Assembly: GCA_027483885.1 (NCBI GenBank)
Contig: JAIXTO010000113.1
Location: forward strand, 1-64,000
Reading direction: 5' to 3'
From: Rhizobiaceae bacterium
GTDB taxonomy: Bacteria; Pseudomonadota; Alphaproteobacteria; Rhizobiales; Rhizobiaceae
DNA: 64,000 nucleotides
Positions within the stretch are counted from its first letter, which is position 1; every line of letters begins with the position of its first letter. A program made the translations under genes and the position numbers. Shown piece by piece: positions 1 to 64,000 of this stretch. Below the pieces are notes generated by a model. It was not told the DNA's origin, did no database searches, and saw only the letters and a program-made list of their open reading frames with translations.

Positions 1-2
1 CG

Positions 3-551
3 ATTGCGAAGAAGCATGGCCCTGTCGGCATGATCCATATCGACGCCCATTGCGACACCAGCGGCGCCTTCGACCAGACGAAATTCCACCATGGCGGCCC
101 GTTCCGCAACGCGGTTCTCGATGGCGTTCTCGACCCGACGCGCACGATCCAGATCGGCATTCGCGGCTCTGCTGAATATCTCTGGGAGTTCTCCTATGAG
201 AGCGGCATGACGGTGATCCACGCCGAGGAGGTGACCGGTCTTGGCATGCCCGCCATCATCGAGAAGGCAAAGGCGATCATCGGCGATGGTCCGACCTATC
301 TCTCCTTCGACATCGACAGCCTCGACCCGTCGTTTGCGCCGGGAACCGGAACGCCGGAAGTGGGCGGCCTGACGACCCGCGAGGTGCTGGAACTGATCCG
401 CGGCCTCAAAGGCATCAATCTCGTCGGTGCCGACGTGGTGGAAGTGGCGCCGCAATATGATGCGACGGCCAATACGGCCCATGCCGGTGCGCAGGTTCTG
501 TTCGAGCTTTTGAGCCTGATGGTGTTCAGCCCGGCGCTGTCAAAGGCCTGA
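3..551 (+). CDS. speB: Agmatinase/arginase-family ureohydrolase, 5' truncated by window edge
   Basis: Open frame continues upstream of the ORF-track start; HIDAHCDT and SFDIDSLDPSFAPGTGTPEVGG are ureohydrolase metal-binding motifs. Confidence 0.9.
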   Translation: MAKKHGPVGMIHIDAHCDTSGAFDQTKFHHGGPFRNAVLDGVLDPTRTIQIGIRGSAEYLWEFSYESGMTVIHAEEVTGLGMPAIIEKAKAIIGDGPTYLSFDIDSLDPSFAPGTGTPEVGGLTTREVLELIRGLKGINLVGADVVEVAPQYDATANTAHAGAQVLFELLSLMVFSPALSKA

Positions 552-563
552 GCCGAGGTTTTC

Positions 564-597
564 CACCACCGCCCTTTTTTTTAAAAGGGCGGTGGTG
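564..597. terminator. Bidirectional rho-independent terminator between convergent speB and galM
   Basis: Perfect 15-bp stem CACCACCGCCCTTTT-tttt-AAAAGGGCGGTGGTG. Confidence 0.85.
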
Positions 598-605
598 TGA
601 CATCA

Positions 606-1625
606 TCAGCTCTTGGAAAACACGTAGTCGGTTTCCTGGCGAAGCAGTTCGCCCGGACGCAGCACGGCGTTCGGGAAACCCTTGTGGTTGATGGCATCCG
701 GCCAGATCTGCGTTTCCAGGCACAGGCCCCCATAGGGCTGGTAAGGCTTGCCGGAGAGGCCCGGCACCGAGGGCACCAGCTTGAAGGCGCAATAAAGTTG
801 CACGCCAGGTTCAGTGGTGCGCACTTCGAGTGACACACCGGAATTGACGCTGCGCACCAGCGCCACGGAGCGCTTTTCCACCCGCTCATCCGACAGGCAA
901 TAATTGTGGTCGAACTCCACCTGGGCGCCATCGGCACCGGTGCGGGCAAGCGGCCCGAGCTGGCGCAGGTCCATCGCCGTTCCCTCGACCGGCACCAGAA
1001 CGCCGGTCGGCACCTGCTGCTCGTCAAGCTCCAGATAATGGTCGGCGGCAATCATGATGTCATGGCCGAGAATATCCTCGCGGCCATCGAGGTTGAAGTA
1101 GGTGTGCTGGCAGATATTGGCAAGCGTCGGGGCGTCCGTCGCCGTCTCGTAGATGACGCTTAGAACACCCTCGTCTTTAAGCTCATAGGTGGCGGTCACG
1201 GTGCAGTTGCCGGGATAGCCACCGCGGCCATCGGGATCGGTGACCTGCAGGATAACCTTGTTTTCTGCGTGCGCGACGATCGTCCAGTTGGTCTTGCCAA
1301 GGCCATCGCTGCCGCCATGCAGGTGCGTAGTGCCCTGCTGGTTCAGGTCCAGCTGGTACTCCTTGCCATCCAGCGTGAAGCGACCATGGCCGATGCGGTT
1401 TGCCACACGCCCGGGCGTTGCGCCAAAATAGGAGGAATGCAGCGGATAATCGGCGAAATTGTCAAAGCCCAACACCAGTGGGGCCGCATGGCCATCAAGG
1501 CGCAGATCCTGGATGACGGCGCCCCAGGTCATCACATGGGCCGTCAGCCCGCCGCCGGAAATCTTGACCCGGTAGACGGTTTCGCCCTTGGGGGTGGTGC
1601 CGAAGATTTCGCCCTGTGTCGTCAT
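606..1625 (-). CDS. galM: Aldose 1-epimerase
   Basis: ORF with GxxxGRVANRI, NGTTHLHGG and HTYFNLDG motifs of galactose mutarotase; internal Met start (MTTQGE) preferred. Confidence 0.88.
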   Translation of the reverse strand: MTTQGEIFGTTPKGETVYRVKISGGGLTAHVMTWGAVIQDLRLDGHAAPLVLGFDNFADYPLHSSYFGATPGRVANRIGHGRFTLDGKEYQLDLNQQGTTHLHGGSDGLGKTNWTIVAHAENKVILQVTDPDGRGGYPGNCTVTATYELKDEGVLSVIYETATDAPTLANICQHTYFNLDGREDILGHDIMIAADHYLELDEQQVPTGVLVPVEGTAMDLRQLGPLARTGADGAQVEFDHNYCLSDERVEKRSVALVRSVNSGVSLEVRTTEPGVQLYCAFKLVPSVPGLSGKPYQPYGGLCLETQIWPDAINHKGFPNAVLRPGELLRQETDYVFSKS

Positions 1626-1702
1626 GGTATCCGTCCTGCTCCTCATTCTCGTGCGGGCGCAAACTGCGCCATTTCCGGCAGCTTCGCAATGCTCGAAATA
1701 GC

Positions 1703-2884
1703 CTAGCGCGACAGCAGGCGCGTTGCCTGCTCAAGCCCCTGCAGGGTCAGCGGAAACATGCGGTTTTCCAGAATGGAGCGCATCATCACAAGCGAATGAA
1801 CATGCTCCCAATGCGCCTCCGGCACCGGATTGATCCAGGCGACATGGGCACAATGATCGGTCAGCCGGCGCATCCAGGTGGCACCCGGCTCCTTGTTCCA
1901 GTGCTCGACGGAGCCGCCGGTATGGCTGATCTCGTACGGGCTCATCGTGGCATCGCCGACGAAGATCACCTTGTAATCAGGCCCGTAGCTGCGCAGGATA
2001 TCCTCGACGGGCAGCCGCTCTGCGCGGCGGCGGTTGTCGCGCCACACGCTTTCGTAAAGGCAATTGTGGAAATAGAAATGCTCGAGATGGCGAAACTCGG
2101 CGCGGGCGGCAGAAAACAGCTCCTCGACCACTCGAACATGATCATCCATCGACCCGCCGACATCGAAGAACATCAAAAGCTTGACCGCATTGCGCCGCTC
2201 CGGCCGCGTCTTGACGTCGAGATAGCCGTGTTCGGCGGTGGAGCGGATGGTGCCGGCAAGATCCAGCTCCTCGTCGGCGCCTTCGCGCACCCACCGGCGC
2301 AGACGTTTCAGCGCCACCTTGATATTGCGCGTGCCGATCTCGCGGGCGTCGTCGAAATCGCGAAATTCTCTGGCGTCCCAGACCTTCACCGCCTTGCGGT
2401 GGCGCGATCCCTCCTGCCCGATCCGCACGCCTTCCGGATTGTAACCATAGGCGCCGAAGGGTGAGGTGCCGGCCGTGCCGATCCATTTGGAGCCGCCCTG
2501 ATGGCGGCCCTCCTGTTCTTCCAGGCGCTTCTTCAGCGTGTCCATCAGAGCATCGAAGCCGCCGAGCGCCTCGACCAGCGCCTTTTCCTCCGGCGTCAGG
2601 TGTTTCTCAGCAAGCTTGCGCAGCCACTCCTCCGGCAGGTGTTCGGCCTTCACCGCATCCGGGCCGGACACAGCCTCGACACCCTTGAAGTGGGTTGAAA
2701 ACACCTGATCGAAGCGATCGATATAACGCTCATCCTTCACCAGCGTGGCGCGGGCGAGATAATAGAAAGCCTCGACATCGAACTCGGCAAGCCCCGCCTG
2801 CATTCCTTCCAGAAGCGCCAGGAACTCCCGAAGCGTCACGGGAATTCTTGCCTGTTTCAGCGCCAGAAAAAAGGGAATGAACAC
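1703..2884 (-). CDS. VWA-domain-containing (CoxE-like) protein
   Basis: 393-aa ORF; LLMFFDVGGSMDDHV resembles a MIDAS motif; composition typical of MoxR-partner VWA proteins. Confidence 0.8.
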   Translation of the reverse strand: MFIPFFLALKQARIPVTLREFLALLEGMQAGLAEFDVEAFYYLARATLVKDERYIDRFDQVFSTHFKGVEAVSGPDAVKAEHLPEEWLRKLAEKHLTPEEKALVEALGGFDALMDTLKKRLEEQEGRHQGGSKWIGTAGTSPFGAYGYNPEGVRIGQEGSRHRKAVKVWDAREFRDFDDAREIGTRNIKVALKRLRRWVREGADEELDLAGTIRSTAEHGYLDVKTRPERRNAVKLLMFFDVGGSMDDHVRVVEELFSAARAEFRHLEHFYFHNCLYESVWRDNRRRAERLPVEDILRSYGPDYKVIFVGDATMSPYEISHTGGSVEHWNKEPGATWMRRLTDHCAHVAWINPVPEAHWEHVHSLVMMRSILENRMFPLTLQGLEQATRLLSR

Positions 2885-2898
2885 CGCGGGTCTCCGCC

Positions 2899-3819
2899 CT
2901 ATCGCTTGCCGATGTTCTCCAGATCATAGGGCGTGGTCTGGTACATCTCGTTGATCCAGTTGCCGAACAACAGGTGGGCATGGCTGCGCCAGCGGTTGAG
3001 CGGCGTCAGCGCCACATCGTTATGCGGAAAATAGTTATAGGGCATCTTGATCGGAACGCCGGCATTCACATCGCGAAAATATTCTTCCGCAAGCGAGGTG
3101 GAATCATATTCGACGTGGTTGAACATGTAGAGCCGGTTGCCCTTTTTCTCATGCACCAGGCAGACGCCCATCTCGTCGGATTCCATCAGCAGTTCCAGCC
3201 CCGGCACGGTCTGGATGTCGGCGCGACGCACTTCCGTCCAGCGCGACACCGGCACCTGAAAATCATCGGAAAAGCCGCTCAGGTAAACGGAAGACGGCGA
3301 AAGATTGCGATGGCGATACACGCCAAACGCCTTTTCCTTCAGCTCATGCTTCGGCACGCCGTGAAAATGGTAGATCGCGGCCATCGCGCCCCAACAGACA
3401 TTCAGCGTCGAATGGACATTCGTTTCCGTCCAGTCGAAGATCTGGCGCATCTCGTCCCAATAGGTCACCTGCTCGTAAGGCAACATTTCCACCGGCGCGC
3501 CGGTGATAATGAACCCGTCGAACTTGCGGTCCTTCACCTCGTCCCAGGTCTGGTAGAACGAGAGCAGATGTTCTTCCGAAGTATTCTTCGCCTTGTGCCC
3601 ACCCACACGCACCAGCGAAAACTCCACCTGCAGCGGCGAAGCACCGACGAGGCGCGCCATCTGCACTTCGGTGCGGATCTTGTTCGGCATGAGGTTCAAC
3701 AGACCGATCTGCAGCGGGCGGATATCCTGACGCACAGCAGCCGTCTCGGTCATCACCCGCACGCCTTCGTGCGTCAGTGCTTCGAAGGCGGGCAGCGTAT
3801 CGGGGATCTTGATCGGCAT
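2899..3819 (-). CDS. metA: Homoserine O-acyltransferase MetA
   Basis: [23 protein letters not shown] start, [27 protein letters not shown] motifs. Confidence 0.95.
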
Positions 3820-3837
3820 GGTCTTCACTCGTCCAAA

Positions 3838-3868
3838 ACAAAAAACCGGCGGCGAAAATCGCAACCGG
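3838..3868 (-). terminator. Putative terminator hairpin between SAM-II aptamer and metA
   Basis: Minus strand CCGGTTGCGATTTTCGCCGCCGGTTTTTTGTTTTGG: interrupted stem followed by a T6 tract. Confidence 0.6.
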
Positions 3869-3897
3869 TCCGGGGGAAGTCTTTGAACGCTTCTCAC

Positions 3898-3955
3898 GGC
3901 CCTTTAGCGACTTATTTAACGTGGCTGCAAGCCGGCCGGCCAAATCACCACGAGA
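3898..3955 (-). promoter_or_regulatory. SAM-II (metA motif) riboswitch
   Basis: Minus strand CGTGGTGATTTGGCCGGCCGGCTTGCAGCCACGTTAAATAAGTCGCTAAAGG matches the recalled SAM-II consensus, directly upstream of metA. Confidence 0.95.
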
Positions 3956-4021
3956 GGCCCTTTAAATAGGCGTTTCTTCTGCCCCCGTCAATCAGCGGGG
4001 AATTTCATGCTTTCTAACGTC

Positions 4022-4861
4022 CTACCGCTCCCGCCGCGCCATAAAGGCCATGCGCTCGAAAAGATGGACGTCCTGCTCGTTCTTCAACAGCGCACCATGC
4101 AGTCTGGGCAATGCTGTCTTCACATCGGCACCGAGATCCTCGGCATCGATATCGTCGGAGACGAGAAGCCGTATCCAGTCGAGTGCCTCCGATGTCGACG
4201 GCTTTTTCTTCAGGCCGGGCATTTCGCGGATTTCATAGAAACGGGTAAGCGCTGCACGCAGCAGCGACGGTTTGATACCGGGATAATGCACCTCCACGAT
4301 GCGGGCGAGCGTATCGGCATCGGGAAAGCGGATATAGTGGAAGAAACAGCGGCGCAGAAAGGCATCCGGCAGTTCCTTCTCGTTGTTGGAGGTGATGATG
4401 ACGATAGGGCGAACCTCTGCTTTCACCGTCTCGCCGGTCTCGTAGACATGAAACTCCATGCGGTCGAGTTCCTGCAACAGATCGTTTGGAAACTCGATAT
4501 CCGCCTTGTCGATCTCATCGATCAGCAGCACCTGCTTTTCGCCGGCGGAAAAGGCCTGCCACAGTTTTCCGCGCCGGATATAGTGGGCAATATCGTTGAC
4601 GCGGGGATCGCCAAGCTGGCTGTCGCGCAGGCGCGAGACGGCATCATACTCGTAAAGCCCCTGCTGGGCGCGCGTGGTGGATTTGACGTTCCATTCGATG
4701 ATCGGCAGGCCAAGCGAGAGCGCGACCTGGCGGGCAAGCTCCGTCTTGCCGGTGCCGGGCTCGCCCTTCACCAGAAGCGGGCGCTCCAGCCGGATGGCAG
4801 CATTGACGGCGACCATCAGGTCCTTGTCGGCGATATAGTCGTCGGTTCCGGTAAACTGCAT
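4022..4861 (-). CDS. MoxR-family AAA+ ATPase
   Basis: Walker A GEPGTGKT, Walker B VLLIDEIDKAD, IITSNNEKELPDAFLRRC. Confidence 0.92.
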   Translation of the reverse strand: MQFTGTDDYIADKDLMVAVNAAIRLERPLLVKGEPGTGKTELARQVALSLGLPIIEWNVKSTTRAQQGLYEYDAVSRLRDSQLGDPRVNDIAHYIRRGKLWQAFSAGEKQVLLIDEIDKADIEFPNDLLQELDRMEFHVYETGETVKAEVRPIVIITSNNEKELPDAFLRRCFFHYIRFPDADTLARIVEVHYPGIKPSLLRAALTRFYEIREMPGLKKKPSTSEALDWIRLLVSDDIDAEDLGADVKTALPRLHGALLKNEQDVHLFERMAFMARRER

Positions 4862-5255
4862 GGACCTCATTCCCAGTTCGGCCAGCCTGTTAGCTGCCAA
4901 GGTCGGCTTTGGCGCAAAGAGGTAGAGAGCGGGCGCCGCCTTCGCAAGAAAGAAAGGCCAAAGATCGCGATCGCCGTTTAAAAAATGTGCTTGTGTTCAG
5001 CCACAGTTCTGACACGCTAACAGGTGCAAAGTTTTGATGCTTCGCCTTTCTGAACAAGACAGGGGAGGCGACCGGCAAAGACCGCATTTTATATCTTCTG
5101 CTTCCCGACCGGGCTTGCCTGGTCACCCGACCGCCCCGATGCCGCGGCCATTTCAAAAGGGCCTCTCACCCCGGGACGAGCGTTCTTGCATGATCTGTTT
5201 TCATCCGCATCACCACCGCCGCAGCGCATGAGCCTGCGCAACAAGGAAGCATCCC

Positions 5256-5393
5256 ATGGCCAAAGGTCAGGTCCGTTCGAACCGCGAAGTCAGAAAGCCG
5301 AAGAAAGACAAGGAAAAGCCTTCGGCAGCGCCGACATCCACCTTCACCACACAGTTGAAGGGTGCGGTTGCCGCAAGCCCGAAGAAGCGTTGA
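5256..5393 (+). CDS. Small Lys/Arg-rich conserved hypothetical protein, 45 aa
   Basis: ATG..TGA ORF below the track cutoff: MAKGQVRSNREVRKPKKDKEKPSAAPTSTFTTQLKGAVAASPKKR; AAGGAAG SD-like sequence upstream. Confidence 0.65.
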   Translation: MAKGQVRSNREVRKPKKDKEKPSAAPTSTFTTQLKGAVAASPKKR

Positions 5394-5613
5394 CACTGAG
5401 CGGCGGCGGGCCAGCGCATCGAGCGTGCCCGCCCCGCACGTCAAGCCTTAGTGGGCGCGCACGTGCCCCCGCCCTCTTGGCCCCAAGACCGCAAACCCCA
5501 TCGCCTTGCCTCCCGCCTTCAGCCCTCCAGAACGCTCGCGCAGATGACGTGGCGGCGGTCCGTGCATCATAGGGCTTTTGCTTTTGGCGGAAGATGCGCT
5601 AAGGGCATGACCC

Positions 5614-6267
5614 ATGAGCCCATCCACCTTTACCCTTCTTCTTGGCGGCAGCCTGACCGTGACGGAGCGTTTAAGCGCGCTGATCGCCGGCAGCCGCGTG
5701 ATTGCCGCCGATAGCGGCATGCGCCATGCAAAATCGCTGAACCTCACGCCGGAGCTTTGGGTGGGCGATTTCGATTCCGCCGATGCCGCGCTGCGGGATA
5801 GCTATCGCCAGGTGGAGCGCCATTCCTATCCCGCGACGAAGGCTGCAACCGATGGCGAGATTGCCATTGCCGAAGCCTTGGCGCGCGGTGCCGAACGGCT
5901 GATCCTCGTGGGCGCCCTTGGCGGCGAACGCTCCGACCATGCGTTGCAACATACCCTGCACGGTCTGTCTCTTGCCGAAGCCGGGCTGGAGGTAATGCTG
6001 ACCTCCGGCGAGGAAGAAGCCTATCCCCTGATCAGCGGTGACCAGATGGAACTGGAACTGCCCAAGGGCTCGCTGTTTTCCGTACTCGGCTTCAGCGACC
6101 TCGAGGGATTGACCCTTTCCAACGTTCGTTACCCGCTCACCGATTTTTCCCTGACATTCGGCTCGTCGCGCACCATATCCAATGTCGCGCAGGGCCCGAT
6201 CTCGATCTCGCTCGGACAAGGGCGCGCGCTGCTGATGGCCCGCCCCTATGACCTGACCGGAGCCTAA
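5614..6267 (+). CDS. Thiamine diphosphokinase
   Basis: VIAADSG, ELWVGDFDS, ALGGERSDHALQH and C-terminal SNVA motifs of TPK. Confidence 0.88.
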   Translation: MSPSTFTLLLGGSLTVTERLSALIAGSRVIAADSGMRHAKSLNLTPELWVGDFDSADAALRDSYRQVERHSYPATKAATDGEIAIAEALARGAERLILVGALGGERSDHALQHTLHGLSLAEAGLEVMLTSGEEEAYPLISGDQMELELPKGSLFSVLGFSDLEGLTLSNVRYPLTDFSLTFGSSRTISNVAQGPISISLGQGRALLMARPYDLTGA

Positions 6268-6275
6268 GGAACCAG

Positions 6276-8099
6276 ATGGCACCCCCGATTCTCAAGCTCG
6301 ACGACATTTATCTGAGTTTTGGCGGCGCGCCGCTGCTCAATGGCGCCAATTTTCAGGTGGAACCGGGCGACCGCATCTGCCTTGTCGGGCGCAACGGCTC
6401 AGGCAAGTCGACGCTGATGAAGATTGCCGCAGGGCTTGTCGAGGCGCAATCGGGCGAGGTGTTTCGCCACCCCTCCTCCACCATCCGCTATCTTGAACAG
6501 GCGCCGGATTTCGGCAGCCACACCACCGTTCAAGCCTATGCAGAAGCGGGGCTTGGCCCCGGTGACGATCCCTACCGGGTGACCTATCTTCTCGAACATC
6601 TCGGCCTTTCCGGCCAGGAGGATCCCGCGCGGCTCTCCGGCGGGGAAGCCCGCCGCGCAGCCCTTGCGCGTGTGATGGCGCCGGAGCCGGATATCCTGAT
6701 GCTGGACGAGCCGACCAACCATCTCGATCTTCCCACCATCGAATGGCTGGAAGGCGAGTTGCAGAAAACGCGAAGCGCGCTCGTGGTGATCTCGCATGAC
6801 CGACGTTTTCTCGAAAAGGTCTCCACCGCCACCGTCTGGCTCGATCGCGGACTTTCCCGTCGCCTTGCGCGCGGTTTTGCCTTCTTCGAGGAATGGCGCG
6901 ACAAGGTGCTGGAAGAAGAAGAGCTTGAGCAGCACAAGCTTGGCAAGCAGATCGAGCGCGAGGAACACTGGCTGCGCTACGGCGTGACCGCACGGCGCAA
7001 GCGCAACATGCGTCGTCTCGGCAACCTGCAGAGCCTGCGCGCCGATTATCGCGGTCACAAGGGACCGCAGGGCAGTATCCAGGCATCCGCCACCGAGGGC
7101 AAGGAGAGCGGCAAGCTCGTCATCGAGGCCGAAGGCATTACCAAGCGTTACGGCGACCGCCAGATCGTGGCGCCGTTTTCGATCCGCGTCCATCGCGGCG
7201 ACCGGATCGGCCTTGTCGGCCCGAATGGCGCAGGCAAGACGACGCTTTTGAAGATGCTGACCGGCCAGCTGGAGCAGGATGAGGGCACGATCAAGCTCGG
7301 CACCAATCTGGAGATCGCAACGCTTGACCAGAAGCGCGAGGACCTGAACCTTGAGGATACGCTGAGCCATTACCTCACAGACGGGCGCGGCGAGAGCCTG
7401 CTGGTGAACGGCGAACAGCGCCACGTGGCCGGCTACATGAAGGATTTCCTGTTCCAGCCGGAGCAGATGCGCACGCCGATCAAGAACCTCTCGGGCGGCG
7501 AGCGCGCGCGCCTGATGCTGGCGCGCATGATGGCAAAGCCATCCAACCTTCTGATCCTCGACGAACCCACCAACGACCTCGACATCGAGACGCTGGATCT
7601 CTTGCAGGAAATCGTTGCTGGTTATAACGGCACCGTCATCCTGGTCAGCCACGACCGTGACTTCCTCGATCGCACGGTGACCTCCACCATCGCGCCGGCA
7701 ACGCCCGAGGCGCCGGATGGACGCTGGATCGAATATGCCGGCGGCTATACGGACATGATGGCGCAGCGCAAGGGCGTGCTGGACGAGAAGCGCCGCGCGG
7801 AGAAAGCCCGCACGGAAGCAGCCGGTCCTTCGCAAACCTCGACGGACGCGCCGAAGAACAAGGCAAAACTCTCCTTCAAGCAGAAATTCGCGCTGGAAAA
7901 CCTGCCGAAGGAAATGGCAAAGATCGAAGCGGACATTGCCGCTCGCGAAAAAACGATGGCTGACCCGAAACTGTTTTCCAAGGACGCCGCCGCCTTCAAC
8001 CGCATCGCCGCGGAACTGGAGAAGCTGCGGGAAAGGCTTGCGAAAATGGAAGAGGAATGGCTGGAACTGGAAATGCTGCGCGAGGAGCTGGAAGGCTGA
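6276..8099 (+). CDS. ABC-F family ATP-binding protein (Uup-like)
   Basis: Two ABC domains (GRNGSGKST, GPNGAGKTT), LSGGE signatures, coiled-coil C-terminus, no TM segments. Confidence 0.93.
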   Translation: MAPPILKLDDIYLSFGGAPLLNGANFQVEPGDRICLVGRNGSGKSTLMKIAAGLVEAQSGEVFRHPSSTIRYLEQAPDFGSHTTVQAYAEAGLGPGDDPYRVTYLLEHLGLSGQEDPARLSGGEARRAALARVMAPEPDILMLDEPTNHLDLPTIEWLEGELQKTRSALVVISHDRRFLEKVSTATVWLDRGLSRRLARGFAFFEEWRDKVLEEEELEQHKLGKQIEREEHWLRYGVTARRKRNMRRLGNLQSLRADYRGHKGPQGSIQASATEGKESGKLVIEAEGITKRYGDRQIVAPFSIRVHRGDRIGLVGPNGAGKTTLLKMLTGQLEQDEGTIKLGTNLEIATLDQKREDLNLEDTLSHYLTDGRGESLLVNGEQRHVAGYMKDFLFQPEQMRTPIKNLSGGERARLMLARMMAKPSNLLILDEPTNDLDIETLDLLQEIVAGYNGTVILVSHDRDFLDRTVTSTIAPATPEAPDGRWIEYAGGYTDMMAQRKGVLDEKRRAEKARTEAAGPSQTSTDAPKNKAKLSFKQKFALENLPKEMAKIEADIAAREKTMADPKLFSKDAAAFNRIAAELEKLRERLAKMEEEWLELEMLREELEG

Positions 8100-8248
8100 T
8101 CTTAAGCTATTCTTAAGTTTAACAAAGTCTTAGCGCCGAGAAATACCGTCAGACCCCGGAACAATTCCCAAAACGGCACGTTCGGTCGATCACAAGGCTT
8201 TCATAACTGTTCGAGAGCCCTGCGTACCGATCAACAAAGGGAAATCCC

Positions 8249-8701
8249 ATGTCGGCATCTGTAGTGCGTCGTCGGCTGGCAAATGCAGCCATGAAACAAA
8301 GAGTATTGATCGTCGAGGACGAGTTTCTGATTGCCCTCGACATGGCAGATACGATCGAGGGCATGGGGCTGACCGTCAGCGGATTTGCAAGCGGACGCGC
8401 TCATGCCCTTGCCCATGCACCCTATATCGATATCGCGCTCGTCGACGTCAATCTGTCCGATGGCGCGACCGGTCCGTCCATCGGTCGTGAGCTTTCGGAG
8501 CGCTACGGGGTGACAGTGATCTTCATGACGGCCAATCCCGAGCAGTTGCGGTGCGACATCGGCTGCGCGCTTGGCGTGCTGACCAAGCCCGTCATGCCCC
8601 ATGTGGTCGAGCAATCGGTGGATTATGCCATCGCCAACCGCCTTGGCGGCATTGCCGCCGTGCCGCGCGAGTTGCAGGTGTTTCCGCAAGCCGCCGCCTG
8701 A
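8249..8701 (+). CDS. Single-domain response regulator (start may be 8291)
   Basis: RVLIVEDEFLIALD, ALVDVNLSDG (phospho-Asp), IFMTA, LTKPV; no output domain. Confidence 0.88.
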   Translation: MSASVVRRRLANAAMKQRVLIVEDEFLIALDMADTIEGMGLTVSGFASGRAHALAHAPYIDIALVDVNLSDGATGPSIGRELSERYGVTVIFMTANPEQLRCDIGCALGVLTKPVMPHVVEQSVDYAIANRLGGIAAVPRELQVFPQAAA

Positions 8702-8765
8702 TCGATACGCGTCGTGATTTGCGCACGACTTGCCAAGCCTCTTTCGTACCGCTAAATCTTCGCCT

Positions 8766-8862
8766 GCTCTAACGGGGTGCAACGGCTGCAAGGCCAAAGC
8801 TGAGAGACGGAAACGTCAACCCGCGGAACCTGATCCGGCTAACACCGGCGGAGGGATTAGAC
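8766..8862 (+). promoter_or_regulatory. TPP riboswitch (THI element)
   Basis: ACGGGGTGC...GCTGAGA...ACCCGCGGAACCTGATCCGGCTAACACCGGCGGAGGGA, directly upstream of thiB. Confidence 0.95.
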
Positions 8863-8915
8863 GGCTCGCATCCAGCGCCTGTTCTCCCTGTGTTGATCAA
8901 ACGAAGGAGGCGCCG

Positions 8916-9929
8916 ATGCGCATATTGCTGTCCACCACATGTGCGGTGATTACCGCGCTCGGATTTTCGCTGCCCGCTTCGGCTGCGGAGAAAAAGACGC
9001 TGACCGTCTATACCTATGAAAGCTTCGTGTCCGACTGGGGGCCCGGCCCCAAGGTCAAGGCCGCCTTCGAAAAGACCTGCGATTGCACGGTAAACTTTGT
9101 CGCCGTGGCCGATGGCGTGGCGCTTTTGACCCGCCTCAAGCTTGAGGGCGCCTCTTCCGAGGCGGATGTGGCGCTGGGCCTCGATACCAATCTCATCCAG
9201 GAAGCCAAGGACACCGGCCTGTTCGCCACCCATGGCATCGACACGAGCGCCGCATCCATTCCCGGCGGCTTTTCCGATGATACGTTCGTGCCCTATGATT
9301 ACGGACATTTTGCCGTGGTCTATGACACTCAGACCATCAAGAACCCGCCGAAGAGCCTGAAGGAACTGGTGGACGGCGACCCCTCGCAGAAGATCGCCAT
9401 CGAGGATCCGCGCACGTCCACGCCGGGGCTTGGGCTGCTGCTGTGGGTAAAGTCTGTCTATGGCGACGAGGCACCGCAGGCCTGGGCCAAGCTGAAGAAC
9501 CGCATCCTCACCGTCACGCCCGGCTGGTCGGAGGCCTATGGCCTGTTTACCAAGGGCGAGGCACCGATGGTGTTTTCCTATGTCACCTCGCCTGCCTATC
9601 ACATGATGGAGGAAAAGACCGACCGTTATCAGGCAGCGGCGTTTTCCGAAGGCCATTATATCCAGATCGAAGTGTCCGCTCGCCTGAAGTCCTCCAAAAA
9701 CCCCGAGCTTGCGCAGAAATTCCTCTCCTTCACCCTGTCGCCGGACTTTCAGGCGATCATTCCGACCACCAACTGGATGATGCCCGCCGCCAAGCCCGCA
9801 GAGCCGCTACCTCCAGTGTTTTCCAAACTGGCGCAGCCGGCAAAGACTTATCTGATGAGCCCGCAGGACGTGGCAAAAAACCGCGATGCCTGGATCCGCG
9901 AATGGCTTGGCGCCATGAGCATGAACTGA
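8916..9929 (+). CDS. thiB: Thiamine ABC transporter substrate-binding protein
   Basis: Signal peptide, [25 protein letters not shown]; downstream of TPP riboswitch and followed by thiP, thiQ. Confidence 0.93.
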
Positions 9930-9932
9930 TCC

Positions 9933-11549
9933 ATGCTGACGGGCGCGCAACGGCGGCAGGGATTGGCGGCAGGCGCGGCAAGCCTTACCGCCATCGCGCT
10001 CTTTGTCGTGCTGCCGGTGACGGCCTTGCTGTCCACCGCGCCCGCCTCCTCTTCGCAAGGCGGTTTTTTTGACGGATACACGGCAAGCCTTCTGCGCTTC
10101 ACGCTTCTGCAGGCCGGTCTGTCGACGTTTCTCTCCATTCTTCTCGCCGTACCGGTGGCGCTGGCTCTTGCACGGCGGCCGGCCTTTCCCCTGCGCATCT
10201 GGATTGTCAGGCTGATGGCCGTGCCCATGGGCCTGCCGGTTCTGATCGGAGCACTCGGCCTCATCGGCATTTTTGGCCGCCAGGGCCTGTTTAACCGGTT
10301 GCTGGCATTTGCCGGCGTGGAGCAGCCGGTCAGCATCTACGGTCTCTCGGGCATCCTGATTGCGCATGTGTTCTTCAACCTGCCGCTGGCCTGCCGGCTG
10401 ATGCTTTCAGGGCTGGAAAGACTGCCGGGTGAATATTGGCGTCTCTCGGCAAGCCTTGGCATGCGCCCGCTCGCCATCTTCCGCTTCATCGAAGGCCCGG
10501 CGCTCGCCCGCGTCATTCCAGGCGCTGCCGGCCTTGTTTTCATGCTCTGCGCCACCAGTTTCACGCTGGTTCTGGTGCTGGGCGGCGGGCCGGCGGCGAC
10601 CACGCTGGAAGTGGCGATCTATCAGTCGCTGCGTTTCGATTTCAATCCGGCGCGCGCCGTTGCTCTGGCGCTCCTGCAGATCGGCCTGACGGCCGTGGTG
10701 CTCTTCATCATCAGCCGGCTTCCGCCCGCAGACATCGCAGGCGTCGGCGAAGGACGCGCCAGCCGCCGTTTTGACGGACGCAGCCTTCTGGCAAGGTTTT
10801 ACGATGCCGGCATCATTGCAGCGGCGACGCTGTTTCTCGTGCTGCCGCTCGGTGCGGTCGTCGTTGCGGGGCTGAAGGCCGATCTGTTGAAACTGATCAC
10901 CATGCCGGCCTTCCGGCAGGCAGCATTTACCAGCCTTGCCATTGCGATCTCGGCCGGCCTGCTGGCCATCCTGGTGTCGCTCGGCATTATCGCCGCGCGC
11001 GCAGCCATTGCCGATATGAGACACCCGCCCCGCCCCCTCAAGGCCTTTTCCGCAGCACTTTCGGGCATGTCTTCGTTGGTGCTTCTGGTGCCGCCGGTGG
11101 TGCTGGGCACCGGCTGGTTCCTGCTGATCCGGCCGCATGCCGATGTCACCCGCGCCGCGCCGCTGCTGATTGCTGCCATCAACATGCTGATGGCGCTGCC
11201 CTTCGTCATGCGGGTTCTGGCGCCGGCTTTTGAAACCCATGCCGCACGCACCGGCCGGCTTGGTGCAAGCCTTGGCCTCTCAGGCTTTTCGCGCTTCCGG
11301 TTGATCGACTGGCCGGTGCTTGCCCGCCCGCTCATGATGGCACTGTCCTTTGCCATGGCGCTGTCGCTCGGGGATCTGGGAGCGGTCGCCCTCTTCGGCT
11401 CGCAGGAACTCACCACACTGCCCTACCTCGTCTATAGCCGGCTTGGCAGCTACCGGACGAATGACGCCGATGGTCTGGCGCTGATTCTGGGCGTGATCTG
11501 CCTGGCCCTCACTGCCCTTGGCACCGCCGGCCACCGGAGGCAGACATGA
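9933..11549 (+). CDS. thiP: Thiamine ABC transporter permease
   Basis: 538-aa multi-TM protein with duplicated permease domains; within thiBPQ. Confidence 0.92.
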   Translation: MLTGAQRRQGLAAGAASLTAIALFVVLPVTALLSTAPASSSQGGFFDGYTASLLRFTLLQAGLSTFLSILLAVPVALALARRPAFPLRIWIVRLMAVPMGLPVLIGALGLIGIFGRQGLFNRLLAFAGVEQPVSIYGLSGILIAHVFFNLPLACRLMLSGLERLPGEYWRLSASLGMRPLAIFRFIEGPALARVIPGAAGLVFMLCATSFTLVLVLGGGPAATTLEVAIYQSLRFDFNPARAVALALLQIGLTAVVLFIISRLPPADIAGVGEGRASRRFDGRSLLARFYDAGIIAAATLFLVLPLGAVVVAGLKADLLKLITMPAFRQAAFTSLAIAISAGLLAILVSLGIIAARAAIADMRHPPRPLKAFSAALSGMSSLVLLVPPVVLGTGWFLLIRPHADVTRAAPLLIAAINMLMALPFVMRVLAPAFETHAARTGRLGASLGLSGFSRFRLIDWPVLARPLMMALSFAMALSLGDLGAVALFGSQELTTLPYLVYSRLGSYRTNDADGLALILGVICLALTALGTAGHRRQT

Positions 11550-12205
11550 CACCGAGCGACACATCTTACGCGGCCGTGGAATTTCACGATGTCAGGCTGT
11601 CGCTCGGAACGGCCCGTTTTCATTTCGACTGCCGGATCGAGACGGGACACATCATCGCCGTGACCGGACCGTCGGGCGCCGGCAAATCGACGCTGCTCAA
11701 TCTTGTCGCCGGCTTCGAGACGCCGGACAGCGGTCGGGTGCTTTTGTCGGGCAAAGACATGTCTGGGGTGCATCCGGGGCAGCGGCCGTTATCGCTGGTC
11801 TTTCAGGACAACAATCTGTTTGCCCATCTCGATCTTTTTACCAATATCGGTCTTGGCATCCATCCGGCGCTGAAGCTTTCGCCGGGCGATCGGCGCGCGG
11901 TGTCGGATGCGCTGCAACGGGTAGGCCTTGCCGGATACGAGACGCGAAAGCCCGGCACGCTCTCCGGCGGCGAGCGGCAAAGGGCAGCCTTTGCGCGGGC
12001 ACTGGTGCGCAAACGCCCGCTCCTTCTCCTTGATGAGCCGTTTGCCGCTCTCGATCCCGCCCTTCGGCTTTCCATGGCAGACCTGTTGCTAGACCTGCAC
12101 CGCGAAAGCCGCAACACGATCCTGATCGTCACCCATGACCGGGACGAGGTGGCGCGGTTGGCCGACTGCGTGCTCTCGGTGGAAAACGGCACTATTCATC
12201 CCTAG
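11546..12205 (+). CDS. thiQ: Thiamine ABC transporter ATP-binding protein
   Basis: GPSGAGKSTLLN, LSGGERQRAAFARAL, LLLLDEPFAALDP; ATGA overlap with thiP. Confidence 0.93.
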   Translation: MTPSDTSYAAVEFHDVRLSLGTARFHFDCRIETGHIIAVTGPSGAGKSTLLNLVAGFETPDSGRVLLSGKDMSGVHPGQRPLSLVFQDNNLFAHLDLFTNIGLGIHPALKLSPGDRRAVSDALQRVGLAGYETRKPGTLSGGERQRAAFARALVRKRPLLLLDEPFAALDPALRLSMADLLLDLHRESRNTILIVTHDRDEVARLADCVLSVENGTIHP

Positions 12206-12480
12206 GCCGGCCCCGGGAGTGTCCGGCCTGCACGCGACAATCGTATCATCAAATTTGACAGCCCGTCATAAAGCGTCAATCAATTCGCCACATTTTAGAC
12301 GTGCGGCAGTGCGATGCCGCAATGCGAAAGAGGGCTGGAATCATTGTCTGTGAGCGCTTGTGTTCTATCTGAAGAGAGGACAAAACGAGAATCACACGCA
12401 ATTGCCCCACCCGCAGCGAACGCAGACCAGAGCGGCAGGGGCAAAGGCCGCACGATGCGCCGGATGGCGGGCTTGGACGA

Positions 12481-14022
12481 ATGACGGTTCCAACTGAACG
12501 GACGACGATGACAGCGCTGGACCCGGCTTGCATGAAACGTGCAGGCCAGGGGGCTCGTGGGATGCGCGCCCTTGCCGCACTATTTGCCGCAGCAACGCTT
12601 CTCTCGGGCTGCCAGTCGGTGATCGACCAGACCTATCAGGCCAATGTCAAACCCTCGGCCAATCCGCAGATTGTCGATGAGGTGCAGAAGAACGATCCGC
12701 GTGCCCAGATGGGTGCCCGCGAGCATCCACGCATCGTTGCAAGTTATGGCGGCCAGTATCACGATGCCAAGACAGAACGGCTGGTGGCGCGCATTGCCGG
12801 CGCTCTCACCGCCGTCTCGGAAAATCCCAACCAGTCCTATCGCATCACCATCCTGAATTCGCCCGCGATCAACGCCTTTGCGCTTCCCGGCGGTTATCTC
12901 TACGTGACGCGCGGCCTGCTGGCGCTCGCCAATGATGCTTCGGAAGTGGCAGCCGTTCTCAGCCACGAAATGGCGCATGTGACGGCCAATCACGGCATCG
13001 AGCGCCAGAAGCGCGAGGAAGCCGAAGTGATTGCCAGCCGCGTGGTGGCCGAGGTTCTCTCAAGCGATCTGGCCGGCAAGCAGGCTCTGGCACGCGGAAA
13101 ACTGCGGCTTGCCGCCTTCTCCCGCCAGCAGGAACTGCAAGCCGATGTGATCGGTGTGCGCATGCTCGGCGAAGCCGGTTATGACCCCTATGCGGCGGCC
13201 CGTTTCCTCGATTCGATGTCGGCCTATGCGCGTTATTCGTCCGCTGACCCGGATACAGACCAGAGCCTCGACTTTCTCTCCAGCCATCCAAACGCTCCGC
13301 AGCGCGTGGAGCTTGCCCGCCAGCACGCCCGCGCCTTCGGCCAGGAAGGCACCGTGGGCGACAAGGGCCGCGACTATTACCTGACCGGTATAGACGGCCT
13401 TCTCTATGGCGACAGCCCGGAAGAGGGCTATGTGCGCAACGAAACCTTCCTCCATGCGGGCCTTGGCATCCGTTTCGACGTGCCGGAAGGTTTTCGCATC
13501 GACAACAAGGTGGAAGCGGTTCTTGCGACCGGGCCTGACGAAACCGCCATCCGCTTTGATGGCGTGCAGGCGACCGATGCGAACCAGAGCCTTTCGAACT
13601 ACCTGACGAGTGGCTGGGTGGCCGGGCTTCAGCCGGAAACCGTGCGGGAAACCACGATCAACGGTCTGCCGGCGGCAACCGCCAAGGCCTCTGCGGAACG
13701 CTGGGATTTCGACGTCACCGTTATCAGGCTCGACAAGCAGCTGTTCCGTTTCCTCACGGCCGTGCCGAAGGGCAGCACATCGCTTGAGGCAACCGCAGAT
13801 ACCATGCGGCGCACCTTCCGGCGCATGACGCCGCAGGAGGCGGCCGAGTTGCGGCCGCTTCGCGTGCGGGTCGTCACCGTGCAGCCGGGCGACAATATCA
13901 CCACCTTGGCTGCCCGCATGATGGGCACCGATCGCAAGCTCGATATGTTCAAGATGATCAATGCGCTGCCGACAGGCGCGTCGATCCTGCCCGGCCAGCG
14001 GGTCAAGATCATTTCCGATTAG
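12481..14022 (+). CDS. M48-family metalloprotease lipoprotein (start may be 12511)
   Basis: HEMAH zinc motif (VAAVLSHEMAHVTANHG), lipobox-like LLSGCQS, C-terminal LysM-like PGDNITTLAARM. Confidence 0.9.
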   Translation: MTVPTERTTMTALDPACMKRAGQGARGMRALAALFAAATLLSGCQSVIDQTYQANVKPSANPQIVDEVQKNDPRAQMGAREHPRIVASYGGQYHDAKTERLVARIAGALTAVSENPNQSYRITILNSPAINAFALPGGYLYVTRGLLALANDASEVAAVLSHEMAHVTANHGIERQKREEAEVIASRVVAEVLSSDLAGKQALARGKLRLAAFSRQQELQADVIGVRMLGEAGYDPYAAARFLDSMSAYARYSSADPDTDQSLDFLSSHPNAPQRVELARQHARAFGQEGTVGDKGRDYYLTGIDGLLYGDSPEEGYVRNETFLHAGLGIRFDVPEGFRIDNKVEAVLATGPDETAIRFDGVQATDANQSLSNYLTSGWVAGLQPETVRETTINGLPAATAKASAERWDFDVTVIRLDKQLFRFLTAVPKGSTSLEATADTMRRTFRRMTPQEAAELRPLRVRVVTVQPGDNITTLAARMMGTDRKLDMFKMINALPTGASILPGQRVKIISD

Positions 14023-14041
14023 GCTTCGAGCCGGGCCTGCG

Positions 14042-14905
14042 TCAGCAGGCCTCCGCCATTTGCGGATTGTTGGTGACGAGAGCCGATTTCAGTTTTTCGA
14101 TCGCCCGGCTTTCGATCTGGCGCACGCGCTCCTTGGAGATGCCAAGTTCGGCACCGAGCGCTTCCAGCGTTGCCCCGTCATCGGTCAGGCGGCGGGCGCG
14201 AATAATCTTCTTTTCGCGGTCGTTGAGCTTGGTGAGTGCCCCCTGCAGCCATTTCAGGCGGCGTTCGCCATCAATCATGAACGAGACCTGCTCATCCGGC
14301 AGCGGTTCAGCACTTTCCAGCATGTCGAGCCGTTCGCCACTGTCATTGTCGCCGGCAATCGAGGGCGCCTGCAGCGAGGCATCATTGCCGGATAGGCGGG
14401 CATCCATGGTCTGCACGTCGGCGAGGCTGACGCCGAGCGCGGTTGCGATCTCCGCATGAATATCATGGGCGGTCTTGGTATTGCCGCCGCGCGCAAGCTT
14501 GGCGCGCAGCCGGCGCAGGTTAAAGAACAGCGCCTTCTGCGCAGAACTCGTGCCGCCCCGAACAATCGACCAGTTGCGCAGGATATAGTCCTGCATGGAG
14601 GCGCGGATCCACCAGCTTGCATAGGTCGAAAATCGAACATCGCGTGACGGTTCAAACCTTGCCGCCGCTTCCAGCAGCCCTACATAACCCTCTTGTACAA
14701 GGTCACTCATCGGCAAACCGAAGCCGCGGAACTTGGAGGCCATGGCGATAACGAGACGCATATGGGCAAGCGCGATCTGGTTGCGGGCATCCCTGTCCTG
14801 ACCGTCTTTCCAGCGCACGGCGAGATTGCGCTCTTCCTCGCGCGCCAGATAAGGCGCAGCCATGGCGATCTTGATCATATTGCGGTCTGCGGACATGGCG
14901 TTCAT
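14042..14905 (-). CDS. rpoH2: RNA polymerase heat-shock-type sigma factor, RpoH2-like
   Basis: DLVQEGYVGLLEAAARFEPSRDVRFSTYASWWIRASMQDYILRNWSIVRGGTSSAQKALFFNLRR and C-terminal GISKERVRQIE. Confidence 0.85.
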   Translation of the reverse strand: MNAMSADRNMIKIAMAAPYLAREEERNLAVRWKDGQDRDARNQIALAHMRLVIAMASKFRGFGLPMSDLVQEGYVGLLEAAARFEPSRDVRFSTYASWWIRASMQDYILRNWSIVRGGTSSAQKALFFNLRRLRAKLARGGNTKTAHDIHAEIATALGVSLADVQTMDARLSGNDASLQAPSIAGDNDSGERLDMLESAEPLPDEQVSFMIDGERRLKWLQGALTKLNDREKKIIRARRLTDDGATLEALGAELGISKERVRQIESRAIEKLKSALVTNNPQMAEAC

Positions 14906-15147
14906 TGCGCTCTCCATGAAACTGTTTGACCAGACAAAGGCGCATGAACCCCAAAACCTTCCACCTGTTCGGCCAGAAGACCGGTCGGGCGGACAGCATC
15001 AACGGCATGCCTCTTTGCTCCCCTCGTTCAACTCAGGCGGAGAGGGCTTGGCCCTTCCCCTGTCTGGGCACGGCAAAGGCAGCTTCAAGAGGCCGCATCT
15101 TTCGCCGTACCGGCGGGTGAACGCGTGCCTTGTCAAAAAGTTCCAAC

Positions 15148-15176
15148 AAAAAACCCGGCTTTCGCCGGGCTTTTTC
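15148..15176 (-). terminator. Rho-independent terminator of carD
   Basis: Minus strand AGCCCGGCGAAAGCCGGGTTTTTTGTTGG just past the carD stop. Confidence 0.85.
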
Positions 15177-15199
15177 AGGTGAGTGCAGGATGAAACCGC

Positions 15200-15772
15200 T
15201 CAGGCAGCTTCTTCTTCGTGCGAATCTTCCTCGTCAAGAACCTTGCTGCGCTTCGGCCCCTTGGCGAGGTTGGCTTCGATCAGACGAACCGATTCCGTAT
15301 CCGACATCTTGTTGACGGCTGCGATTTCGCGCGCCATGCGATCAAGGGCAGCTTCATAAAGCTGGCGCTCGGAATAGGACTGCTCCGGCTGATTTTCGGC
15401 ACGGTAAAGATCGCGCACGACTTCAGCGATCGAGATCAGGTCGCCGGAATTGATCTTTGCATCATATTCCTGCGCGCGACGCGACCACATGGTCCGCTTG
15501 ACGCGGGCCTTGCCCTGGACAACCTTCAAGGCACGCTCGACAAAATCAGTTTCGGACAGCTTGCGCATTCCGATGCTGACGGCCTTGGCAACCGGCACCT
15601 TGAGGCGCATCTTGTCCTTCTCGAAATCGATCACGAACAGTTCGAGCTTCATACCAGCCACTTCCTGTTCTTCGATGGCCGTGATAGTGCCCACTCCATG
15701 CGCCGGGTAAACGATCGCTTCACCGGTCTTGAAACCATGGCGCGCTGAAGATTTTTTCTGCTGGGTCGTCAT
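15200..15772 (-). CDS. CarD-family transcriptional regulator
   Basis: FKTGEAIVYPAHGVGTITAIEEQEVAGMKLELFVIDFEKDKMRLKVPVAKA; start MTTQQKK. Confidence 0.93.
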   Translation of the reverse strand: MTTQQKKSSARHGFKTGEAIVYPAHGVGTITAIEEQEVAGMKLELFVIDFEKDKMRLKVPVAKAVSIGMRKLSETDFVERALKVVQGKARVKRTMWSRRAQEYDAKINSGDLISIAEVVRDLYRAENQPEQSYSERQLYEAALDRMAREIAAVNKMSDTESVRLIEANLAKGPKRSKVLDEEDSHEEEAA

Positions 15773-16112
15773 TCGTTTAACAAACTCCCTGTTACGCACC
15801 CGGTCTTCCGGGACCGGGGCCGGGTCAGTCAGGCCCGGATGAGACGGGGGAACCGTCGGTGACTCCATACTGGTCCAACGAACGCGCACAAAAACAACAC
15901 CTGATCGCGGACGGCGACGACAAATCCAAAGCTGGTTATGTCACGGGAACCGCGGCGGGTGCTCTGTTGCTTTCGTGATGTTTTTGGGCACGCGAGTGCC
16001 ACTTTGTGGAACAGTTCTTGATGTCTACCACAAATATGGGAGGAAATCAATGATTTGCTTTCGCAGATGCACAGACGCAACGGTCGCGTCCATGCCTAAT
16101 CGTTAAGCAATC

Positions 16113-16146
16113 GCAAAAAGGGCGGCCCGGAGTTCAATCGCCCTTG
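16113..16146 (-). terminator. Putative terminator overlapping the fdxA stop codon
   Basis: Minus strand AAGGGCG-attgaactccgggc-CGCCCTTTTTGCG; fdxA TGA lies in the loop. Confidence 0.6.
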
Positions 16147-16472
16147 CCCGGTTCCGGCGAGAAATACTGCTCGAACTTGTTCTCGACGCCGTCCATTTCC
16201 TTGGCCTCGTCCATCGCATCACGCTTGACGGTGATGTTGGGCCAGACCTGCGCATATTCGGCGTTGACCTTCAGCCACTTGTCGAGACCCGGTTCGGTAT
16301 CCGGCTTGATGGCTTCTGCGGGACATTCCGGCTCACAGACGCCGCAGTCGATGCATTCGTCCGGGTGGATGACCAGGAAGTTCTCACCCTCGTAGAAACA
16401 GTCGACCGGGCACACTTCGACGCAGTCGGTGTATTTGCAACGGATACAATTGTCGGTCACGACATACGTCAT
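16134..16472 (-). CDS. fdxA: 7Fe-type ferredoxin
   Basis: [29 protein letters not shown]...[16 protein letters not shown] cluster ligands. Confidence 0.95.
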
Positions 16473-16759
16473 GAGGCACTCCAGTGATATCACGGTTCGT
16501 CGACATCAGCGGTGGGAGACGCCTGCCGACCGGGGGGAGCCGGATCGTTGCCAAGCATACGTGAACGCGTGGCGTTCCCTCGCATGCGGCCCCAGCTTTT
16601 ATCCTGTGACTAATGGCTTTAGGGCGGCTTAGCAAGAATAAACAATCTCGCAAACGCCGGCAAAAGAGATGGAAAATCCAATCTCGCCAGGCGTTTCTTC
16701 ATGCCGCCAACAGGCATGGCAGAGAGGCCTCCAGAACAGCGGCAAGAGTTGGCCTTGCG

Positions 16760-17098
16760 TCACTGCCCGCCCAAGGGCTTTCGAAGCGCCCGCTCGAAGG
16801 CGGTGAGCGGCGCCTGTTGCGGCGTGATGTCCTCGTAAAGCAGACGGGCGGCACTGGCAGGTCCGCGACGCTCTGCAAAATCGCGCACGATCAGCACCAC
16901 GTCGCGCCGTTCCAGCCGGATCTCGATGCGGTCCCCCGCCTTCACCGGCCGACCCGGCTGGGTAACGGCGTGCCCGTTGATCCCGACCAGCCCCGCCTCG
17001 ACAAGATCCTGCGCAAGGCTGCGGGATTTTGTCAGCCGTGCGAAAAAAAGCCACTTGTCGATGCGCTGACGCTGCTCTTCAAGTGGCTTTTCCGGCAT
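16760..17098 (-). CDS. S4-domain RNA-binding protein (Hsp15-like)
   Basis: RIDKWLFFARLTKSRSLAQDLVEAGLVGINGHAVTQPGRPVKAGDRIEI S4 fold signature. Confidence 0.9.
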   Translation of the reverse strand: MPEKPLEEQRQRIDKWLFFARLTKSRSLAQDLVEAGLVGINGHAVTQPGRPVKAGDRIEIRLERRDVVLIVRDFAERRGPASAARLLYEDITPQQAPLTAFERALRKPLGGQ

Positions 17099-17100
17099 GG

Positions 17101-20100
17101 CTACTTCTTCATCTGCTCCTTGAGAGCAGCAAGCTTGGCGAAGGGCGAATCCGGATCGATCGGCTTCTCCTTGCGCGGTGGCTTTGCTTCAAACCGCGCG
17201 GGCTGCGCCGATTTGCCGCGGTCATTGCGATCACCCCGATCCTGACGGTCGGGACGGTCGCCGCGCGGGGGACGATCACCACCCTTGCCGTCCGGACGGC
17301 GGTCGCCACGGTTTGCGCCACCCCGGTTCGGCTGCGCGCCGTCGCGGTTCGGCTGTGCGCCCTGTTCCGGACGCTCGCCGCCGCCACGACGGTTGTCGCG
17401 ACGACCTTCGCCGGTGCGTGCTTCACCCGTGCGTGCTTCGCCGGCATTGGCGTTGTTGCGATTGCCCTGACGGCGATCACCCTGCGGACGGCCGGTGCGC
17501 TGGTTTTCGCTGCGGCCACCACCGGGACGCCACAGAAGAACAGGCTTTGCCTCTTCAACGGCTGCAGGTTCACCGGCAGTCTCGGCTGCGGTCTCCACCG
17601 CTGCGGCAGGCGCCTCATCGGCGGCAGCAGCAACGATATCGGTCTCTTCTGCGGGCGCGGCTTCAGCAACAACTGGCGTTTCAGCCGGGTTGGCAGCGGT
17701 GCTTTCCCCGGATGCCTCGACAGGTGCTGCAGCCTCTTCCGTTGCGGCATCGGCGTCGTCCCCATCGGTGGCACTGTCAGCGCCAGCCGGTTCAGCGCCG
17801 GCCTGTTCAGGGGCAGCGGACGTCGCCGGCTGGTGGCTTGCCAGATAGGCCTGCGCCTCTTCCGGCTTCACCGCATCGGCGCGGTAACCGAGGCCCTTCA
17901 GGATTTCTTCCATATCATCAGGCGTTGCGCCGAGAATGGAGAGCATGGCTGTTGTCGTGGTGAAGCGGCGGCCGTCATAAGCGCCTTCGGGACGCGCGGT
18001 CGAACCCGGCTTCCACTGCAGGAGCGGACGGATAAGGTCGGCCAGGCGCTCCAGGATATCGACGCGCACGGCGCGCTTGCCGAGAAAACGGAAGCCCGCC
18101 AGCTTGTAGAAATTGCGCTCGAAGGTCGGATCGGTGACGACCGACGTGCGACCGGCGGCGAGTGCCGGGATAAGGTCGCCGTAACCGGGCTTGTCGAGAC
18201 CATCGTTCTTCAGCGCCCAGAGGAGCGTGATCAGTTCGGCCGGCGCCGGCTTCAGAAGTGCCGGCATGAAGATGTGGTAAGCGCCGAAGCGGATGCCGTA
18301 ACGGCGCATCGAGGCGCGCGCATCCTGGTCGAGCGTCTTGACGTCGTCTGCAACGTCACGACGGAACAGAACGCCGAGATTTTCCACGAGCTGGAACGCC
18401 AGCCCCTTGGCAAGGCCCTGCAGGTCTTCGGCGCGCGACAGATCGTCGAGCGGCTTCAGCACCGTTGCAATATGATGATTGACGTAGCGTTCCAGGCGGG
18501 CGGCGACGTGATCGCGGGCATTGCCGGTCAGCTGCTCGTCGGCGAGAACGATGACGCGCGGATGCATGATGTGATCGGTCGAGGCAAGGCGTGCAACAGG
18601 ATCGCCGAGCCAACGCACCGTGCCATCGGACCCGACGACGAGGTCGCTGTTGCCGCAGGCGTAAAGACGCGCAGCGCGCGCCTCGAATTCCAGCGCCAGC
18701 GCCTTCTGCGCTGCCCCCTGCACCGCCTTCGCATCCGGACCTTCGGTCCCGGAGACGGGCGTAAACCGGAAACCGGCTAATTGACCGACGTGGTGTCCCT
18801 CAACGAAGACATCCCCATTCACACTGATTTCAGCTTCCAGCATCGCATTCTCTCTCAGGCGCTTCATGAGCACAGATGTCCTGCGATCAACAAAGCGTTT
18901 CGTCAACCTTTCATGTAGCGCGTCCGACAACCTGTCCTCGATTTCTCGCGTCTTTTCTTGCCAGTGTGTCGGATGCGCCAGCCAACCCGGACGGTTGGAT
19001 ACATAGGTCCAAGTTCTGATCTGGGCGATACGCGCAGAAAGCGTATCGATTTCCCCATCGGTCCGATCGGCGCGTTGCACCTGCTCGGCCATGAAATCTT
19101 CGTTTACCGTGCCATGGCGCACCAGATCTGAAAACAGGGTCGAGATCAGATCGGCATGCTGAGCCGGTGTAATGCGGCGATAATCGGGAAGCGCGCAGGC
19201 TTCCCACAGTTTTTCCACTCGCTCAGGCGTTGTAGCAGCATCCCGGATTTCCGGGTAGCGGGCAAGATAATCCAGCGCCTGACTATCGGTTGCCGGCAGG
19301 GCTCGGGTCAGCCCCGCAATGACCGGCGCCATATCGAGACTCGCGCGCAAGTCGCGCAGCGAGGAAAAATCGAGCTGCTTGGAGCGCCACTGCAGCACCT
19401 TCACCTGATCGAAATGGTGGCCTTCGATGCGCTCCACAAGTTCATCATCGAACGGTTGCACCTGGCCCGTCACGCCAAACGTGCCGTCCTTCAGGTGGCG
19501 GCCGGCGCGGCCGGCAATCTGGCCCATCTCTCCGGCATTCAGATTGCGGAACTGATAACCGTCGAACTTGCGATCCTGCGCAAAGGCAACGTGATCGACA
19601 TCAAGGTTGAGGCCCATGCCGATCGCATCGGTCGCGACCAGATATTCCACGTCGCCTGCCTGATAGAGACCAACCTGCGCATTTCGCGTGCGGGGGCTGA
19701 GCGCGCCCAGCACAACGGCTGCCCCGCCGCGCTGGCGCCGGATCAGTTCCGCGATCGCATAGACCTCGTCAGCCGAAAAGGCGACGATGGCCGTGCGCTG
19801 CGGCAGGCGGGTGATCTTCTTCTGGCCGGCATAAAACAATGTCGACAAGCGCGGCCGCTCGACAACCGTGATGCCGGGCAGCAGCTTTTCGAGGATGGGG
19901 CGCATGGTGCCGGCGCCCAGAAGCAGGGTTTCCTCGCGGCCGCGCAGATGCAGGATGCGGTCGGTAAAGATATGGCCGCGCTCGAGATCGCCGGCGAGCT
20001 GCACTTCATCGATGGCGACGAAGGCGGCCTTCGTCTCGCGCGGCATGGCTTCCACGGTGCAGACGGAAAAGCGGGCATTGGGGGGAGAGATCTTTTCCTC

Positions 20101-20292
20101 GCCGGTGACGAGGGCCACATGTTTTGCGCCGACCTTTTCCACCACGCGCGTATAGACCTCGCGCGCCAGAAGGCGAAGCGGCAGGCCGATCACACCGGAA
20201 CCATGCGCCACCATCCGCTCGATGGCGTAATGGGTCTTGCCGGTATTGGTCGGGCCGAGGACCGCGGTGACACCGCGACCGCTCAAGATCAT
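17101..20292 (-). CDS. Suv3-like DExH-box RNA/DNA helicase with long disordered Arg/Gly-rich tail
   Basis: VLGPTNTGKTHYAIERM, VTGEEKISPP, AIDEVQLAGD, GALSPRTRNAQV, ATDAIGMGLNLDV, QIAGRAGR; start MILSGRG. Confidence 0.92.
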   Translation of the reverse strand: MILSGRGVTAVLGPTNTGKTHYAIERMVAHGSGVIGLPLRLLAREVYTRVVEKVGAKHVALVTGEEKISPPNARFSVCTVEAMPRETKAAFVAIDEVQLAGDLERGHIFTDRILHLRGREETLLLGAGTMRPILEKLLPGITVVERPRLSTLFYAGQKKITRLPQRTAIVAFSADEVYAIAELIRRQRGGAAVVLGALSPRTRNAQVGLYQAGDVEYLVATDAIGMGLNLDVDHVAFAQDRKFDGYQFRNLNAGEMGQIAGRAGRHLKDGTFGVTGQVQPFDDELVERIEGHHFDQVKVLQWRSKQLDFSSLRDLRASLDMAPVIAGLTRALPATDSQALDYLARYPEIRDAATTPERVEKLWEACALPDYRRITPAQHADLISTLFSDLVRHGTVNEDFMAEQVQRADRTDGEIDTLSARIAQIRTWTYVSNRPGWLAHPTHWQEKTREIEDRLSDALHERLTKRFVDRRTSVLMKRLRENAMLEAEISVNGDVFVEGHHVGQLAGFRFTPVSGTEGPDAKAVQGAAQKALALEFEARAARLYACGNSDLVVGSDGTVRWLGDPVARLASTDHIMHPRVIVLADEQLTGNARDHVAARLERYVNHHIATVLKPLDDLSRAEDLQGLAKGLAFQLVENLGVLFRRDVADDVKTLDQDARASMRRYGIRFGAYHIFMPALLKPAPAELITLLWALKNDGLDKPGYGDLIPALAAGRTSVVTDPTFERNFYKLAGFRFLGKRAVRVDILERLADLIRPLLQWKPGSTARPEGAYDGRRFTTTTAMLSILGATPDDMEEILKGLGYRADAVKPEEAQAYLASHQPATSAAPEQAGAEPAGADSATDGDDADAATEEAAAPVEASGESTAANPAETPVVAEAAPAEETDIVAAAADEAPAAAVETAAETAGEPAAVEEAKPVLLWRPGGGRSENQRTGRPQGDRRQGNRNNANAGEARTGEARTGEGRRDNRRGGGERPEQGAQPNRDGAQPNRGGANRGDRRPDGKGGDRPPRGDRPDRQDRGDRNDRGKSAQPARFEAKPPRKEKPIDPDSPFAKLAALKEQMKK

Positions 20293-20709
20293 GGGCTGGG
20301 AATTCAAAGCATTATCCGCGCATCGTGTCCGGCTGCAGCTCCATTGAGTGCATCCAACGAACACATGGCGATCCCACGCGGATAAGGCAAGCCACAACAG
20401 GGCGCACTCTTCGTTTTGATGGGAAATTCTTGGAGAAACGCAAATTTGTACGGCCTGAAGCTGCTTGCCTGCTGGAACACGCTGCGAACGAATCAGCGAC
20501 GAATCGCGACTTCCGCTGATTCATCCTTTGTTCCAATTGTTCCAGCTCTGGCGACCGACCACAGCCGGAGCGACATCGCTCTGCTTGACAGAGGCTGCCA
20601 TCAGACCGATGGTCATGCACGGCCGCCCGCGCAGCAACGGCCTTGAAGATTTTGCCGTATGTCCCGCCTCCCTGCCCCGCCTCTTGCAATGCCAGACGGA
20701 GTTTTCGCC

Positions 20710-20916
20710 ATGATGGCTGCCCTCAGACTTCTTCTTACCGTGGTCGGCGTTCTCGCCATCATCATGGGCGTGCTCTGGATGGCACAGGGGACAGGCCTTT
20801 TCCCTTACCCGGCCGAAAGCTTCATGATCAACCAGACGCCCTGGATCCTGCGTGGCGCGCTTCTCGCCGTTGCGGGTCTGGTTGTTGTCTGGGCGACGCG
20901 CCGCTTCATCCGGTAG
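20710..20916 (+). CDS. Small two-TM hypothetical membrane protein
   Basis: MMAALRLLLTVVGVLAIIMGVLWMAQGTGLFPYPAESFMINQTPWILRGALLAVAGLVVVWATRRFIR. Confidence 0.7.
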   Translation: MMAALRLLLTVVGVLAIIMGVLWMAQGTGLFPYPAESFMINQTPWILRGALLAVAGLVVVWATRRFIR

Positions 20917-21090
20917 CAGGCCGAGCCAAGCCCCACTGCAGAACCGCACGGATGCGGTGCAGCCGTCCCGTCCCCGATTGGAAGTTCGAAATTTTGTTCG
21001 GTTGGATAGCTGTGCAACCCGTGGAACAAAAAATGAAGATCTGCGTTCTCGTCGCACAATGAAATGCATTTGTGCATCGGAGATCACCAC

Positions 21091-21246
21091 ATGCTCGGGA
21101 CAATCCTGCTCGTCATTCTCGTTCTTCTTCTTCTCGGCGCCCTTCCCAACTGGGGTTACAGCCGTAGCTGGGGATACGGGCCGTCCGGCGGCCTTGGCCT
21201 GGTCGTGGTTATTCTGCTCATCCTGCTTCTGATGGGCAGAATCTAA
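21091..21246 (+). CDS. DUF3309-type small hydrophobic protein
   Basis: MLGTILLVILVLLLLGALPNWGYSRSWGYGPSGGLGLVVVILLILLLMGRI. Confidence 0.85.
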   Translation: MLGTILLVILVLLLLGALPNWGYSRSWGYGPSGGLGLVVVILLILLLMGRI

Positions 21247-21287
21247 GCTTTAGAACAGTCGAACCGAATAAGGGAAGGAACCACACC

Positions 21288-21542
21288 ATGAAGAAGATTA
21301 TGGCCGTTGCAGCCGTTATGGGCATGCTCGCATCTTGCTCATCCACCGAAAGAGGCACCGCTATCGGCGCGGGCTCTGGCGCCGTCATCGGCGGTGTCGT
21401 CACTAACAGCTGGGGCGGTGCAGCCGTGGGCGCGGTAGCCGGCGGTCTGGTTGGCGCGGCAATCGGCGAATCCCAGAAGCGTCAGGGTTATTGCGTCTAT
21501 CGTGATCGTTACGGTCGCACCTACGAAGCGCGTTGCCGCTAA
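21288..21542 (+). CDS. Glycine-zipper (YMGG-like) lipoprotein
   Basis: Lipobox MLASCSS, GxxxG-rich central region, 84 aa. Confidence 0.85.
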   Translation: MKKIMAVAAVMGMLASCSSTERGTAIGAGSGAVIGGVVTNSWGGAAVGAVAGGLVGAAIGESQKRQGYCVYRDRYGRTYEARCR

Positions 21543-21565
21543 AAACTGTCTATTCCGCATAACAA

Positions 21566-21600
21566 AACCGGCGCGGGGCCTCCGCGCCGGTTTTATTTTG
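21566..21600 (+). terminator. Rho-independent terminator
   Basis: AAAACCGGCGCGGGGCCTCCGCGCCGGTTTTATTTT after the glycine-zipper ORF. Confidence 0.9.
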
Positions 21601-21648
21601 TCTGATATTTGCTGTCTGCCCGGTTGCGTGCAGTAACGACCAGCAATC

Positions 21649-22374
21649 TCAGGCGAGATATTGCCCGCCATTGGCGCTGAGCGTTGCTCCGGTGATGAAG
21701 CCAGCATCGTCGGACGCGAGAAACACCACGCAGCGCGCAATTTCCTCCGGCTGGCCCAGCCGTCCAACCGGGATCTGCGGCAGGATGCGCTCGTTCATCA
21801 CACGTTCGGGAACAGCCAGAACCATCTCAGTGCCGATATAACCGGGGCAGATGGCGTTGACGGTGACGTTCTTTGCCGCCCCCTCCTGCGCCAGCGCTTT
21901 GGTAAAGCCGATATCGCCGGCCTTGGCCGCCGAATAATTGGCCTGCCCCATCTGGCCCTTCTGGCCGTTGATCGAGGATATGTTGATGACGCGACCAAAA
22001 CCACGGTCGCGCATGCCGCTCCACACCGGATGCGTCATGTTGAACAGGCCGGTGAGGTTTGTGTTGATCACCTCGCTCCACTGCCCGGGCGTCATCTTGT
22101 GAAACATGGCGTCGCGCGTAATGCCGGCGTTATTGACCAGCACGTCCACCGGACCAAGCGATGCCTCGACCTGCGCAATCCCCTCGGCGCAGGCCTCGTA
22201 GGATGAAACATCCCATTTGAAAACGGGAATGCCCGTTTCCGCCTCGAAGGCTTTGGCACGCTCGTCATTGCCGGCATAATTTGCGGCAACGACATAACCT
22301 GCAGCCTTCAGGGCTGTGGCGATGGCCGCGCCAATACCACGCGTACCACCGGACACCAATGCGACTCTCGTCAT
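21649..22374 (-). CDS. phaB: Acetoacetyl-CoA reductase
   Basis: SDR fold, VSGGTRGIGAAIATAL, INISSINGQKGQMGQANYSAAKAGDIGFTKALAQEGA; paired with phaA. Confidence 0.93.
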   Translation of the reverse strand: MTRVALVSGGTRGIGAAIATALKAAGYVVAANYAGNDERAKAFEAETGIPVFKWDVSSYEACAEGIAQVEASLGPVDVLVNNAGITRDAMFHKMTPGQWSEVINTNLTGLFNMTHPVWSGMRDRGFGRVINISSINGQKGQMGQANYSAAKAGDIGFTKALAQEGAAKNVTVNAICPGYIGTEMVLAVPERVMNERILPQIPVGRLGQPEEIARCVVFLASDDAGFITGATLSANGGQYLA

Positions 22375-22435
22375 GCAAACTCCCCCCTCATTGAAAATAT
22401 CCGGCCCTTCTTCGTGGTCGGAATGACCAGACCCG

Positions 22436-23617
22436 TCACATGGCTTCGACGCACATCGCAACGCCCATGCCGCCGCCGATGCAGAGCGTGGCAAGCCCCT
22501 TCTTTGCGCCGCGACGCTTCATCTCGAACACCAGCGTGTTCAAAACGCGTGCGCCCGACGCGCCGATCGGATGACCGATGGCGATGGCGCCGCCATTAAC
22601 GTTGACGATCGACGGATCCCAGCCCATGTCTTTGTTAACGGCGCAGGCCTGCGCGGCAAAGGCTTCGTTTGCTTCGACCAGATCCAGATCACCGACCGAC
22701 CAGCCGGCCTTTTCCAGCGCCTTGCGTGAAGCCGGGATTGGGCCGGTGCCCATGATCTGCGGATCAACGCCCGCCGTTGCCCAGGAGACGATGCGCACCA
22801 GCGGCGTGATGCCGCGGCGAGACGCTTCAGCCTCGGTCATCAGAACGGTTGCGGCCGCGCCATCGTTGATGCCGGATGCATTGCCGGCGGTCACGGTGCC
22901 TTCCTTGTCGAAGGCGGGGCGCAGCTTGGTCATGCTCTCGAGCGTGGCGCCGGCGCGGATATACTCGTCGGCATCGACGGTTACATCGCCCTTGCGGCCC
23001 TTGATGATGAAGGGAATGATCTCATCGGCAAAACGGCCGGCCTTCTGCGCGGCTTCCGCCTTGTTTTGCGAGGCAACGGCAAACTGGTCCTGCTCGTCGC
23101 GCGTCAACTGCCACTGGCGGGCGACGTTTTCGGCCGTCGTTCCCATGTGATACCCGTAGAAGGCGTCCGTGAGGCCATCCTTGATCATGGTGTCGATCAT
23201 CTTCATGTCACCCATCTTGGTGCCGCCGCGCAGATGCGCGCAATGCGGTGCCATGGACATGGATTCCTGGCCGCCGGCGACGATGATCTTGGCATCGCCC
23301 AGCGCGATCTGCTGCATGCCGATGGCAACCGCACGCAGACCCGAGCCGCAGAGCTGGTTGATGCCCCAGGCTGTGGTTTCCTGCGGCGTGCCGGCCTTCA
23401 TGGCCGCCTGACGGGCCGGGTTCTGCCCTTCGCCTGCCGGCAGGACCTGGCAGAGGATCACCTCGTCCACTTCCTTGGCATCAACGCCTGCCCGTTCCAG
23501 CGCCCCCTTGATCGCGGCAGCGCCGAGTTCATGGGCGGCCACATTGGCAAAGGCGCCGTTGAACGAGCCAACGGCCGTTCGAGCGGCGGATGCAATCACG
23601 ATCGACGGCTGGCTCAT
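22436..23617 (-). CDS. phaA: Acetyl-CoA acetyltransferase (beta-ketothiolase)
   Basis: [11 protein letters not shown] active site, [34 protein letters not shown]. Confidence 0.95.
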
Positions 23618-23852
23618 GCGGGTGTCTCCTCGATTTCCCTTGTTGTTGGCCTGAGACTGGCAAAGCTTCCCGCATAAGTCAAAGGGTGGACATCATCAAT
23701 TTGATGCGCTTTGTTAAGTAGTCGCCAAAAATTCTGCAACGCGGGGTTGGCTGCCGCATCGCACAATTCGATTGTCAGTCGGCTTTGTTTGAGCGTAAGG
23801 TTGGCCTGGGAGAGAAACACCGACAAAACTATATTGACGGGTTCAGGAGGCA

Positions 23853-24446
23853 ATGATGGCGAAGACTGATGGTGAAATTGTCATAAAAAAATATGCCAAT
23901 AGACGCCTCTACAACACGGGCACCAGCACCTATGTGACGCTGGAAGACCTGGCGACCATGGTGAAGAAGGGCGAGGATTTTCAGGTACAGGACGCCAAGA
24001 GCGGCGACGACATAACGCATTCCGTGCTGACCCAGATCATCTTCGAGCAGGAATCCAAGACGGGCAATACGCTGCTGCCGATCTCCTTCCTGCGCCAGCT
24101 GATTTCCTATTACGGCGACCAGATGCAGATGGTGGTGCCGACCTTCCTCGAACATTCGATGAAGAACTTTGCCGACCAGCAGGCACAGATGCGCGAGCAG
24201 ATGACACGCGCTTTCGGCGAAACGCCGATCACCAAAAACCTGCAGATGCCGATCCAGATGATGGAAGAACAGGTGCGCCGCAACACCGACCTGTTCCGCC
24301 AGGCCATGCAGATGTTTTCGCCCTTCGGCGCGCAAGGTGCGGCGGCCGAACGCGAGCCGAAAAAGGCGCCTGATGCCAAGGATCTCGATGAGCTGAAGGA
24401 TCAGCTGCGGACCCTGCAGACGCGCCTGGACAGCATGGGCTCCTGA
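23853..24446 (+). CDS. phaR: Polyhydroxyalkanoate synthesis repressor
   Basis: IVIKKYANRRLYNTGTSTYVTLEDLATMVKKGEDFQVQDAKSGDDITHSVLTQII. Confidence 0.93.
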   Translation: MMAKTDGEIVIKKYANRRLYNTGTSTYVTLEDLATMVKKGEDFQVQDAKSGDDITHSVLTQIIFEQESKTGNTLLPISFLRQLISYYGDQMQMVVPTFLEHSMKNFADQQAQMREQMTRAFGETPITKNLQMPIQMMEEQVRRNTDLFRQAMQMFSPFGAQGAAAEREPKKAPDAKDLDELKDQLRTLQTRLDSMGS

Positions 24447-24460
24447 GCCGCAAGGACGAC

Positions 24461-24492
24461 AGAAGGGCTGCGGGAAACCGCGGCCCTTTTGC
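24461..24492 (+). terminator. Rho-independent terminator of phaR
   Basis: AAGGGCTGCGGGAAACCGCGGCCCTTTTG hairpin. Confidence 0.75.
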
Positions 24493-24521
24493 ATTCAGGG
24501 GATATTATCGGCCAATTTTCG

Positions 24522-24551
24522 GCAACAAAAAAGGCCGGCAAAACCGGCCTT
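24522..24551 (-). terminator. Rho-independent terminator of rpmF
   Basis: Minus strand AAGGCCGGTTTTGCCGGCCTTTTTTGTTG. Confidence 0.85.
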
Positions 24552-24576
24552 CCTGCAGCAAAATCTCAAGATGAGA

Positions 24577-24762
24577 TTATGCGCTTTCCTTCGGCGTCAG
24601 AACCTGGCGACCACGGTACATGCCCGTCTTCAGGTCGATGTGGTGCGGACGACGCAGTTCGCCGGAGTTCTTGTCTTCGACGTAGGTGGGGGTCTGGAGC
24701 GCGTCAGCGGAGCGGCGCATACCGCGCTTCGACGGGCTCGTTTTTCTCTTCGGTACAGCCAT
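24577..24762 (-). CDS. rpmF: 50S ribosomal protein L32
   Basis: [22 protein letters not shown]. Confidence 0.97.
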
Positions 24763-25017
24763 TTTCGTTACTCCAAATTGTCAGGCAAAACATGCTCGGC
24801 GGCCCGAAGGAGGCCGAACTCCACATGTCTTGATCTCGGAAATTTGCCGGGCTTATACATGGCAATCCCCACCTTGACCAGTCCCTGCGGGCAAAATTTG
24901 CGAAGAAGCTTGACGCCGCGCCGGATGATCGCCAGCAGCACGGCTGATACCACAGGCAATACGCCCGAGTCCCGCTCAATCGGCACCGGCGAGACGGCAC
25001 GTGGTGCTGAGGACAGA

Positions 25018-25665
25018 TCAGGCCTCGTCGGCGGGAACGATCCAGGTTTCGGCAAGCGCTGCCTGCTGCCATTCAATCCACGCTGGATGCGCCTTCATCG
25101 CCGCCATATAGGCTTCCGTGTCCGCGTCCACGGCAATGTCATAGACATCCAGCCGGTTGATGACGGGCGCAAACATGGCGTCGGCGGCGCAAAACGCGCC
25201 AAACAGGAAGGGGCCACCGGAGCGCGCGCGCAGGGTCTTCCAGATCTCGGTGATGCGCGCCACATCATCCGCCACACCCTCTGGCAGCGCGATGGCCCGC
25301 TTCTGGCGGCGGATATTCATCGGGCAGGCACCGCGCAGCGCCCGGAAGCCCGACAGCATTTCCATCGAGATCGACCGCGCCACGGCCCGGTCGGCGGAAT
25401 CCTGTGGCCAGAGGCCGGCATCGGGATAAAGCTCGGCGACATATTCGATGATGGCGAGCGATTCCCAGACATGCAGATCGCCGTGCTTCAGCACAGGCAC
25501 CTTGCCGGTCGGCGAAAACTTTCGAAACTCCGGATTGCCGCCATGATCGTCGAAGGGGATCAGCACTTCCTCGAAAGCGACGCCTGCGGCTTTCAGAGCA
25601 ATCCACGGCCGGAACGACCAGGAGGAATAATTCTTGTTGGCGATGTAGAGAACCAGTCCGTCCAT
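25018..25665 (-). CDS. Glutathione S-transferase family protein
   Basis: LVLYIANKNYSSWSFRPWIALKAAGVAFEE, SPTGKVPVLKHGDLHVWESLAIIEYVAE. Confidence 0.9.
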   Translation of the reverse strand: MDGLVLYIANKNYSSWSFRPWIALKAAGVAFEEVLIPFDDHGGNPEFRKFSPTGKVPVLKHGDLHVWESLAIIEYVAELYPDAGLWPQDSADRAVARSISMEMLSGFRALRGACPMNIRRQKRAIALPEGVADDVARITEIWKTLRARSGGPFLFGAFCAADAMFAPVINRLDVYDIAVDADTEAYMAAMKAHPAWIEWQQAALAETWIVPADEA

Positions 25666-25739
25666 GTGCAGCCTCCGCCTGTTATCTTGCCGCCAGCATA
25701 GGAGCCGCAACGGCCAGCCGCCAACGACATTTGCTGCTG

Positions 25740-26519
25740 TCAGTCATAAAGACATTTGATATATCCGCCGGAGGCGCGCGCGCGCCGCTCCACCACGGAA
25801 GCAAGGCGCTGCATGCCGCGTCCGGGCTTGGAAGCCACCCGCGTGATGGGATTGGGCAGGGCAACGGCCAGAAGGCTGGCCTGCCGCTGGCTGAGCCTTG
25901 ACGCAGAAACACCGAAATGATGGCGGGCTGCGGCCTCGATGCCGTAGATGCCCGGCCCCCATTCGGCGACGTTGAGGTAAATCTCCATCATCCGCCGTTT
26001 CGACCAGACGAGATCCGACCACATGGCGAGCGGCACTTCCAGCACCTTGCGGATGACATTGCGGCCATTCCACAGGAAGAGGTTCTTGGCAGCCTGCATG
26101 GGAATGGTGCTTGCGCCGCGGGTTGCCTCGCCATCCAGCGCATCCTGCACCACGCCGCGCATCTGCACCCAATCGACGCCATCATGGGCGCAGAACTGCC
26201 CGTCCTCCGACATCATCACCGATTGCACCAGCACCGGTGCAATCTCATCGAACGCCACCCAGCGGCGATCATAACCCTGAAACGTGGCAAGGTCTGCGGC
26301 CATCAATGTGGACACGGGATGGATGAAGGGAAGGGCATAAAAGACGACCAGCGCATAGGGAAGGACCAGCAGAGCACCCAGCGCCACCAAAACCATCTTC
26401 GCCCGCTCGAGGGTCACAAGGCCGCGGCCCGATTTCGGCAAAGGCTGCTCCTCTTCGGACTGCCGCTCGGGTGTGAGGTCCAAATCTGCCACTCGTTTTC
26501 GTCTCTCCAGGCCGTACAT
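25740..26519 (-). CDS. mtgA: Monofunctional biosynthetic peptidoglycan transglycosylase
   Basis: GT51 motifs [60 protein letters not shown]. Confidence 0.93.
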
Positions 26520-26620
26520 AGCGGCTGGCGGCAGCAAAGGCCAGTTGCAAGCCGCCAATCCCGAGTGGTTTTCACCAAAACTCCGTTGCCAGCCGTCTCC
26601 GGTCATGCCAATGAACCGCC

Positions 26621-27538
26621 ATGACGATGCTCGATCCCGCCGCCTTCGACACCTATCTGCGCCAGCGCGCCGCCGAGACGGAACGCCTGTTGTCCGACCT
26701 TCTGGGTGCAGACATCCGGATGGACGAGATCGCGCGCCCGCATAATCTCGTTTCCGCCATGCGCCACGGCACGCTGAACGGCGGCAAGCGGCTGCGTCCC
26801 TTCCTGGTTTCGGAAACAACGGCACTGTTTTCCGGCAACGCCGAAGCCGCTGCCCGCGTTGGCGCTGCTCTCGAATGCCTGCATAGCTATTCGCTGATCC
26901 ATGACGACCTGCCGGCGATGGACGATGACGACCTGCGCCGGGGCCAGCCGACCGTTCACAAGGCCTTTACCGAGGCCACCGCCATTCTCGCCGGCGACAG
27001 CCTGCTGACCTATGCCTTCGACCTCATTGCCGCCCCCGAGACGGACCTTCCTGACGACCGCAAGGTGCAGTTGGTGCTGGCGCTGTCACGCGCTGCCGGC
27101 ATTGGCGGCATGGCTGGCGGTCAGGCGCTGGATCTGGAGGCCGAAACCACGGTTCCGGACGAAGACGGTATCGTGATGCTGCAGGCGATGAAAACAGGTG
27201 CGCTCTTACGCTTTGCCTGCGAGGCAGGGCCTGTGATTGCCGGCGCCGGATCGGAAGATCGACAGCGCCTGCGCCGTTTTGGCGAAGTCATAGGGCTTGC
27301 CTTCCAGCTGGCCGACGACGTTTTAGACGTGACATCGGATGCAACCACCATGGGCAAGGCGACCGGCAAGGATGCCGGACGCGGCAAGGCAACCCTTGTG
27401 GCCCGCCACGGCATTGCCTGGGCCGAACAGCGGCTGGATGCGCTGGTGGAAGAGGCCGTTGCGCTGCTGGCGCCCTATGGCGAAAAGGCCGGCATCCTCA
27501 ATGCCACCGCACGTTTCGTCGCAGACCGGCAGAACTGA
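26621..27538 (+). CDS. Polyprenyl (farnesyl/geranylgeranyl) diphosphate synthase
   Basis: [24 protein letters not shown] first Asp-rich motif, FQLADDVLD second Asp-rich motif. Confidence 0.93.
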
Positions 27539-27640
27539 CCGACCCGTCTCATCACCATTTCTGATGGTTTCCCATCGAAACTTGTCACATGACCCGGCGC
27601 CACGCCGGGTTTAAGACAATGGCCTCAACCGGGAGGCTTT

Positions 27641-28285
27641 ATGTCGGATCTCATGCTGAACCTGCCGCAGGTGATTGCGGCCTATATGCTCTATCTGGTG
27701 GCGGTGATCAGCCCCGGTCCGGCGATCATCGCCATCATCTCGACATCGCTCAATCACGGTCGCAGATCCGGGATGACGATTGCGCTTGGTATTTTCGCCG
27801 GCTCCTTCACCTGGGCCATGGCGGCAGCGCTTGGCCTCTCCGCACTCCTGTCCAGATATGGCGAGGCACTGCAGGTCCTGAAGGTGCTGGGCGGCTGTTA
27901 CCTTCTCTATCTCGCCTACAAGGCCGCCAGAGGCGCGCTGCGCCGCGATGCGCCACAGGCCGATGTCCATGCGGCCGATGCTCCGGCAAGCGTGCTACGG
28001 ACCTTCCTCACCGGCTACGCCATCCACCTGACCAACCCGAAGGCCATCTTTGCCTGGGTGGCAATCATTTCGCTCGGCCTGCCGCCGTCGGCTTCGACCA
28101 GTGCCGTGGCCATCATCGTCGGTGGCTGCCTGACGACCGGCTTCATCGTCTTCATGACCTATGCCCTGCTATTTTCGACAGCGCGCGCCGCCCGGCTCTA
28201 TCGCCAGGCACGCCGCAGCATCGAAGCGGTCATGGCGTTGCTGTTTGGCGCCGCCGGGATCAAGATGTTGGCCAGCGGTCTTTGA
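27641..28285 (+). CDS. LysE-family translocator
   Basis: SPGPAIIAIISTSLNHGRRSGMTIALGIFAGS plus multi-TM pattern. Confidence 0.92.
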   Translation: MSDLMLNLPQVIAAYMLYLVAVISPGPAIIAIISTSLNHGRRSGMTIALGIFAGSFTWAMAAALGLSALLSRYGEALQVLKVLGGCYLLYLAYKAARGALRRDAPQADVHAADAPASVLRTFLTGYAIHLTNPKAIFAWVAIISLGLPPSASTSAVAIIVGGCLTTGFIVFMTYALLFSTARAARLYRQARRSIEAVMALLFGAAGIKMLASGL

Positions 28286-28294
28286 ATGCAAAAA

Positions 28295-28318
28295 GGGCGC
28301 CGCTTGTGCGACGCCCCC
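28295..28318. terminator. Terminator-like hairpin after lysE (copy 1 of direct repeat)
   Basis: GGGCGCCGCTTGTGCGACGCCCCC preceded by AAAA. Confidence 0.6.
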
Positions 28319-28468
28319 AGACTGCTGACAAAGGGCTTTCAGCTTTCTTCCGTCATGCTCGGGCCTGTCCCGAGCATCTACAAACGTTTGATTTTATTGG
28401 ATCTTATTAGATCCTCGGCACAAGGCCGAGGATGACGTCGGTAGGAGACAGGTTTGTCAACAAACTGA
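28319..28468. repeat. RIME-like intergenic palindromic element
   Basis: Perfect palindromes ATGCTCGGG-cctgt-CCCGAGCAT (28355-28377) and ATCCTCGGC-acaag-GCCGAGGAT (28411-28433), CAAACGTTTG between them, imperfect inverted termini (CTGCTGACAAA / TTTGTCAACAAAC). Confidence 0.8.
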
Positions 28469-28492
28469 GGGCGCCGCTTGCGCGACGCCCCC
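28469..28492. terminator. Terminator-like hairpin after ompA-like gene (copy 2 of direct repeat)
   Basis: GGGCGCCGCTTGCGCGACGCCCCC, one mismatch to copy 1. Confidence 0.6.
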
Positions 28493-28518
28493 TGATGTTT
28501 CATCCGATCTGAAAAAGA

Positions 28519-29184
28519 TCACCCTTGCGTGATCGGGGCAATCTGGATTTCGACGCGGCGGTTCTGCGAGCGGCCATCCGGCGTGGCATTGGAAGCAACC
28601 GGCTGCGACGGGCCAAAGCCCATGGTGGAGATGCGGCGCTGATCGACGCCGCGGCCGCCGATATAATTGGCGACGGAGGCAGCGCGGCGTTCCGACAGCT
28701 GCTGGTTATGCGCAAGGCTGCCGGTCGAGTCCGTATGGCCGTTGATGTCGATAAAGGTGCGGTTGAACTTGTTGAGAACGATCGCCACCGAATCGAGCGT
28801 CGGGTAGAAGCCCGGCAGCACCTGGTCCTGATCGGTCGGGAAGGTGATGTTGGAAGGCATGTTCAAAATGATGCGGTCGCCGTTGCGGGTGACCGAAATG
28901 CCGGTTCCCTGCAGCTGGGCACGCAGTTCCGATTCCTGCTGGTCCATGTAATTGCCGATAGCGCCACCGGCGAGAGCGCCGACGCCGGCGCCGATCAGCG
29001 CGGCATTGCGGCGACCGACGGGCGAACCGCCGACGGCAAGACCTGCCAGCGCGCCAAGACCGGCCCCGATGGCAGCACCGCCCGCCGTATTGGATACCTT
29101 CTGCTGACCGGTATAGGGATCGGTGGTCGTGCAGGCCGAAAGATATGTCGCGCAGAGCGCGACAAGTGCAAGCTTCTTCATCAT
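28519..29184 (-). CDS. OmpA-family lipoprotein with glycine-zipper N-terminus (YiaD-like)
   Basis: Lipobox LSACTT, Gly zipper, OmpA_C motif INGHTDSTGSLAHNQQLSERRAASVANY. Confidence 0.92.
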   Translation of the reverse strand: MMKKLALVALCATYLSACTTTDPYTGQQKVSNTAGGAAIGAGLGALAGLAVGGSPVGRRNAALIGAGVGALAGGAIGNYMDQQESELRAQLQGTGISVTRNGDRIILNMPSNITFPTDQDQVLPGFYPTLDSVAIVLNKFNRTFIDINGHTDSTGSLAHNQQLSERRAASVANYIGGRGVDQRRISTMGFGPSQPVASNATPDGRSQNRRVEIQIAPITQG

Positions 29185-29266
29185 GGAATCAAAACCCCGT
29201 CTCGTCTTCCTCGTCATTTACCCTGAATTACGGCAATAACGAGGACAGAAACAGACGGCAACACTG

Positions 29267-30511
29267 CTATTCGGCAGCGGTTTTCTGACCGAAGCGTTTT
29301 TCGATATAGTCGGCCACGAGCGCTTCGAAATCGGCGGCAATATTGGGGCCGCGCAGCGTCAGCGCCTTCTGCCCGTCGATGAAGACGGGGGCGGCCGGCG
29401 TCTCGCCGGTGCCAGGCAGCGAAATGCCGATATCGGCATGTTTGCTTTCGCCGGGACCGTTGACGATACAGCCCATGACGGCAACGTTCAGAGCCTCGAC
29501 ACCCGGATACTTTTCACGCCAGACCGGCATGTTCTTGCGGATGTCGTTCTGGATGTTCTGCGCCAGTTCCTGAAAAACGGTGGACGTGGTGCGCCCACAG
29601 CCCGGACAGGCCGCAACGACCGGAATGAACTGGCGAAAGCCCATGACCTGCAGCAGTTCCTGCGCCACCTGCACCTCGCGGGTGCGGTCTCCGTTCGGCT
29701 CCGGCGTCAGCGAGACGCGGATCGTGTCGCCGATGCCATGCTGCAGCACATAACCCATGGCAGCAGACGAGGCGACAATGCCCTTGGAGCCCATGCCGGC
29801 TTCGGTGAGGCCGAGATGCAGCGCATGGTCGGAGCGTTCCGACAGCATGGAATAGACGGCAATCAGGTCCTGCACCTGGCTGACCTTGGCCGAGAGAATG
29901 ATGCGGTTGCGCGGCAGCCCGATATTTTCGGCCAGTTCCGCCGAAATCAGCGCCGACTGGACGATTGCCTCGTGCATGACCTGTCGCGCCGACAAGGGTG
30001 AGCCTGCCTCTGCGTTGCGGTCCATCAGCGTCGTCAGCAGATCCTGGTCGAGCGAGCCCCAGTTGACGCCGATGCGCACCGGCTTGTCGTAGCGGATCGC
30101 CATTTCCACGATATCGGCGAACTGCTTGTCCTTCTTGTCCTTGAAGCCGACATTGCCGGGGTTGATGCGGTATTTCGCCAGCGCTTCTGCGCAATCTGGA
30201 TGATCGGCGAGCAGCCGGTGGCCGATATAATGGAAATCGCCGACCAGCGGCACATCCAGCCCAAGACGCAGCAGGCGGTCACGGATCTTCGGCACGGCGG
30301 CCGCACTTTCATCACGGTCGACAGTGATGCGCACGATCTCGGAGCCGGCCTTGTAGAGGGCGGCGACCTGGGCAACGGTCGCATCGATATCGGCCGTGTC
30401 GGTATTGGTCATCGACTGGACGACGACGGGGGCGCCACCGCCGACAATCACACCGCCGACATCGACGGCAACCGAGGCACGACGCGGTTTCGGATCATAA
30501 TCGGCAGGCAT
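29267..30511 (-). CDS. ispG: 4-hydroxy-3-methylbut-2-enyl diphosphate synthase (flavodoxin)
   Basis: [57 protein letters not shown]. Confidence 0.97.
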
Positions 30512-30584
30512 CGCGGTCTCACATCTCTGGAGGAATGACTTTCAGGTGGCGCAAGCAACAGGGCTTGTCAACACCCAAGCACCA

Positions 30585-31784
30585 TCACTTTTCAGCCGCA
30601 GCCCCTGCTGGCCTGTCCGCATGGCGGGCCAGATGCGATAGCGCCAGCACCACCAGATGCAGAAGCGGCAGGCCGGCAAAGATGGCGGCAAGCCCGACAT
30701 GCTCGGCAATGAAGCCGATGAGTGAGGGCGCCACCAGAATTCCGGAATAACCCATGGTGGTCACCACGGAGAGACCGATGCCCTGCGCCATGCCAGGCAG
30801 GTTGCCGGCGGCCGAAAAGGCAATCGGCACCATGTTGGAAATGCCGATGCCGGCAATGGCAAAACCGATGATGACCACGGTGGCGTTTCCAGCAAAACCT
30901 GCCGTCAGCAGGCCGATGATGGAGGCCAGCGTGCAGAACCGAAGCGTGCGCACTGCACCGAACCGATCCCGCACCAGATCGCCGCCAAAGCGCATGATGG
31001 CCATGGTGAGCGAAAAGGCGCCGAAGGCAAGGCCCGACAGCTCAACCGAGGCTCCCTGCTCGTTGCGCAGATAAAGCGCGCCCCAATCCAGAATGGCCCC
31101 TTCCGGGATCATCGAAAACAGCGCGATGAGGCCGATCAGCCAGGGCAGCGCCGAACGCGGCAGGCGCACCCGTTCGCCCACCTCTTCCGGATGCGGCTTG
31201 TCTGCGAGAAGAAGCGGCCAGGCGGCAAACACCAAAAGAGCGGCAATGACCGTAACGAGGCCCGCGTGGCCGAGAACACCGAGCCAGGCCATGACAAGCC
31301 CGCCGCTTGCCGAGCCAAAGAGGCCACCAAGGCTCCAGAAGGCATGGCAGGAGGACATGATGGAGCGGCGCATGTTCTTTTCCACGGCGACCGCATTGGC
31401 GTTCATCGCCACATCCATTGCGCCGATCAGGCCGCCAAACAGGAATATGGCAATGGCGCCGGTCCACATGTTTCCGACAAGGCTTAAGAAAATCAACGTC
31501 GGCAGAACGAGGACGGCGGTGATGCGGGTAACCCGAGCCGAACCGAACCGGGCGATCTGCATGCCCGCCACCGGCATCATCACGATGGAGCCGATGCCGA
31601 AGACGAGGATCATCAGGCCAAGGGAGCTTTCGCTGAGTGACAGGCGGGCGGCAAATTCCGGGATTTTTGGCGCCCAGGCGCCGACCAGAAAGCCGTTCAT
31701 CAGGAACATCAGCGCAATGGCTGCCCGTTCGCGCGTGATGGCCGGGCTGCGGCGATGGGTGCCGACGCCAAGGGTATCGTTCAT
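30585..31784 (-). CDS. MFS transporter
   Basis: 399-aa multi-TM; start MNDTLGVGTHRR. Confidence 0.88.
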   Translation of the reverse strand: MNDTLGVGTHRRSPAITRERAAIALMFLMNGFLVGAWAPKIPEFAARLSLSESSLGLMILVFGIGSIVMMPVAGMQIARFGSARVTRITAVLVLPTLIFLSLVGNMWTGAIAIFLFGGLIGAMDVAMNANAVAVEKNMRRSIMSSCHAFWSLGGLFGSASGGLVMAWLGVLGHAGLVTVIAALLVFAAWPLLLADKPHPEEVGERVRLPRSALPWLIGLIALFSMIPEGAILDWGALYLRNEQGASVELSGLAFGAFSLTMAIMRFGGDLVRDRFGAVRTLRFCTLASIIGLLTAGFAGNATVVIIGFAIAGIGISNMVPIAFSAAGNLPGMAQGIGLSVVTTMGYSGILVAPSLIGFIAEHVGLAAIFAGLPLLHLVVLALSHLARHADRPAGAAAEK

Positions 31785-31797
31785 GTCAAAGCTCTCC

Positions 31798-32586
31798 TCA
31801 AGCGGCTGACGCCGCTCCTCTCCCGGCCACGATAATCTCGCAGCCCTCTTTCCGTATGATCTGAAGCCTGACCGGATCGGCATCCTCTTCCACGACCAGA
31901 CAGTGATATTGCGCAGCGCTTGCCACCGCATAGGGTGCAGATACGCTAAATTTCTCGGTGGTCGCGGCCACCAGAACCCGGCTGCTGCGCGTGATGGCGA
32001 ACTGCTTGAGGGCGGCATCCTCATAACCGAAGGCGGAAAGGCCGCCCTCTCCATCAATCCCACAGGTGCCGATGAGACAAAGATCAAACCGCATGCCGGA
32101 CAGGGCCTCTATGGCCCTTGCACCGACAGCGCCGCCGGCCACGCGGTCCACCAGGCCCCCGATCAGAATGGTGTCCACCGCAGGCTTTTCGGCAAGCGCC
32201 ATGGCAATCGCCGGTGCATTGGTGACGGCCGTCAGCGCCAGATCGTCCGGCAGCGCTTCGGCAATCGCCAGATGGGTGCTTCCGGCATCAAAGAACACGA
32301 CGGAGCGGGGCACGATCTGCCGGATAGCGACCTCCGCCAAGGCCCGCTTGCGCTCCATGGCAACGCTCATGCGTTGCCGCAGGCTGGTATTGGCAAGCCC
32401 CACCGGCAGCGCGCCACCATAAACCCGCTCGCACAATCCGGCAGCCGCCATCTCGCGCAGGTCCCGGCGGATCGTGTCTTCCGACACGGAAAATTCCAGC
32501 GCCAGGGCTGCGGCAAGCACACGGCCGTCCTGCGCCAGACGCTGGCGAATGCGGTTCTGTCTTTCCGGTAACATCAACTCGGTCAT
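31798..32586 (-). CDS. DeoR/GlpR-family transcriptional regulator
   Basis: ERQNRIRQRLAQDGRVLAAALALEFSVSEDTIRRDLREMAAAGLCERVYGGA and DeoRC sensor domain. Confidence 0.93.
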   Translation of the reverse strand: MTELMLPERQNRIRQRLAQDGRVLAAALALEFSVSEDTIRRDLREMAAAGLCERVYGGALPVGLANTSLRQRMSVAMERKRALAEVAIRQIVPRSVVFFDAGSTHLAIAEALPDDLALTAVTNAPAIAMALAEKPAVDTILIGGLVDRVAGGAVGARAIEALSGMRFDLCLIGTCGIDGEGGLSAFGYEDAALKQFAITRSSRVLVAATTEKFSVSAPYAVASAAQYHCLVVEEDADPVRLQIIRKEGCEIIVAGRGAASAA

Positions 32587-32800
32587 GGCATCCGTGAATC
32601 ATGCACAATTACGCTAAAACGTGCATAACCCGGCAAATGACCAATGCGCAAGAGCCCATGTCTGGCGAAATTGATGAGAAATGCTCACCTGCGGAAAGAT
32701 TTTCGCCTTTTTCGGCTTTCCACGCAGTTTTCTCTCCTGCCCTTCCGCCCCATTTCTGCGATGGATCGCTCAACAACAAAAAACGCCAAGGAAACACCCG

Positions 32801-33574
32801 ATGTCGCTGTTCAAATCTCTCGCCGCCGCCGCTCTTATTCAGGCAGCCGTCGTTCTGCCGGCCGTTGCTGGCGAAAATCTCACCGCCATCACCTCTGCCG
32901 GCACGATCAAGATCGGCACCGAGGGCACCTATGCGCCCTTCACCTTCCATGACCCCTCGGGCAAGCTCGTCGGCTTCGACGTGGAAATCGGTGAGGCCGT
33001 TGCCAAGAAGCTGGGCGTCAAGCCGCAGTTCATCGAAGGCAAGTGGGATGGCCTGATCGCCGGCCTCGATGCCAAGCGTTACGACGTGGTGATCAACCAG
33101 GTCGGCATTACCGAAGCGCGCAAGCAGAAGTACGATTTTTCCGATCCCTACATCGCTTCCAAGGCCGTGTTGATCGTGCGTGACGGCAATGATGAGATCA
33201 AATCCTTCGAGGACCTGAAGGGCAAGAAGGCCGCCCAGTCGCTGTCGAGCAATTTTGGCAAGATCGCCCAGACGGCAGGTGCAGAACTCGTCGGCACCGA
33301 TGGTTTTGACCAGTCGATCCAGCTGGTGCTGACGCGCCGGGCTGATGCCACCGTCAACGACAGCCTCTCCTTCCTCGACTTCAAGAAGCAGAAGCCCGAT
33401 GCCCCGGTGAAGGTGGTTGCCGAACAGGCCGACGCCGATTTTTCCGGCATCATCATCCGCAAGGGCGAACCGGAACTGGTGGCCGCCGTCAACAAGGCGC
33501 TCTCCGACATCAAGGCTGACGGCACCTACAAGACGATTGCCGACAAGTATTTCGGCCAGGACGTCTCTAAATAA
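32801..33574 (+). CDS. Amino-acid ABC transporter substrate-binding protein
   Basis: Signal peptide then GTIKIGTEGTYAPFTFHDPSGKLVGFDVEIGEAVAKKLG. Confidence 0.93.
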   Translation: MSLFKSLAAAALIQAAVVLPAVAGENLTAITSAGTIKIGTEGTYAPFTFHDPSGKLVGFDVEIGEAVAKKLGVKPQFIEGKWDGLIAGLDAKRYDVVINQVGITEARKQKYDFSDPYIASKAVLIVRDGNDEIKSFEDLKGKKAAQSLSSNFGKIAQTAGAELVGTDGFDQSIQLVLTRRADATVNDSLSFLDFKKQKPDAPVKVVAEQADADFSGIIIRKGEPELVAAVNKALSDIKADGTYKTIADKYFGQDVSK

Positions 33575-33618
33575 CCATCCGCTTCGTTCCCACCGGGAAC
33601 CGATGCCCCATATGACGG

Positions 33619-33650
33619 AAAAGGCGGAGCTTTGAGCTGCCGCCTTTTTC
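33619..33650 (+). terminator. Intra-operon hairpin between substrate-binding protein and permease
   Basis: AAAAGGCGGAGCTTTGAGCTGCCGCCTTTTTC. Confidence 0.65.
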
Positions 33651-33692
33651 GCTTTATACCGTTTTCCAGAACCTTGTCGGAGACCACCCACC

Positions 33693-34373
33693 GTGCCGCA
33701 CTGGCTGCAACTGATGGCGGATGCCCTGCCCTCCCTTCTCTGGGCGGGGCTGATCTTCACCATCCCGCTCACCCTTCTCTCCTTCGCCTTCGGGCTGGCG
33801 CTGGGGCTTCTCACCGCGCTGACGCGGCTTTTTGCGGCAAAACCGCTGGTGGCCGTGGCGCGCTTTTATGTCTGGGTGATCCGGGGAACGCCGCTTCTGG
33901 TGCAGCTCTTCGTCATCTTCTACGGCCTGCCGAGCGTCGGCATCCTGCTCGATGCGTTTCCGGCAGCCCTCATCGGTTTTACGCTCAATATCGGCGCCTA
34001 CAGTTCTGAAATCATCCGCGCCGTCATTTCCTCGGTGCCAAAGGGACAGTGGGAAGCAGCCTATTCCATCGGCATGTCCTGGCGTCAGGCGATGATCCGC
34101 ACGATATTGCCGCAGGCCGCGCGGGTGGCCGTGCCGCCGCTTTCCAACACCTTCATCTCGCTTGTGAAGGACACCTCGCTTGCCGCCGCCATCACCGTGC
34201 CGGAACTCTTTCAGGCAGCACAGCGGATCGTTGCCACCACCTATGAACCGCTGATCCTCTATATCCTCGCCGCCCTCATCTACCTTGCCCTCAGCACGGT
34301 TCTTTCCACGCTGCAGGTGCATCTCGAAAAGCGCTTCGCCCGCTATGGCGGCATGCTGGAGGCCAATGCATGA
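33693..34373 (+). CDS. Amino-acid ABC transporter permease (GTG start)
   Basis: FYVWVIRGTPLLVQLF, SSEIIRAVISSVPKGQWEAAYSIGMSWRQAM. Confidence 0.93.
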   Translation: MPHWLQLMADALPSLLWAGLIFTIPLTLLSFAFGLALGLLTALTRLFAAKPLVAVARFYVWVIRGTPLLVQLFVIFYGLPSVGILLDAFPAALIGFTLNIGAYSSEIIRAVISSVPKGQWEAAYSIGMSWRQAMIRTILPQAARVAVPPLSNTFISLVKDTSLAAAITVPELFQAAQRIVATTYEPLILYILAALIYLALSTVLSTLQVHLEKRFARYGGMLEANA

Positions 34374-35131
34374 TCGAGCTGTCCCACATCGAGAAGCGGT
34401 TTGGCGAGGCCGTCATCCTCAAGGATATCAACCTCACCATGGCAGAAGGCAGTGTGACGGCGCTTGTCGGCCCCTCCGGCGGCGGCAAAAGCACGCTTCT
34501 GCGCTGCATCAATCTTCTGGAAATTCCAAGCGCGGGCTCACTTACACTGGGCGAACACAGCATCACGTTTGCGCCGGACAAAAAGGTCAGCTGGCCGGAT
34601 ATCCAGCGCATCCGGCGCCAGACCGGCATGGTGTTCCAGAATTTCCAGCTGTTCCCGCACCGCACGGCGCTGGAAAACGTCATGGAAAGCCTGCTGACCG
34701 TGCTGAAATGGCCAAAGGAAAAGGCCCGTACACACGCCATGGAACTGCTGACGAAGGTCGGCATGGCGCACAAGGCCGATGCCTGGCCGGCAACCCTGTC
34801 CGGCGGCCAGCAGCAGCGCGTGGCGATTGCCCGGGCGCTTGCCCCCTCGCCGCGCGTTCTTCTCTGCGACGAGCCGACCTCGGCGCTCGATCCGGAGCTA
34901 GCCGCCGAAGTGGTGGAGGTGCTGGCAAAACTTGCCGCCGAGGGCACGACCATGGTCATGGCAACGCATGACCTCAGGCTTGCCTCGCGCATTGCCGATC
35001 ATGTGGTGTTTCTCGAAGCCGGCCGCGTCATCGAGACAGGCCCTGCGCGCGATGTGTTCGACCATCCACGCGAGGAGCGCACCCGCCAGTTCGTCGCAAC
35101 CGTGACAGCCGCCCAGACCCAAGAGGGTTGA
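34370..35131 (+). CDS. Amino-acid ABC transporter ATP-binding protein
   Basis: GPSGGGKSTLLRCIN, LSGGQQQRVAIARAL, LLCDEPTSALDPEL; ATGA overlap with permease. Confidence 0.94.
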   Translation: MIELSHIEKRFGEAVILKDINLTMAEGSVTALVGPSGGGKSTLLRCINLLEIPSAGSLTLGEHSITFAPDKKVSWPDIQRIRRQTGMVFQNFQLFPHRTALENVMESLLTVLKWPKEKARTHAMELLTKVGMAHKADAWPATLSGGQQQRVAIARALAPSPRVLLCDEPTSALDPELAAEVVEVLAKLAAEGTTMVMATHDLRLASRIADHVVFLEAGRVIETGPARDVFDHPREERTRQFVATVTAAQTQEG

Positions 35132-35153
35132 GCGGCCGTCTCTTTTTCACCCG

Positions 35154-38100
35154 TCAGGCGGCGTAGACGATCAGCAGGTCCTTGGCGTCGATCTGGTCGC
35201 CGGCCTTCACCAGCACTTCGGTGATCGTGCCGTCCTTTTCCGCGTGCAGCGCCGTTTCCATCTTCATCGCCTCGATGGAAAGAAGCACGTCGCCGGCCTT
35301 CACCGTCTGGCCGGAGGAAACGAAGACGCGGGAAATGACGCCCGGCATCGGCGCGCCGAGCTGGGCCGCATTGCCGGCTTCCGCCTTGCGACGCACGAGG
35401 GCACCCGAGGCACCGAAGGCCCGGTCCGGCACCTTGATGCGGCGCGGCTGGCCGTTCAACTCGAAGAAGACGGTGACCAGCCCTTGCGCATCCGGCGCAC
35501 TGGCCGCTTGGTTGACGATAACAAGCGTCTTGCCCTTTTCGATATCGGCAAAAAGTTCGTCGCCATCGGCCATGCCGTAGAAATACGCGGGCGTCGGCAG
35601 AACCGAGACCGGGCCATAGGTATCCGAAGCCAGCGCGAAATCCGTAAACACCTTCGGATACATCAGGTAGGAAGCGAACTCGAAATCGCTGACCGGGCGT
35701 TCGAGCTTGTCCTCGATCACCTTGCGTTCTGCATCAAGATCAGCGTCGGCCAGCAGCGAGCCGGGGCGCACGGTATAGGGCGCATCGCCCTTCAGCGCCT
35801 TCTTCTGCAGCGCCTGCGGCCATCCGCCGGGGGGCTGGCCGAGATCACCCTTCAGCATGGAGACGACGGAATCCGGGAAGGCAATATCGCGCTCCGGGTT
35901 TTCCACGTCGGCGACGGTCAGGTCCTGGCTGACCATCATCAGCGCCATGTCGCCCACCACCTTGGAGGACGGCGTCACCTTGACGATATCGCCGAACATC
36001 TGGTTCACGTCGGCATAGGTCTGCGCCACACGATGCCAGCGGGTTTCGAGCCCCAGCGAACGGGCCTGTTCCTTGAGATTGGTGAACTGGCCACCCGGCA
36101 TTTCATGCAGGTAGACTTCCGATGCCGGACCCTTGAGATCGCTTTCGAAGGCCGCATACTGGTTGCGCACCGCCTCCCAATAGAACGAGATGCGGCGGAT
36201 CCAGGCCGGGTCGAGGCCGGATGAGCGCTCGGTGCCGGAGAGCGCCTCGACGATGGAGCCAAGGCAAGGCTGCGACGTGTTGCCGGAAAACGCATCCATT
36301 GCCGCATCCACCGCATCGACGCCGGCATCGATCGCGGCAAGAACAGTAGCGGCCGAAATGCCTGACGTATCATGCGTGTGGAAATGGATCGGCAGGCTGG
36401 TTGCTTCGCGCAGCGCCTTGAACAGCACGCGGGCTGCGGCAGGCTTTAAAAGCCCCGCCATATCCTTCAGCGCAATGATATGCGCGCCGGCCTTTTCCAG
36501 TTCGACGGCGAGATCCGTATAATATTTGAGGTCGTATTTCGGCCGGGCGCTATTTAACAGATCGCCCGTGTAGCAGATCGCTGCCTCGCAGAGCTTGTTC
36601 TCTTCCTGCACGGCATCCATGGAGACGCGCATGTTGTCGACCCAGTTCAGGCAGTCGAAGACGCGGAACAGATCGACACCGCCCTTTGCCGCCTGACGGA
36701 CGAAATATTTGACGACATTGTCGGGATAGTTCGTGTAGCCGACGCCGTTTGCACCCCGCAGCAGCATTTGCAGCAACAGGTTCGGCGCGCCTTCGCGCAC
36801 CAGCGCCAGCCGCTCCCACGGATCTTCGGTAAGGAACCGCATGGAGACGTCAAAGGTTGCGCCGCCCCAGCATTCGAGCGACAACAGGCCCGGCAGCGCG
36901 CGAGCGTAGACGCCGGCAATGCTGGCAATGTCATGGGTGCGCATGCGGGTGGCGAGCAGCGACTGGTGGCCGTCACGCATGGTGGTATCGGTCATCAGCA
37001 CGCGCTTTTCGGCGCGCATCCATTCGGCAAAACGCTTTGGCCCGAGGGCATCGAGTTTCTGCTTGGTGCCGTCAGGGATCGGCGCGTCGATATAGGGCAC
37101 CACGGGCTTGGGCGCCTTGTCCGCCGGCTTCGGGCGGCCCTTGGTTTCCGGATGGCCGTTCACCGTGATATCTGCGAGATAGGTCAGAAGTTTTGTCGCG
37201 CGGTCCTGGCGCTTCACCTGCTGGAAAAGCTCCGGCGTCGTATCGATAAAGCGGGTCGTATAGGTGTTATCGCGGAAACTCGGGTGGCCGATGATCGCTT
37301 CGAGGAAGGTCAGGTTGGTCGCGACACCGCGGATACGGAATTCGCGCAGCGCCCGGTCCATGCGGCTGATCGCCTCCTGCGGCGTGCCACCTGAAGCCGT
37401 GACCTTGACCAGCAGCGGATCGTAAAAGCGGGTAATGATGGCCCCGGTATAGGCGGTGCCGCCGTCAAGCCGGATACCGAAGCCGGCAGCCGAGCGGTAG
37501 GCAGTGATACGGCCGTAATCGGGGATGAAATTCTGTTCGGGATCTTCCGTCGTGATGCGGCACTGAAGCGCATGGCCGTTGAGGCGGATGTTCTCCTGGG
37601 CCGGCACCCCCGATTCCGGCGTGCCGATGGCAAAACCTTCAAGAGCATGGATCTGCGCCTTGACGATATCGATGCCGGTGACAACTTCGGTCACCGTATG
37701 CTCCACCTGGATGCGCGGATTGACTTCGATGAAGTAAAATTTGCCCGTGTCGGAATCCATCAGGTATTCGACCGTGCCGGCGCCGACATAACTGGTGGCG
37801 GCTGCGATCTTCAGCGAATAGCCGGCAAGCTCCTGACGCTGGGCTTCGCTCAAATACGGTGCCGGCGCGCGCTCGACAACCTTCTGGTTGCGCCGCTGGA
37901 TCGAGCAGTCGCGCTCGAAGAGGTGGACGACATTGCCATGGGTATCGCCAAGGATCTGGCTTTCCACGTGGCGGGCACGCTCCACGAGCTTTTCGAGGTA
38001 AACCTCGTCCTTGCCGAAGGCGGCCATCGCTTCGCGCTTGGCTTCCACGACTTCCTTGGCGAGGTCTTTCGGATCGCGGATGGCGCGCATGCCGCGTCCG

Positions 38101-38645
38101 CCGCCGCCCCAGGACGCTTTCAGCATCACCGGATAACCGATTTCTTCGGCCATGCGGGCAACTTCAGCCATGTCATCCGGAAGCGGTTCGGTGGCCGGCA
38201 CGACGGGAACGCCGACGGAAATCGCCAGATTGCGGGCGGCCACCTTGTTGCCCAGCTGGCGCATCGTGTCGGCGCGCGGACCGATGAAGATCAGGCCGGC
38301 GGCATCGCAGGCCTCGACGAATTCCGGGCTTTCCGACAAAAGGCCGTAACCGGGATGGATGGCATCGGCGCCCGACAGCTTTGCGACCCGAATGATTTCG
38401 GAGATCGACAGGTAGCTTTCGATCGGCCCCATGTCCTTGGCAAGATGCGGGCCACGGCCGACCTGATAACTTTCATCCGCCTTGAAGCGATGCAGCGAAA
38501 GTTTGTCCTCCTCCGCCCATATGGCGACGGTCTTGATCCCGAGTTCGTTGGCGGCGCGAAACACGCGGATGGCAATTTCGGACCGGTTCGCAACAAGAAT
38601 CTTCGAAATCTTCAAGACAGTCTCCCCAATGTCATTCGCGGGCAT
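35154..38645 (-). CDS. pyc: Pyruvate carboxylase (true start may be slightly downstream)
   Basis: Biotin carboxylase KASWGGGGRGMRAI, carboxyltransferase TDTTMRDGHQSLLATRMRT, C-terminal biotinylation motif IEAMKME. Confidence 0.97.
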   Translation of the reverse strand: MPANDIGETVLKISKILVANRSEIAIRVFRAANELGIKTVAIWAEEDKLSLHRFKADESYQVGRGPHLAKDMGPIESYLSISEIIRVAKLSGADAIHPGYGLLSESPEFVEACDAAGLIFIGPRADTMRQLGNKVAARNLAISVGVPVVPATEPLPDDMAEVARMAEEIGYPVMLKASWGGGGRGMRAIRDPKDLAKEVVEAKREAMAAFGKDEVYLEKLVERARHVESQILGDTHGNVVHLFERDCSIQRRNQKVVERAPAPYLSEAQRQELAGYSLKIAAATSYVGAGTVEYLMDSDTGKFYFIEVNPRIQVEHTVTEVVTGIDIVKAQIHALEGFAIGTPESGVPAQENIRLNGHALQCRITTEDPEQNFIPDYGRITAYRSAAGFGIRLDGGTAYTGAIITRFYDPLLVKVTASGGTPQEAISRMDRALREFRIRGVATNLTFLEAIIGHPSFRDNTYTTRFIDTTPELFQQVKRQDRATKLLTYLADITVNGHPETKGRPKPADKAPKPVVPYIDAPIPDGTKQKLDALGPKRFAEWMRAEKRVLMTDTTMRDGHQSLLATRMRTHDIASIAGVYARALPGLLSLECWGGATFDVSMRFLTEDPWERLALVREGAPNLLLQMLLRGANGVGYTNYPDNVVKYFVRQAAKGGVDLFRVFDCLNWVDNMRVSMDAVQEENKLCEAAICYTGDLLNSARPKYDLKYYTDLAVELEKAGAHIIALKDMAGLLKPAAARVLFKALREATSLPIHFHTHDTSGISAATVLAAIDAGVDAVDAAMDAFSGNTSQPCLGSIVEALSGTERSSGLDPAWIRRISFYWEAVRNQYAAFESDLKGPASEVYLHEMPGGQFTNLKEQARSLGLETRWHRVAQTYADVNQMFGDIVKVTPSSKVVGDMALMMVSQDLTVADVENPERDIAFPDSVVSMLKGDLGQPPGGWPQALQKKALKGDAPYTVRPGSLLADADLDAERKVIEDKLERPVSDFEFASYLMYPKVFTDFALASDTYGPVSVLPTPAYFYGMADGDELFADIEKGKTLVIVNQAASAPDAQGLVTVFFELNGQPRRIKVPDRAFGASGALVRRKAEAGNAAQLGAPMPGVISRVFVSSGQTVKAGDVLLSIEAMKMETALHAEKDGTITEVLVKAGDQIDAKDLLIVYAA

Positions 38646-38723
38646 GCTGCACCCGCGAAGAGATCATTACCGCCTTTTCACGGAAGTTCAATTTCCCGTG
38701 GTCAAAATTCTGTCAGCTTCCCG

Positions 38724-39464
38724 TCAGCTTACCAGACCGAGACGAAAGGCGGTGGCAATGACATGCTGGCGGTTCTTGGCGCCAAATTTCTCCTGGATCA
38801 CATTGATATACCAGTCGACCGTATGGCTCGAAATCTGCAACTCCTTGGCAATCTCGTTGGAGGTCATGCCATCGGAGAGAAGCGACAGCACCTCCATCTG
38901 GCGTTTTGTTAATTCGGTGTCGAGAACCGCAAGCTTTTCAAGCTCGCTCGCCGTGCCACGCAGTTCGAGAAAACGCCAGAACAGCCGGCGCATGGCCGAT
39001 TCAAACAGCGAAACCTCCGCCGGAGACAGATCGACCGCCCCGCCACCCAGCGCGACGTGGCCGAGCAGACCGTTGCGGCCATGGACCGGGAAAGTATAGC
39101 CATCGATGAGACGGTATTTCGCGGCATCCTGCAACAGGCGCAGCATACGCTTGCGATAGGGATCGTTCTTGAAGCTGTTGATCGCATCCCGCCAGCGGTA
39201 AGGACGCTGTGCCACCATCAGCATGCGGCGAACAGGATCGACCAGTCCGTATTTCTTGGCGACATACGCCTTGCGCCAGCCTTCCGGCCAATGGCCCGCC
39301 AGCATGAAATCGGAAAGATCGGCATTCGGTTTGTGGTGCAACCATACACCATAAAAGTCAAAACCGTACGCGGAAAGGAGATTTTCAAGTTCCCGCGTAA
39401 GTTCTTCAGGCGATTTGATTTCGTTTATCAATATCAAAACTTGCAGAATTGAGTGAATCTTCAC
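38724..39464 (-). CDS. LuxR-family regulator with autoinducer-binding domain (LuxR solo in this window)
   Basis: WPEGWRKAYVAKKYGLVDPVRRM...PYRWRD pattern of AHL domain; C-terminal LTKRQMEVLSLLSDGMTSNEIAKELQISSHTVDWYINVIQEKFGAKNRQHVIATAF HTH. Confidence 0.93.
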   Translation of the reverse strand: MKIHSILQVLILINEIKSPEELTRELENLLSAYGFDFYGVWLHHKPNADLSDFMLAGHWPEGWRKAYVAKKYGLVDPVRRMLMVAQRPYRWRDAINSFKNDPYRKRMLRLLQDAAKYRLIDGYTFPVHGRNGLLGHVALGGGAVDLSPAEVSLFESAMRRLFWRFLELRGTASELEKLAVLDTELTKRQMEVLSLLSDGMTSNEIAKELQISSHTVDWYINVIQEKFGAKNRQHVIATAFRLGLVS

Positions 39465-39737
39465 TCATACCCCCTGCCACGGATAGCCATGGTCAATTAT
39501 TGTTTGAACTACTTTACCCCCATTACCCGCACCAGCCCTGTTGCATTCCTGTTAGCATGAACTGAAGTAAGGCGACGATATTCCATAGTGGGCTCTATTC
39601 TCGCGGCGATTGCAAGGGGGATCTTGTGGCACGGCGGCGATAGCCATAATGCTCCACAAGGCAGGGTGGTATCGCCGTTCACCCTCCATACAGGTCCGAT
39701 GCGGTATGTCAGGATCGATGCAGTCAGTATCGGGGTA

Positions 39738-41513
39738 ATGTCTTTGAGCTTGTTTCAGGTTTATGCGAGAGCGTTGAAATACCTAGGATCCAGCAGGATC
39801 CGGGTGTCTCTCGTCGTTGTGGCGAATATCGTGCTGGCCGTCATCACGATTGCCGAACCGATCCTGTTCGGCCGCATTATCGATGCGATCTCCGGCGGTG
39901 GCGATGTCACGCCCATCCTCATCCTCTGGGGTGGCTTTGGCGTGTTCAATACCGTGGCCTATGTGCTTGTCGCCCGCGAAGCGGACCGGCTTGCGCATGG
40001 ACGACGCGCGACGCTTCTGACGGAAGCGTTCGGCCGCATCATTTCCATGCCGCTGTCCTGGCACCATCAGCGCGGCACGTCGAATGCGCTGCACACGCTG
40101 TTGCGCGCCAGCGAAACGCTGTTCGGCCTCTGGCTGGAATTCATGCGCACGCACCTGGCAACCGCCGTTGCTCTGGTGCTTCTGGTGCCCACCGCGCTGG
40201 CCATGGACTGGCGTCTCAGCTGCGTGCTGATCGTCCTTGGCATCCTCTACTGGATCATCGGCCGCACCGTGATGAACCGGACGAAGGAAGGCCAGGCCTC
40301 TGTCGAAGGCCATTATCACACGGTGTTTTCGCATGTGAGCGATTCCATCAGCAACGTCACCGTGTTGCACAGCTACAACCGCATCGAGGCGGAAACCCGC
40401 GCGCTGAAGAGCTACACCGAGAACCTCCTGTCGGTTCAGTATCCGGTGCTGGACTGGTGGGCGCTTGCCAGCGCGCTCAACCGCATGGCCTCCACCATCT
40501 CGATGCTGATCATCCTCATCATCGGCGTCATCCTGGTGCGCGATGGACAGATCCGGGTCGGCGACGTGATCGCCTTCATCGGCTTTGCCAATCTTCTGAT
40601 CGGCCGCCTCGACCAGATGCGCCAATTTGCCACGCAGATTTTCGAAGCCCGCTCGAAGCTTGAGGACTTTTTCCAGCTGGAGGATTCCGTCAAGGACCGG
40701 GAGGAACCGGCTGGCATCGGCGAACTTGTCGACGTGCGCGGCGAGGTGGAATTCCGCAACGTATCCTTCGATTTTGCGAGCACGACGCAAGGCGTTCGCG
40801 ACGTTTCCTTTACCGCGAAGGCTGGCCAGACCGTGGCAATCGTCGGCCCGACCGGTGCGGGCAAGACAACGCTCGTTAACCTGCTGCAGCGTGTCTACGA
40901 GCCGCAGAACGGTGCAATCCTCATCGACGGAACCGATGTCGCCAAGGTAACCCGCAAATCGCTGCGCCATTGCATCGCGACCGTCTTCCAGGATTCCGGC
41001 CTGTTGAACCGCTCGATCAGCGACAATATCCGGCTTGGGCGCGAGGGAGCATCGGATGCGGAAGTGACGGCTGCCGCCGAAGCCGCAGCAGCCACCGACT
41101 TCATCGAAAGCCGGCTTGCCGGCTACGAAACGCATGTCGGTGAGCGCGGCAACCGCCTTTCCGGCGGCGAGCGCCAGCGCATCGCCATTGCCCGCGCCAT
41201 CCTGAAGAACGCGCCCATCCTCGTGCTCGACGAGGCGACCAGCGCGCTCGACGTGGAGACCGAAGCGCGCGTCAAGGAAGCTATCGACCGGTTGCGCCAG
41301 AACCGCACGACCTTCATCATTGCCCACCGTCTTTCGACCGTGCGCGATGCCGATGTGGTGCTGTTCCTCGACCATGGCCGGATCATCGAGAAGGGCACCT
41401 TTGACGAGTTGAGCGCCATGGGCGGCCGTTTCGCCTCGCTTCTGAAGACCAGCGGCATTCTGGCCGATGACACGAAGACGGCGGAGGTCCTTGCGCTGCC
41501 GCAACCGGCCTGA
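39738..41513 (+). CDS. chvA: Cyclic beta-1,2-glucan ABC exporter ChvA/NdvA
   Basis: MSLSLFQVYARALKYLGSSRIRVSLVVVANIVLAVITIAEPILFGRIIDAISGGG; TMD-NBD exporter; adjacent to chvB. Confidence 0.94.
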   Translation: MSLSLFQVYARALKYLGSSRIRVSLVVVANIVLAVITIAEPILFGRIIDAISGGGDVTPILILWGGFGVFNTVAYVLVAREADRLAHGRRATLLTEAFGRIISMPLSWHHQRGTSNALHTLLRASETLFGLWLEFMRTHLATAVALVLLVPTALAMDWRLSCVLIVLGILYWIIGRTVMNRTKEGQASVEGHYHTVFSHVSDSISNVTVLHSYNRIEAETRALKSYTENLLSVQYPVLDWWALASALNRMASTISMLIILIIGVILVRDGQIRVGDVIAFIGFANLLIGRLDQMRQFATQIFEARSKLEDFFQLEDSVKDREEPAGIGELVDVRGEVEFRNVSFDFASTTQGVRDVSFTAKAGQTVAIVGPTGAGKTTLVNLLQRVYEPQNGAILIDGTDVAKVTRKSLRHCIATVFQDSGLLNRSISDNIRLGREGASDAEVTAAAEAAAATDFIESRLAGYETHVGERGNRLSGGERQRIAIARAILKNAPILVLDEATSALDVETEARVKEAIDRLRQNRTTFIIAHRLSTVRDADVVLFLDHGRIIEKGTFDELSAMGGRFASLLKTSGILADDTKTAEVLALPQPA

Positions 41514-41578
41514 CGGACTGGCCCGCGGACCGAAGCCTTTCCGCAAGCACCTGCAAGAGCATCGTTTATTCCACCAGC

Positions 41579-41613
41579 AGACCGGCTATACATGACGTGT
41601 AGCCGGTCTTTTT
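41579..41613 (+). terminator. Rho-independent terminator of chvA
   Basis: AGACCGGCTATACATGACGTGTAGCCGGTCTTTTT. Confidence 0.85.
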
Positions 41614-41998
41614 GCGTCCGGTGCTGACCTGTCCGGCACCGCGCTGGTCAACAGGCCATACGGCCGACGTGATGACGGACGTCCATCCTCATGACCATGT
41701 GAGAAGAGGCGGTCTTCAGGCCTTGGCTTCCAGCGGGATAGCAACGCGGCAGGCCCTTCGATCCCTGTTGCGGAGGAAGTCCATTCGTCTCAGCGGGCCT
41801 TGTGCCGATAAGACGATGCGCGCCTTCCATGCCATCCCCAATGCCGGCCATATTGCGCCATCGCCATCGCGCAAGGTGCGTCTCCAGAACCATCAGATGC
41901 CCGACACAATTTTGGATGCGGTCAAATGTGTCCGACGAAATGACGGTCCGTCTCCATGCAAATCCGCCGCCGCCGCGATCCACCGCAGGATCAAAGCA

Positions 41999-42036
41999 AG
42001 AAGGCCCGGCTTGCAAAGCGAGCCGGGCCTTCTTTC
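41999..42036 (-). terminator. Terminator of chvB (near-symmetric, possibly bidirectional)
   Basis: AGAAGGCCCGGCTTGCAAAGCGAGCCGGGCCTTCTTTC hairpin just past the chvB stop. Confidence 0.85.
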
Positions 42037-42057
42037 ATTCGTTGACGATCCCAAGGA

Positions 42058-45000
42058 TCAGGCGAGCAGGATGCCCTCGTCTGCGACAACATGCGTTCCA
42101 TCCACCGTGACCACGGCTTCCGTCTCGCCGGCTGCCTTTTCCACGACGATCCGGCGGCTCTTGCCGGCGAGCAGAAGATCGGCGGTAAAGCCGGTCCATT
42201 CGCTTGGCAGAACAGGGCGAACGAAGAGGCGGTTGCCTTCGCGGCGGATACCCAAAATGCCTTCGACGGCGGCACGGTAGAGCCAGCCGGCAGACCCCGT
42301 ATACCAGGTCCAGCCACCTCGCCCGGTGAGATCGCCGACGCCATAGACGTCTGCGGCCACCACATAGGGCTCGACGCGGTAGGTTTCGGCAGAAGCCTGA
42401 TCCAGCGCGTGGTTGACCGGGTTGAGCAGCTGGAAGGCTTTCCAGGCATCGTCGCCGCGCTTCAGGCCAGCGAGCGCCAGCACGACCCAGATGGCCGCGT
42501 GGGTGTACTGGCCGCCGTTTTCGCGTACGCCCGGCGGATAGGCCTTGATATAGCCCGGGTCCTTCGGCGTGTTGGCAAAGGCCGGCGTAAAGAGGCGGAT
42601 GATCCCATCCTTCTCGTCCACCAGCTTTTCCATCACGGCATTCATCGCCTGTTCCTGACGGGCGGGATCACCTTCGCCGGAGAGCACGCTCCACGACTGG
42701 CCGAGCGAATCGATGGCGCATTCGAGGTTGCCATTGGCACCGAGCGGACCGCCATCGTCAAAATACCCGCGACGATAATAGGTGCCATCCCAGCCGGCCG
42801 TTTCCAGCGCATGCTTCAGCGACCCGAGATGCGCCGTCCAGCGGCTGACGCGACCGTCATCGTTGCGCGCTTCCGCATAGGGCAGGAAGCGGCGCAATGC
42901 GGCGGCGAGGAACCAGCCGAGCCAGACGCTGGTGCCGCGTCCGCCCACACCGACGCGGTTCATGCCGTCGTTCCAGTCGCCGCCGAGGATGAGCGGCAGG
43001 CCGTTGGAGCCGGTACGGACAATCGCCAGATCCAGCGCACGTGCGGCGTGCTCATAAAGCGACGCCGTCTCGGAGGAGATCTCCGGCTTGTAGAAGGCAT
43101 CGTGCTGGCCGGGCGTCAGTGCCGTACCCTGCAGGAAGGGCAGTTGCTCCTCCAGCACGGCGGCATCACCGGTTGTGTGGATATATTCATGCGTTGCATA
43201 GGCAAGCCAGACCACATCATCGGAGATGGTGGTGCGCACGCCGGCACCGGTGCCCGGCAGCCACCAATGCTGCACGTCGCCTTCCTTGAACTGGCGGCTT
43301 GCGGCATTGACGATCTGGCGGCGGGCCAGATCCGGCTCGTGCAGGAGGAAGGCCAGCGTATCCTGCAGCTGGTCGCGGAAGCCGAAGGCACCCGACGACT
43401 GGTAGAAGGCCGTGCGCGACAGGATACGGCAGCCGAGCGCCTGATAGGGCAGCCAGGTGTTGACCATATTGTCCAGCGCCTTGTCCGGCGTCTGGATCTT
43501 CAGGCGGCCGGTAAAGTCCTGCCAGAAACCATTGGTGGTTTCGAGCACGGTTTCGAAGGACGAAGCCTTCACATCCGCGGCAAGGGCTGCTGCCTCTGCG
43601 CGTGTGCCGCAATCCCCCATGAAGAAGGTCACGACCTTCTCCTCGCCGGGCGCCAGCTCGATATCGCAGGCAACAGCGGCGCAAGGCGCGCCATCCGGCT
43701 CCAGCGCACCGTTCAGACCGGAAGCGGTGATAACCGCCGTCGGCGCTGCAATCGAGCCGAAGCGGCCGATGAATTCGCGCCGGCTGGTGGTGAACCCGGA
43801 CGCCGTGACATCCGTGCCGAAGAAGGCCGTGCGATGGTGATCGATGCTATAGGGGTTCGTCGCAAAGAGCGCCCCCGTTGCCTCGTCACGACCGCTCAAG
43901 ATGAAGGACTGCGTGCGCTGCGGATTGTTGCCGAGGATCCATTCGGCATACCCATAGACGCGCAGGCGGCGGGGCTCATCGCTGGTGTTGGCAATGGTGA
44001 TCTTCGAGAACTTCACCGGGCGCGTGCGATCAACCGTTTGCGTCAAGGTGAGGGAAAGGCCCTCTTCCTTGGCGGTGAAGGTCGAATAACCAAGGCCATG
44101 GCGGGTCTCAAAGGCGACCGATGGCCGGCGCGAGAGCGCGGCAAACGGCGTCGAAACCTGCAGGCTTTCCAGATCGGCGACATAGAAAGCTTCGCCCGGA
44201 CGGTTGATGACCGGATCGTTCGACCACGGCGTCAACTGGTAATCGCGCGAGTTCTGGCTCCAGGTGAAGCTGGCGCCTTCGGCCGAGATGTGGAAGCCGA
44301 AGTTCTCGTTGGAGATCACGTTGATCCACGGCTGCGGCGTGGCGCCACCGCCGGCAAGGCGCACGACATATTCCGTGCCATCGCCGGAAAAGCCGCCATA
44401 ACCGTTCCAGAAATCGAGATCGGTGGCAGGCGTTGCGACCGGCGCACCGAAATTGTCGGCAGACAGAAGCACGCGGCGATCCGTTTCCACCTCGACGCCG
44501 CGCGGCGACGAGAAGAGCGAGACGGCGCGGTTCACCTGATCCTCTATCTTGCCGTTGCGGGCGTGAAGAACGACCCGCGAGGCGGCAATCAGGGCGGCCC
44601 AGGTTGCCTCGTCCATCAGGTCGCGGCGAAGCGCAAACACCTGCTGGCGGCCATCGGACTGGCCAAGGCGACGCACGCTTTCGCTGATATGATCGATGGC
44701 GTGCTGCATATCCTGCGCGTAGGAGGCAGGCTTTTCATTGACGACGGCAAGATCGGCCATGACACCGCGCGAGCGCAGATATTCCTGCGCCGACAGCGCC
44801 TCCTTCACCACATCCATGTCGATTTCGTCATTGATGCGCAGTGTGAAGATCGGCAGGTCGCCGGAGATCGACAGGCCCCAGAGCTGGCGCTGCGAGGCAA
44901 GACCGGCTTCCACCGTTGCCGCATCGGCGCGCAGATACATGTCGGGATAGACAAGGTAACGGCCAAGATGCTGGAAGGCGGCCGCCTGCTGCGAGCTGAT

Positions 45001-48000
45001 GCCGATATGGCGCATCTGCACCTGCACGCGGGTCCAGGCCTGCGTCAGTTCCGAGCCAAAGGCATCAGGGTGACGATAGCGCTCGATGGCACCGTCGAGT
45101 TCCTCGCGGCTCGGGGCAGCAATCGTCCAGAAGATGACGCTGACCTTCTTGCCGGCCGGCACGCGCACGACGCGGCGCAGCGACAGGATCGGGTCGAGCG
45201 TAAAGCCATCGGTGCCGGAGAGCGTCGCATCCTGATCGAAGGCGGCAGCTTCGGCAAGCGTGCGGCCACGGCCGATAAAGCGGCGACGATCCGTTTCGAA
45301 CTCGGTCGGGCGCGACGAGCCGGCATTGTCGGCGGCCAGATGCGCGATGTGCATCGACGGTTCGTTCGGGTTGCGCTTGTTGCGCCAGGCGCGGATCACA
45401 TCGCCGCGACGGCCGATCTCGGTGCGCACGAACATGCGCGAGAACACCGGATGGGCGTTGTCGTCATCCTCGTTGGCAATGACCGGCTCCAGATAGGACG
45501 TCACTTCGATGAAGCGATCTTCGGTGCCGGTGTTCAGAAGCGTCAGGCGACGGCCTTCCGCATCGTGTTCGGTTGCCACGATGCATTCGACGGTGCTGGT
45601 GAGCGTGCCGACAGTCTTGACGAATTCGGCCTTTTCATCGCCGAACACGGTTTTGACCTTTTCGCCTTCCGCCCGGCGCGGCTCGGCCGTCGTCGACCAC
45701 CACTGGCCGCTTGCCGTATCGCGCAGGAAGAGGAAATTGCCCCAGCGATCCTCCACCGGATCGGCCTTCCAGCGGGTGACCGCCATGCCGTTCCAGCGCG
45801 AGTAACCGGTGCCGGTTGCCGTCAGCATGGTGGAATAGTGACCGTTCGACAGGAAGACCAGTTCGCGGTCGCGGCTGGCCGGATCCTGAATGGTGCGGAT
45901 TTCCGAGCGCAGCAGATCGGCCTGGCCCTTGCCGGGCGTTTCCGGCTCATACTTGGAGCCCATGACGGGCACTTCGCGCGGCGCCTTTTCCTGCAGCAGC
46001 AGTTCAGCGGCTTCCACCACCGGATCGGCATGGAAAAGCTCACGCAGCTTGCCGTTGTTGACGACGTTGGCGATGGCTGCAATCGACATGCCATGGTGGT
46101 GGGCATAATAGTTAAACACCACGGCGCATTTTTTGCCTTCCGGCACGCGGGTCGGCGTGTAGTCGACGGCGTCATGGAAGCCGTATTTGCCAAGAGCCCC
46201 TACGGCGCGCAGCTTTTGCAGGTTTTCCAGCGCTGCCAGCGGATTGTACTGGCTGGCAAGGATCGATGCATACGGGGCAACGACGGCGTTCTGGCCGAGA
46301 CCGCGCTTCAGGCCAAGCGTCGGCACACCAAAGTTCGTGTACTGGTAGTTGAGGTTATGGTCGCGGGCATTAAACGCGGCCTCCGAAATCCCCCAGGGGA
46401 TGTTCAGCCGGCGGCCGTGGTTCATCTGCTCCTCGACGATGAGGTTGTTCGTCTGGTTCAGAATCCCGCCCTGACGCTCCTGCATGACGAGCGGCGGCAT
46501 CAGGTATTCGAACATAGACCCCGACCAGGAGATCAGCGCACCGCGCGCACCGATCGGCACGACCTGGCGGCCGAGGCGATACCAGTGTTCGGTTGGCAGA
46601 TCGCCCTTGGCAATCGCAAACAGGCTGGTCAGGCGGCATTCGGACGCCAGAAGGTCGTAGCAGGCCTCGTCGAGATCGTTGCTTTCGACGCGGTAACCGA
46701 TCGACAGAAGGCGACGGTCCTTGCGGTAAAGGAAGGTGAAGTCCATCGAGAAGGCGAGCGTGCGGGCACGGTCGCGCAGCTGCGTCAGGCGCTGGCGCAG
46801 CGGCTCGATATTGGTCATGTCGAAGGTGGTATCGGCAATATGCGCTTCGCAGGCACCCACCAACGATTCCGCCCAACGGGTCACTTCCATGCTCTGCGCG
46901 GAACTCACCTCATGATCGAGGTTGGAGGCCAGCTTCTGGATGTCGCGCGCCAGAACCGCAAGGTTGATGATGCGGATCGAGGCAAACTCATGCTCGCGCT
47001 TGACCGCGGCCAAGGCATTGGCGAAGCCGATGATTCGCTCTTCCAGACGCCGGCGCAGCGGACGCACCGTCTTGCGATCATCCGGCAGTTCCTTCAGCAC
47101 TTCCGACAGGATACCGGCCACGTCACCGATGCCATCGAGCGAGGCCTGCAGATGCGCGGACGGTGCTTCCGCCCATTCGCGGCAAGCGGAAGAGACGGCA
47201 ATGAGATGGCCGGCAAGGTTGCCGCTATCAACCGTCGAGACATAACGGGGGCCGAGCGTCAGCAGGCTATCGGTATGATACCAGTTGAACAGGTGGCCAC
47301 GGAACTTGTCCATCTTTTCCACGGTCGCAACCGTGTCTTCGATGCGCTCCAGCGTATCCTGGAAGCTGATCCAGCCGAAATGGCGGGCCGAGACGACGGA
47401 GAGCAGATAGACGCCGATATTGGTGGGCGAGGTGCGCTTGGCAACGATCGGCTCAGGCTTTTCCTGAAAGTTGTCCGGCGGCAGGAAATGCTGGTCTTCG
47501 GTGACGAAGGCCTCGTAATACCGCCAGGTGCGGCGCGAGATCTTGCGCAGTTCCACCGAGACGGCTTCCGGCACGAACAGGCGATCTTCGGTTTCTGCCG
47601 ACTGACTGACATACCAGGCAACGAGCGGCGAAAACACCCAGAGAAGCACGAAGGGAATGCCGACGAGGAAGGCATTGTCATCCGGCAGCGCGGCAATCAT
47701 CAGCGCCACCACGGCGGCCACCGGCGCATACCACATGGAGCGGTAATAATCCTGCGGCGTGCCCTGCGCCGACGACTGGATGCTGGCGGCCGTGCGCCAT
47801 TCCAGCATCTGCTTGCGGCTGACGAAGAGGCGATAGATCGAACGCACGATGGCATCGATCATCCGGAAGGCGGAATCAGCGATAAAGACGATGCGGAGCG
47901 CCACCTGCGCATTGGCCGAGCGAATGTCCGACCAGACCGAATAGAAATGCGCGCTGGGCACGATATCGGTCGAGCGCGGCACGATGCCGGTGATGAGCGA

Positions 48001-50538
48001 CAGCGTCGGCGCGACAAACAGCGAGAAGATCAGCAGGATCTGCCAAATCAGCGCGCCGAGCGGATCCATGAAATACCAGCCGAGCACGGAGGCGAGGAAC
48101 CAGGCAATCGGGGTCAGCGACCGGCGCAGGTTATCGACCATCTTCCAGCGGCCAAGGGCAGTGACGCCACGCAACGGATCGAGGATATAGGGCAGAAGCT
48201 GCCAGTCGCCACGCGCCCAGCGATGCTGGCGCGACACTTCCACCTCGTAGCGGGTGGGGAAATCCTCGACCAGTTCCACATCGGTGATGAGGGCGCAGCG
48301 GGCAAACGAGCCTTCCAGAAGGTCATGGCTCAACACGGCGTTTTCTTCGACGCGGCCGCGCAAGGCGGTCTCAAAGGCATCGACGTGATAAAGACCCTTG
48401 CCGGTGAACGAGCCTTCGCCGGTCAGATCCTGGTAAACGTCGGACACGGTAAAGACGTAAGGATCGATACCCCGGCTGACGGAATAGACGCGCTGGAAGA
48501 CGGAAGCGTCCTTGCCCGTCGTCAGCGATGGCGTCACACGCGGTTGCAGCAGCGCATAACCGTGAATGACGCGGCCGGACTTCGGATCGTGTACCGGACG
48601 GTTGATCGGGTGATGCAGCTTGCCGACGAGCTTGGTCGCCGCATCGCGCATCAGGCGCGTATCGGCATCCAGCGTCATCACATACTGCACGTTTTCAGGC
48701 ACAGTATTGGCGCCCTGCAGATAGGTCGTATCCTTGTCGCCGCGCAGCAACAGGTTCAGCTCGTGCAGCTTGCCGCGCTTGCGCTCCCAGCCCATCCATA
48801 CACCTTCGGAAGGGTTGTAGAGGCGGCGGCGATGCAGCAGATAGAACCGCGTCCGGCCATCGAAGGCATAACGGTTGCTGAGCAAGGTGATCTCGCGACG
48901 GGCATATTCCAGCACTTCGAGATCCGCATCGGTCTGCTCGATGGCGCTGTCTTTCCAGTCGCTGAGCAGCGCGAAATAGATTTCGCCATGCGGGTTCGCG
49001 AGGTAGTGAACCTCGAGATTGCGCACCAGTTCATCCACCGTATCGCGGTTGTTGATGATGCAGGGCACCGCCACAAGCGTGCGGGCGTCTTCCGGAATGC
49101 CGTTCTTGAACTCGTAGCCGACAAGCCGTGAGGGCTTCACCACATAGGTGACGAGCGTGTTGAAGAGACCTGTCGCGCCTTCGGAGGCCGGCAGCGAGAA
49201 CATCAGCAGGAACAGCACAATGACCGGCCAGGACATGCCGGCATGGGCCAGAAAACCGCCGACGATGGCAAGCGCAAGGAAGGTCAGCAGCAACACAGGC
49301 ACGGCAACCGATAGCCAGTTCATCGACTGGATGGTGCGGGTGATGCGCTGGCCGATGGTCGGCGTGTAACCGACCGCTTTTTCCAATTCCGGCCGGTACA
49401 TGCCGGTCAGGAAAGCGCCGACATTGGCCTTGTGCGGATCGGGTTCCGGCGCACTGCGGGCTTCGTCCGCCAGTGCGATGGCGGCACGGGCCACTTCGAT
49501 TTCGCTCTTGCCGCAATAACGCGCAAGCTTTTCGATGCGGTTCCGGTAGGAGTTGCGCGAGCCGAAATCCAGTTCGTTATAGTCGCTCTGCTCGCGCAGA
49601 ACCTGGTCGACAAGGCAGACTTCCTCGAACCAGACGCTCCATTCGGTATCGTCGATCTCGCGCAGGCTCTTGATGATGTTGCCCATCGTCACGTTGCCGG
49701 AGGAGAGGCGGTTGTGTTCCGCCATCATCACTTCTTCGGTGTCGGTGCCTGCCTTTTCCAGCTGGGCTTCCAGCCAGGAAATGGCAAAACCTGACGATTG
49801 CGAGGCATTGCGAAGACGATAGACGAACTGCGTGGCAAAGGTATTGTCGCCGGTCAGCGGCTGGATGCGGGCAAAAAGATCGCTGCAGGCGGCCTCGTCG
49901 TTGAGACGGATCACCTCGTCGGCGGCTTCGTTCGCCTTCTGGCGCATGTGGCGCGAGCGCTCGACGCGGATGGAGATGCGGCGCAGGTTTTCGATCAGCA
50001 CGAAGCGCATGAAGGACGGCAGCGCCCAAAGCTCGCCGATCTCAAGCGACTGATGGACCTGGAACCCTTCGGTCATGGCCGTCAGGTTATCGCGCGACAG
50101 GCTGCTGTGGGTATGGGCAACATAGAGCCAGGCGAGCGCCAGCACGCGCGGGATCTCGATGGAACCCACCCGCATCGTCGGCAACTGCTTGTAGAACTTG
50201 CGGGGGAAATCGCGGCGGACTTCCTGGATCGCTTCCTCGACGATGTAGTGGTTGTCGAGCAGCCATTCCGCCGCCGGCGTAATGGTGGCGCCGGCTTCCA
50301 CGTCCCTTGCCGTCGAGCGGTAGACCCGCAGGATTTCCTTTTCGTTTTCCTTGTGCCGCTCGCGGAAATCGAAGGACATGAAGCCCGGCAGCGATTGGGT
50401 TCCGTCGCGCGCCAGCGCTTCGCCGCAGGCGCGCAGATCCTCTGCATTGAAATAGGTCGCGCGGATCGCCTCGTTGTGGTCGATCTGCTTACCTTCGGTT
50501 TCACGCGGGGTCGCGGCAGGCGTATTATGAAATGACAT
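42058..50538 (-). CDS. chvB: Cyclic beta-1,2-glucan synthase ChvB/NdvB
   Basis: 2826-aa ORF with N-terminal GT84 region, TM segments, and C-terminal glycoside phosphorylase-like (GH94) region (LILGGDWNDGMNRVG). Confidence 0.96.
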   Translation of the reverse strand: MSFHNTPAATPRETEGKQIDHNEAIRATYFNAEDLRACGEALARDGTQSLPGFMSFDFRERHKENEKEILRVYRSTARDVEAGATITPAAEWLLDNHYIVEEAIQEVRRDFPRKFYKQLPTMRVGSIEIPRVLALAWLYVAHTHSSLSRDNLTAMTEGFQVHQSLEIGELWALPSFMRFVLIENLRRISIRVERSRHMRQKANEAADEVIRLNDEAACSDLFARIQPLTGDNTFATQFVYRLRNASQSSGFAISWLEAQLEKAGTDTEEVMMAEHNRLSSGNVTMGNIIKSLREIDDTEWSVWFEEVCLVDQVLREQSDYNELDFGSRNSYRNRIEKLARYCGKSEIEVARAAIALADEARSAPEPDPHKANVGAFLTGMYRPELEKAVGYTPTIGQRITRTIQSMNWLSVAVPVLLLTFLALAIVGGFLAHAGMSWPVIVLFLLMFSLPASEGATGLFNTLVTYVVKPSRLVGYEFKNGIPEDARTLVAVPCIINNRDTVDELVRNLEVHYLANPHGEIYFALLSDWKDSAIEQTDADLEVLEYARREITLLSNRYAFDGRTRFYLLHRRRLYNPSEGVWMGWERKRGKLHELNLLLRGDKDTTYLQGANTVPENVQYVMTLDADTRLMRDAATKLVGKLHHPINRPVHDPKSGRVIHGYALLQPRVTPSLTTGKDASVFQRVYSVSRGIDPYVFTVSDVYQDLTGEGSFTGKGLYHVDAFETALRGRVEENAVLSHDLLEGSFARCALITDVELVEDFPTRYEVEVSRQHRWARGDWQLLPYILDPLRGVTALGRWKMVDNLRRSLTPIAWFLASVLGWYFMDPLGALIWQILLIFSLFVAPTLSLITGIVPRSTDIVPSAHFYSVWSDIRSANAQVALRIVFIADSAFRMIDAIVRSIYRLFVSRKQMLEWRTAASIQSSAQGTPQDYYRSMWYAPVAAVVALMIAALPDDNAFLVGIPFVLLWVFSPLVAWYVSQSAETEDRLFVPEAVSVELRKISRRTWRYYEAFVTEDQHFLPPDNFQEKPEPIVAKRTSPTNIGVYLLSVVSARHFGWISFQDTLERIEDTVATVEKMDKFRGHLFNWYHTDSLLTLGPRYVSTVDSGNLAGHLIAVSSACREWAEAPSAHLQASLDGIGDVAGILSEVLKELPDDRKTVRPLRRRLEERIIGFANALAAVKREHEFASIRIINLAVLARDIQKLASNLDHEVSSAQSMEVTRWAESLVGACEAHIADTTFDMTNIEPLRQRLTQLRDRARTLAFSMDFTFLYRKDRRLLSIGYRVESNDLDEACYDLLASECRLTSLFAIAKGDLPTEHWYRLGRQVVPIGARGALISWSGSMFEYLMPPLVMQERQGGILNQTNNLIVEEQMNHGRRLNIPWGISEAAFNARDHNLNYQYTNFGVPTLGLKRGLGQNAVVAPYASILASQYNPLAALENLQKLRAVGALGKYGFHDAVDYTPTRVPEGKKCAVVFNYYAHHHGMSIAAIANVVNNGKLRELFHADPVVEAAELLLQEKAPREVPVMGSKYEPETPGKGQADLLRSEIRTIQDPASRDRELVFLSNGHYSTMLTATGTGYSRWNGMAVTRWKADPVEDRWGNFLFLRDTASGQWWSTTAEPRRAEGEKVKTVFGDEKAEFVKTVGTLTSTVECIVATEHDAEGRRLTLLNTGTEDRFIEVTSYLEPVIANEDDDNAHPVFSRMFVRTEIGRRGDVIRAWRNKRNPNEPSMHIAHLAADNAGSSRPTEFETDRRRFIGRGRTLAEAAAFDQDATLSGTDGFTLDPILSLRRVVRVPAGKKVSVIFWTIAAPSREELDGAIERYRHPDAFGSELTQAWTRVQVQMRHIGISSQQAAAFQHLGRYLVYPDMYLRADAATVEAGLASQRQLWGLSISGDLPIFTLRINDEIDMDVVKEALSAQEYLRSRGVMADLAVVNEKPASYAQDMQHAIDHISESVRRLGQSDGRQQVFALRRDLMDEATWAALIAASRVVLHARNGKIEDQVNRAVSLFSSPRGVEVETDRRVLLSADNFGAPVATPATDLDFWNGYGGFSGDGTEYVVRLAGGGATPQPWINVISNENFGFHISAEGASFTWSQNSRDYQLTPWSNDPVINRPGEAFYVADLESLQVSTPFAALSRRPSVAFETRHGLGYSTFTAKEEGLSLTLTQTVDRTRPVKFSKITIANTSDEPRRLRVYGYAEWILGNNPQRTQSFILSGRDEATGALFATNPYSIDHHRTAFFGTDVTASGFTTSRREFIGRFGSIAAPTAVITASGLNGALEPDGAPCAAVACDIELAPGEEKVVTFFMGDCGTRAEAAALAADVKASSFETVLETTNGFWQDFTGRLKIQTPDKALDNMVNTWLPYQALGCRILSRTAFYQSSGAFGFRDQLQDTLAFLLHEPDLARRQIVNAASRQFKEGDVQHWWLPGTGAGVRTTISDDVVWLAYATHEYIHTTGDAAVLEEQLPFLQGTALTPGQHDAFYKPEISSETASLYEHAARALDLAIVRTGSNGLPLILGGDWNDGMNRVGVGGRGTSVWLGWFLAAALRRFLPYAEARNDDGRVSRWTAHLGSLKHALETAGWDGTYYRRGYFDDGGPLGANGNLECAIDSLGQSWSVLSGEGDPARQEQAMNAVMEKLVDEKDGIIRLFTPAFANTPKDPGYIKAYPPGVRENGGQYTHAAIWVVLALAGLKRGDDAWKAFQLLNPVNHALDQASAETYRVEPYVVAADVYGVGDLTGRGGWTWYTGSAGWLYRAAVEGILGIRREGNRLFVRPVLPSEWTGFTADLLLAGKSRRIVVEKAAGETEAVVTVDGTHVVADEGILLA

Positions 50539-51099
50539 TGTGGCGGCTTCTAAGAATTGAGTGGCACTGTCTTAGCGAAAGAGCGGGGTCGGCTTGCGCC
50601 GATAACTCAGGTCCGGTTCGGCTTCATGAGTGCAAAAAACGGAAGGGAGGACGGCACCGGGCGCGGAAGCGCGGGGCGGCCGAAAACGCGAACGAAAGGA
50701 CACAACCTGTTCACATGCTTCTCCAAAACTATCACCGCTCGCCTCTATCCCGCCAGGTCTGAATGAAACCTGAACGTAATCAGCCGGTTGGAAGACCAGA
50801 TCGATGTCTGATGCGGGGCCGCGCGACAAGACGCGATGCACGCTGACGGATGTAAGCCGAAAGCGCTGCATTTGGTTCCATGACATCAAGCTTTGATGCT
50901 TTCAAGGGCGATTCCACGGGCAAGGGCCCGCGCGGCCAAAAACCCTGCGCGGCCGGCCTTTGCGGCGACGCAGCGCCGAGGCTGCAGCCGCTGCATTCGC
51001 CGGAAGCAGGCGCCGAATGCTCAAACGAAAACGGCCCCTTGCGGCCCGTGAAACGTCACGGAGGCGCGCAAGAGGCCGTAGAGGAGAAAGAGAAATGGC

Positions 51100-51264
51100 T
51101 TAGCTGAACAGGCCAAGGATGCCAGCGGCAACGAAAATGAAGGCGGCAGCAACGAGTGCCGCATGGAGATGCCGCATCAGGTACTTTCGGCTGGCAGATA
51201 GTGCGGACGTGGCGGAAGGTTCGATGCGGGGGCGGAAAGGTACCGGATGATCGACATGGCTCAT
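51100..51264 (-). CDS. Small single-TM hypothetical protein, 54 aa
   Basis: SD AAGGGAGAGACGCGC-ATG; MSHVDHPVPFRPRIEPSATSALSASRKYLMRHLHAALVAAAFIFVAAGILGLFS. Confidence 0.6.
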   Translation of the reverse strand: MSHVDHPVPFRPRIEPSATSALSASRKYLMRHLHAALVAAAFIFVAAGILGLFS

Positions 51265-51457
51265 GCGCGTCTCTCCCTTGAACATCGTTGTTCATATTCG
51301 GTTAATGTAGCTTAACTCTACGCAATTGGTAGAGATAATCTTGCGCCGGAGCCCGCCGACGTGAAAAATCTTTCCCGACAGCCGCACCGGGTAACGGTTG
51401 GAGCACGGGAACTCCTGGGATATGCCGAACGAGGACAGGAAGCGGAGGAGATGTTTC

Positions 51458-52579
51458 GTGGCGGATGTGGATGCGATTATCGTCGGAGCCGGCGTCATCG
51501 GGCTTGCCGCTGCACGCGCACTTTCGCAAGCCGGCCGTTCCGTTCTGCTGCTGGAGGCCGAAGGCGCCATCGGCACCGGCACCTCGTCGCGCAACAGCGA
51601 GGTGATCCATGCGGGCCTCTATTACCCGAAAGACAGTCTCAAGGCGCGGCTCTGCGTCGAGGGCCGGCACAAGCTTTATACGTTCTGCCAGTCGCATGGC
51701 GTGGCGCACCGCCGATGCGGCAAGCTGATCGTCGCGACCGAGGAGGCGGAAATTCCGCTGCTTCGCGCGCTCGCAGACAAGGGCGCGGCAAACGGCTGCG
51801 ACGACCTGCAGATGCTGTCAGCCGATGCGGCGCATAGTCTTGAGCCTGCACTCTCCTGCCTTGCAGCCCTCCATTCACCCTCGACCGGCATCATCGACAG
51901 CCACGGCTACATGCTGGCGCTGGAGGGCGATGCGCGGGATGCCGGCGCCCTCATCGCCTTCCACGCGCCGATCAAATCGGCCCGCGTCACACCGGATGGC
52001 TTTGTCGTTGGCGTTGGCGGCACGGACCCAATGGAAGTTTCCGCAAGCATGCTGGTCAATGCCGCAGGGCTGCATGCCTCCGAGGTAGCAAGGATGATCG
52101 AAGGGCTATCCCCGGATGCTGTGCCGGAGACGCGTTATGCCAAGGGCAATTATTTCATGCTGCCAACACGCGCACCCTTCAGCCACCTGATCTACCCCGC
52201 TCCGCACGCCCATGGGCTTGGCGTTCACCTGACGCTGGATCTGGGCGGTCAGGCGCGCTTCGGCCCTGATATCGAATGGGTCGAGACCATCGATTACGCG
52301 GTCGATCCGGCGCGGGGGACAAGTTTTGATTCAGCCGTACGCCGCTATTGGCCGGACATGCCGGCGGGCGAACTGGTGCCCGGTTATGCTGGCATCCGCC
52401 CGAAGATCAGCGGCCCGGCAGATCCAGCCGCCGATTTCCGCATCGACGGACCTGAGGGGCATGGGGTCGCGGGCCTCGTCAATCTTTTCGGTATCGAAAG
52501 CCCAGGGTTGACCGCCTCGCTGGCCATTGCACGCGAAATCGCCGACCGACTTCTTGCCGAACGCGGTTCTGCCGAATGA
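51458..52579 (+). CDS. FAD-dependent oxidoreductase (L-2-hydroxyglutarate oxidase-like), GTG start
   Basis: [38 protein letters not shown] motif; AGGAG SD upstream. Confidence 0.88.
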
Positions 52580-52588
52580 TCCCTGCCC

Positions 52589-53407
52589 TCAGGCCGGCAC
52601 GTGATGGCGGATCCGCGCCTTGATCGGCAGGTGATCGGAGGCGATGCGGGCAAGTGCCGTATCATGCACGCGCACCCGCTCGATAAGGTCGGGACGGTTG
52701 CTCATGATGCGGTCGAGCGCCAGCACCGGCAGGCGCGAGGGAAAGCTCGGCACGGCTGCCGGCATGCCGCGAAAGATGTCCGACAGCGAATTCAGCGAGG
52801 AGCGATCCCCCAGCCGCCATTCGTTGAGATCGCCCATCAGGATGGTGGGTTGTTCATCCCGGGCGCCAATCACGTCAAGGATCATGCGCGCCTGCTGCTG
52901 GCGCGAGCGGTTGAGCAGGCCAAGATGCGCGGCAATCACCCGAAGCACGTTGCCGTCCTTCATCTCCAGCTCGGTGATCAGCGCGCCGCGTGGCTCGAGC
53001 CCCGGAAGTTTCACCTGATGCACATCGCGCACCACGCCTTCGCGGAAAAAGAGCACATTGCCGTGCCAGCCATGCGCCTTGGAAACGCCAGAGAGCGGCA
53101 CCGGCGTCAGCCCCGTCTCACGCTCCATCCAGTTGAGATCGAGAAGTCCGCGCCGCTCGCCGAACCGCGTATCGGCCTCCTGCAGGGCCAGAACGTCGGC
53201 GCCGATTTCGCGGATGACATGGGCGATGCGGCCGGGATCGAACTTGCCATCGACGCCGACGCATTTGTGGACATTGTAAGAGGCGACCAGCAGGCTTTCG
53301 CCATTGCCCGCCTCGGCCTCTTCCTCAAGCACCTGGTCCCGCTGCTTGCGGTTGCGAAGCGAGGCAAGGATGTTGGCCCGCAGATTGGGATTGCCGGAAT
53401 TTTTCAT
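52589..53407 (-). CDS. Endonuclease/exonuclease/phosphatase (EEP) family protein
   Basis: VASYNVHKCVGVDGKFD, LALQEADTRFG, LMGDLNEW, ASDHLPI. Confidence 0.92.
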   Translation of the reverse strand: MKNSGNPNLRANILASLRNRKQRDQVLEEEAEAGNGESLLVASYNVHKCVGVDGKFDPGRIAHVIREIGADVLALQEADTRFGERRGLLDLNWMERETGLTPVPLSGVSKAHGWHGNVLFFREGVVRDVHQVKLPGLEPRGALITELEMKDGNVLRVIAAHLGLLNRSRQQQARMILDVIGARDEQPTILMGDLNEWRLGDRSSLNSLSDIFRGMPAAVPSFPSRLPVLALDRIMSNRPDLIERVRVHDTALARIASDHLPIKARIRHHVPA

Positions 53408-53482
53408 GCGCGGGCGGACGATTTCATCAAGGGGACCATGAGGCGAGTATAGCGCCCGGACAGGGAGCTTCCAGATGCAGTT

Positions 53483-54943
53483 TCAAAGATAGGGTGAGCC
53501 AAGCCAGAGAATACGGTCGAACAGCCGTGCCAGAAAAGGCCGCGCCCGCCAGTCTTCCATCGTCACCGGTTCGGCTTTCGTCAGCATCCGTTCGATCCGT
53601 TCTTCCAGACGGGCTGCCAGCTCGATATCGAAAATTTCCATATCGACCTCGAAATTGAGGCGCAACGAGCGTGGGTCCATGTTGGACGACCCAACATAAG
53701 CCCAACGGCCATCCACGACCATCAACTTGGAGTGGTTGAACGGGCCGCTGGCGCGCCAGAGCCGGCAATCGCCCTTGAGGATCTGGTCGAATTGCGCCGT
53801 CATCGCCCGGTCGACCAACGTCAGATTGTTGGAAGCGGGTACAACGATATCGACCGCCACGCCGCGCCGGGCAGCCGTGGCAAGCGAGGCAATCAGCTCG
53901 CGGTCGGGCAGGAAATAGGGCGAGACCATGCGGATCGACGAGCGGGCGACGGAAAAGGCCCCCATCAGCATCTTGTGGTTCGTCTCGACGCTACGGTCCG
54001 GGCCGGAGGCGACGGTGCGCACATAAACGGCGCTTCCCGGCTCGCTCACGGGCGGCTCTATCTGCCATGCGGGGCCAGACAGCGTTTCGCCATTGGCAAA
54101 ACGCCAGTCTTCCGCGGCAACCGACAAAAGATCGGCAACGATCGGGCCGGTCATGCGGAAATGCGTATCCATGGCATGGTCGTCTCCGGCGATTTCCTGC
54201 GAGAAGGCCTCGCGAATATTGATGCCGCCGGTAAAGGCGATAGCACCATCCACCACCATGATCTTGCGGTGGGTGCGCAGGTTCGCATAGGGCAGCCGCA
54301 GGCCGACAATAACATTGCCGTTGAACACATCGACCGTCACGCCGCCATCGCGCAGCATGCCGAGCACGCTCGGCATCGAATAACGGGCGCCGACGGCATC
54401 CACCAGAACCCGCACGCTGACGCCGCGTTTTGCCGCATCGGTGAGCGCTTGCGCAAAACGGCGGCCGATGCGGTCACGGTCGAAGATATAGGTTTCCAGA
54501 ATGACGCTGCGGCAGGCACTTTCGATGGCCTTCAGCATGGCGCCATAGGCCGCGTCGCCGCCCTCCAGCACCTCGACGCTGTTGCCGGTGGTGAGAAAAT
54601 AACGCGTTACCCGGTCGCCGAGCGTCTTCATCGCCAGAAACCGCCGGCCGAACTGCGCGGCCACCATGGTATCGGTTGCGTCATAGGATTCGAGGTGATC
54701 GAGAAAGGCGTCTCCCAGCTTGGAGCGCTGGTTGCCGATGGCGCTGCGACGAATGCGGTTGATGCCGGCAATGAGATAAAGCAACGCACCGATGATCGGC
54801 GACAGGAGGATAACGCCGACCCAGCCGATGGCCGAGCGCACCTCTTCCTTGGTCATGGCCGCATGAATGGCAGCCGTCGCCCCCATCACGACCGACAGGG
54901 TAAAAACGATGTGCGGCCAATAGGGCGATAGAAGATCAAGCAT
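53483..54943 (-). CDS. Cardiolipin synthase / PLD-family protein
   Basis: Two HKD motifs (HRKIMVVDGAIAFTGG and HSKLMVVDGRWAYVGSSN) and N-terminal TM region. Confidence 0.92.
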   Translation of the reverse strand: MLDLLSPYWPHIVFTLSVVMGATAAIHAAMTKEEVRSAIGWVGVILLSPIIGALLYLIAGINRIRRSAIGNQRSKLGDAFLDHLESYDATDTMVAAQFGRRFLAMKTLGDRVTRYFLTTGNSVEVLEGGDAAYGAMLKAIESACRSVILETYIFDRDRIGRRFAQALTDAAKRGVSVRVLVDAVGARYSMPSVLGMLRDGGVTVDVFNGNVIVGLRLPYANLRTHRKIMVVDGAIAFTGGINIREAFSQEIAGDDHAMDTHFRMTGPIVADLLSVAAEDWRFANGETLSGPAWQIEPPVSEPGSAVYVRTVASGPDRSVETNHKMLMGAFSVARSSIRMVSPYFLPDRELIASLATAARRGVAVDIVVPASNNLTLVDRAMTAQFDQILKGDCRLWRASGPFNHSKLMVVDGRWAYVGSSNMDPRSLRLNFEVDMEIFDIELAARLEERIERMLTKAEPVTMEDWRARPFLARLFDRILWLGSPYL

Positions 54944-55223
54944 GCGCCCAGATATAGGCGTCTCCATCGCGGGTGCAATCCACCCGCGATGACCGTTTTC
55001 AGGAAGGGGCATTGGGTCGTGAACGCCGCCTTGCCTGATCAAACAACTTTCGCCGATAGCGCGCCTATCCGCCAAACGGGCCGGCGAAAAATCTTGGGCG
55101 TCGCCAGCGCCGGTGCCATCGACACAGTCTTTCAGGCGATGGCGACAGCCAAAACGACAGAACCCGGAGACATTGTTTGATGCCTTCGTTCAAAGCTACG
55201 GCGCTCGAATGCCGGAAAATCTT

Positions 55224-56657
55224 TTAGCGACGGCCGCCCATCGCCGCGACCGGCGGCTCGGCTTCCGGCGGGATGGGGCTGCGATAGGCTTGGCCCTTCA
55301 GCCGGCGCTTTAGATCGGCCTTGGCCGCATCGCGCAACTGTTCGGACTGGAGCGCGGCAAGGCCCGTTGCGGCCATCACCTTGGCTGTGGTCACCATGGC
55401 CTTGTGGGCAAGCGGGCTCTTGCCCTGCGCCACCACCTGCCAGGTGTGCAACTGCGTGCCGATGGCAAGTGAGGGGCCATAGGCCTGCACAGTCGGCACC
55501 ACCCAACTGACATCGGCGACATCGGTAGAGCCGCCCATCTGGCGCACCTCGTTGTGGCGGGGCAGGATAAAATCGGCGAGCGGCACGTCGCGCTCGTCCA
55601 GACGCTCCTGCGCCCAGCTTGAGGAAATATCCTCCGGTGTCAGCGTCGCGCGGATTTTTTCGGCAAAAGCGTGGTCCTCGTCATCGAAATCCGGCGCGCC
55701 AACACTGTCCCACACATCCTGCATGGCATCCATCAGCGGCGTGTTGACGATGAGGTTCGAGACGCCGGACAGGATGGCGCTTTCCACCTTCGTCTCGGTC
55801 ATGAGGGCTGCACCCTCAGCCACTTTCTTCACCCGCTCGATCAACGAGAACAGGCCGGCCAGTTCCGGCGCGCGCACCACGTAACGCACCTTGGCATGGG
55901 CCTGCACAACGTTCGGCGAAATGCCGCCGGCATCAAGGAGTGCGTAGTGGATACGGCAATCCTGCTGCATGTGTTCGCGCAGGTAATTGACACCGACGCT
56001 CATCAGTTCCACCGCATCGAGCGCACTGCGGCCAAGTTCGGGGCTTGCCGCGGCATGCGAGGCGCGACCGGTGAAGGTGAAATCGATGCGGCAATTGGCA
56101 AGAGAGGTTTCCCGCTGGACGCCGGCAAAATTGCTCGGGTGCCAGCAGATGGCGATATCGACATCCGAAAACGCCCCGGCGCGCACCATGAACGCCTTGG
56201 CGGCACCACCTTCTTCGGCCGGGCAACCGTAATAGCGCACGCGGCCGGGTGTACCGGTTGCTTCCAGCCAATCCTTCAGCGCCGTTGCCGCCAGAAGCGA
56301 GGCGGAGCCTAAAAGATTATGGCCGCAGCCATGGCCGTTGGCGCCGGCGGTCAGCGGATCGTGATGGGTGACGCCCGCCTTCTGGCTGAGGCCCGCCAGC
56401 GCATCGAATTCGCCGAGGAAGGCAATCACCGGGCCGCCTTCACCCGCCTCGCCGATCAACGCCGTTGGAATATCGGCGACGTTTTCGGTGATGGCAAAAC
56501 CCTGCGCCTCCAGCATTTCCCGGTGGGCGGCGGCAGACTGCACCTCCATGTAGCAGGTTTCCGGCGTTGCCCAGACCCGGTCGCTCAGCTCCGTGAACAC
56601 CTCCCTTTTCCTGTCGATGGCCTCGAAGATCTGGGGGAGATTGCTGTTCATGGACAT
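55224..56657 (-). CDS. M20-family amidohydrolase (AbgB-like)
   Basis: FLGEFDALAGLSQKAG, GHGCGHNLLGSASL, YYGCPAEEGGAAKAFM. Confidence 0.9.
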   Translation of the reverse strand: MSMNSNLPQIFEAIDRKREVFTELSDRVWATPETCYMEVQSAAAHREMLEAQGFAITENVADIPTALIGEAGEGGPVIAFLGEFDALAGLSQKAGVTHHDPLTAGANGHGCGHNLLGSASLLAATALKDWLEATGTPGRVRYYGCPAEEGGAAKAFMVRAGAFSDVDIAICWHPSNFAGVQRETSLANCRIDFTFTGRASHAAASPELGRSALDAVELMSVGVNYLREHMQQDCRIHYALLDAGGISPNVVQAHAKVRYVVRAPELAGLFSLIERVKKVAEGAALMTETKVESAILSGVSNLIVNTPLMDAMQDVWDSVGAPDFDDEDHAFAEKIRATLTPEDISSSWAQERLDERDVPLADFILPRHNEVRQMGGSTDVADVSWVVPTVQAYGPSLAIGTQLHTWQVVAQGKSPLAHKAMVTTAKVMAATGLAALQSEQLRDAAKADLKRRLKGQAYRSPIPPEAEPPVAAMGGRR

Positions 56658-56734
56658 AAGATTACCTGCCTGCGACGATCATGATGTGAAAACCTAACCC
56701 AGTACCGACAGAATGCAAACCTTTCCGACAGGCT

Positions 56735-57796
56735 TCAACCGCGCCAGATTTGCGCCTCAAGGGCCGATTCCAGTCGTTTCCACTCGCCGTCCTGTGGCAG
56801 GCCGATCCGCAGGCAATCCGGCCGTTCGGCAAAGGCACGAACGAGGATGCCGCACCGACCGAGATGCGCAAAGATGGCCGGCGCTTCGGGGTGCCTGAGA
56901 TAGCGAAACAGCGTCGTGCCACCGCAAACGGGAAGGCCAGCCACCGCCAGAAGCGCATCGAGGCGCGCAGCCTCCTCGCGCAACCGTTGCCGCATGGCCT
57001 GTTGCCAGTCTCTGTCAGCGAGCGCCTGAAGCCCGATGCACAAGGTTGGCCCCGGAATGGCCCAGGGACCGAGACGGGCCGAAAGCTTCTGCGCTATGGT
57101 AACCGGGGCGACGGCAAAGCCCAACCGCACGCCGGCCAGACCATAAAATTTGCCGAAGGAGCGCAGAACAACCAGCCCCTCATGCACGGCACCGGCCACG
57201 CTTTCATCCGGTTCGATGACCTCCATGAAGGCCTCGTCCACCACCAGAAGTCCGCCCTTTGCCTTCATATGACGGGCAAGGGCTAGAAGATCGGCCGCGC
57301 CAAGCAGCCGCCCGTCCGGATTGTTGGGATTGACCACGACGGCCAGATCCGCGTCAAAAAGATCATCGAACGCCGGCACCTCGGCGGTGTCAAAACCGGA
57401 AAGCTTCGCCATCCGCGCATGTTCGCCATAGGTGGGCGACAGGATTGCCGCCCGTCTTCCAGCAACGGACAGGGCGCCGAATACGGCCTCGATGATCAAC
57501 GGCAAGAGGATATGCGTGCCGGGTGCGGCGGCCAGATGATCCGGCGAGGGCGCACCATAGGTTTCCGCGGCAAGACGCTTCAGACGCGCCAGATCGTCCG
57601 GTTCCGGCAGGCGGGAGAAAGCGGTGGCGGGGATGGGCGAATAGGCATAAGGGTGCGGGTTGATGCCGGTGGAGAGATCGATCCACGGTTTTGGCGCTTG
57701 CGGAAACATGAGAGCCGCGCGCGCCAGATTGCCGCCGTGATCGATCGCCTGCCGCGCTTCGTCCCGCCCCTGTTGTCGATCTCGTCTGTCATTCAT
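56735..57796 (-). CDS. cobD: Threonine-phosphate decarboxylase (CobD; CobC in aerobic nomenclature)
   Basis: PWIDLSTGINPHPYAY, VVNPNNPDGRLL, RSFGKFYGLAGVRLGFA. Confidence 0.92.
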   Translation of the reverse strand: MNDRRDRQQGRDEARQAIDHGGNLARAALMFPQAPKPWIDLSTGINPHPYAYSPIPATAFSRLPEPDDLARLKRLAAETYGAPSPDHLAAAPGTHILLPLIIEAVFGALSVAGRRAAILSPTYGEHARMAKLSGFDTAEVPAFDDLFDADLAVVVNPNNPDGRLLGAADLLALARHMKAKGGLLVVDEAFMEVIEPDESVAGAVHEGLVVLRSFGKFYGLAGVRLGFAVAPVTIAQKLSARLGPWAIPGPTLCIGLQALADRDWQQAMRQRLREEAARLDALLAVAGLPVCGGTTLFRYLRHPEAPAIFAHLGRCGILVRAFAERPDCLRIGLPQDGEWKRLESALEAQIWRG

Positions 57797-58766
57797 GGCT
57801 TTTTCTCTCGCCTTCCTCGCTTTGCTTATTGAACGGCTTGTCGGTTATCCGCAATGGCTGGTGGATCGCATCGGCCATCCCGTCATCTGGATCGGCGCGC
57901 TGATCAGCCGGCTAGAAAACCGGTTCAACGATCTCGACCTGCCGTTCGGACAGCGCAAGCGCAACGGCTTTTTTGCTTTTCTCATCCTGCTTTTCGCCGC
58001 TGTTCTGCCAGCGCTTCTCCTCCAAAGCGTACTGGCTTGGCTGCCGCTTGGCCTCATCATCACGGCCCTCCTCTCCTCCAGCCTGCTTGCCCAGAAAAGC
58101 CTGGAAGAGCATGTGCGGGCCGTGGCCGAAGCGCTGGAAACCGGCGGTCTCGAAAAGGGCCGCAAGGCCGTGTCTATGATTGTCGGGCGCGATCCCGATC
58201 AGTTGGACGAAGCCGCCGTCTGCCGCGCGGCAATAGAAAGCCTTGCCGAAAACTTTTCCGATGGCGTGACCGCGCCAGCCTTCTGGCTCGGCGTTGGCGG
58301 GCTGCCGGGCGCTTGCGCCTACAAGGCCACCAATACCGCCGACAGCATGATCGGCCATCTCAATGCCCGCTACAGCGCCTATGGCTGGGCGGCAGCCCGG
58401 TTCGATGATCTCATCAACCTGCCCGCCTCGCGCCTGACGGCACTCCTGTTCATCGCAGCCGCCGCTCTGGTGCCGGGCGCATCAGCGAAAGCGGCCTGGG
58501 CTGCGGTGCGGCGCGATGCGCATCACCACAAATCGCCCAATGCCGGCTGGCCAGAGGCCGCCATGGCCGGCGCGCTGGGCCTCGGGCTTGCAGGCCCGCG
58601 CGTTTATGGCGGGGTTCTAGTCGAAGATCACATCATGGGAGAGGGCGGACGGCGCGAGGGAACCAGCGCGGATATTCGCCGCGCGCTTGCCCTTTCGCGC
58701 GTGGCCGACCTGTTGCTGATCATCCTTTTCGGCCTGATCGCTGTCGCCCTTACCGTGCGAGGCTGA
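57795..58766 (+). CDS. cbiB: Adenosylcobinamide-phosphate synthase
   Basis: [66 protein letters not shown]. Confidence 0.94.
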
Positions 58767-60222
58767 GCAAAAGGTCCAGATCGAGATGCTGTTCCAGATG
58801 CGCGGCAAGCCGGTCGAGCACGTCCTCCACGCCCTGTTCGTAATCAAGCCGCGTCGCCTCCCCGCCAAGCCGCGTCAGCCAGGATGAACGCTGGCGATCA
58901 TCGGCAAACAAGCCGTGGATATAGGTGCCGCTGACCAGCCCGTCGGCCGAGCGAGCCCCTTCCGGTCCACCGCCGATATGGGCAAAGCATCGCGTCCGGT
59001 CCGGCCCGGCCGTTTCACCGACATGCATTTCATAGCCGGCAAAGGAGTTTCCATCCGCCGTCTCGCCGGAGACCGCCACAAGATGCTTTTGTCCGGTGAG
59101 GCGGGTTTCCACGTCGAGGAGGCCGAGCCCCGGTTCCACGGTACCGGCGGGACCTTCGATACCATCGGGATCGGCCACCGTTTTGCCGAGCATCTGATAC
59201 CCGCCGCAAAGGCCGAGCACCGGTTTGCCACGGCGGCGATGCGCGGCGATATCGATATCCAGACCGGATTGCTTGAGCACCTGCAGGTCGGCGATGGTTG
59301 CCTTGGAGCCGAGAAGCAACACGAGATCGGCATCGGCTGGAAGGACCTCGCCGGGCCTGACCCGCAAAAGCTCCACCTGCGGTTCGGCATCCAGCGGATC
59401 GAGATCGTCGAAATTGGAGACATGCGGCAGGATCGGCACGGCGATGCGGATTTTGGCGCCGGCCTTCGCGGCAGGTTTGGATTGAAGCGCCAGCGCATCC
59501 TCGGCCGGAAGCCGGATGGCCTCGGCAAAATGCGGCAGGAGGCCGATGGGTGACCAGCCGGTAAAACCTTCGATCATCGTCATGCCCTCGGCAAACAGTG
59601 TCGGGTCACCGCGAAACCGGTTGACGATAAAGGCGCGGATCATCGCCGCATCCTGCGCATCAAGCACCAGTTTCGTGCCGGCAAGGCTTGCGATCACGCC
59701 GCCGCGGTCGATATCGCCGATCAGCACCACCGGCACATCGGCTGCGCGAGCAAAACCCATATTGGCAATGTCGTTGCGGCGCAGGTTCACCTCCGAAGCG
59801 CTGCCCGCCCCCTCGACCAAAACCAGATCGGCATCGGACTTCAGGCGGGAAAAACTGTCGAGCACGCGCGGCATCAGGCCGGCCTTGATCTGCTGGTATT
59901 CGGCAGCCTTGGCATTGCCTTCCACGCGGCCCTGCACCACCAGCTGGGCACCGACCTCGCTCTGCGGTTTCAGAAGCACCGGATTCATGTGGACGGAAAG
60001 CGGCGCCCGCGCCGCGCGCGCCTGCAGCGCCTGAGCCCGGCCAATTTCGCCACCATCGGCCGTCACCGCTGCATTGTTCGACATGTTCTGCGGCTTGAAC
60101 GGTAGAACGCGCAGCCCGCGCAGCGTAAAGGCGCGCGCAAGCCCCGCCACGATGAGCGACTTGCCGACATCCGAACCGGTGCCCTGGAACATCAATGCCT
60201 TGGCGGGCCGTTGCTGCGTCAT
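58750..60222 (-). CDS. cobQ: Cobyric acid synthase
   Basis: [41 protein letters not shown]. Confidence 0.96.
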
Positions 60223-60854
60223 CAGAACTCGATCCCGGCCTGCGCCTTCACGCCGGCCTTGAAGTGATGTTTCACCAGCGTCATCTCGGTCACCATGTCG
60301 GCGGCCTCGATCAGCGCCGGCTTGGCGTTGCGGCCGGTGACGATGACATGAAGGTCCGGACGGCGGGCGCTCAGATCCGCAATCACCCGCTCGAGATCGA
60401 GGTAATCGTAGCGCAGTGCAATGTTCAACTCGTCGAGGATCAAGAGGCCGACGTCAGGCTCGGCCATCATCTCCAGCGCCTTGTCCCAGGCCCGTTCGGC
60501 AGCGGCCACGTCGCGTTTCAGGTCCTGCGTATCCCAGGTAAATCCCTCACCCATCGTGTGCCAGATCATCCGGTCGCCAAACGCCTGCAGCGCCACGCGC
60601 TCACCCGTATCCCAGGCGCCCTTGATGAACTGCACCACGGCGACCTTGCGGCCATGGCCGAGCATGCGCAGCGCAAGCCCGAAGGCTGCCGTCGACTTGC
60701 CCTTGCCGGGGCCGGTATTGACGATCAGCAGACCCTTTTCGAGGGTCTTTTCCGCCACTTCCGCATCCTGCACCGCCTTGCGGTTTTCCATCTTGCGGCG
60801 GTGGCGTTCGGCCTCGCGTTCGTCGATTTCCTTCATCGGGCTCTCCTGGCGCAT
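60222..60854 (-). CDS. cobO: Cob(I)yrinic acid a,c-diamide adenosyltransferase
   Basis: [48 protein letters not shown] overlap with cobQ. Confidence 0.95.
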
Positions 60855-60939
60855 CGTCGGGAGGCGGGACTATAGTCGAACCTTTTCCCGCGGCAATGCC
60901 TTCAGCCCCGGCATTGACACACAAGCGGCTAAGCGCATA

Positions 60940-61130
60940 GTGACAGGGACAACGGTCTTTTCCCGGCAACGGGGAAAGCTAAGAGGGAACGTGGTGCGGT
61001 TTTTCAAAAACCTAAACCACGGCTGCCCCCGCAACTGTAAGCGGGTAGTCCGGCGCATCAGGCCACTGAAGGCAACTTCGGGAAGGCGGCGCACGGGCGA
61101 CGATCCGCGAGCCAGGAGACCTGCCGTTGA
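60940..61130 (+). promoter_or_regulatory. Cobalamin (B12/AdoCbl) riboswitch
   Basis: AAGAGGGAACGTGGTG, CCACGGCTGCCCCCGCAACTGTAAGCGGG, GGGAAGGCGG, and B12 box GCGAGCCAGGAGACCTGCC. Confidence 0.96.
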
Positions 61131-61264
61131 CGACAGATGATCCAGCCGGGCGGGGTGCTCCGGAACGGATAGTTTTCGAAAGACATGGGGCGCCGATGGC
61201 GGCCTTCATGTGTGCACCCCGCTATCGTTTGACAGGCCGTTCAGGCACATCGGTAAAAGGTGGG

Positions 61265-61696
61265 GTGACAGTGGATTTATCAGCACGAAACGAGCGTCCC
61301 GAAACGGCGGACATCCCCGTCCGTGCGGTGATCGTGCATGTCTGCGAAACCTGCCGCAGCGCCACGCAAGACCCGGCTGCCCCCCGCGAAGGCGCCGTGC
61401 TTGCACAAAACCTTGCTCACCATAACGAACCCGGCATTAAGGTGGAGAGTGTTGCCTGCCTTGCCAATTGCAAGCGGGGCCTCAGCGCCAGCATCCAGAG
61501 CAGCACCGGCTGGAGCTACATTTTCGGCGATCTCACCACCGAAAGCGGCGAGGATCTTCTCATTGGCGCGCGCCTGCTTGCCGGCTCGGCCGATGGGCTG
61601 ATGCCGTGGAAGGGCCGTCCCGACAGCCTGAAACGCGGTATGATTGCCCGCATTCCGCCGTTTCCCTCCGCTCAATCCCAGAACCAGAAGCCTTGA
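61265..61696 (+). CDS. DUF1636-type Cys-containing metal-binding protein (start uncertain, 61127-61271)
   Basis: VIVHVCETCRSATQD...VESVACLANCKRGLSASIQSSTGWSYIFGDL; between B12 riboswitch and cobW. Confidence 0.85.
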   Translation: MTVDLSARNERPETADIPVRAVIVHVCETCRSATQDPAAPREGAVLAQNLAHHNEPGIKVESVACLANCKRGLSASIQSSTGWSYIFGDLTTESGEDLLIGARLLAGSADGLMPWKGRPDSLKRGMIARIPPFPSAQSQNQKP

Positions 61697-61707
61697 AGGA
61701 CGATCCC

Positions 61708-62745
61708 ATGACCTCTTCCCTCGCCCGCATTCCCTGCACGGTTGTCACCGGTTTTCTCGGCGCCGGCAAAACCACGCTGCTTTCCCAGGCGCTGCAGAAC
61801 ATCAAGGGCAAGCGGCTTGCCATCATCGTCAACGAGTTCGGCGATGTCGGCATCGATGGCGAGATCCTGAAAAGCTGCGGCATCGAGAATTGCCCTGAGG
61901 ACAATATCATCGAGCTGGCAAACGGCTGCATCTGCTGCACGGTGGCCTATGATTTCGTGCCGGCGATCGACCGCATTCTGGCGATGGAACCGAAGGTGGA
62001 TCATATCCTCATCGAAACCTCCGGCCTTGCCCTGCCAAAGCCCCTGATCCAGGCCTTCCAGTGGCCGAGCGTCAAAAGCCGGGTCACCGTGGATGGCGTG
62101 ATCGCCGTGGTGGACGGGCTGGCGCTGGCCGAAGGCCGCGTGGCCGACGACATGGACGCGCTGGCCGCCCAGCGGGTGAACGACGATGCGCTCGACCATG
62201 ACGACCCCGTCGAAGAAGTCTTTGAAGACCAGATCGCCTGCGCCGACCTCGTTATTCTCACCAAGGCCGACCTTCTGTCGCCTGCCGATCTAGAAAAGGC
62301 CCGCGCCCATGTGAGCGCCCACCTGCCGCGCGCCGTGCGCATCGTCAATTCGGAAAAGGGCGCGGTCGATCCGGCTGTGTTTATCGGCCTTGGCCTTGCC
62401 GTCGAGGACGACATCGAGAACCGCAAAACGCATCACGACGATGAACTGGACCACGAGCACGACGATTTCGACAGCTTTGTCCTCGATATCGCAGCGATAT
62501 CCGATCCCGAAAGCCTCAGCCGGCGCATTGCCGATGTAACGGCGGCCGAAAAGGTGCTGCGCATCAAGGGTTATGTGGAAGTTGAGGGCAAGCCGATGCG
62601 GCTCCTGGTGCAGGCCGTCGGCCCGCGCGTGAACCATTATTTCGACCGCGCCTGGGGTGCCGGCGAGGATCGTCGTTCGCGCCTCGTCGTGATCGGTGAA
62701 AAGGGCATCGATGCCGCCCGCATCGGACAAATATTGGCGGCCTGA
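61708..62745 (+). CDS. cobW: Cobalamin biosynthesis protein CobW (GTPase metallochaperone)
   Basis: VVTGFLGAGKTTLLSQ, GCICCTV, ILIETSGLALP, His/Asp-rich linker HHDDELDHEHDD. Confidence 0.96.
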   Translation: MTSSLARIPCTVVTGFLGAGKTTLLSQALQNIKGKRLAIIVNEFGDVGIDGEILKSCGIENCPEDNIIELANGCICCTVAYDFVPAIDRILAMEPKVDHILIETSGLALPKPLIQAFQWPSVKSRVTVDGVIAVVDGLALAEGRVADDMDALAAQRVNDDALDHDDPVEEVFEDQIACADLVILTKADLLSPADLEKARAHVSAHLPRAVRIVNSEKGAVDPAVFIGLGLAVEDDIENRKTHHDDELDHEHDDFDSFVLDIAAISDPESLSRRIADVTAAEKVLRIKGYVEVEGKPMRLLVQAVGPRVNHYFDRAWGAGEDRRSRLVVIGEKGIDAARIGQILAA

Positions 62746-64000
62746 TGCACATCCTCGCCACCACATCCTCGTCGCTCGACGATCTGATCGAACCGGTCGA
62801 TCTCAACCAGACGCCGGGCGATGTGGTGGTGCTGTCCTTTACCGACAGCGACCTGAACGGCATGGCGGCTGCCTGGGACAGGCTGTCGCGCGCAGACCTG
62901 TCGCTGCGCCTTGCCCAGCTTTCAGACCTGCGCCATCCGATGTCCGTCGATCTCTGGATCGACAAGGTCGCCCGCCATGCACGGGTGCTGATGGTGCGCG
63001 TGCTCGGCGGTTATGACCGCTGGCGTTACGGGGTCGAAGAACTGGCGCGTCTGGCGCGGCGAAAAAAAATTCCGCTCATTCTTCTGCCCGGCGAATGCAG
63101 CGAGACGGACGACCGTCTGACGGCCGCCTCCACCGTATCCGGCGAGGAAATCACCCGCCTCCTCGCCTTCTTCCGCGAGGGCGGGCCTGACAATCTCGAC
63201 CGTATGGCGCTGAGCCTTCAGGCCCTGGCAGATGGTCAAGGCGACGTGCGGCCTGTGGCTGAGGCCGTACCAAAACTTGGCTTTTACCGGTCGGGCCACG
63301 GCGTGGTCTCCCTTCCAGACGCGCTGGAGGGTTTGGCGGGTAAAAAAATTCTGCCGCTTCTGTTTTACCGCTCCATGCTGCTCGCCGGCGACGTCGCGCC
63401 CATCGATGCGCTGTCGGAAGCGCTCATGGCGCGTGGCTTTGCGCCCCTTCCCGTCTTCGTGCCGGGGCTGAAGGATGAGGGCACACTGACCTTCCTCCAC
63501 GAGACGTTGTCGCGCCTTGAACCTGCCGCGATCATCACCTCGACGGCTTTTGCGAGCCACGCGGAACCGGACGGGAAAACCCTGTTCGACCGGCTTGGCG
63601 TGCCGGTTTTTCAGGCCGTGATCGCCACCACAAAACGCGAGGCCTGGATCGACAGCCAGCGCGGGCTCGGTCCCTCGGATCTGGCCATGCATGTGGTGCT
63701 GCCGGAACTCGATGGCCGCATTCTCGCAGGCGTCCTCTCCTTTAAGACTGAGCGCGAAGGCGATACGGCATATGGCTTTTCGGGCTTTGCCAATCGCCCG
63801 GAGCCGGACCGGGTGGAGGCCGTGGCAGACCGCATTGCCCGGCATATGGCGCTTCAGCAGACGCCGCGCGCTGAGCGCCGGATCGTCATCCTGATGCCGG
63901 ATTATCCGGGCGCTGCCGGCCGCACGGGTTATGCCGTCGGCCTTGATGTGCCGGAAAGCGTGCGGCAGATGCTTATTCAGTTAGCCGGGCAAGGATATGG
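62745..64000 (+). CDS. cobN: Cobaltochelatase subunit CobN, 3' truncated by window edge
   Basis: ATG overlaps cobW stop (TGATG); open to window end: MHILATTSSSLDDLIEPVDLNQTPGDVVVLSFTDSDL...VRVLGGYDRWRYGVEEL; absent from ORF track because no stop in window. Confidence 0.92.
   Translation, partial: MHILATTSSSLDDLIEPVDLNQTPGDVVVLSFTDSDLNGMAAAWDRLSRADLSLRLAQLSDLRHPMSVDLWIDKVARHARVLMVRVLGGYDRWRYGVEELARLARRKKIPLILLPGECSETDDRLTAASTVSGEEITRLLAFFREGGPDNLDRMALSLQALADGQGDVRPVAEAVPKLGFYRSGHGVVSLPDALEGLAGKKILPLLFYRSMLLAGDVAPIDALSEALMARGFAPLPVFVPGLKDEGTLTFLHETLSRLEPAAIITSTAFASHAEPDGKTLFDRLGVPVFQAVIATTKREAWIDSQRGLGPSDLAMHVVLPELDGRILAGVLSFKTEREGDTAYGFSGFANRPEPDRVEAVADRIARHMALQQTPRAERRIVILMPDYPGAAGRTGYAVGLDVPESVRQMLIQLAGQGY

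Follow-up and report, generated by a model that had tools for sequence, protein, structure and literature searches.

DUF1636, a Ferredoxin-like Protein Family Tied to Both Vitamin B12 Synthesis and Vitamin B12 Uptake Genes in Alphaproteobacteria

Introduction

DUF1636 is an already known protein family (Pfam PF07845), the name of which assigns it no function. A thioredoxin-like [2Fe-2S] ferredoxin (TLF) fold was proposed for this family in 2015, together with a compensation in which a nearby additional cysteine may stand in for one of the classical cluster ligands (PMC4520260), and others have thereby established the ferredoxin-like fold of the family. One of the closest described systems is a crystal structure released in February 2025 (9jn8), the “thioredoxin-like ferredoxin of Rhodobacter capsulatus” (“ORF378”), which owes its ferredoxin name to its depositors. 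The TLF of Aquifex aeolicus (1f37, 1m2a) has the same fold class and the same CxxxC second pair as the DUF1636 proteins (PMC4520260), but its first two cysteines are widely spaced, whereas the first pair of DUF1636 is a CxxC, and DUF1636 has an additional conserved C-terminal part. The thioredoxin-like [2Fe-2S] fold, with four ligands that align at a marginal significance (E 0.03–0.3), is also found in NuoE (the 24 kDa subunit of complex I), HydC, and FDH gamma, although these are subunits of NADH enzymes, in contrast with the free-standing DUF1636. The flavin co(II)rrin reductase CobR would act at the step proposed below for DUF1636, but is a flavoprotein (PMC6249242). The search of the literature on 9jn8, ORF378 in B12, COG5469, and DUF1636 in B12 regulons recovered only PMC4520260 and a cysteine database, and an earlier notice of the linkage may exist in the older papers on B12 regulons, which lie outside this search.

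The gene analyzed here is a typical representative of a DUF that has already been described and for which the fold is known, and what is added is its genomic context, that is, the tie of DUF1636 to the genes of both B12 synthesis and B12 uptake. Little is established about where the electrons come from that reduce corrinoid cobalt and that serve several of the redox steps in the aerobic synthesis of B12. A riboswitch-controlled family of ferredoxins tied to both cobalt insertion and B12 uptake would be a concrete candidate for this source and, if this is true, a function could be attributed to a DUF that is present in roughly half (45 of the 86) of the genomes of Alphaproteobacteria in the first sample.

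The Riboswitch Operon and Its Surroundings

The stretch of DNA analyzed (the window) covers 64,000 nucleotides of the genome of a bacterium of the family Rhizobiaceae. A complete cobalamin riboswitch (RF00174; 60936–61142, plus strand; cmscan 133.4 bits, E 2.3e-33, model positions 1–189) forms the leader of an operon in the same orientation, in which the DUF1636 gene (61271–61696, plus strand; 141 amino acids; PF07845, E 1.4e-27) is followed, after a gap of 11 bp, by cobW (61708–62745, plus strand), which encodes a G3E GTPase of the cobalt chaperone type (TIGR02475, 552.6 bits against a cut-off of 332.1). The next gene is cobN (NF008973/TIGR02257), of the “short” type, the 5' part of which lies in the window (62745–64000, plus strand). 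The full cobN encodes 1119 amino acids, extends beyond the window (open reading frame in L085, 4745–8104), and scores above the cut-off as a whole gene. This order of riboswitch, DUF1636-type gene, and cobW-cobN had been read from the letters of the sequence in a preliminary description, and is confirmed here. On the other side of the riboswitch, the corrinoid adenosyltransferase gene cobO (60222–60854, minus strand; PF02572, E 6.2e-66) diverges from the operon, adjoined by the cobyric acid synthase gene cobQ (58750–60222, minus strand; GATase_3, E 1.9e-50; CbiA, E 4.9e-19).

The DUF1636 reading frame starts at the GTG at 61271, or at the in-frame GTG at 61265, and ends at 61696. The differences between this gene and its relatives at codon positions 1/2/3 amount to 26/14/50 and 38/33/68, and this concentration of the changes at the third position indicates a real gene, which is also supported by the maintenance of the DUF1636-cobW-cobN order in many genomes. 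The closest named relative of the locus is found in Neorhizobium galegae, with a DUF1636 protein that is 76% identical. In the longer contig, the operon continues as cobN-cobG-cobH-cobI-cobJ and further cob genes, with the names past cobN being based on the reading of the sequences and the order of the genes. A similar reading of the same contig places a minus-strand gene for CbiD (L085:14731-15942; G000 C162:72731-73942) between cobM and cobA. No cobF was seen in L085, and a CobF gene adjoins a short second DUF1636 in L099.

The genome has a single copy of DUF1636, that of the window, and three B12 riboswitches in 5.5 Mb, including the one described here, a density at which the proximity of a riboswitch to DUF1636 by chance is negligible. 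The other two (L168, G000 C230; L169, G000 C213) precede importer genes of the periplasmic-binding-protein/FecCD class and cobalt transporter genes of the CbtA type. The window also contains a SAM_alpha riboswitch (3884–3961, minus strand) and a TPP riboswitch (8763–8873, plus strand).

The preliminary description had also noted the lack of a cobP gene, and stated that rhizobial relatives often have cobP before cobW. The gene is indeed absent from this position, but is present on another contig of the same genome (G000:C225:237-728). This order, riboswitch-cobP-cobW-cobN, occurs without DUF1636 in an Ensifer-like genus (the genus is a guess) of the same family, but not in most of the rhizobia sampled. 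The slot between the riboswitch and cobW may hold DUF1636, cobP, a CbtA cobalt transporter gene, or nothing, with CbtA filling it in L111, L114, and L120, followed by cobP in the last of these. Given that the Ensifer-like rhizobia with the riboswitch-cobP-cobW order have no DUF1636, the synthesis of B12 does not in itself require this protein, and other genomes also carry CobN and CobW without it.

The Protein and Its Predicted Fold

The protein matches the whole of the PF07845 profile (positions 1–117 of 117; 96.8 bits, with the cut-off at 31.6), with the cysteine pattern and the C-terminal RIPP motif of the family, and no NCBIfam model matched it. The cysteines of its CETC (C25, C28) and CLANC (C63, C67) motifs are spaced C-x2-C-x34-C-x3-C and, together with G41, G109, and R127, are invariant in an alignment of 45 relatives. 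All four are present in 110 of the 112 copies collected in the present analysis, and the remaining two copies are cut short in the open reading frame calls. A further stretch, PWxxRPxxxRxxxxARIPP, is conserved toward the C terminus.

The AlphaFold2 model of the protein (mean pLDDT 90.4) has a predicted thioredoxin-like fold, and its best Foldseek match is 9jn8 (E 3.5e-13, TM 0.74/0.87), on which it superposes at 1.8 Å. This structure belongs to the same family by sequence (E 2e-19), and is approximately 35% identical to the protein. The next matches are the Aquifex structures 1f37/1m2a (E 2.5e-3 to 5e-3), for which the TM is only about 0.5/0.6. The profile search gave a marginal match (E 0.03–0.1) in which the four cysteines are paired with the ligands of the 24 kDa complex I subunit.

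The preliminary description had likened the spacing of the cysteines to that of the cluster ligands of the TLFs. The fold and the four cysteines, which could ligate a cluster, bear out this likeness in both the model and 9jn8, but the spacing is not the classical one, given that the second ligand has moved beside the first. The protein is best termed “TLF-like, DUF1636 subgroup”, rather than a classical TLF, because a CxxC replaces the distant second ligand. The protein would be expected to bind a [2Fe-2S] cluster and to transfer electrons, based on the likeness of its fold and ligands to those of the ferredoxins.

Gene Neighborhoods across the Family

In the sample of the phylum, PF07845 scores above the cut-off in 45 of the 299 genomes, all of which belong to the same class as the window. 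The neighborhoods of the 112 copies were classified by a script using BLAST and distance thresholds. The largest class is formed by the 52 copies that precede cobW, almost all of which (50) are separated from the CobW match by no more than about 70 bp, and 49 of which are preceded by a B12 riboswitch at a distance of up to 1.5 kb.

A second class contains 18 copies, from 10 coded families, found in operons with a BtuB-like receptor or a FecCD/BtuFCD-type importer, for which the “B12 uptake” label rests on the class of the protein, the riboswitch, and the neighboring salvage genes, with the receptor and importers scoring under the NCBIfam cut-offs for BtuB, BtuC, BtuF, and BtuD, which leaves the substrate uncertain. 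In 11 of these 18, DUF1636 lies directly behind a riboswitch (up to 1.5 kb upstream), which Rfam confirms in five of the 11 operons, as well as in two others that have the riboswitch before the receptor gene. In L048, L051, L054, L069, L071-L074, L078, and L154, a B12 riboswitch stands immediately before the DUF1636 gene and importer genes of the BtuD/BtuF/BtuC type immediately after it, and several of the genomes with loci of this type also carry a cobW-linked copy. In L054, a gene for a heavy-metal P1B-type ATPase (12531–14939) comes after the riboswitch-DUF1636-BtuDFC operon.

Another 16 copies adjoin other B12 genes, as in DUF1636-cobC-cobD in coded family f16, DUF1636-cobP in G047, and cobA-DUF1636-cobF in G083. 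The other 26 copies have no B12-linked neighbor, so that the link of the family with B12 across genomes, the failure of which had been named in the preliminary description as evidence against its reading, holds for most copies, but not for all. Divergent copies without B12 neighbors are found in L130, L136, L158, L164, and L125-L128, with an amidohydrolase-like gene beside some of them (L136, L164), and may possibly have a separate function. In the tree, which is based on a short alignment and has many unresolved forks, the well-supported branches force a minimum of three changes of label for the uptake context and for the cobW context alike.

Proposed Function and Alternatives

The two contexts suggest that DUF1636 probably helps to handle the cobalt ring of the vitamin, and they shift its likely function from that of a helper of CobW to that of a general corrinoid redox protein. 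The redox role in corrinoid handling raised in the preliminary description is plausible and slightly favored. Our tentative proposal, which falls somewhat short of an even chance, is that DUF1636 is a small cytosolic TLF that passes single electrons in the handling of corrinoids, most likely in the reduction of the corrinoid cobalt before adenosylation of the CobO/PduO type. Cobalt reduction before adenosylation would be the obvious redox step shared by synthesis and salvage, and the context of the genes would link this step to DUF1636.

Under this proposal, the riboswitch would repress DUF1636 when B12 is plentiful, so that the protein would be made when B12 is scarce. By passing single electrons, DUF1636 would keep the corrinoid cobalt reduced, or bring it to this state, and the reduced cobalt would then be open to adenosylation by an enzyme of the CobO/PduO type. 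The reduction would be common to the synthesis of the ring, where it would come just after the insertion of cobalt by CobN, and to the salvage of imported corrinoids; since DUF1636 is found near both synthesis and uptake genes, a step common to the two routes would fit best. A broader version, in which DUF1636 proteins would be dedicated B12-regulated ferredoxins that feed cobalt reduction as a common supply for synthesis and salvage in the Alphaproteobacteria, with separate paralogs for the uptake and cobW operons of the same genome, is more doubtful.

The cobO gene divergently adjacent to the operon in the window argues for the role in cobalt reduction. The CobN genomes without DUF1636 and the 26 copies without a B12 neighbor count against it, as does the fact that the known co(II)rrin reductase, the flavoenzyme CobR, works without DUF1636, given that B12 was produced in Escherichia coli with CobR and CobW, and no ferredoxin is mentioned (PMC6249242). 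A further point against it is that the CobO-type adenosyltransferase (PF02572) was not found in G525 and G539, two of the four uptake-type genomes described below, in a search limited to that type.

The alternative that survives best, although unlikely, is that DUF1636 is a partner of CobW and CobN, which would either bind metal through its cysteines or keep the cobalt or the thiols of CobW reduced during the loading of CobN. This alternative would account for the close spacing of the DUF1636 and cobW genes, is consistent with the presence of CbtA cobalt transporter genes in these clusters, and draws on the co-occurrence of DUF1636 with CobN in the Alphaproteobacteria, where 44 genomes have both, one has only DUF1636, 13 have only CobN, and 28 have neither (Fisher p 2e-11, ignoring relatedness). 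The same counts show DUF1636 to be absent from 13 of the 57 CobN genomes of the class, with the absences being called from assemblies that are 96–100% complete. Both the fold and the cysteine pattern are those of a ferredoxin, the name given to the solved relative. Nor is the family confined to the genomes with CobN and CobW, given that neither protein scores over the cut-off in G214, G362, G525, and G539, where DUF1636 lies beside BtuB/BtuFCD-like genes. In G214, for example, the riboswitch is followed by a BtuB-like receptor, a small open reading frame, DUF1636, DBI_PRT (cobT-type), and then cobC, cobD, cobQ, and cobP. A role solely in the insertion of cobalt misfits the family because these four genomes keep DUF1636 in their uptake operons, which also weakens the suggestion of the preliminary description that the protein might handle cobalt or zinc only together with CobW.

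It is less probable still that DUF1636 is an Fe-S sensor or regulator of the status of B12, cobalt, or iron, or a redox protein with a solely regulatory link to B12. The small size of the protein, the variety of its B12 gene neighbors, and the lack of fusions among the copies inspected would suit a sensor, as would the conserved C-terminal stretch, which would be superfluous in a plain ferredoxin. However, the Pfam search of the protein recovered no DNA-binding or nucleotide-binding domain, and its fold matches those of electron carriers. The Fe-S monooxygenase CobG requires a reductant, and in the majority of the rhizobial and rhodobacterial clusters its gene comes after cobN within one operon, but the donation of electrons by DUF1636 to this oxygen-dependent ring-contraction enzyme, or to CobZ, is very unlikely, given that co-occurrence gives it no support: CobG and CobZ are not over the cut-off in eight genomes with DUF1636 (G047, G099, G135, G205, G226, G232, G235, and G297), which argues against an exclusive donor, the salvage genomes without CobN retain DUF1636, and the Ensifer-like genomes have CobG without it.

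Size Classes of CobN

Of the long open reading frames that hinted at gene fusions of DUF1636, those inspected (L097 and L052, for example) proved to be overlapping frames. The possibility that the long type of CobN contains a fused DUF1636 or ferredoxin in place of the free protein was rejected, given that its additional stretch of approximately 100 residues has no cysteine. The CobN proteins come in two sizes (window 62745–64000; L105-L124), with the short type of the window being distinguished from the long type by the lack of this stretch (model positions 698–808), and the DUF1636-cobW-cobN neighborhood is found almost exclusively with the short type.
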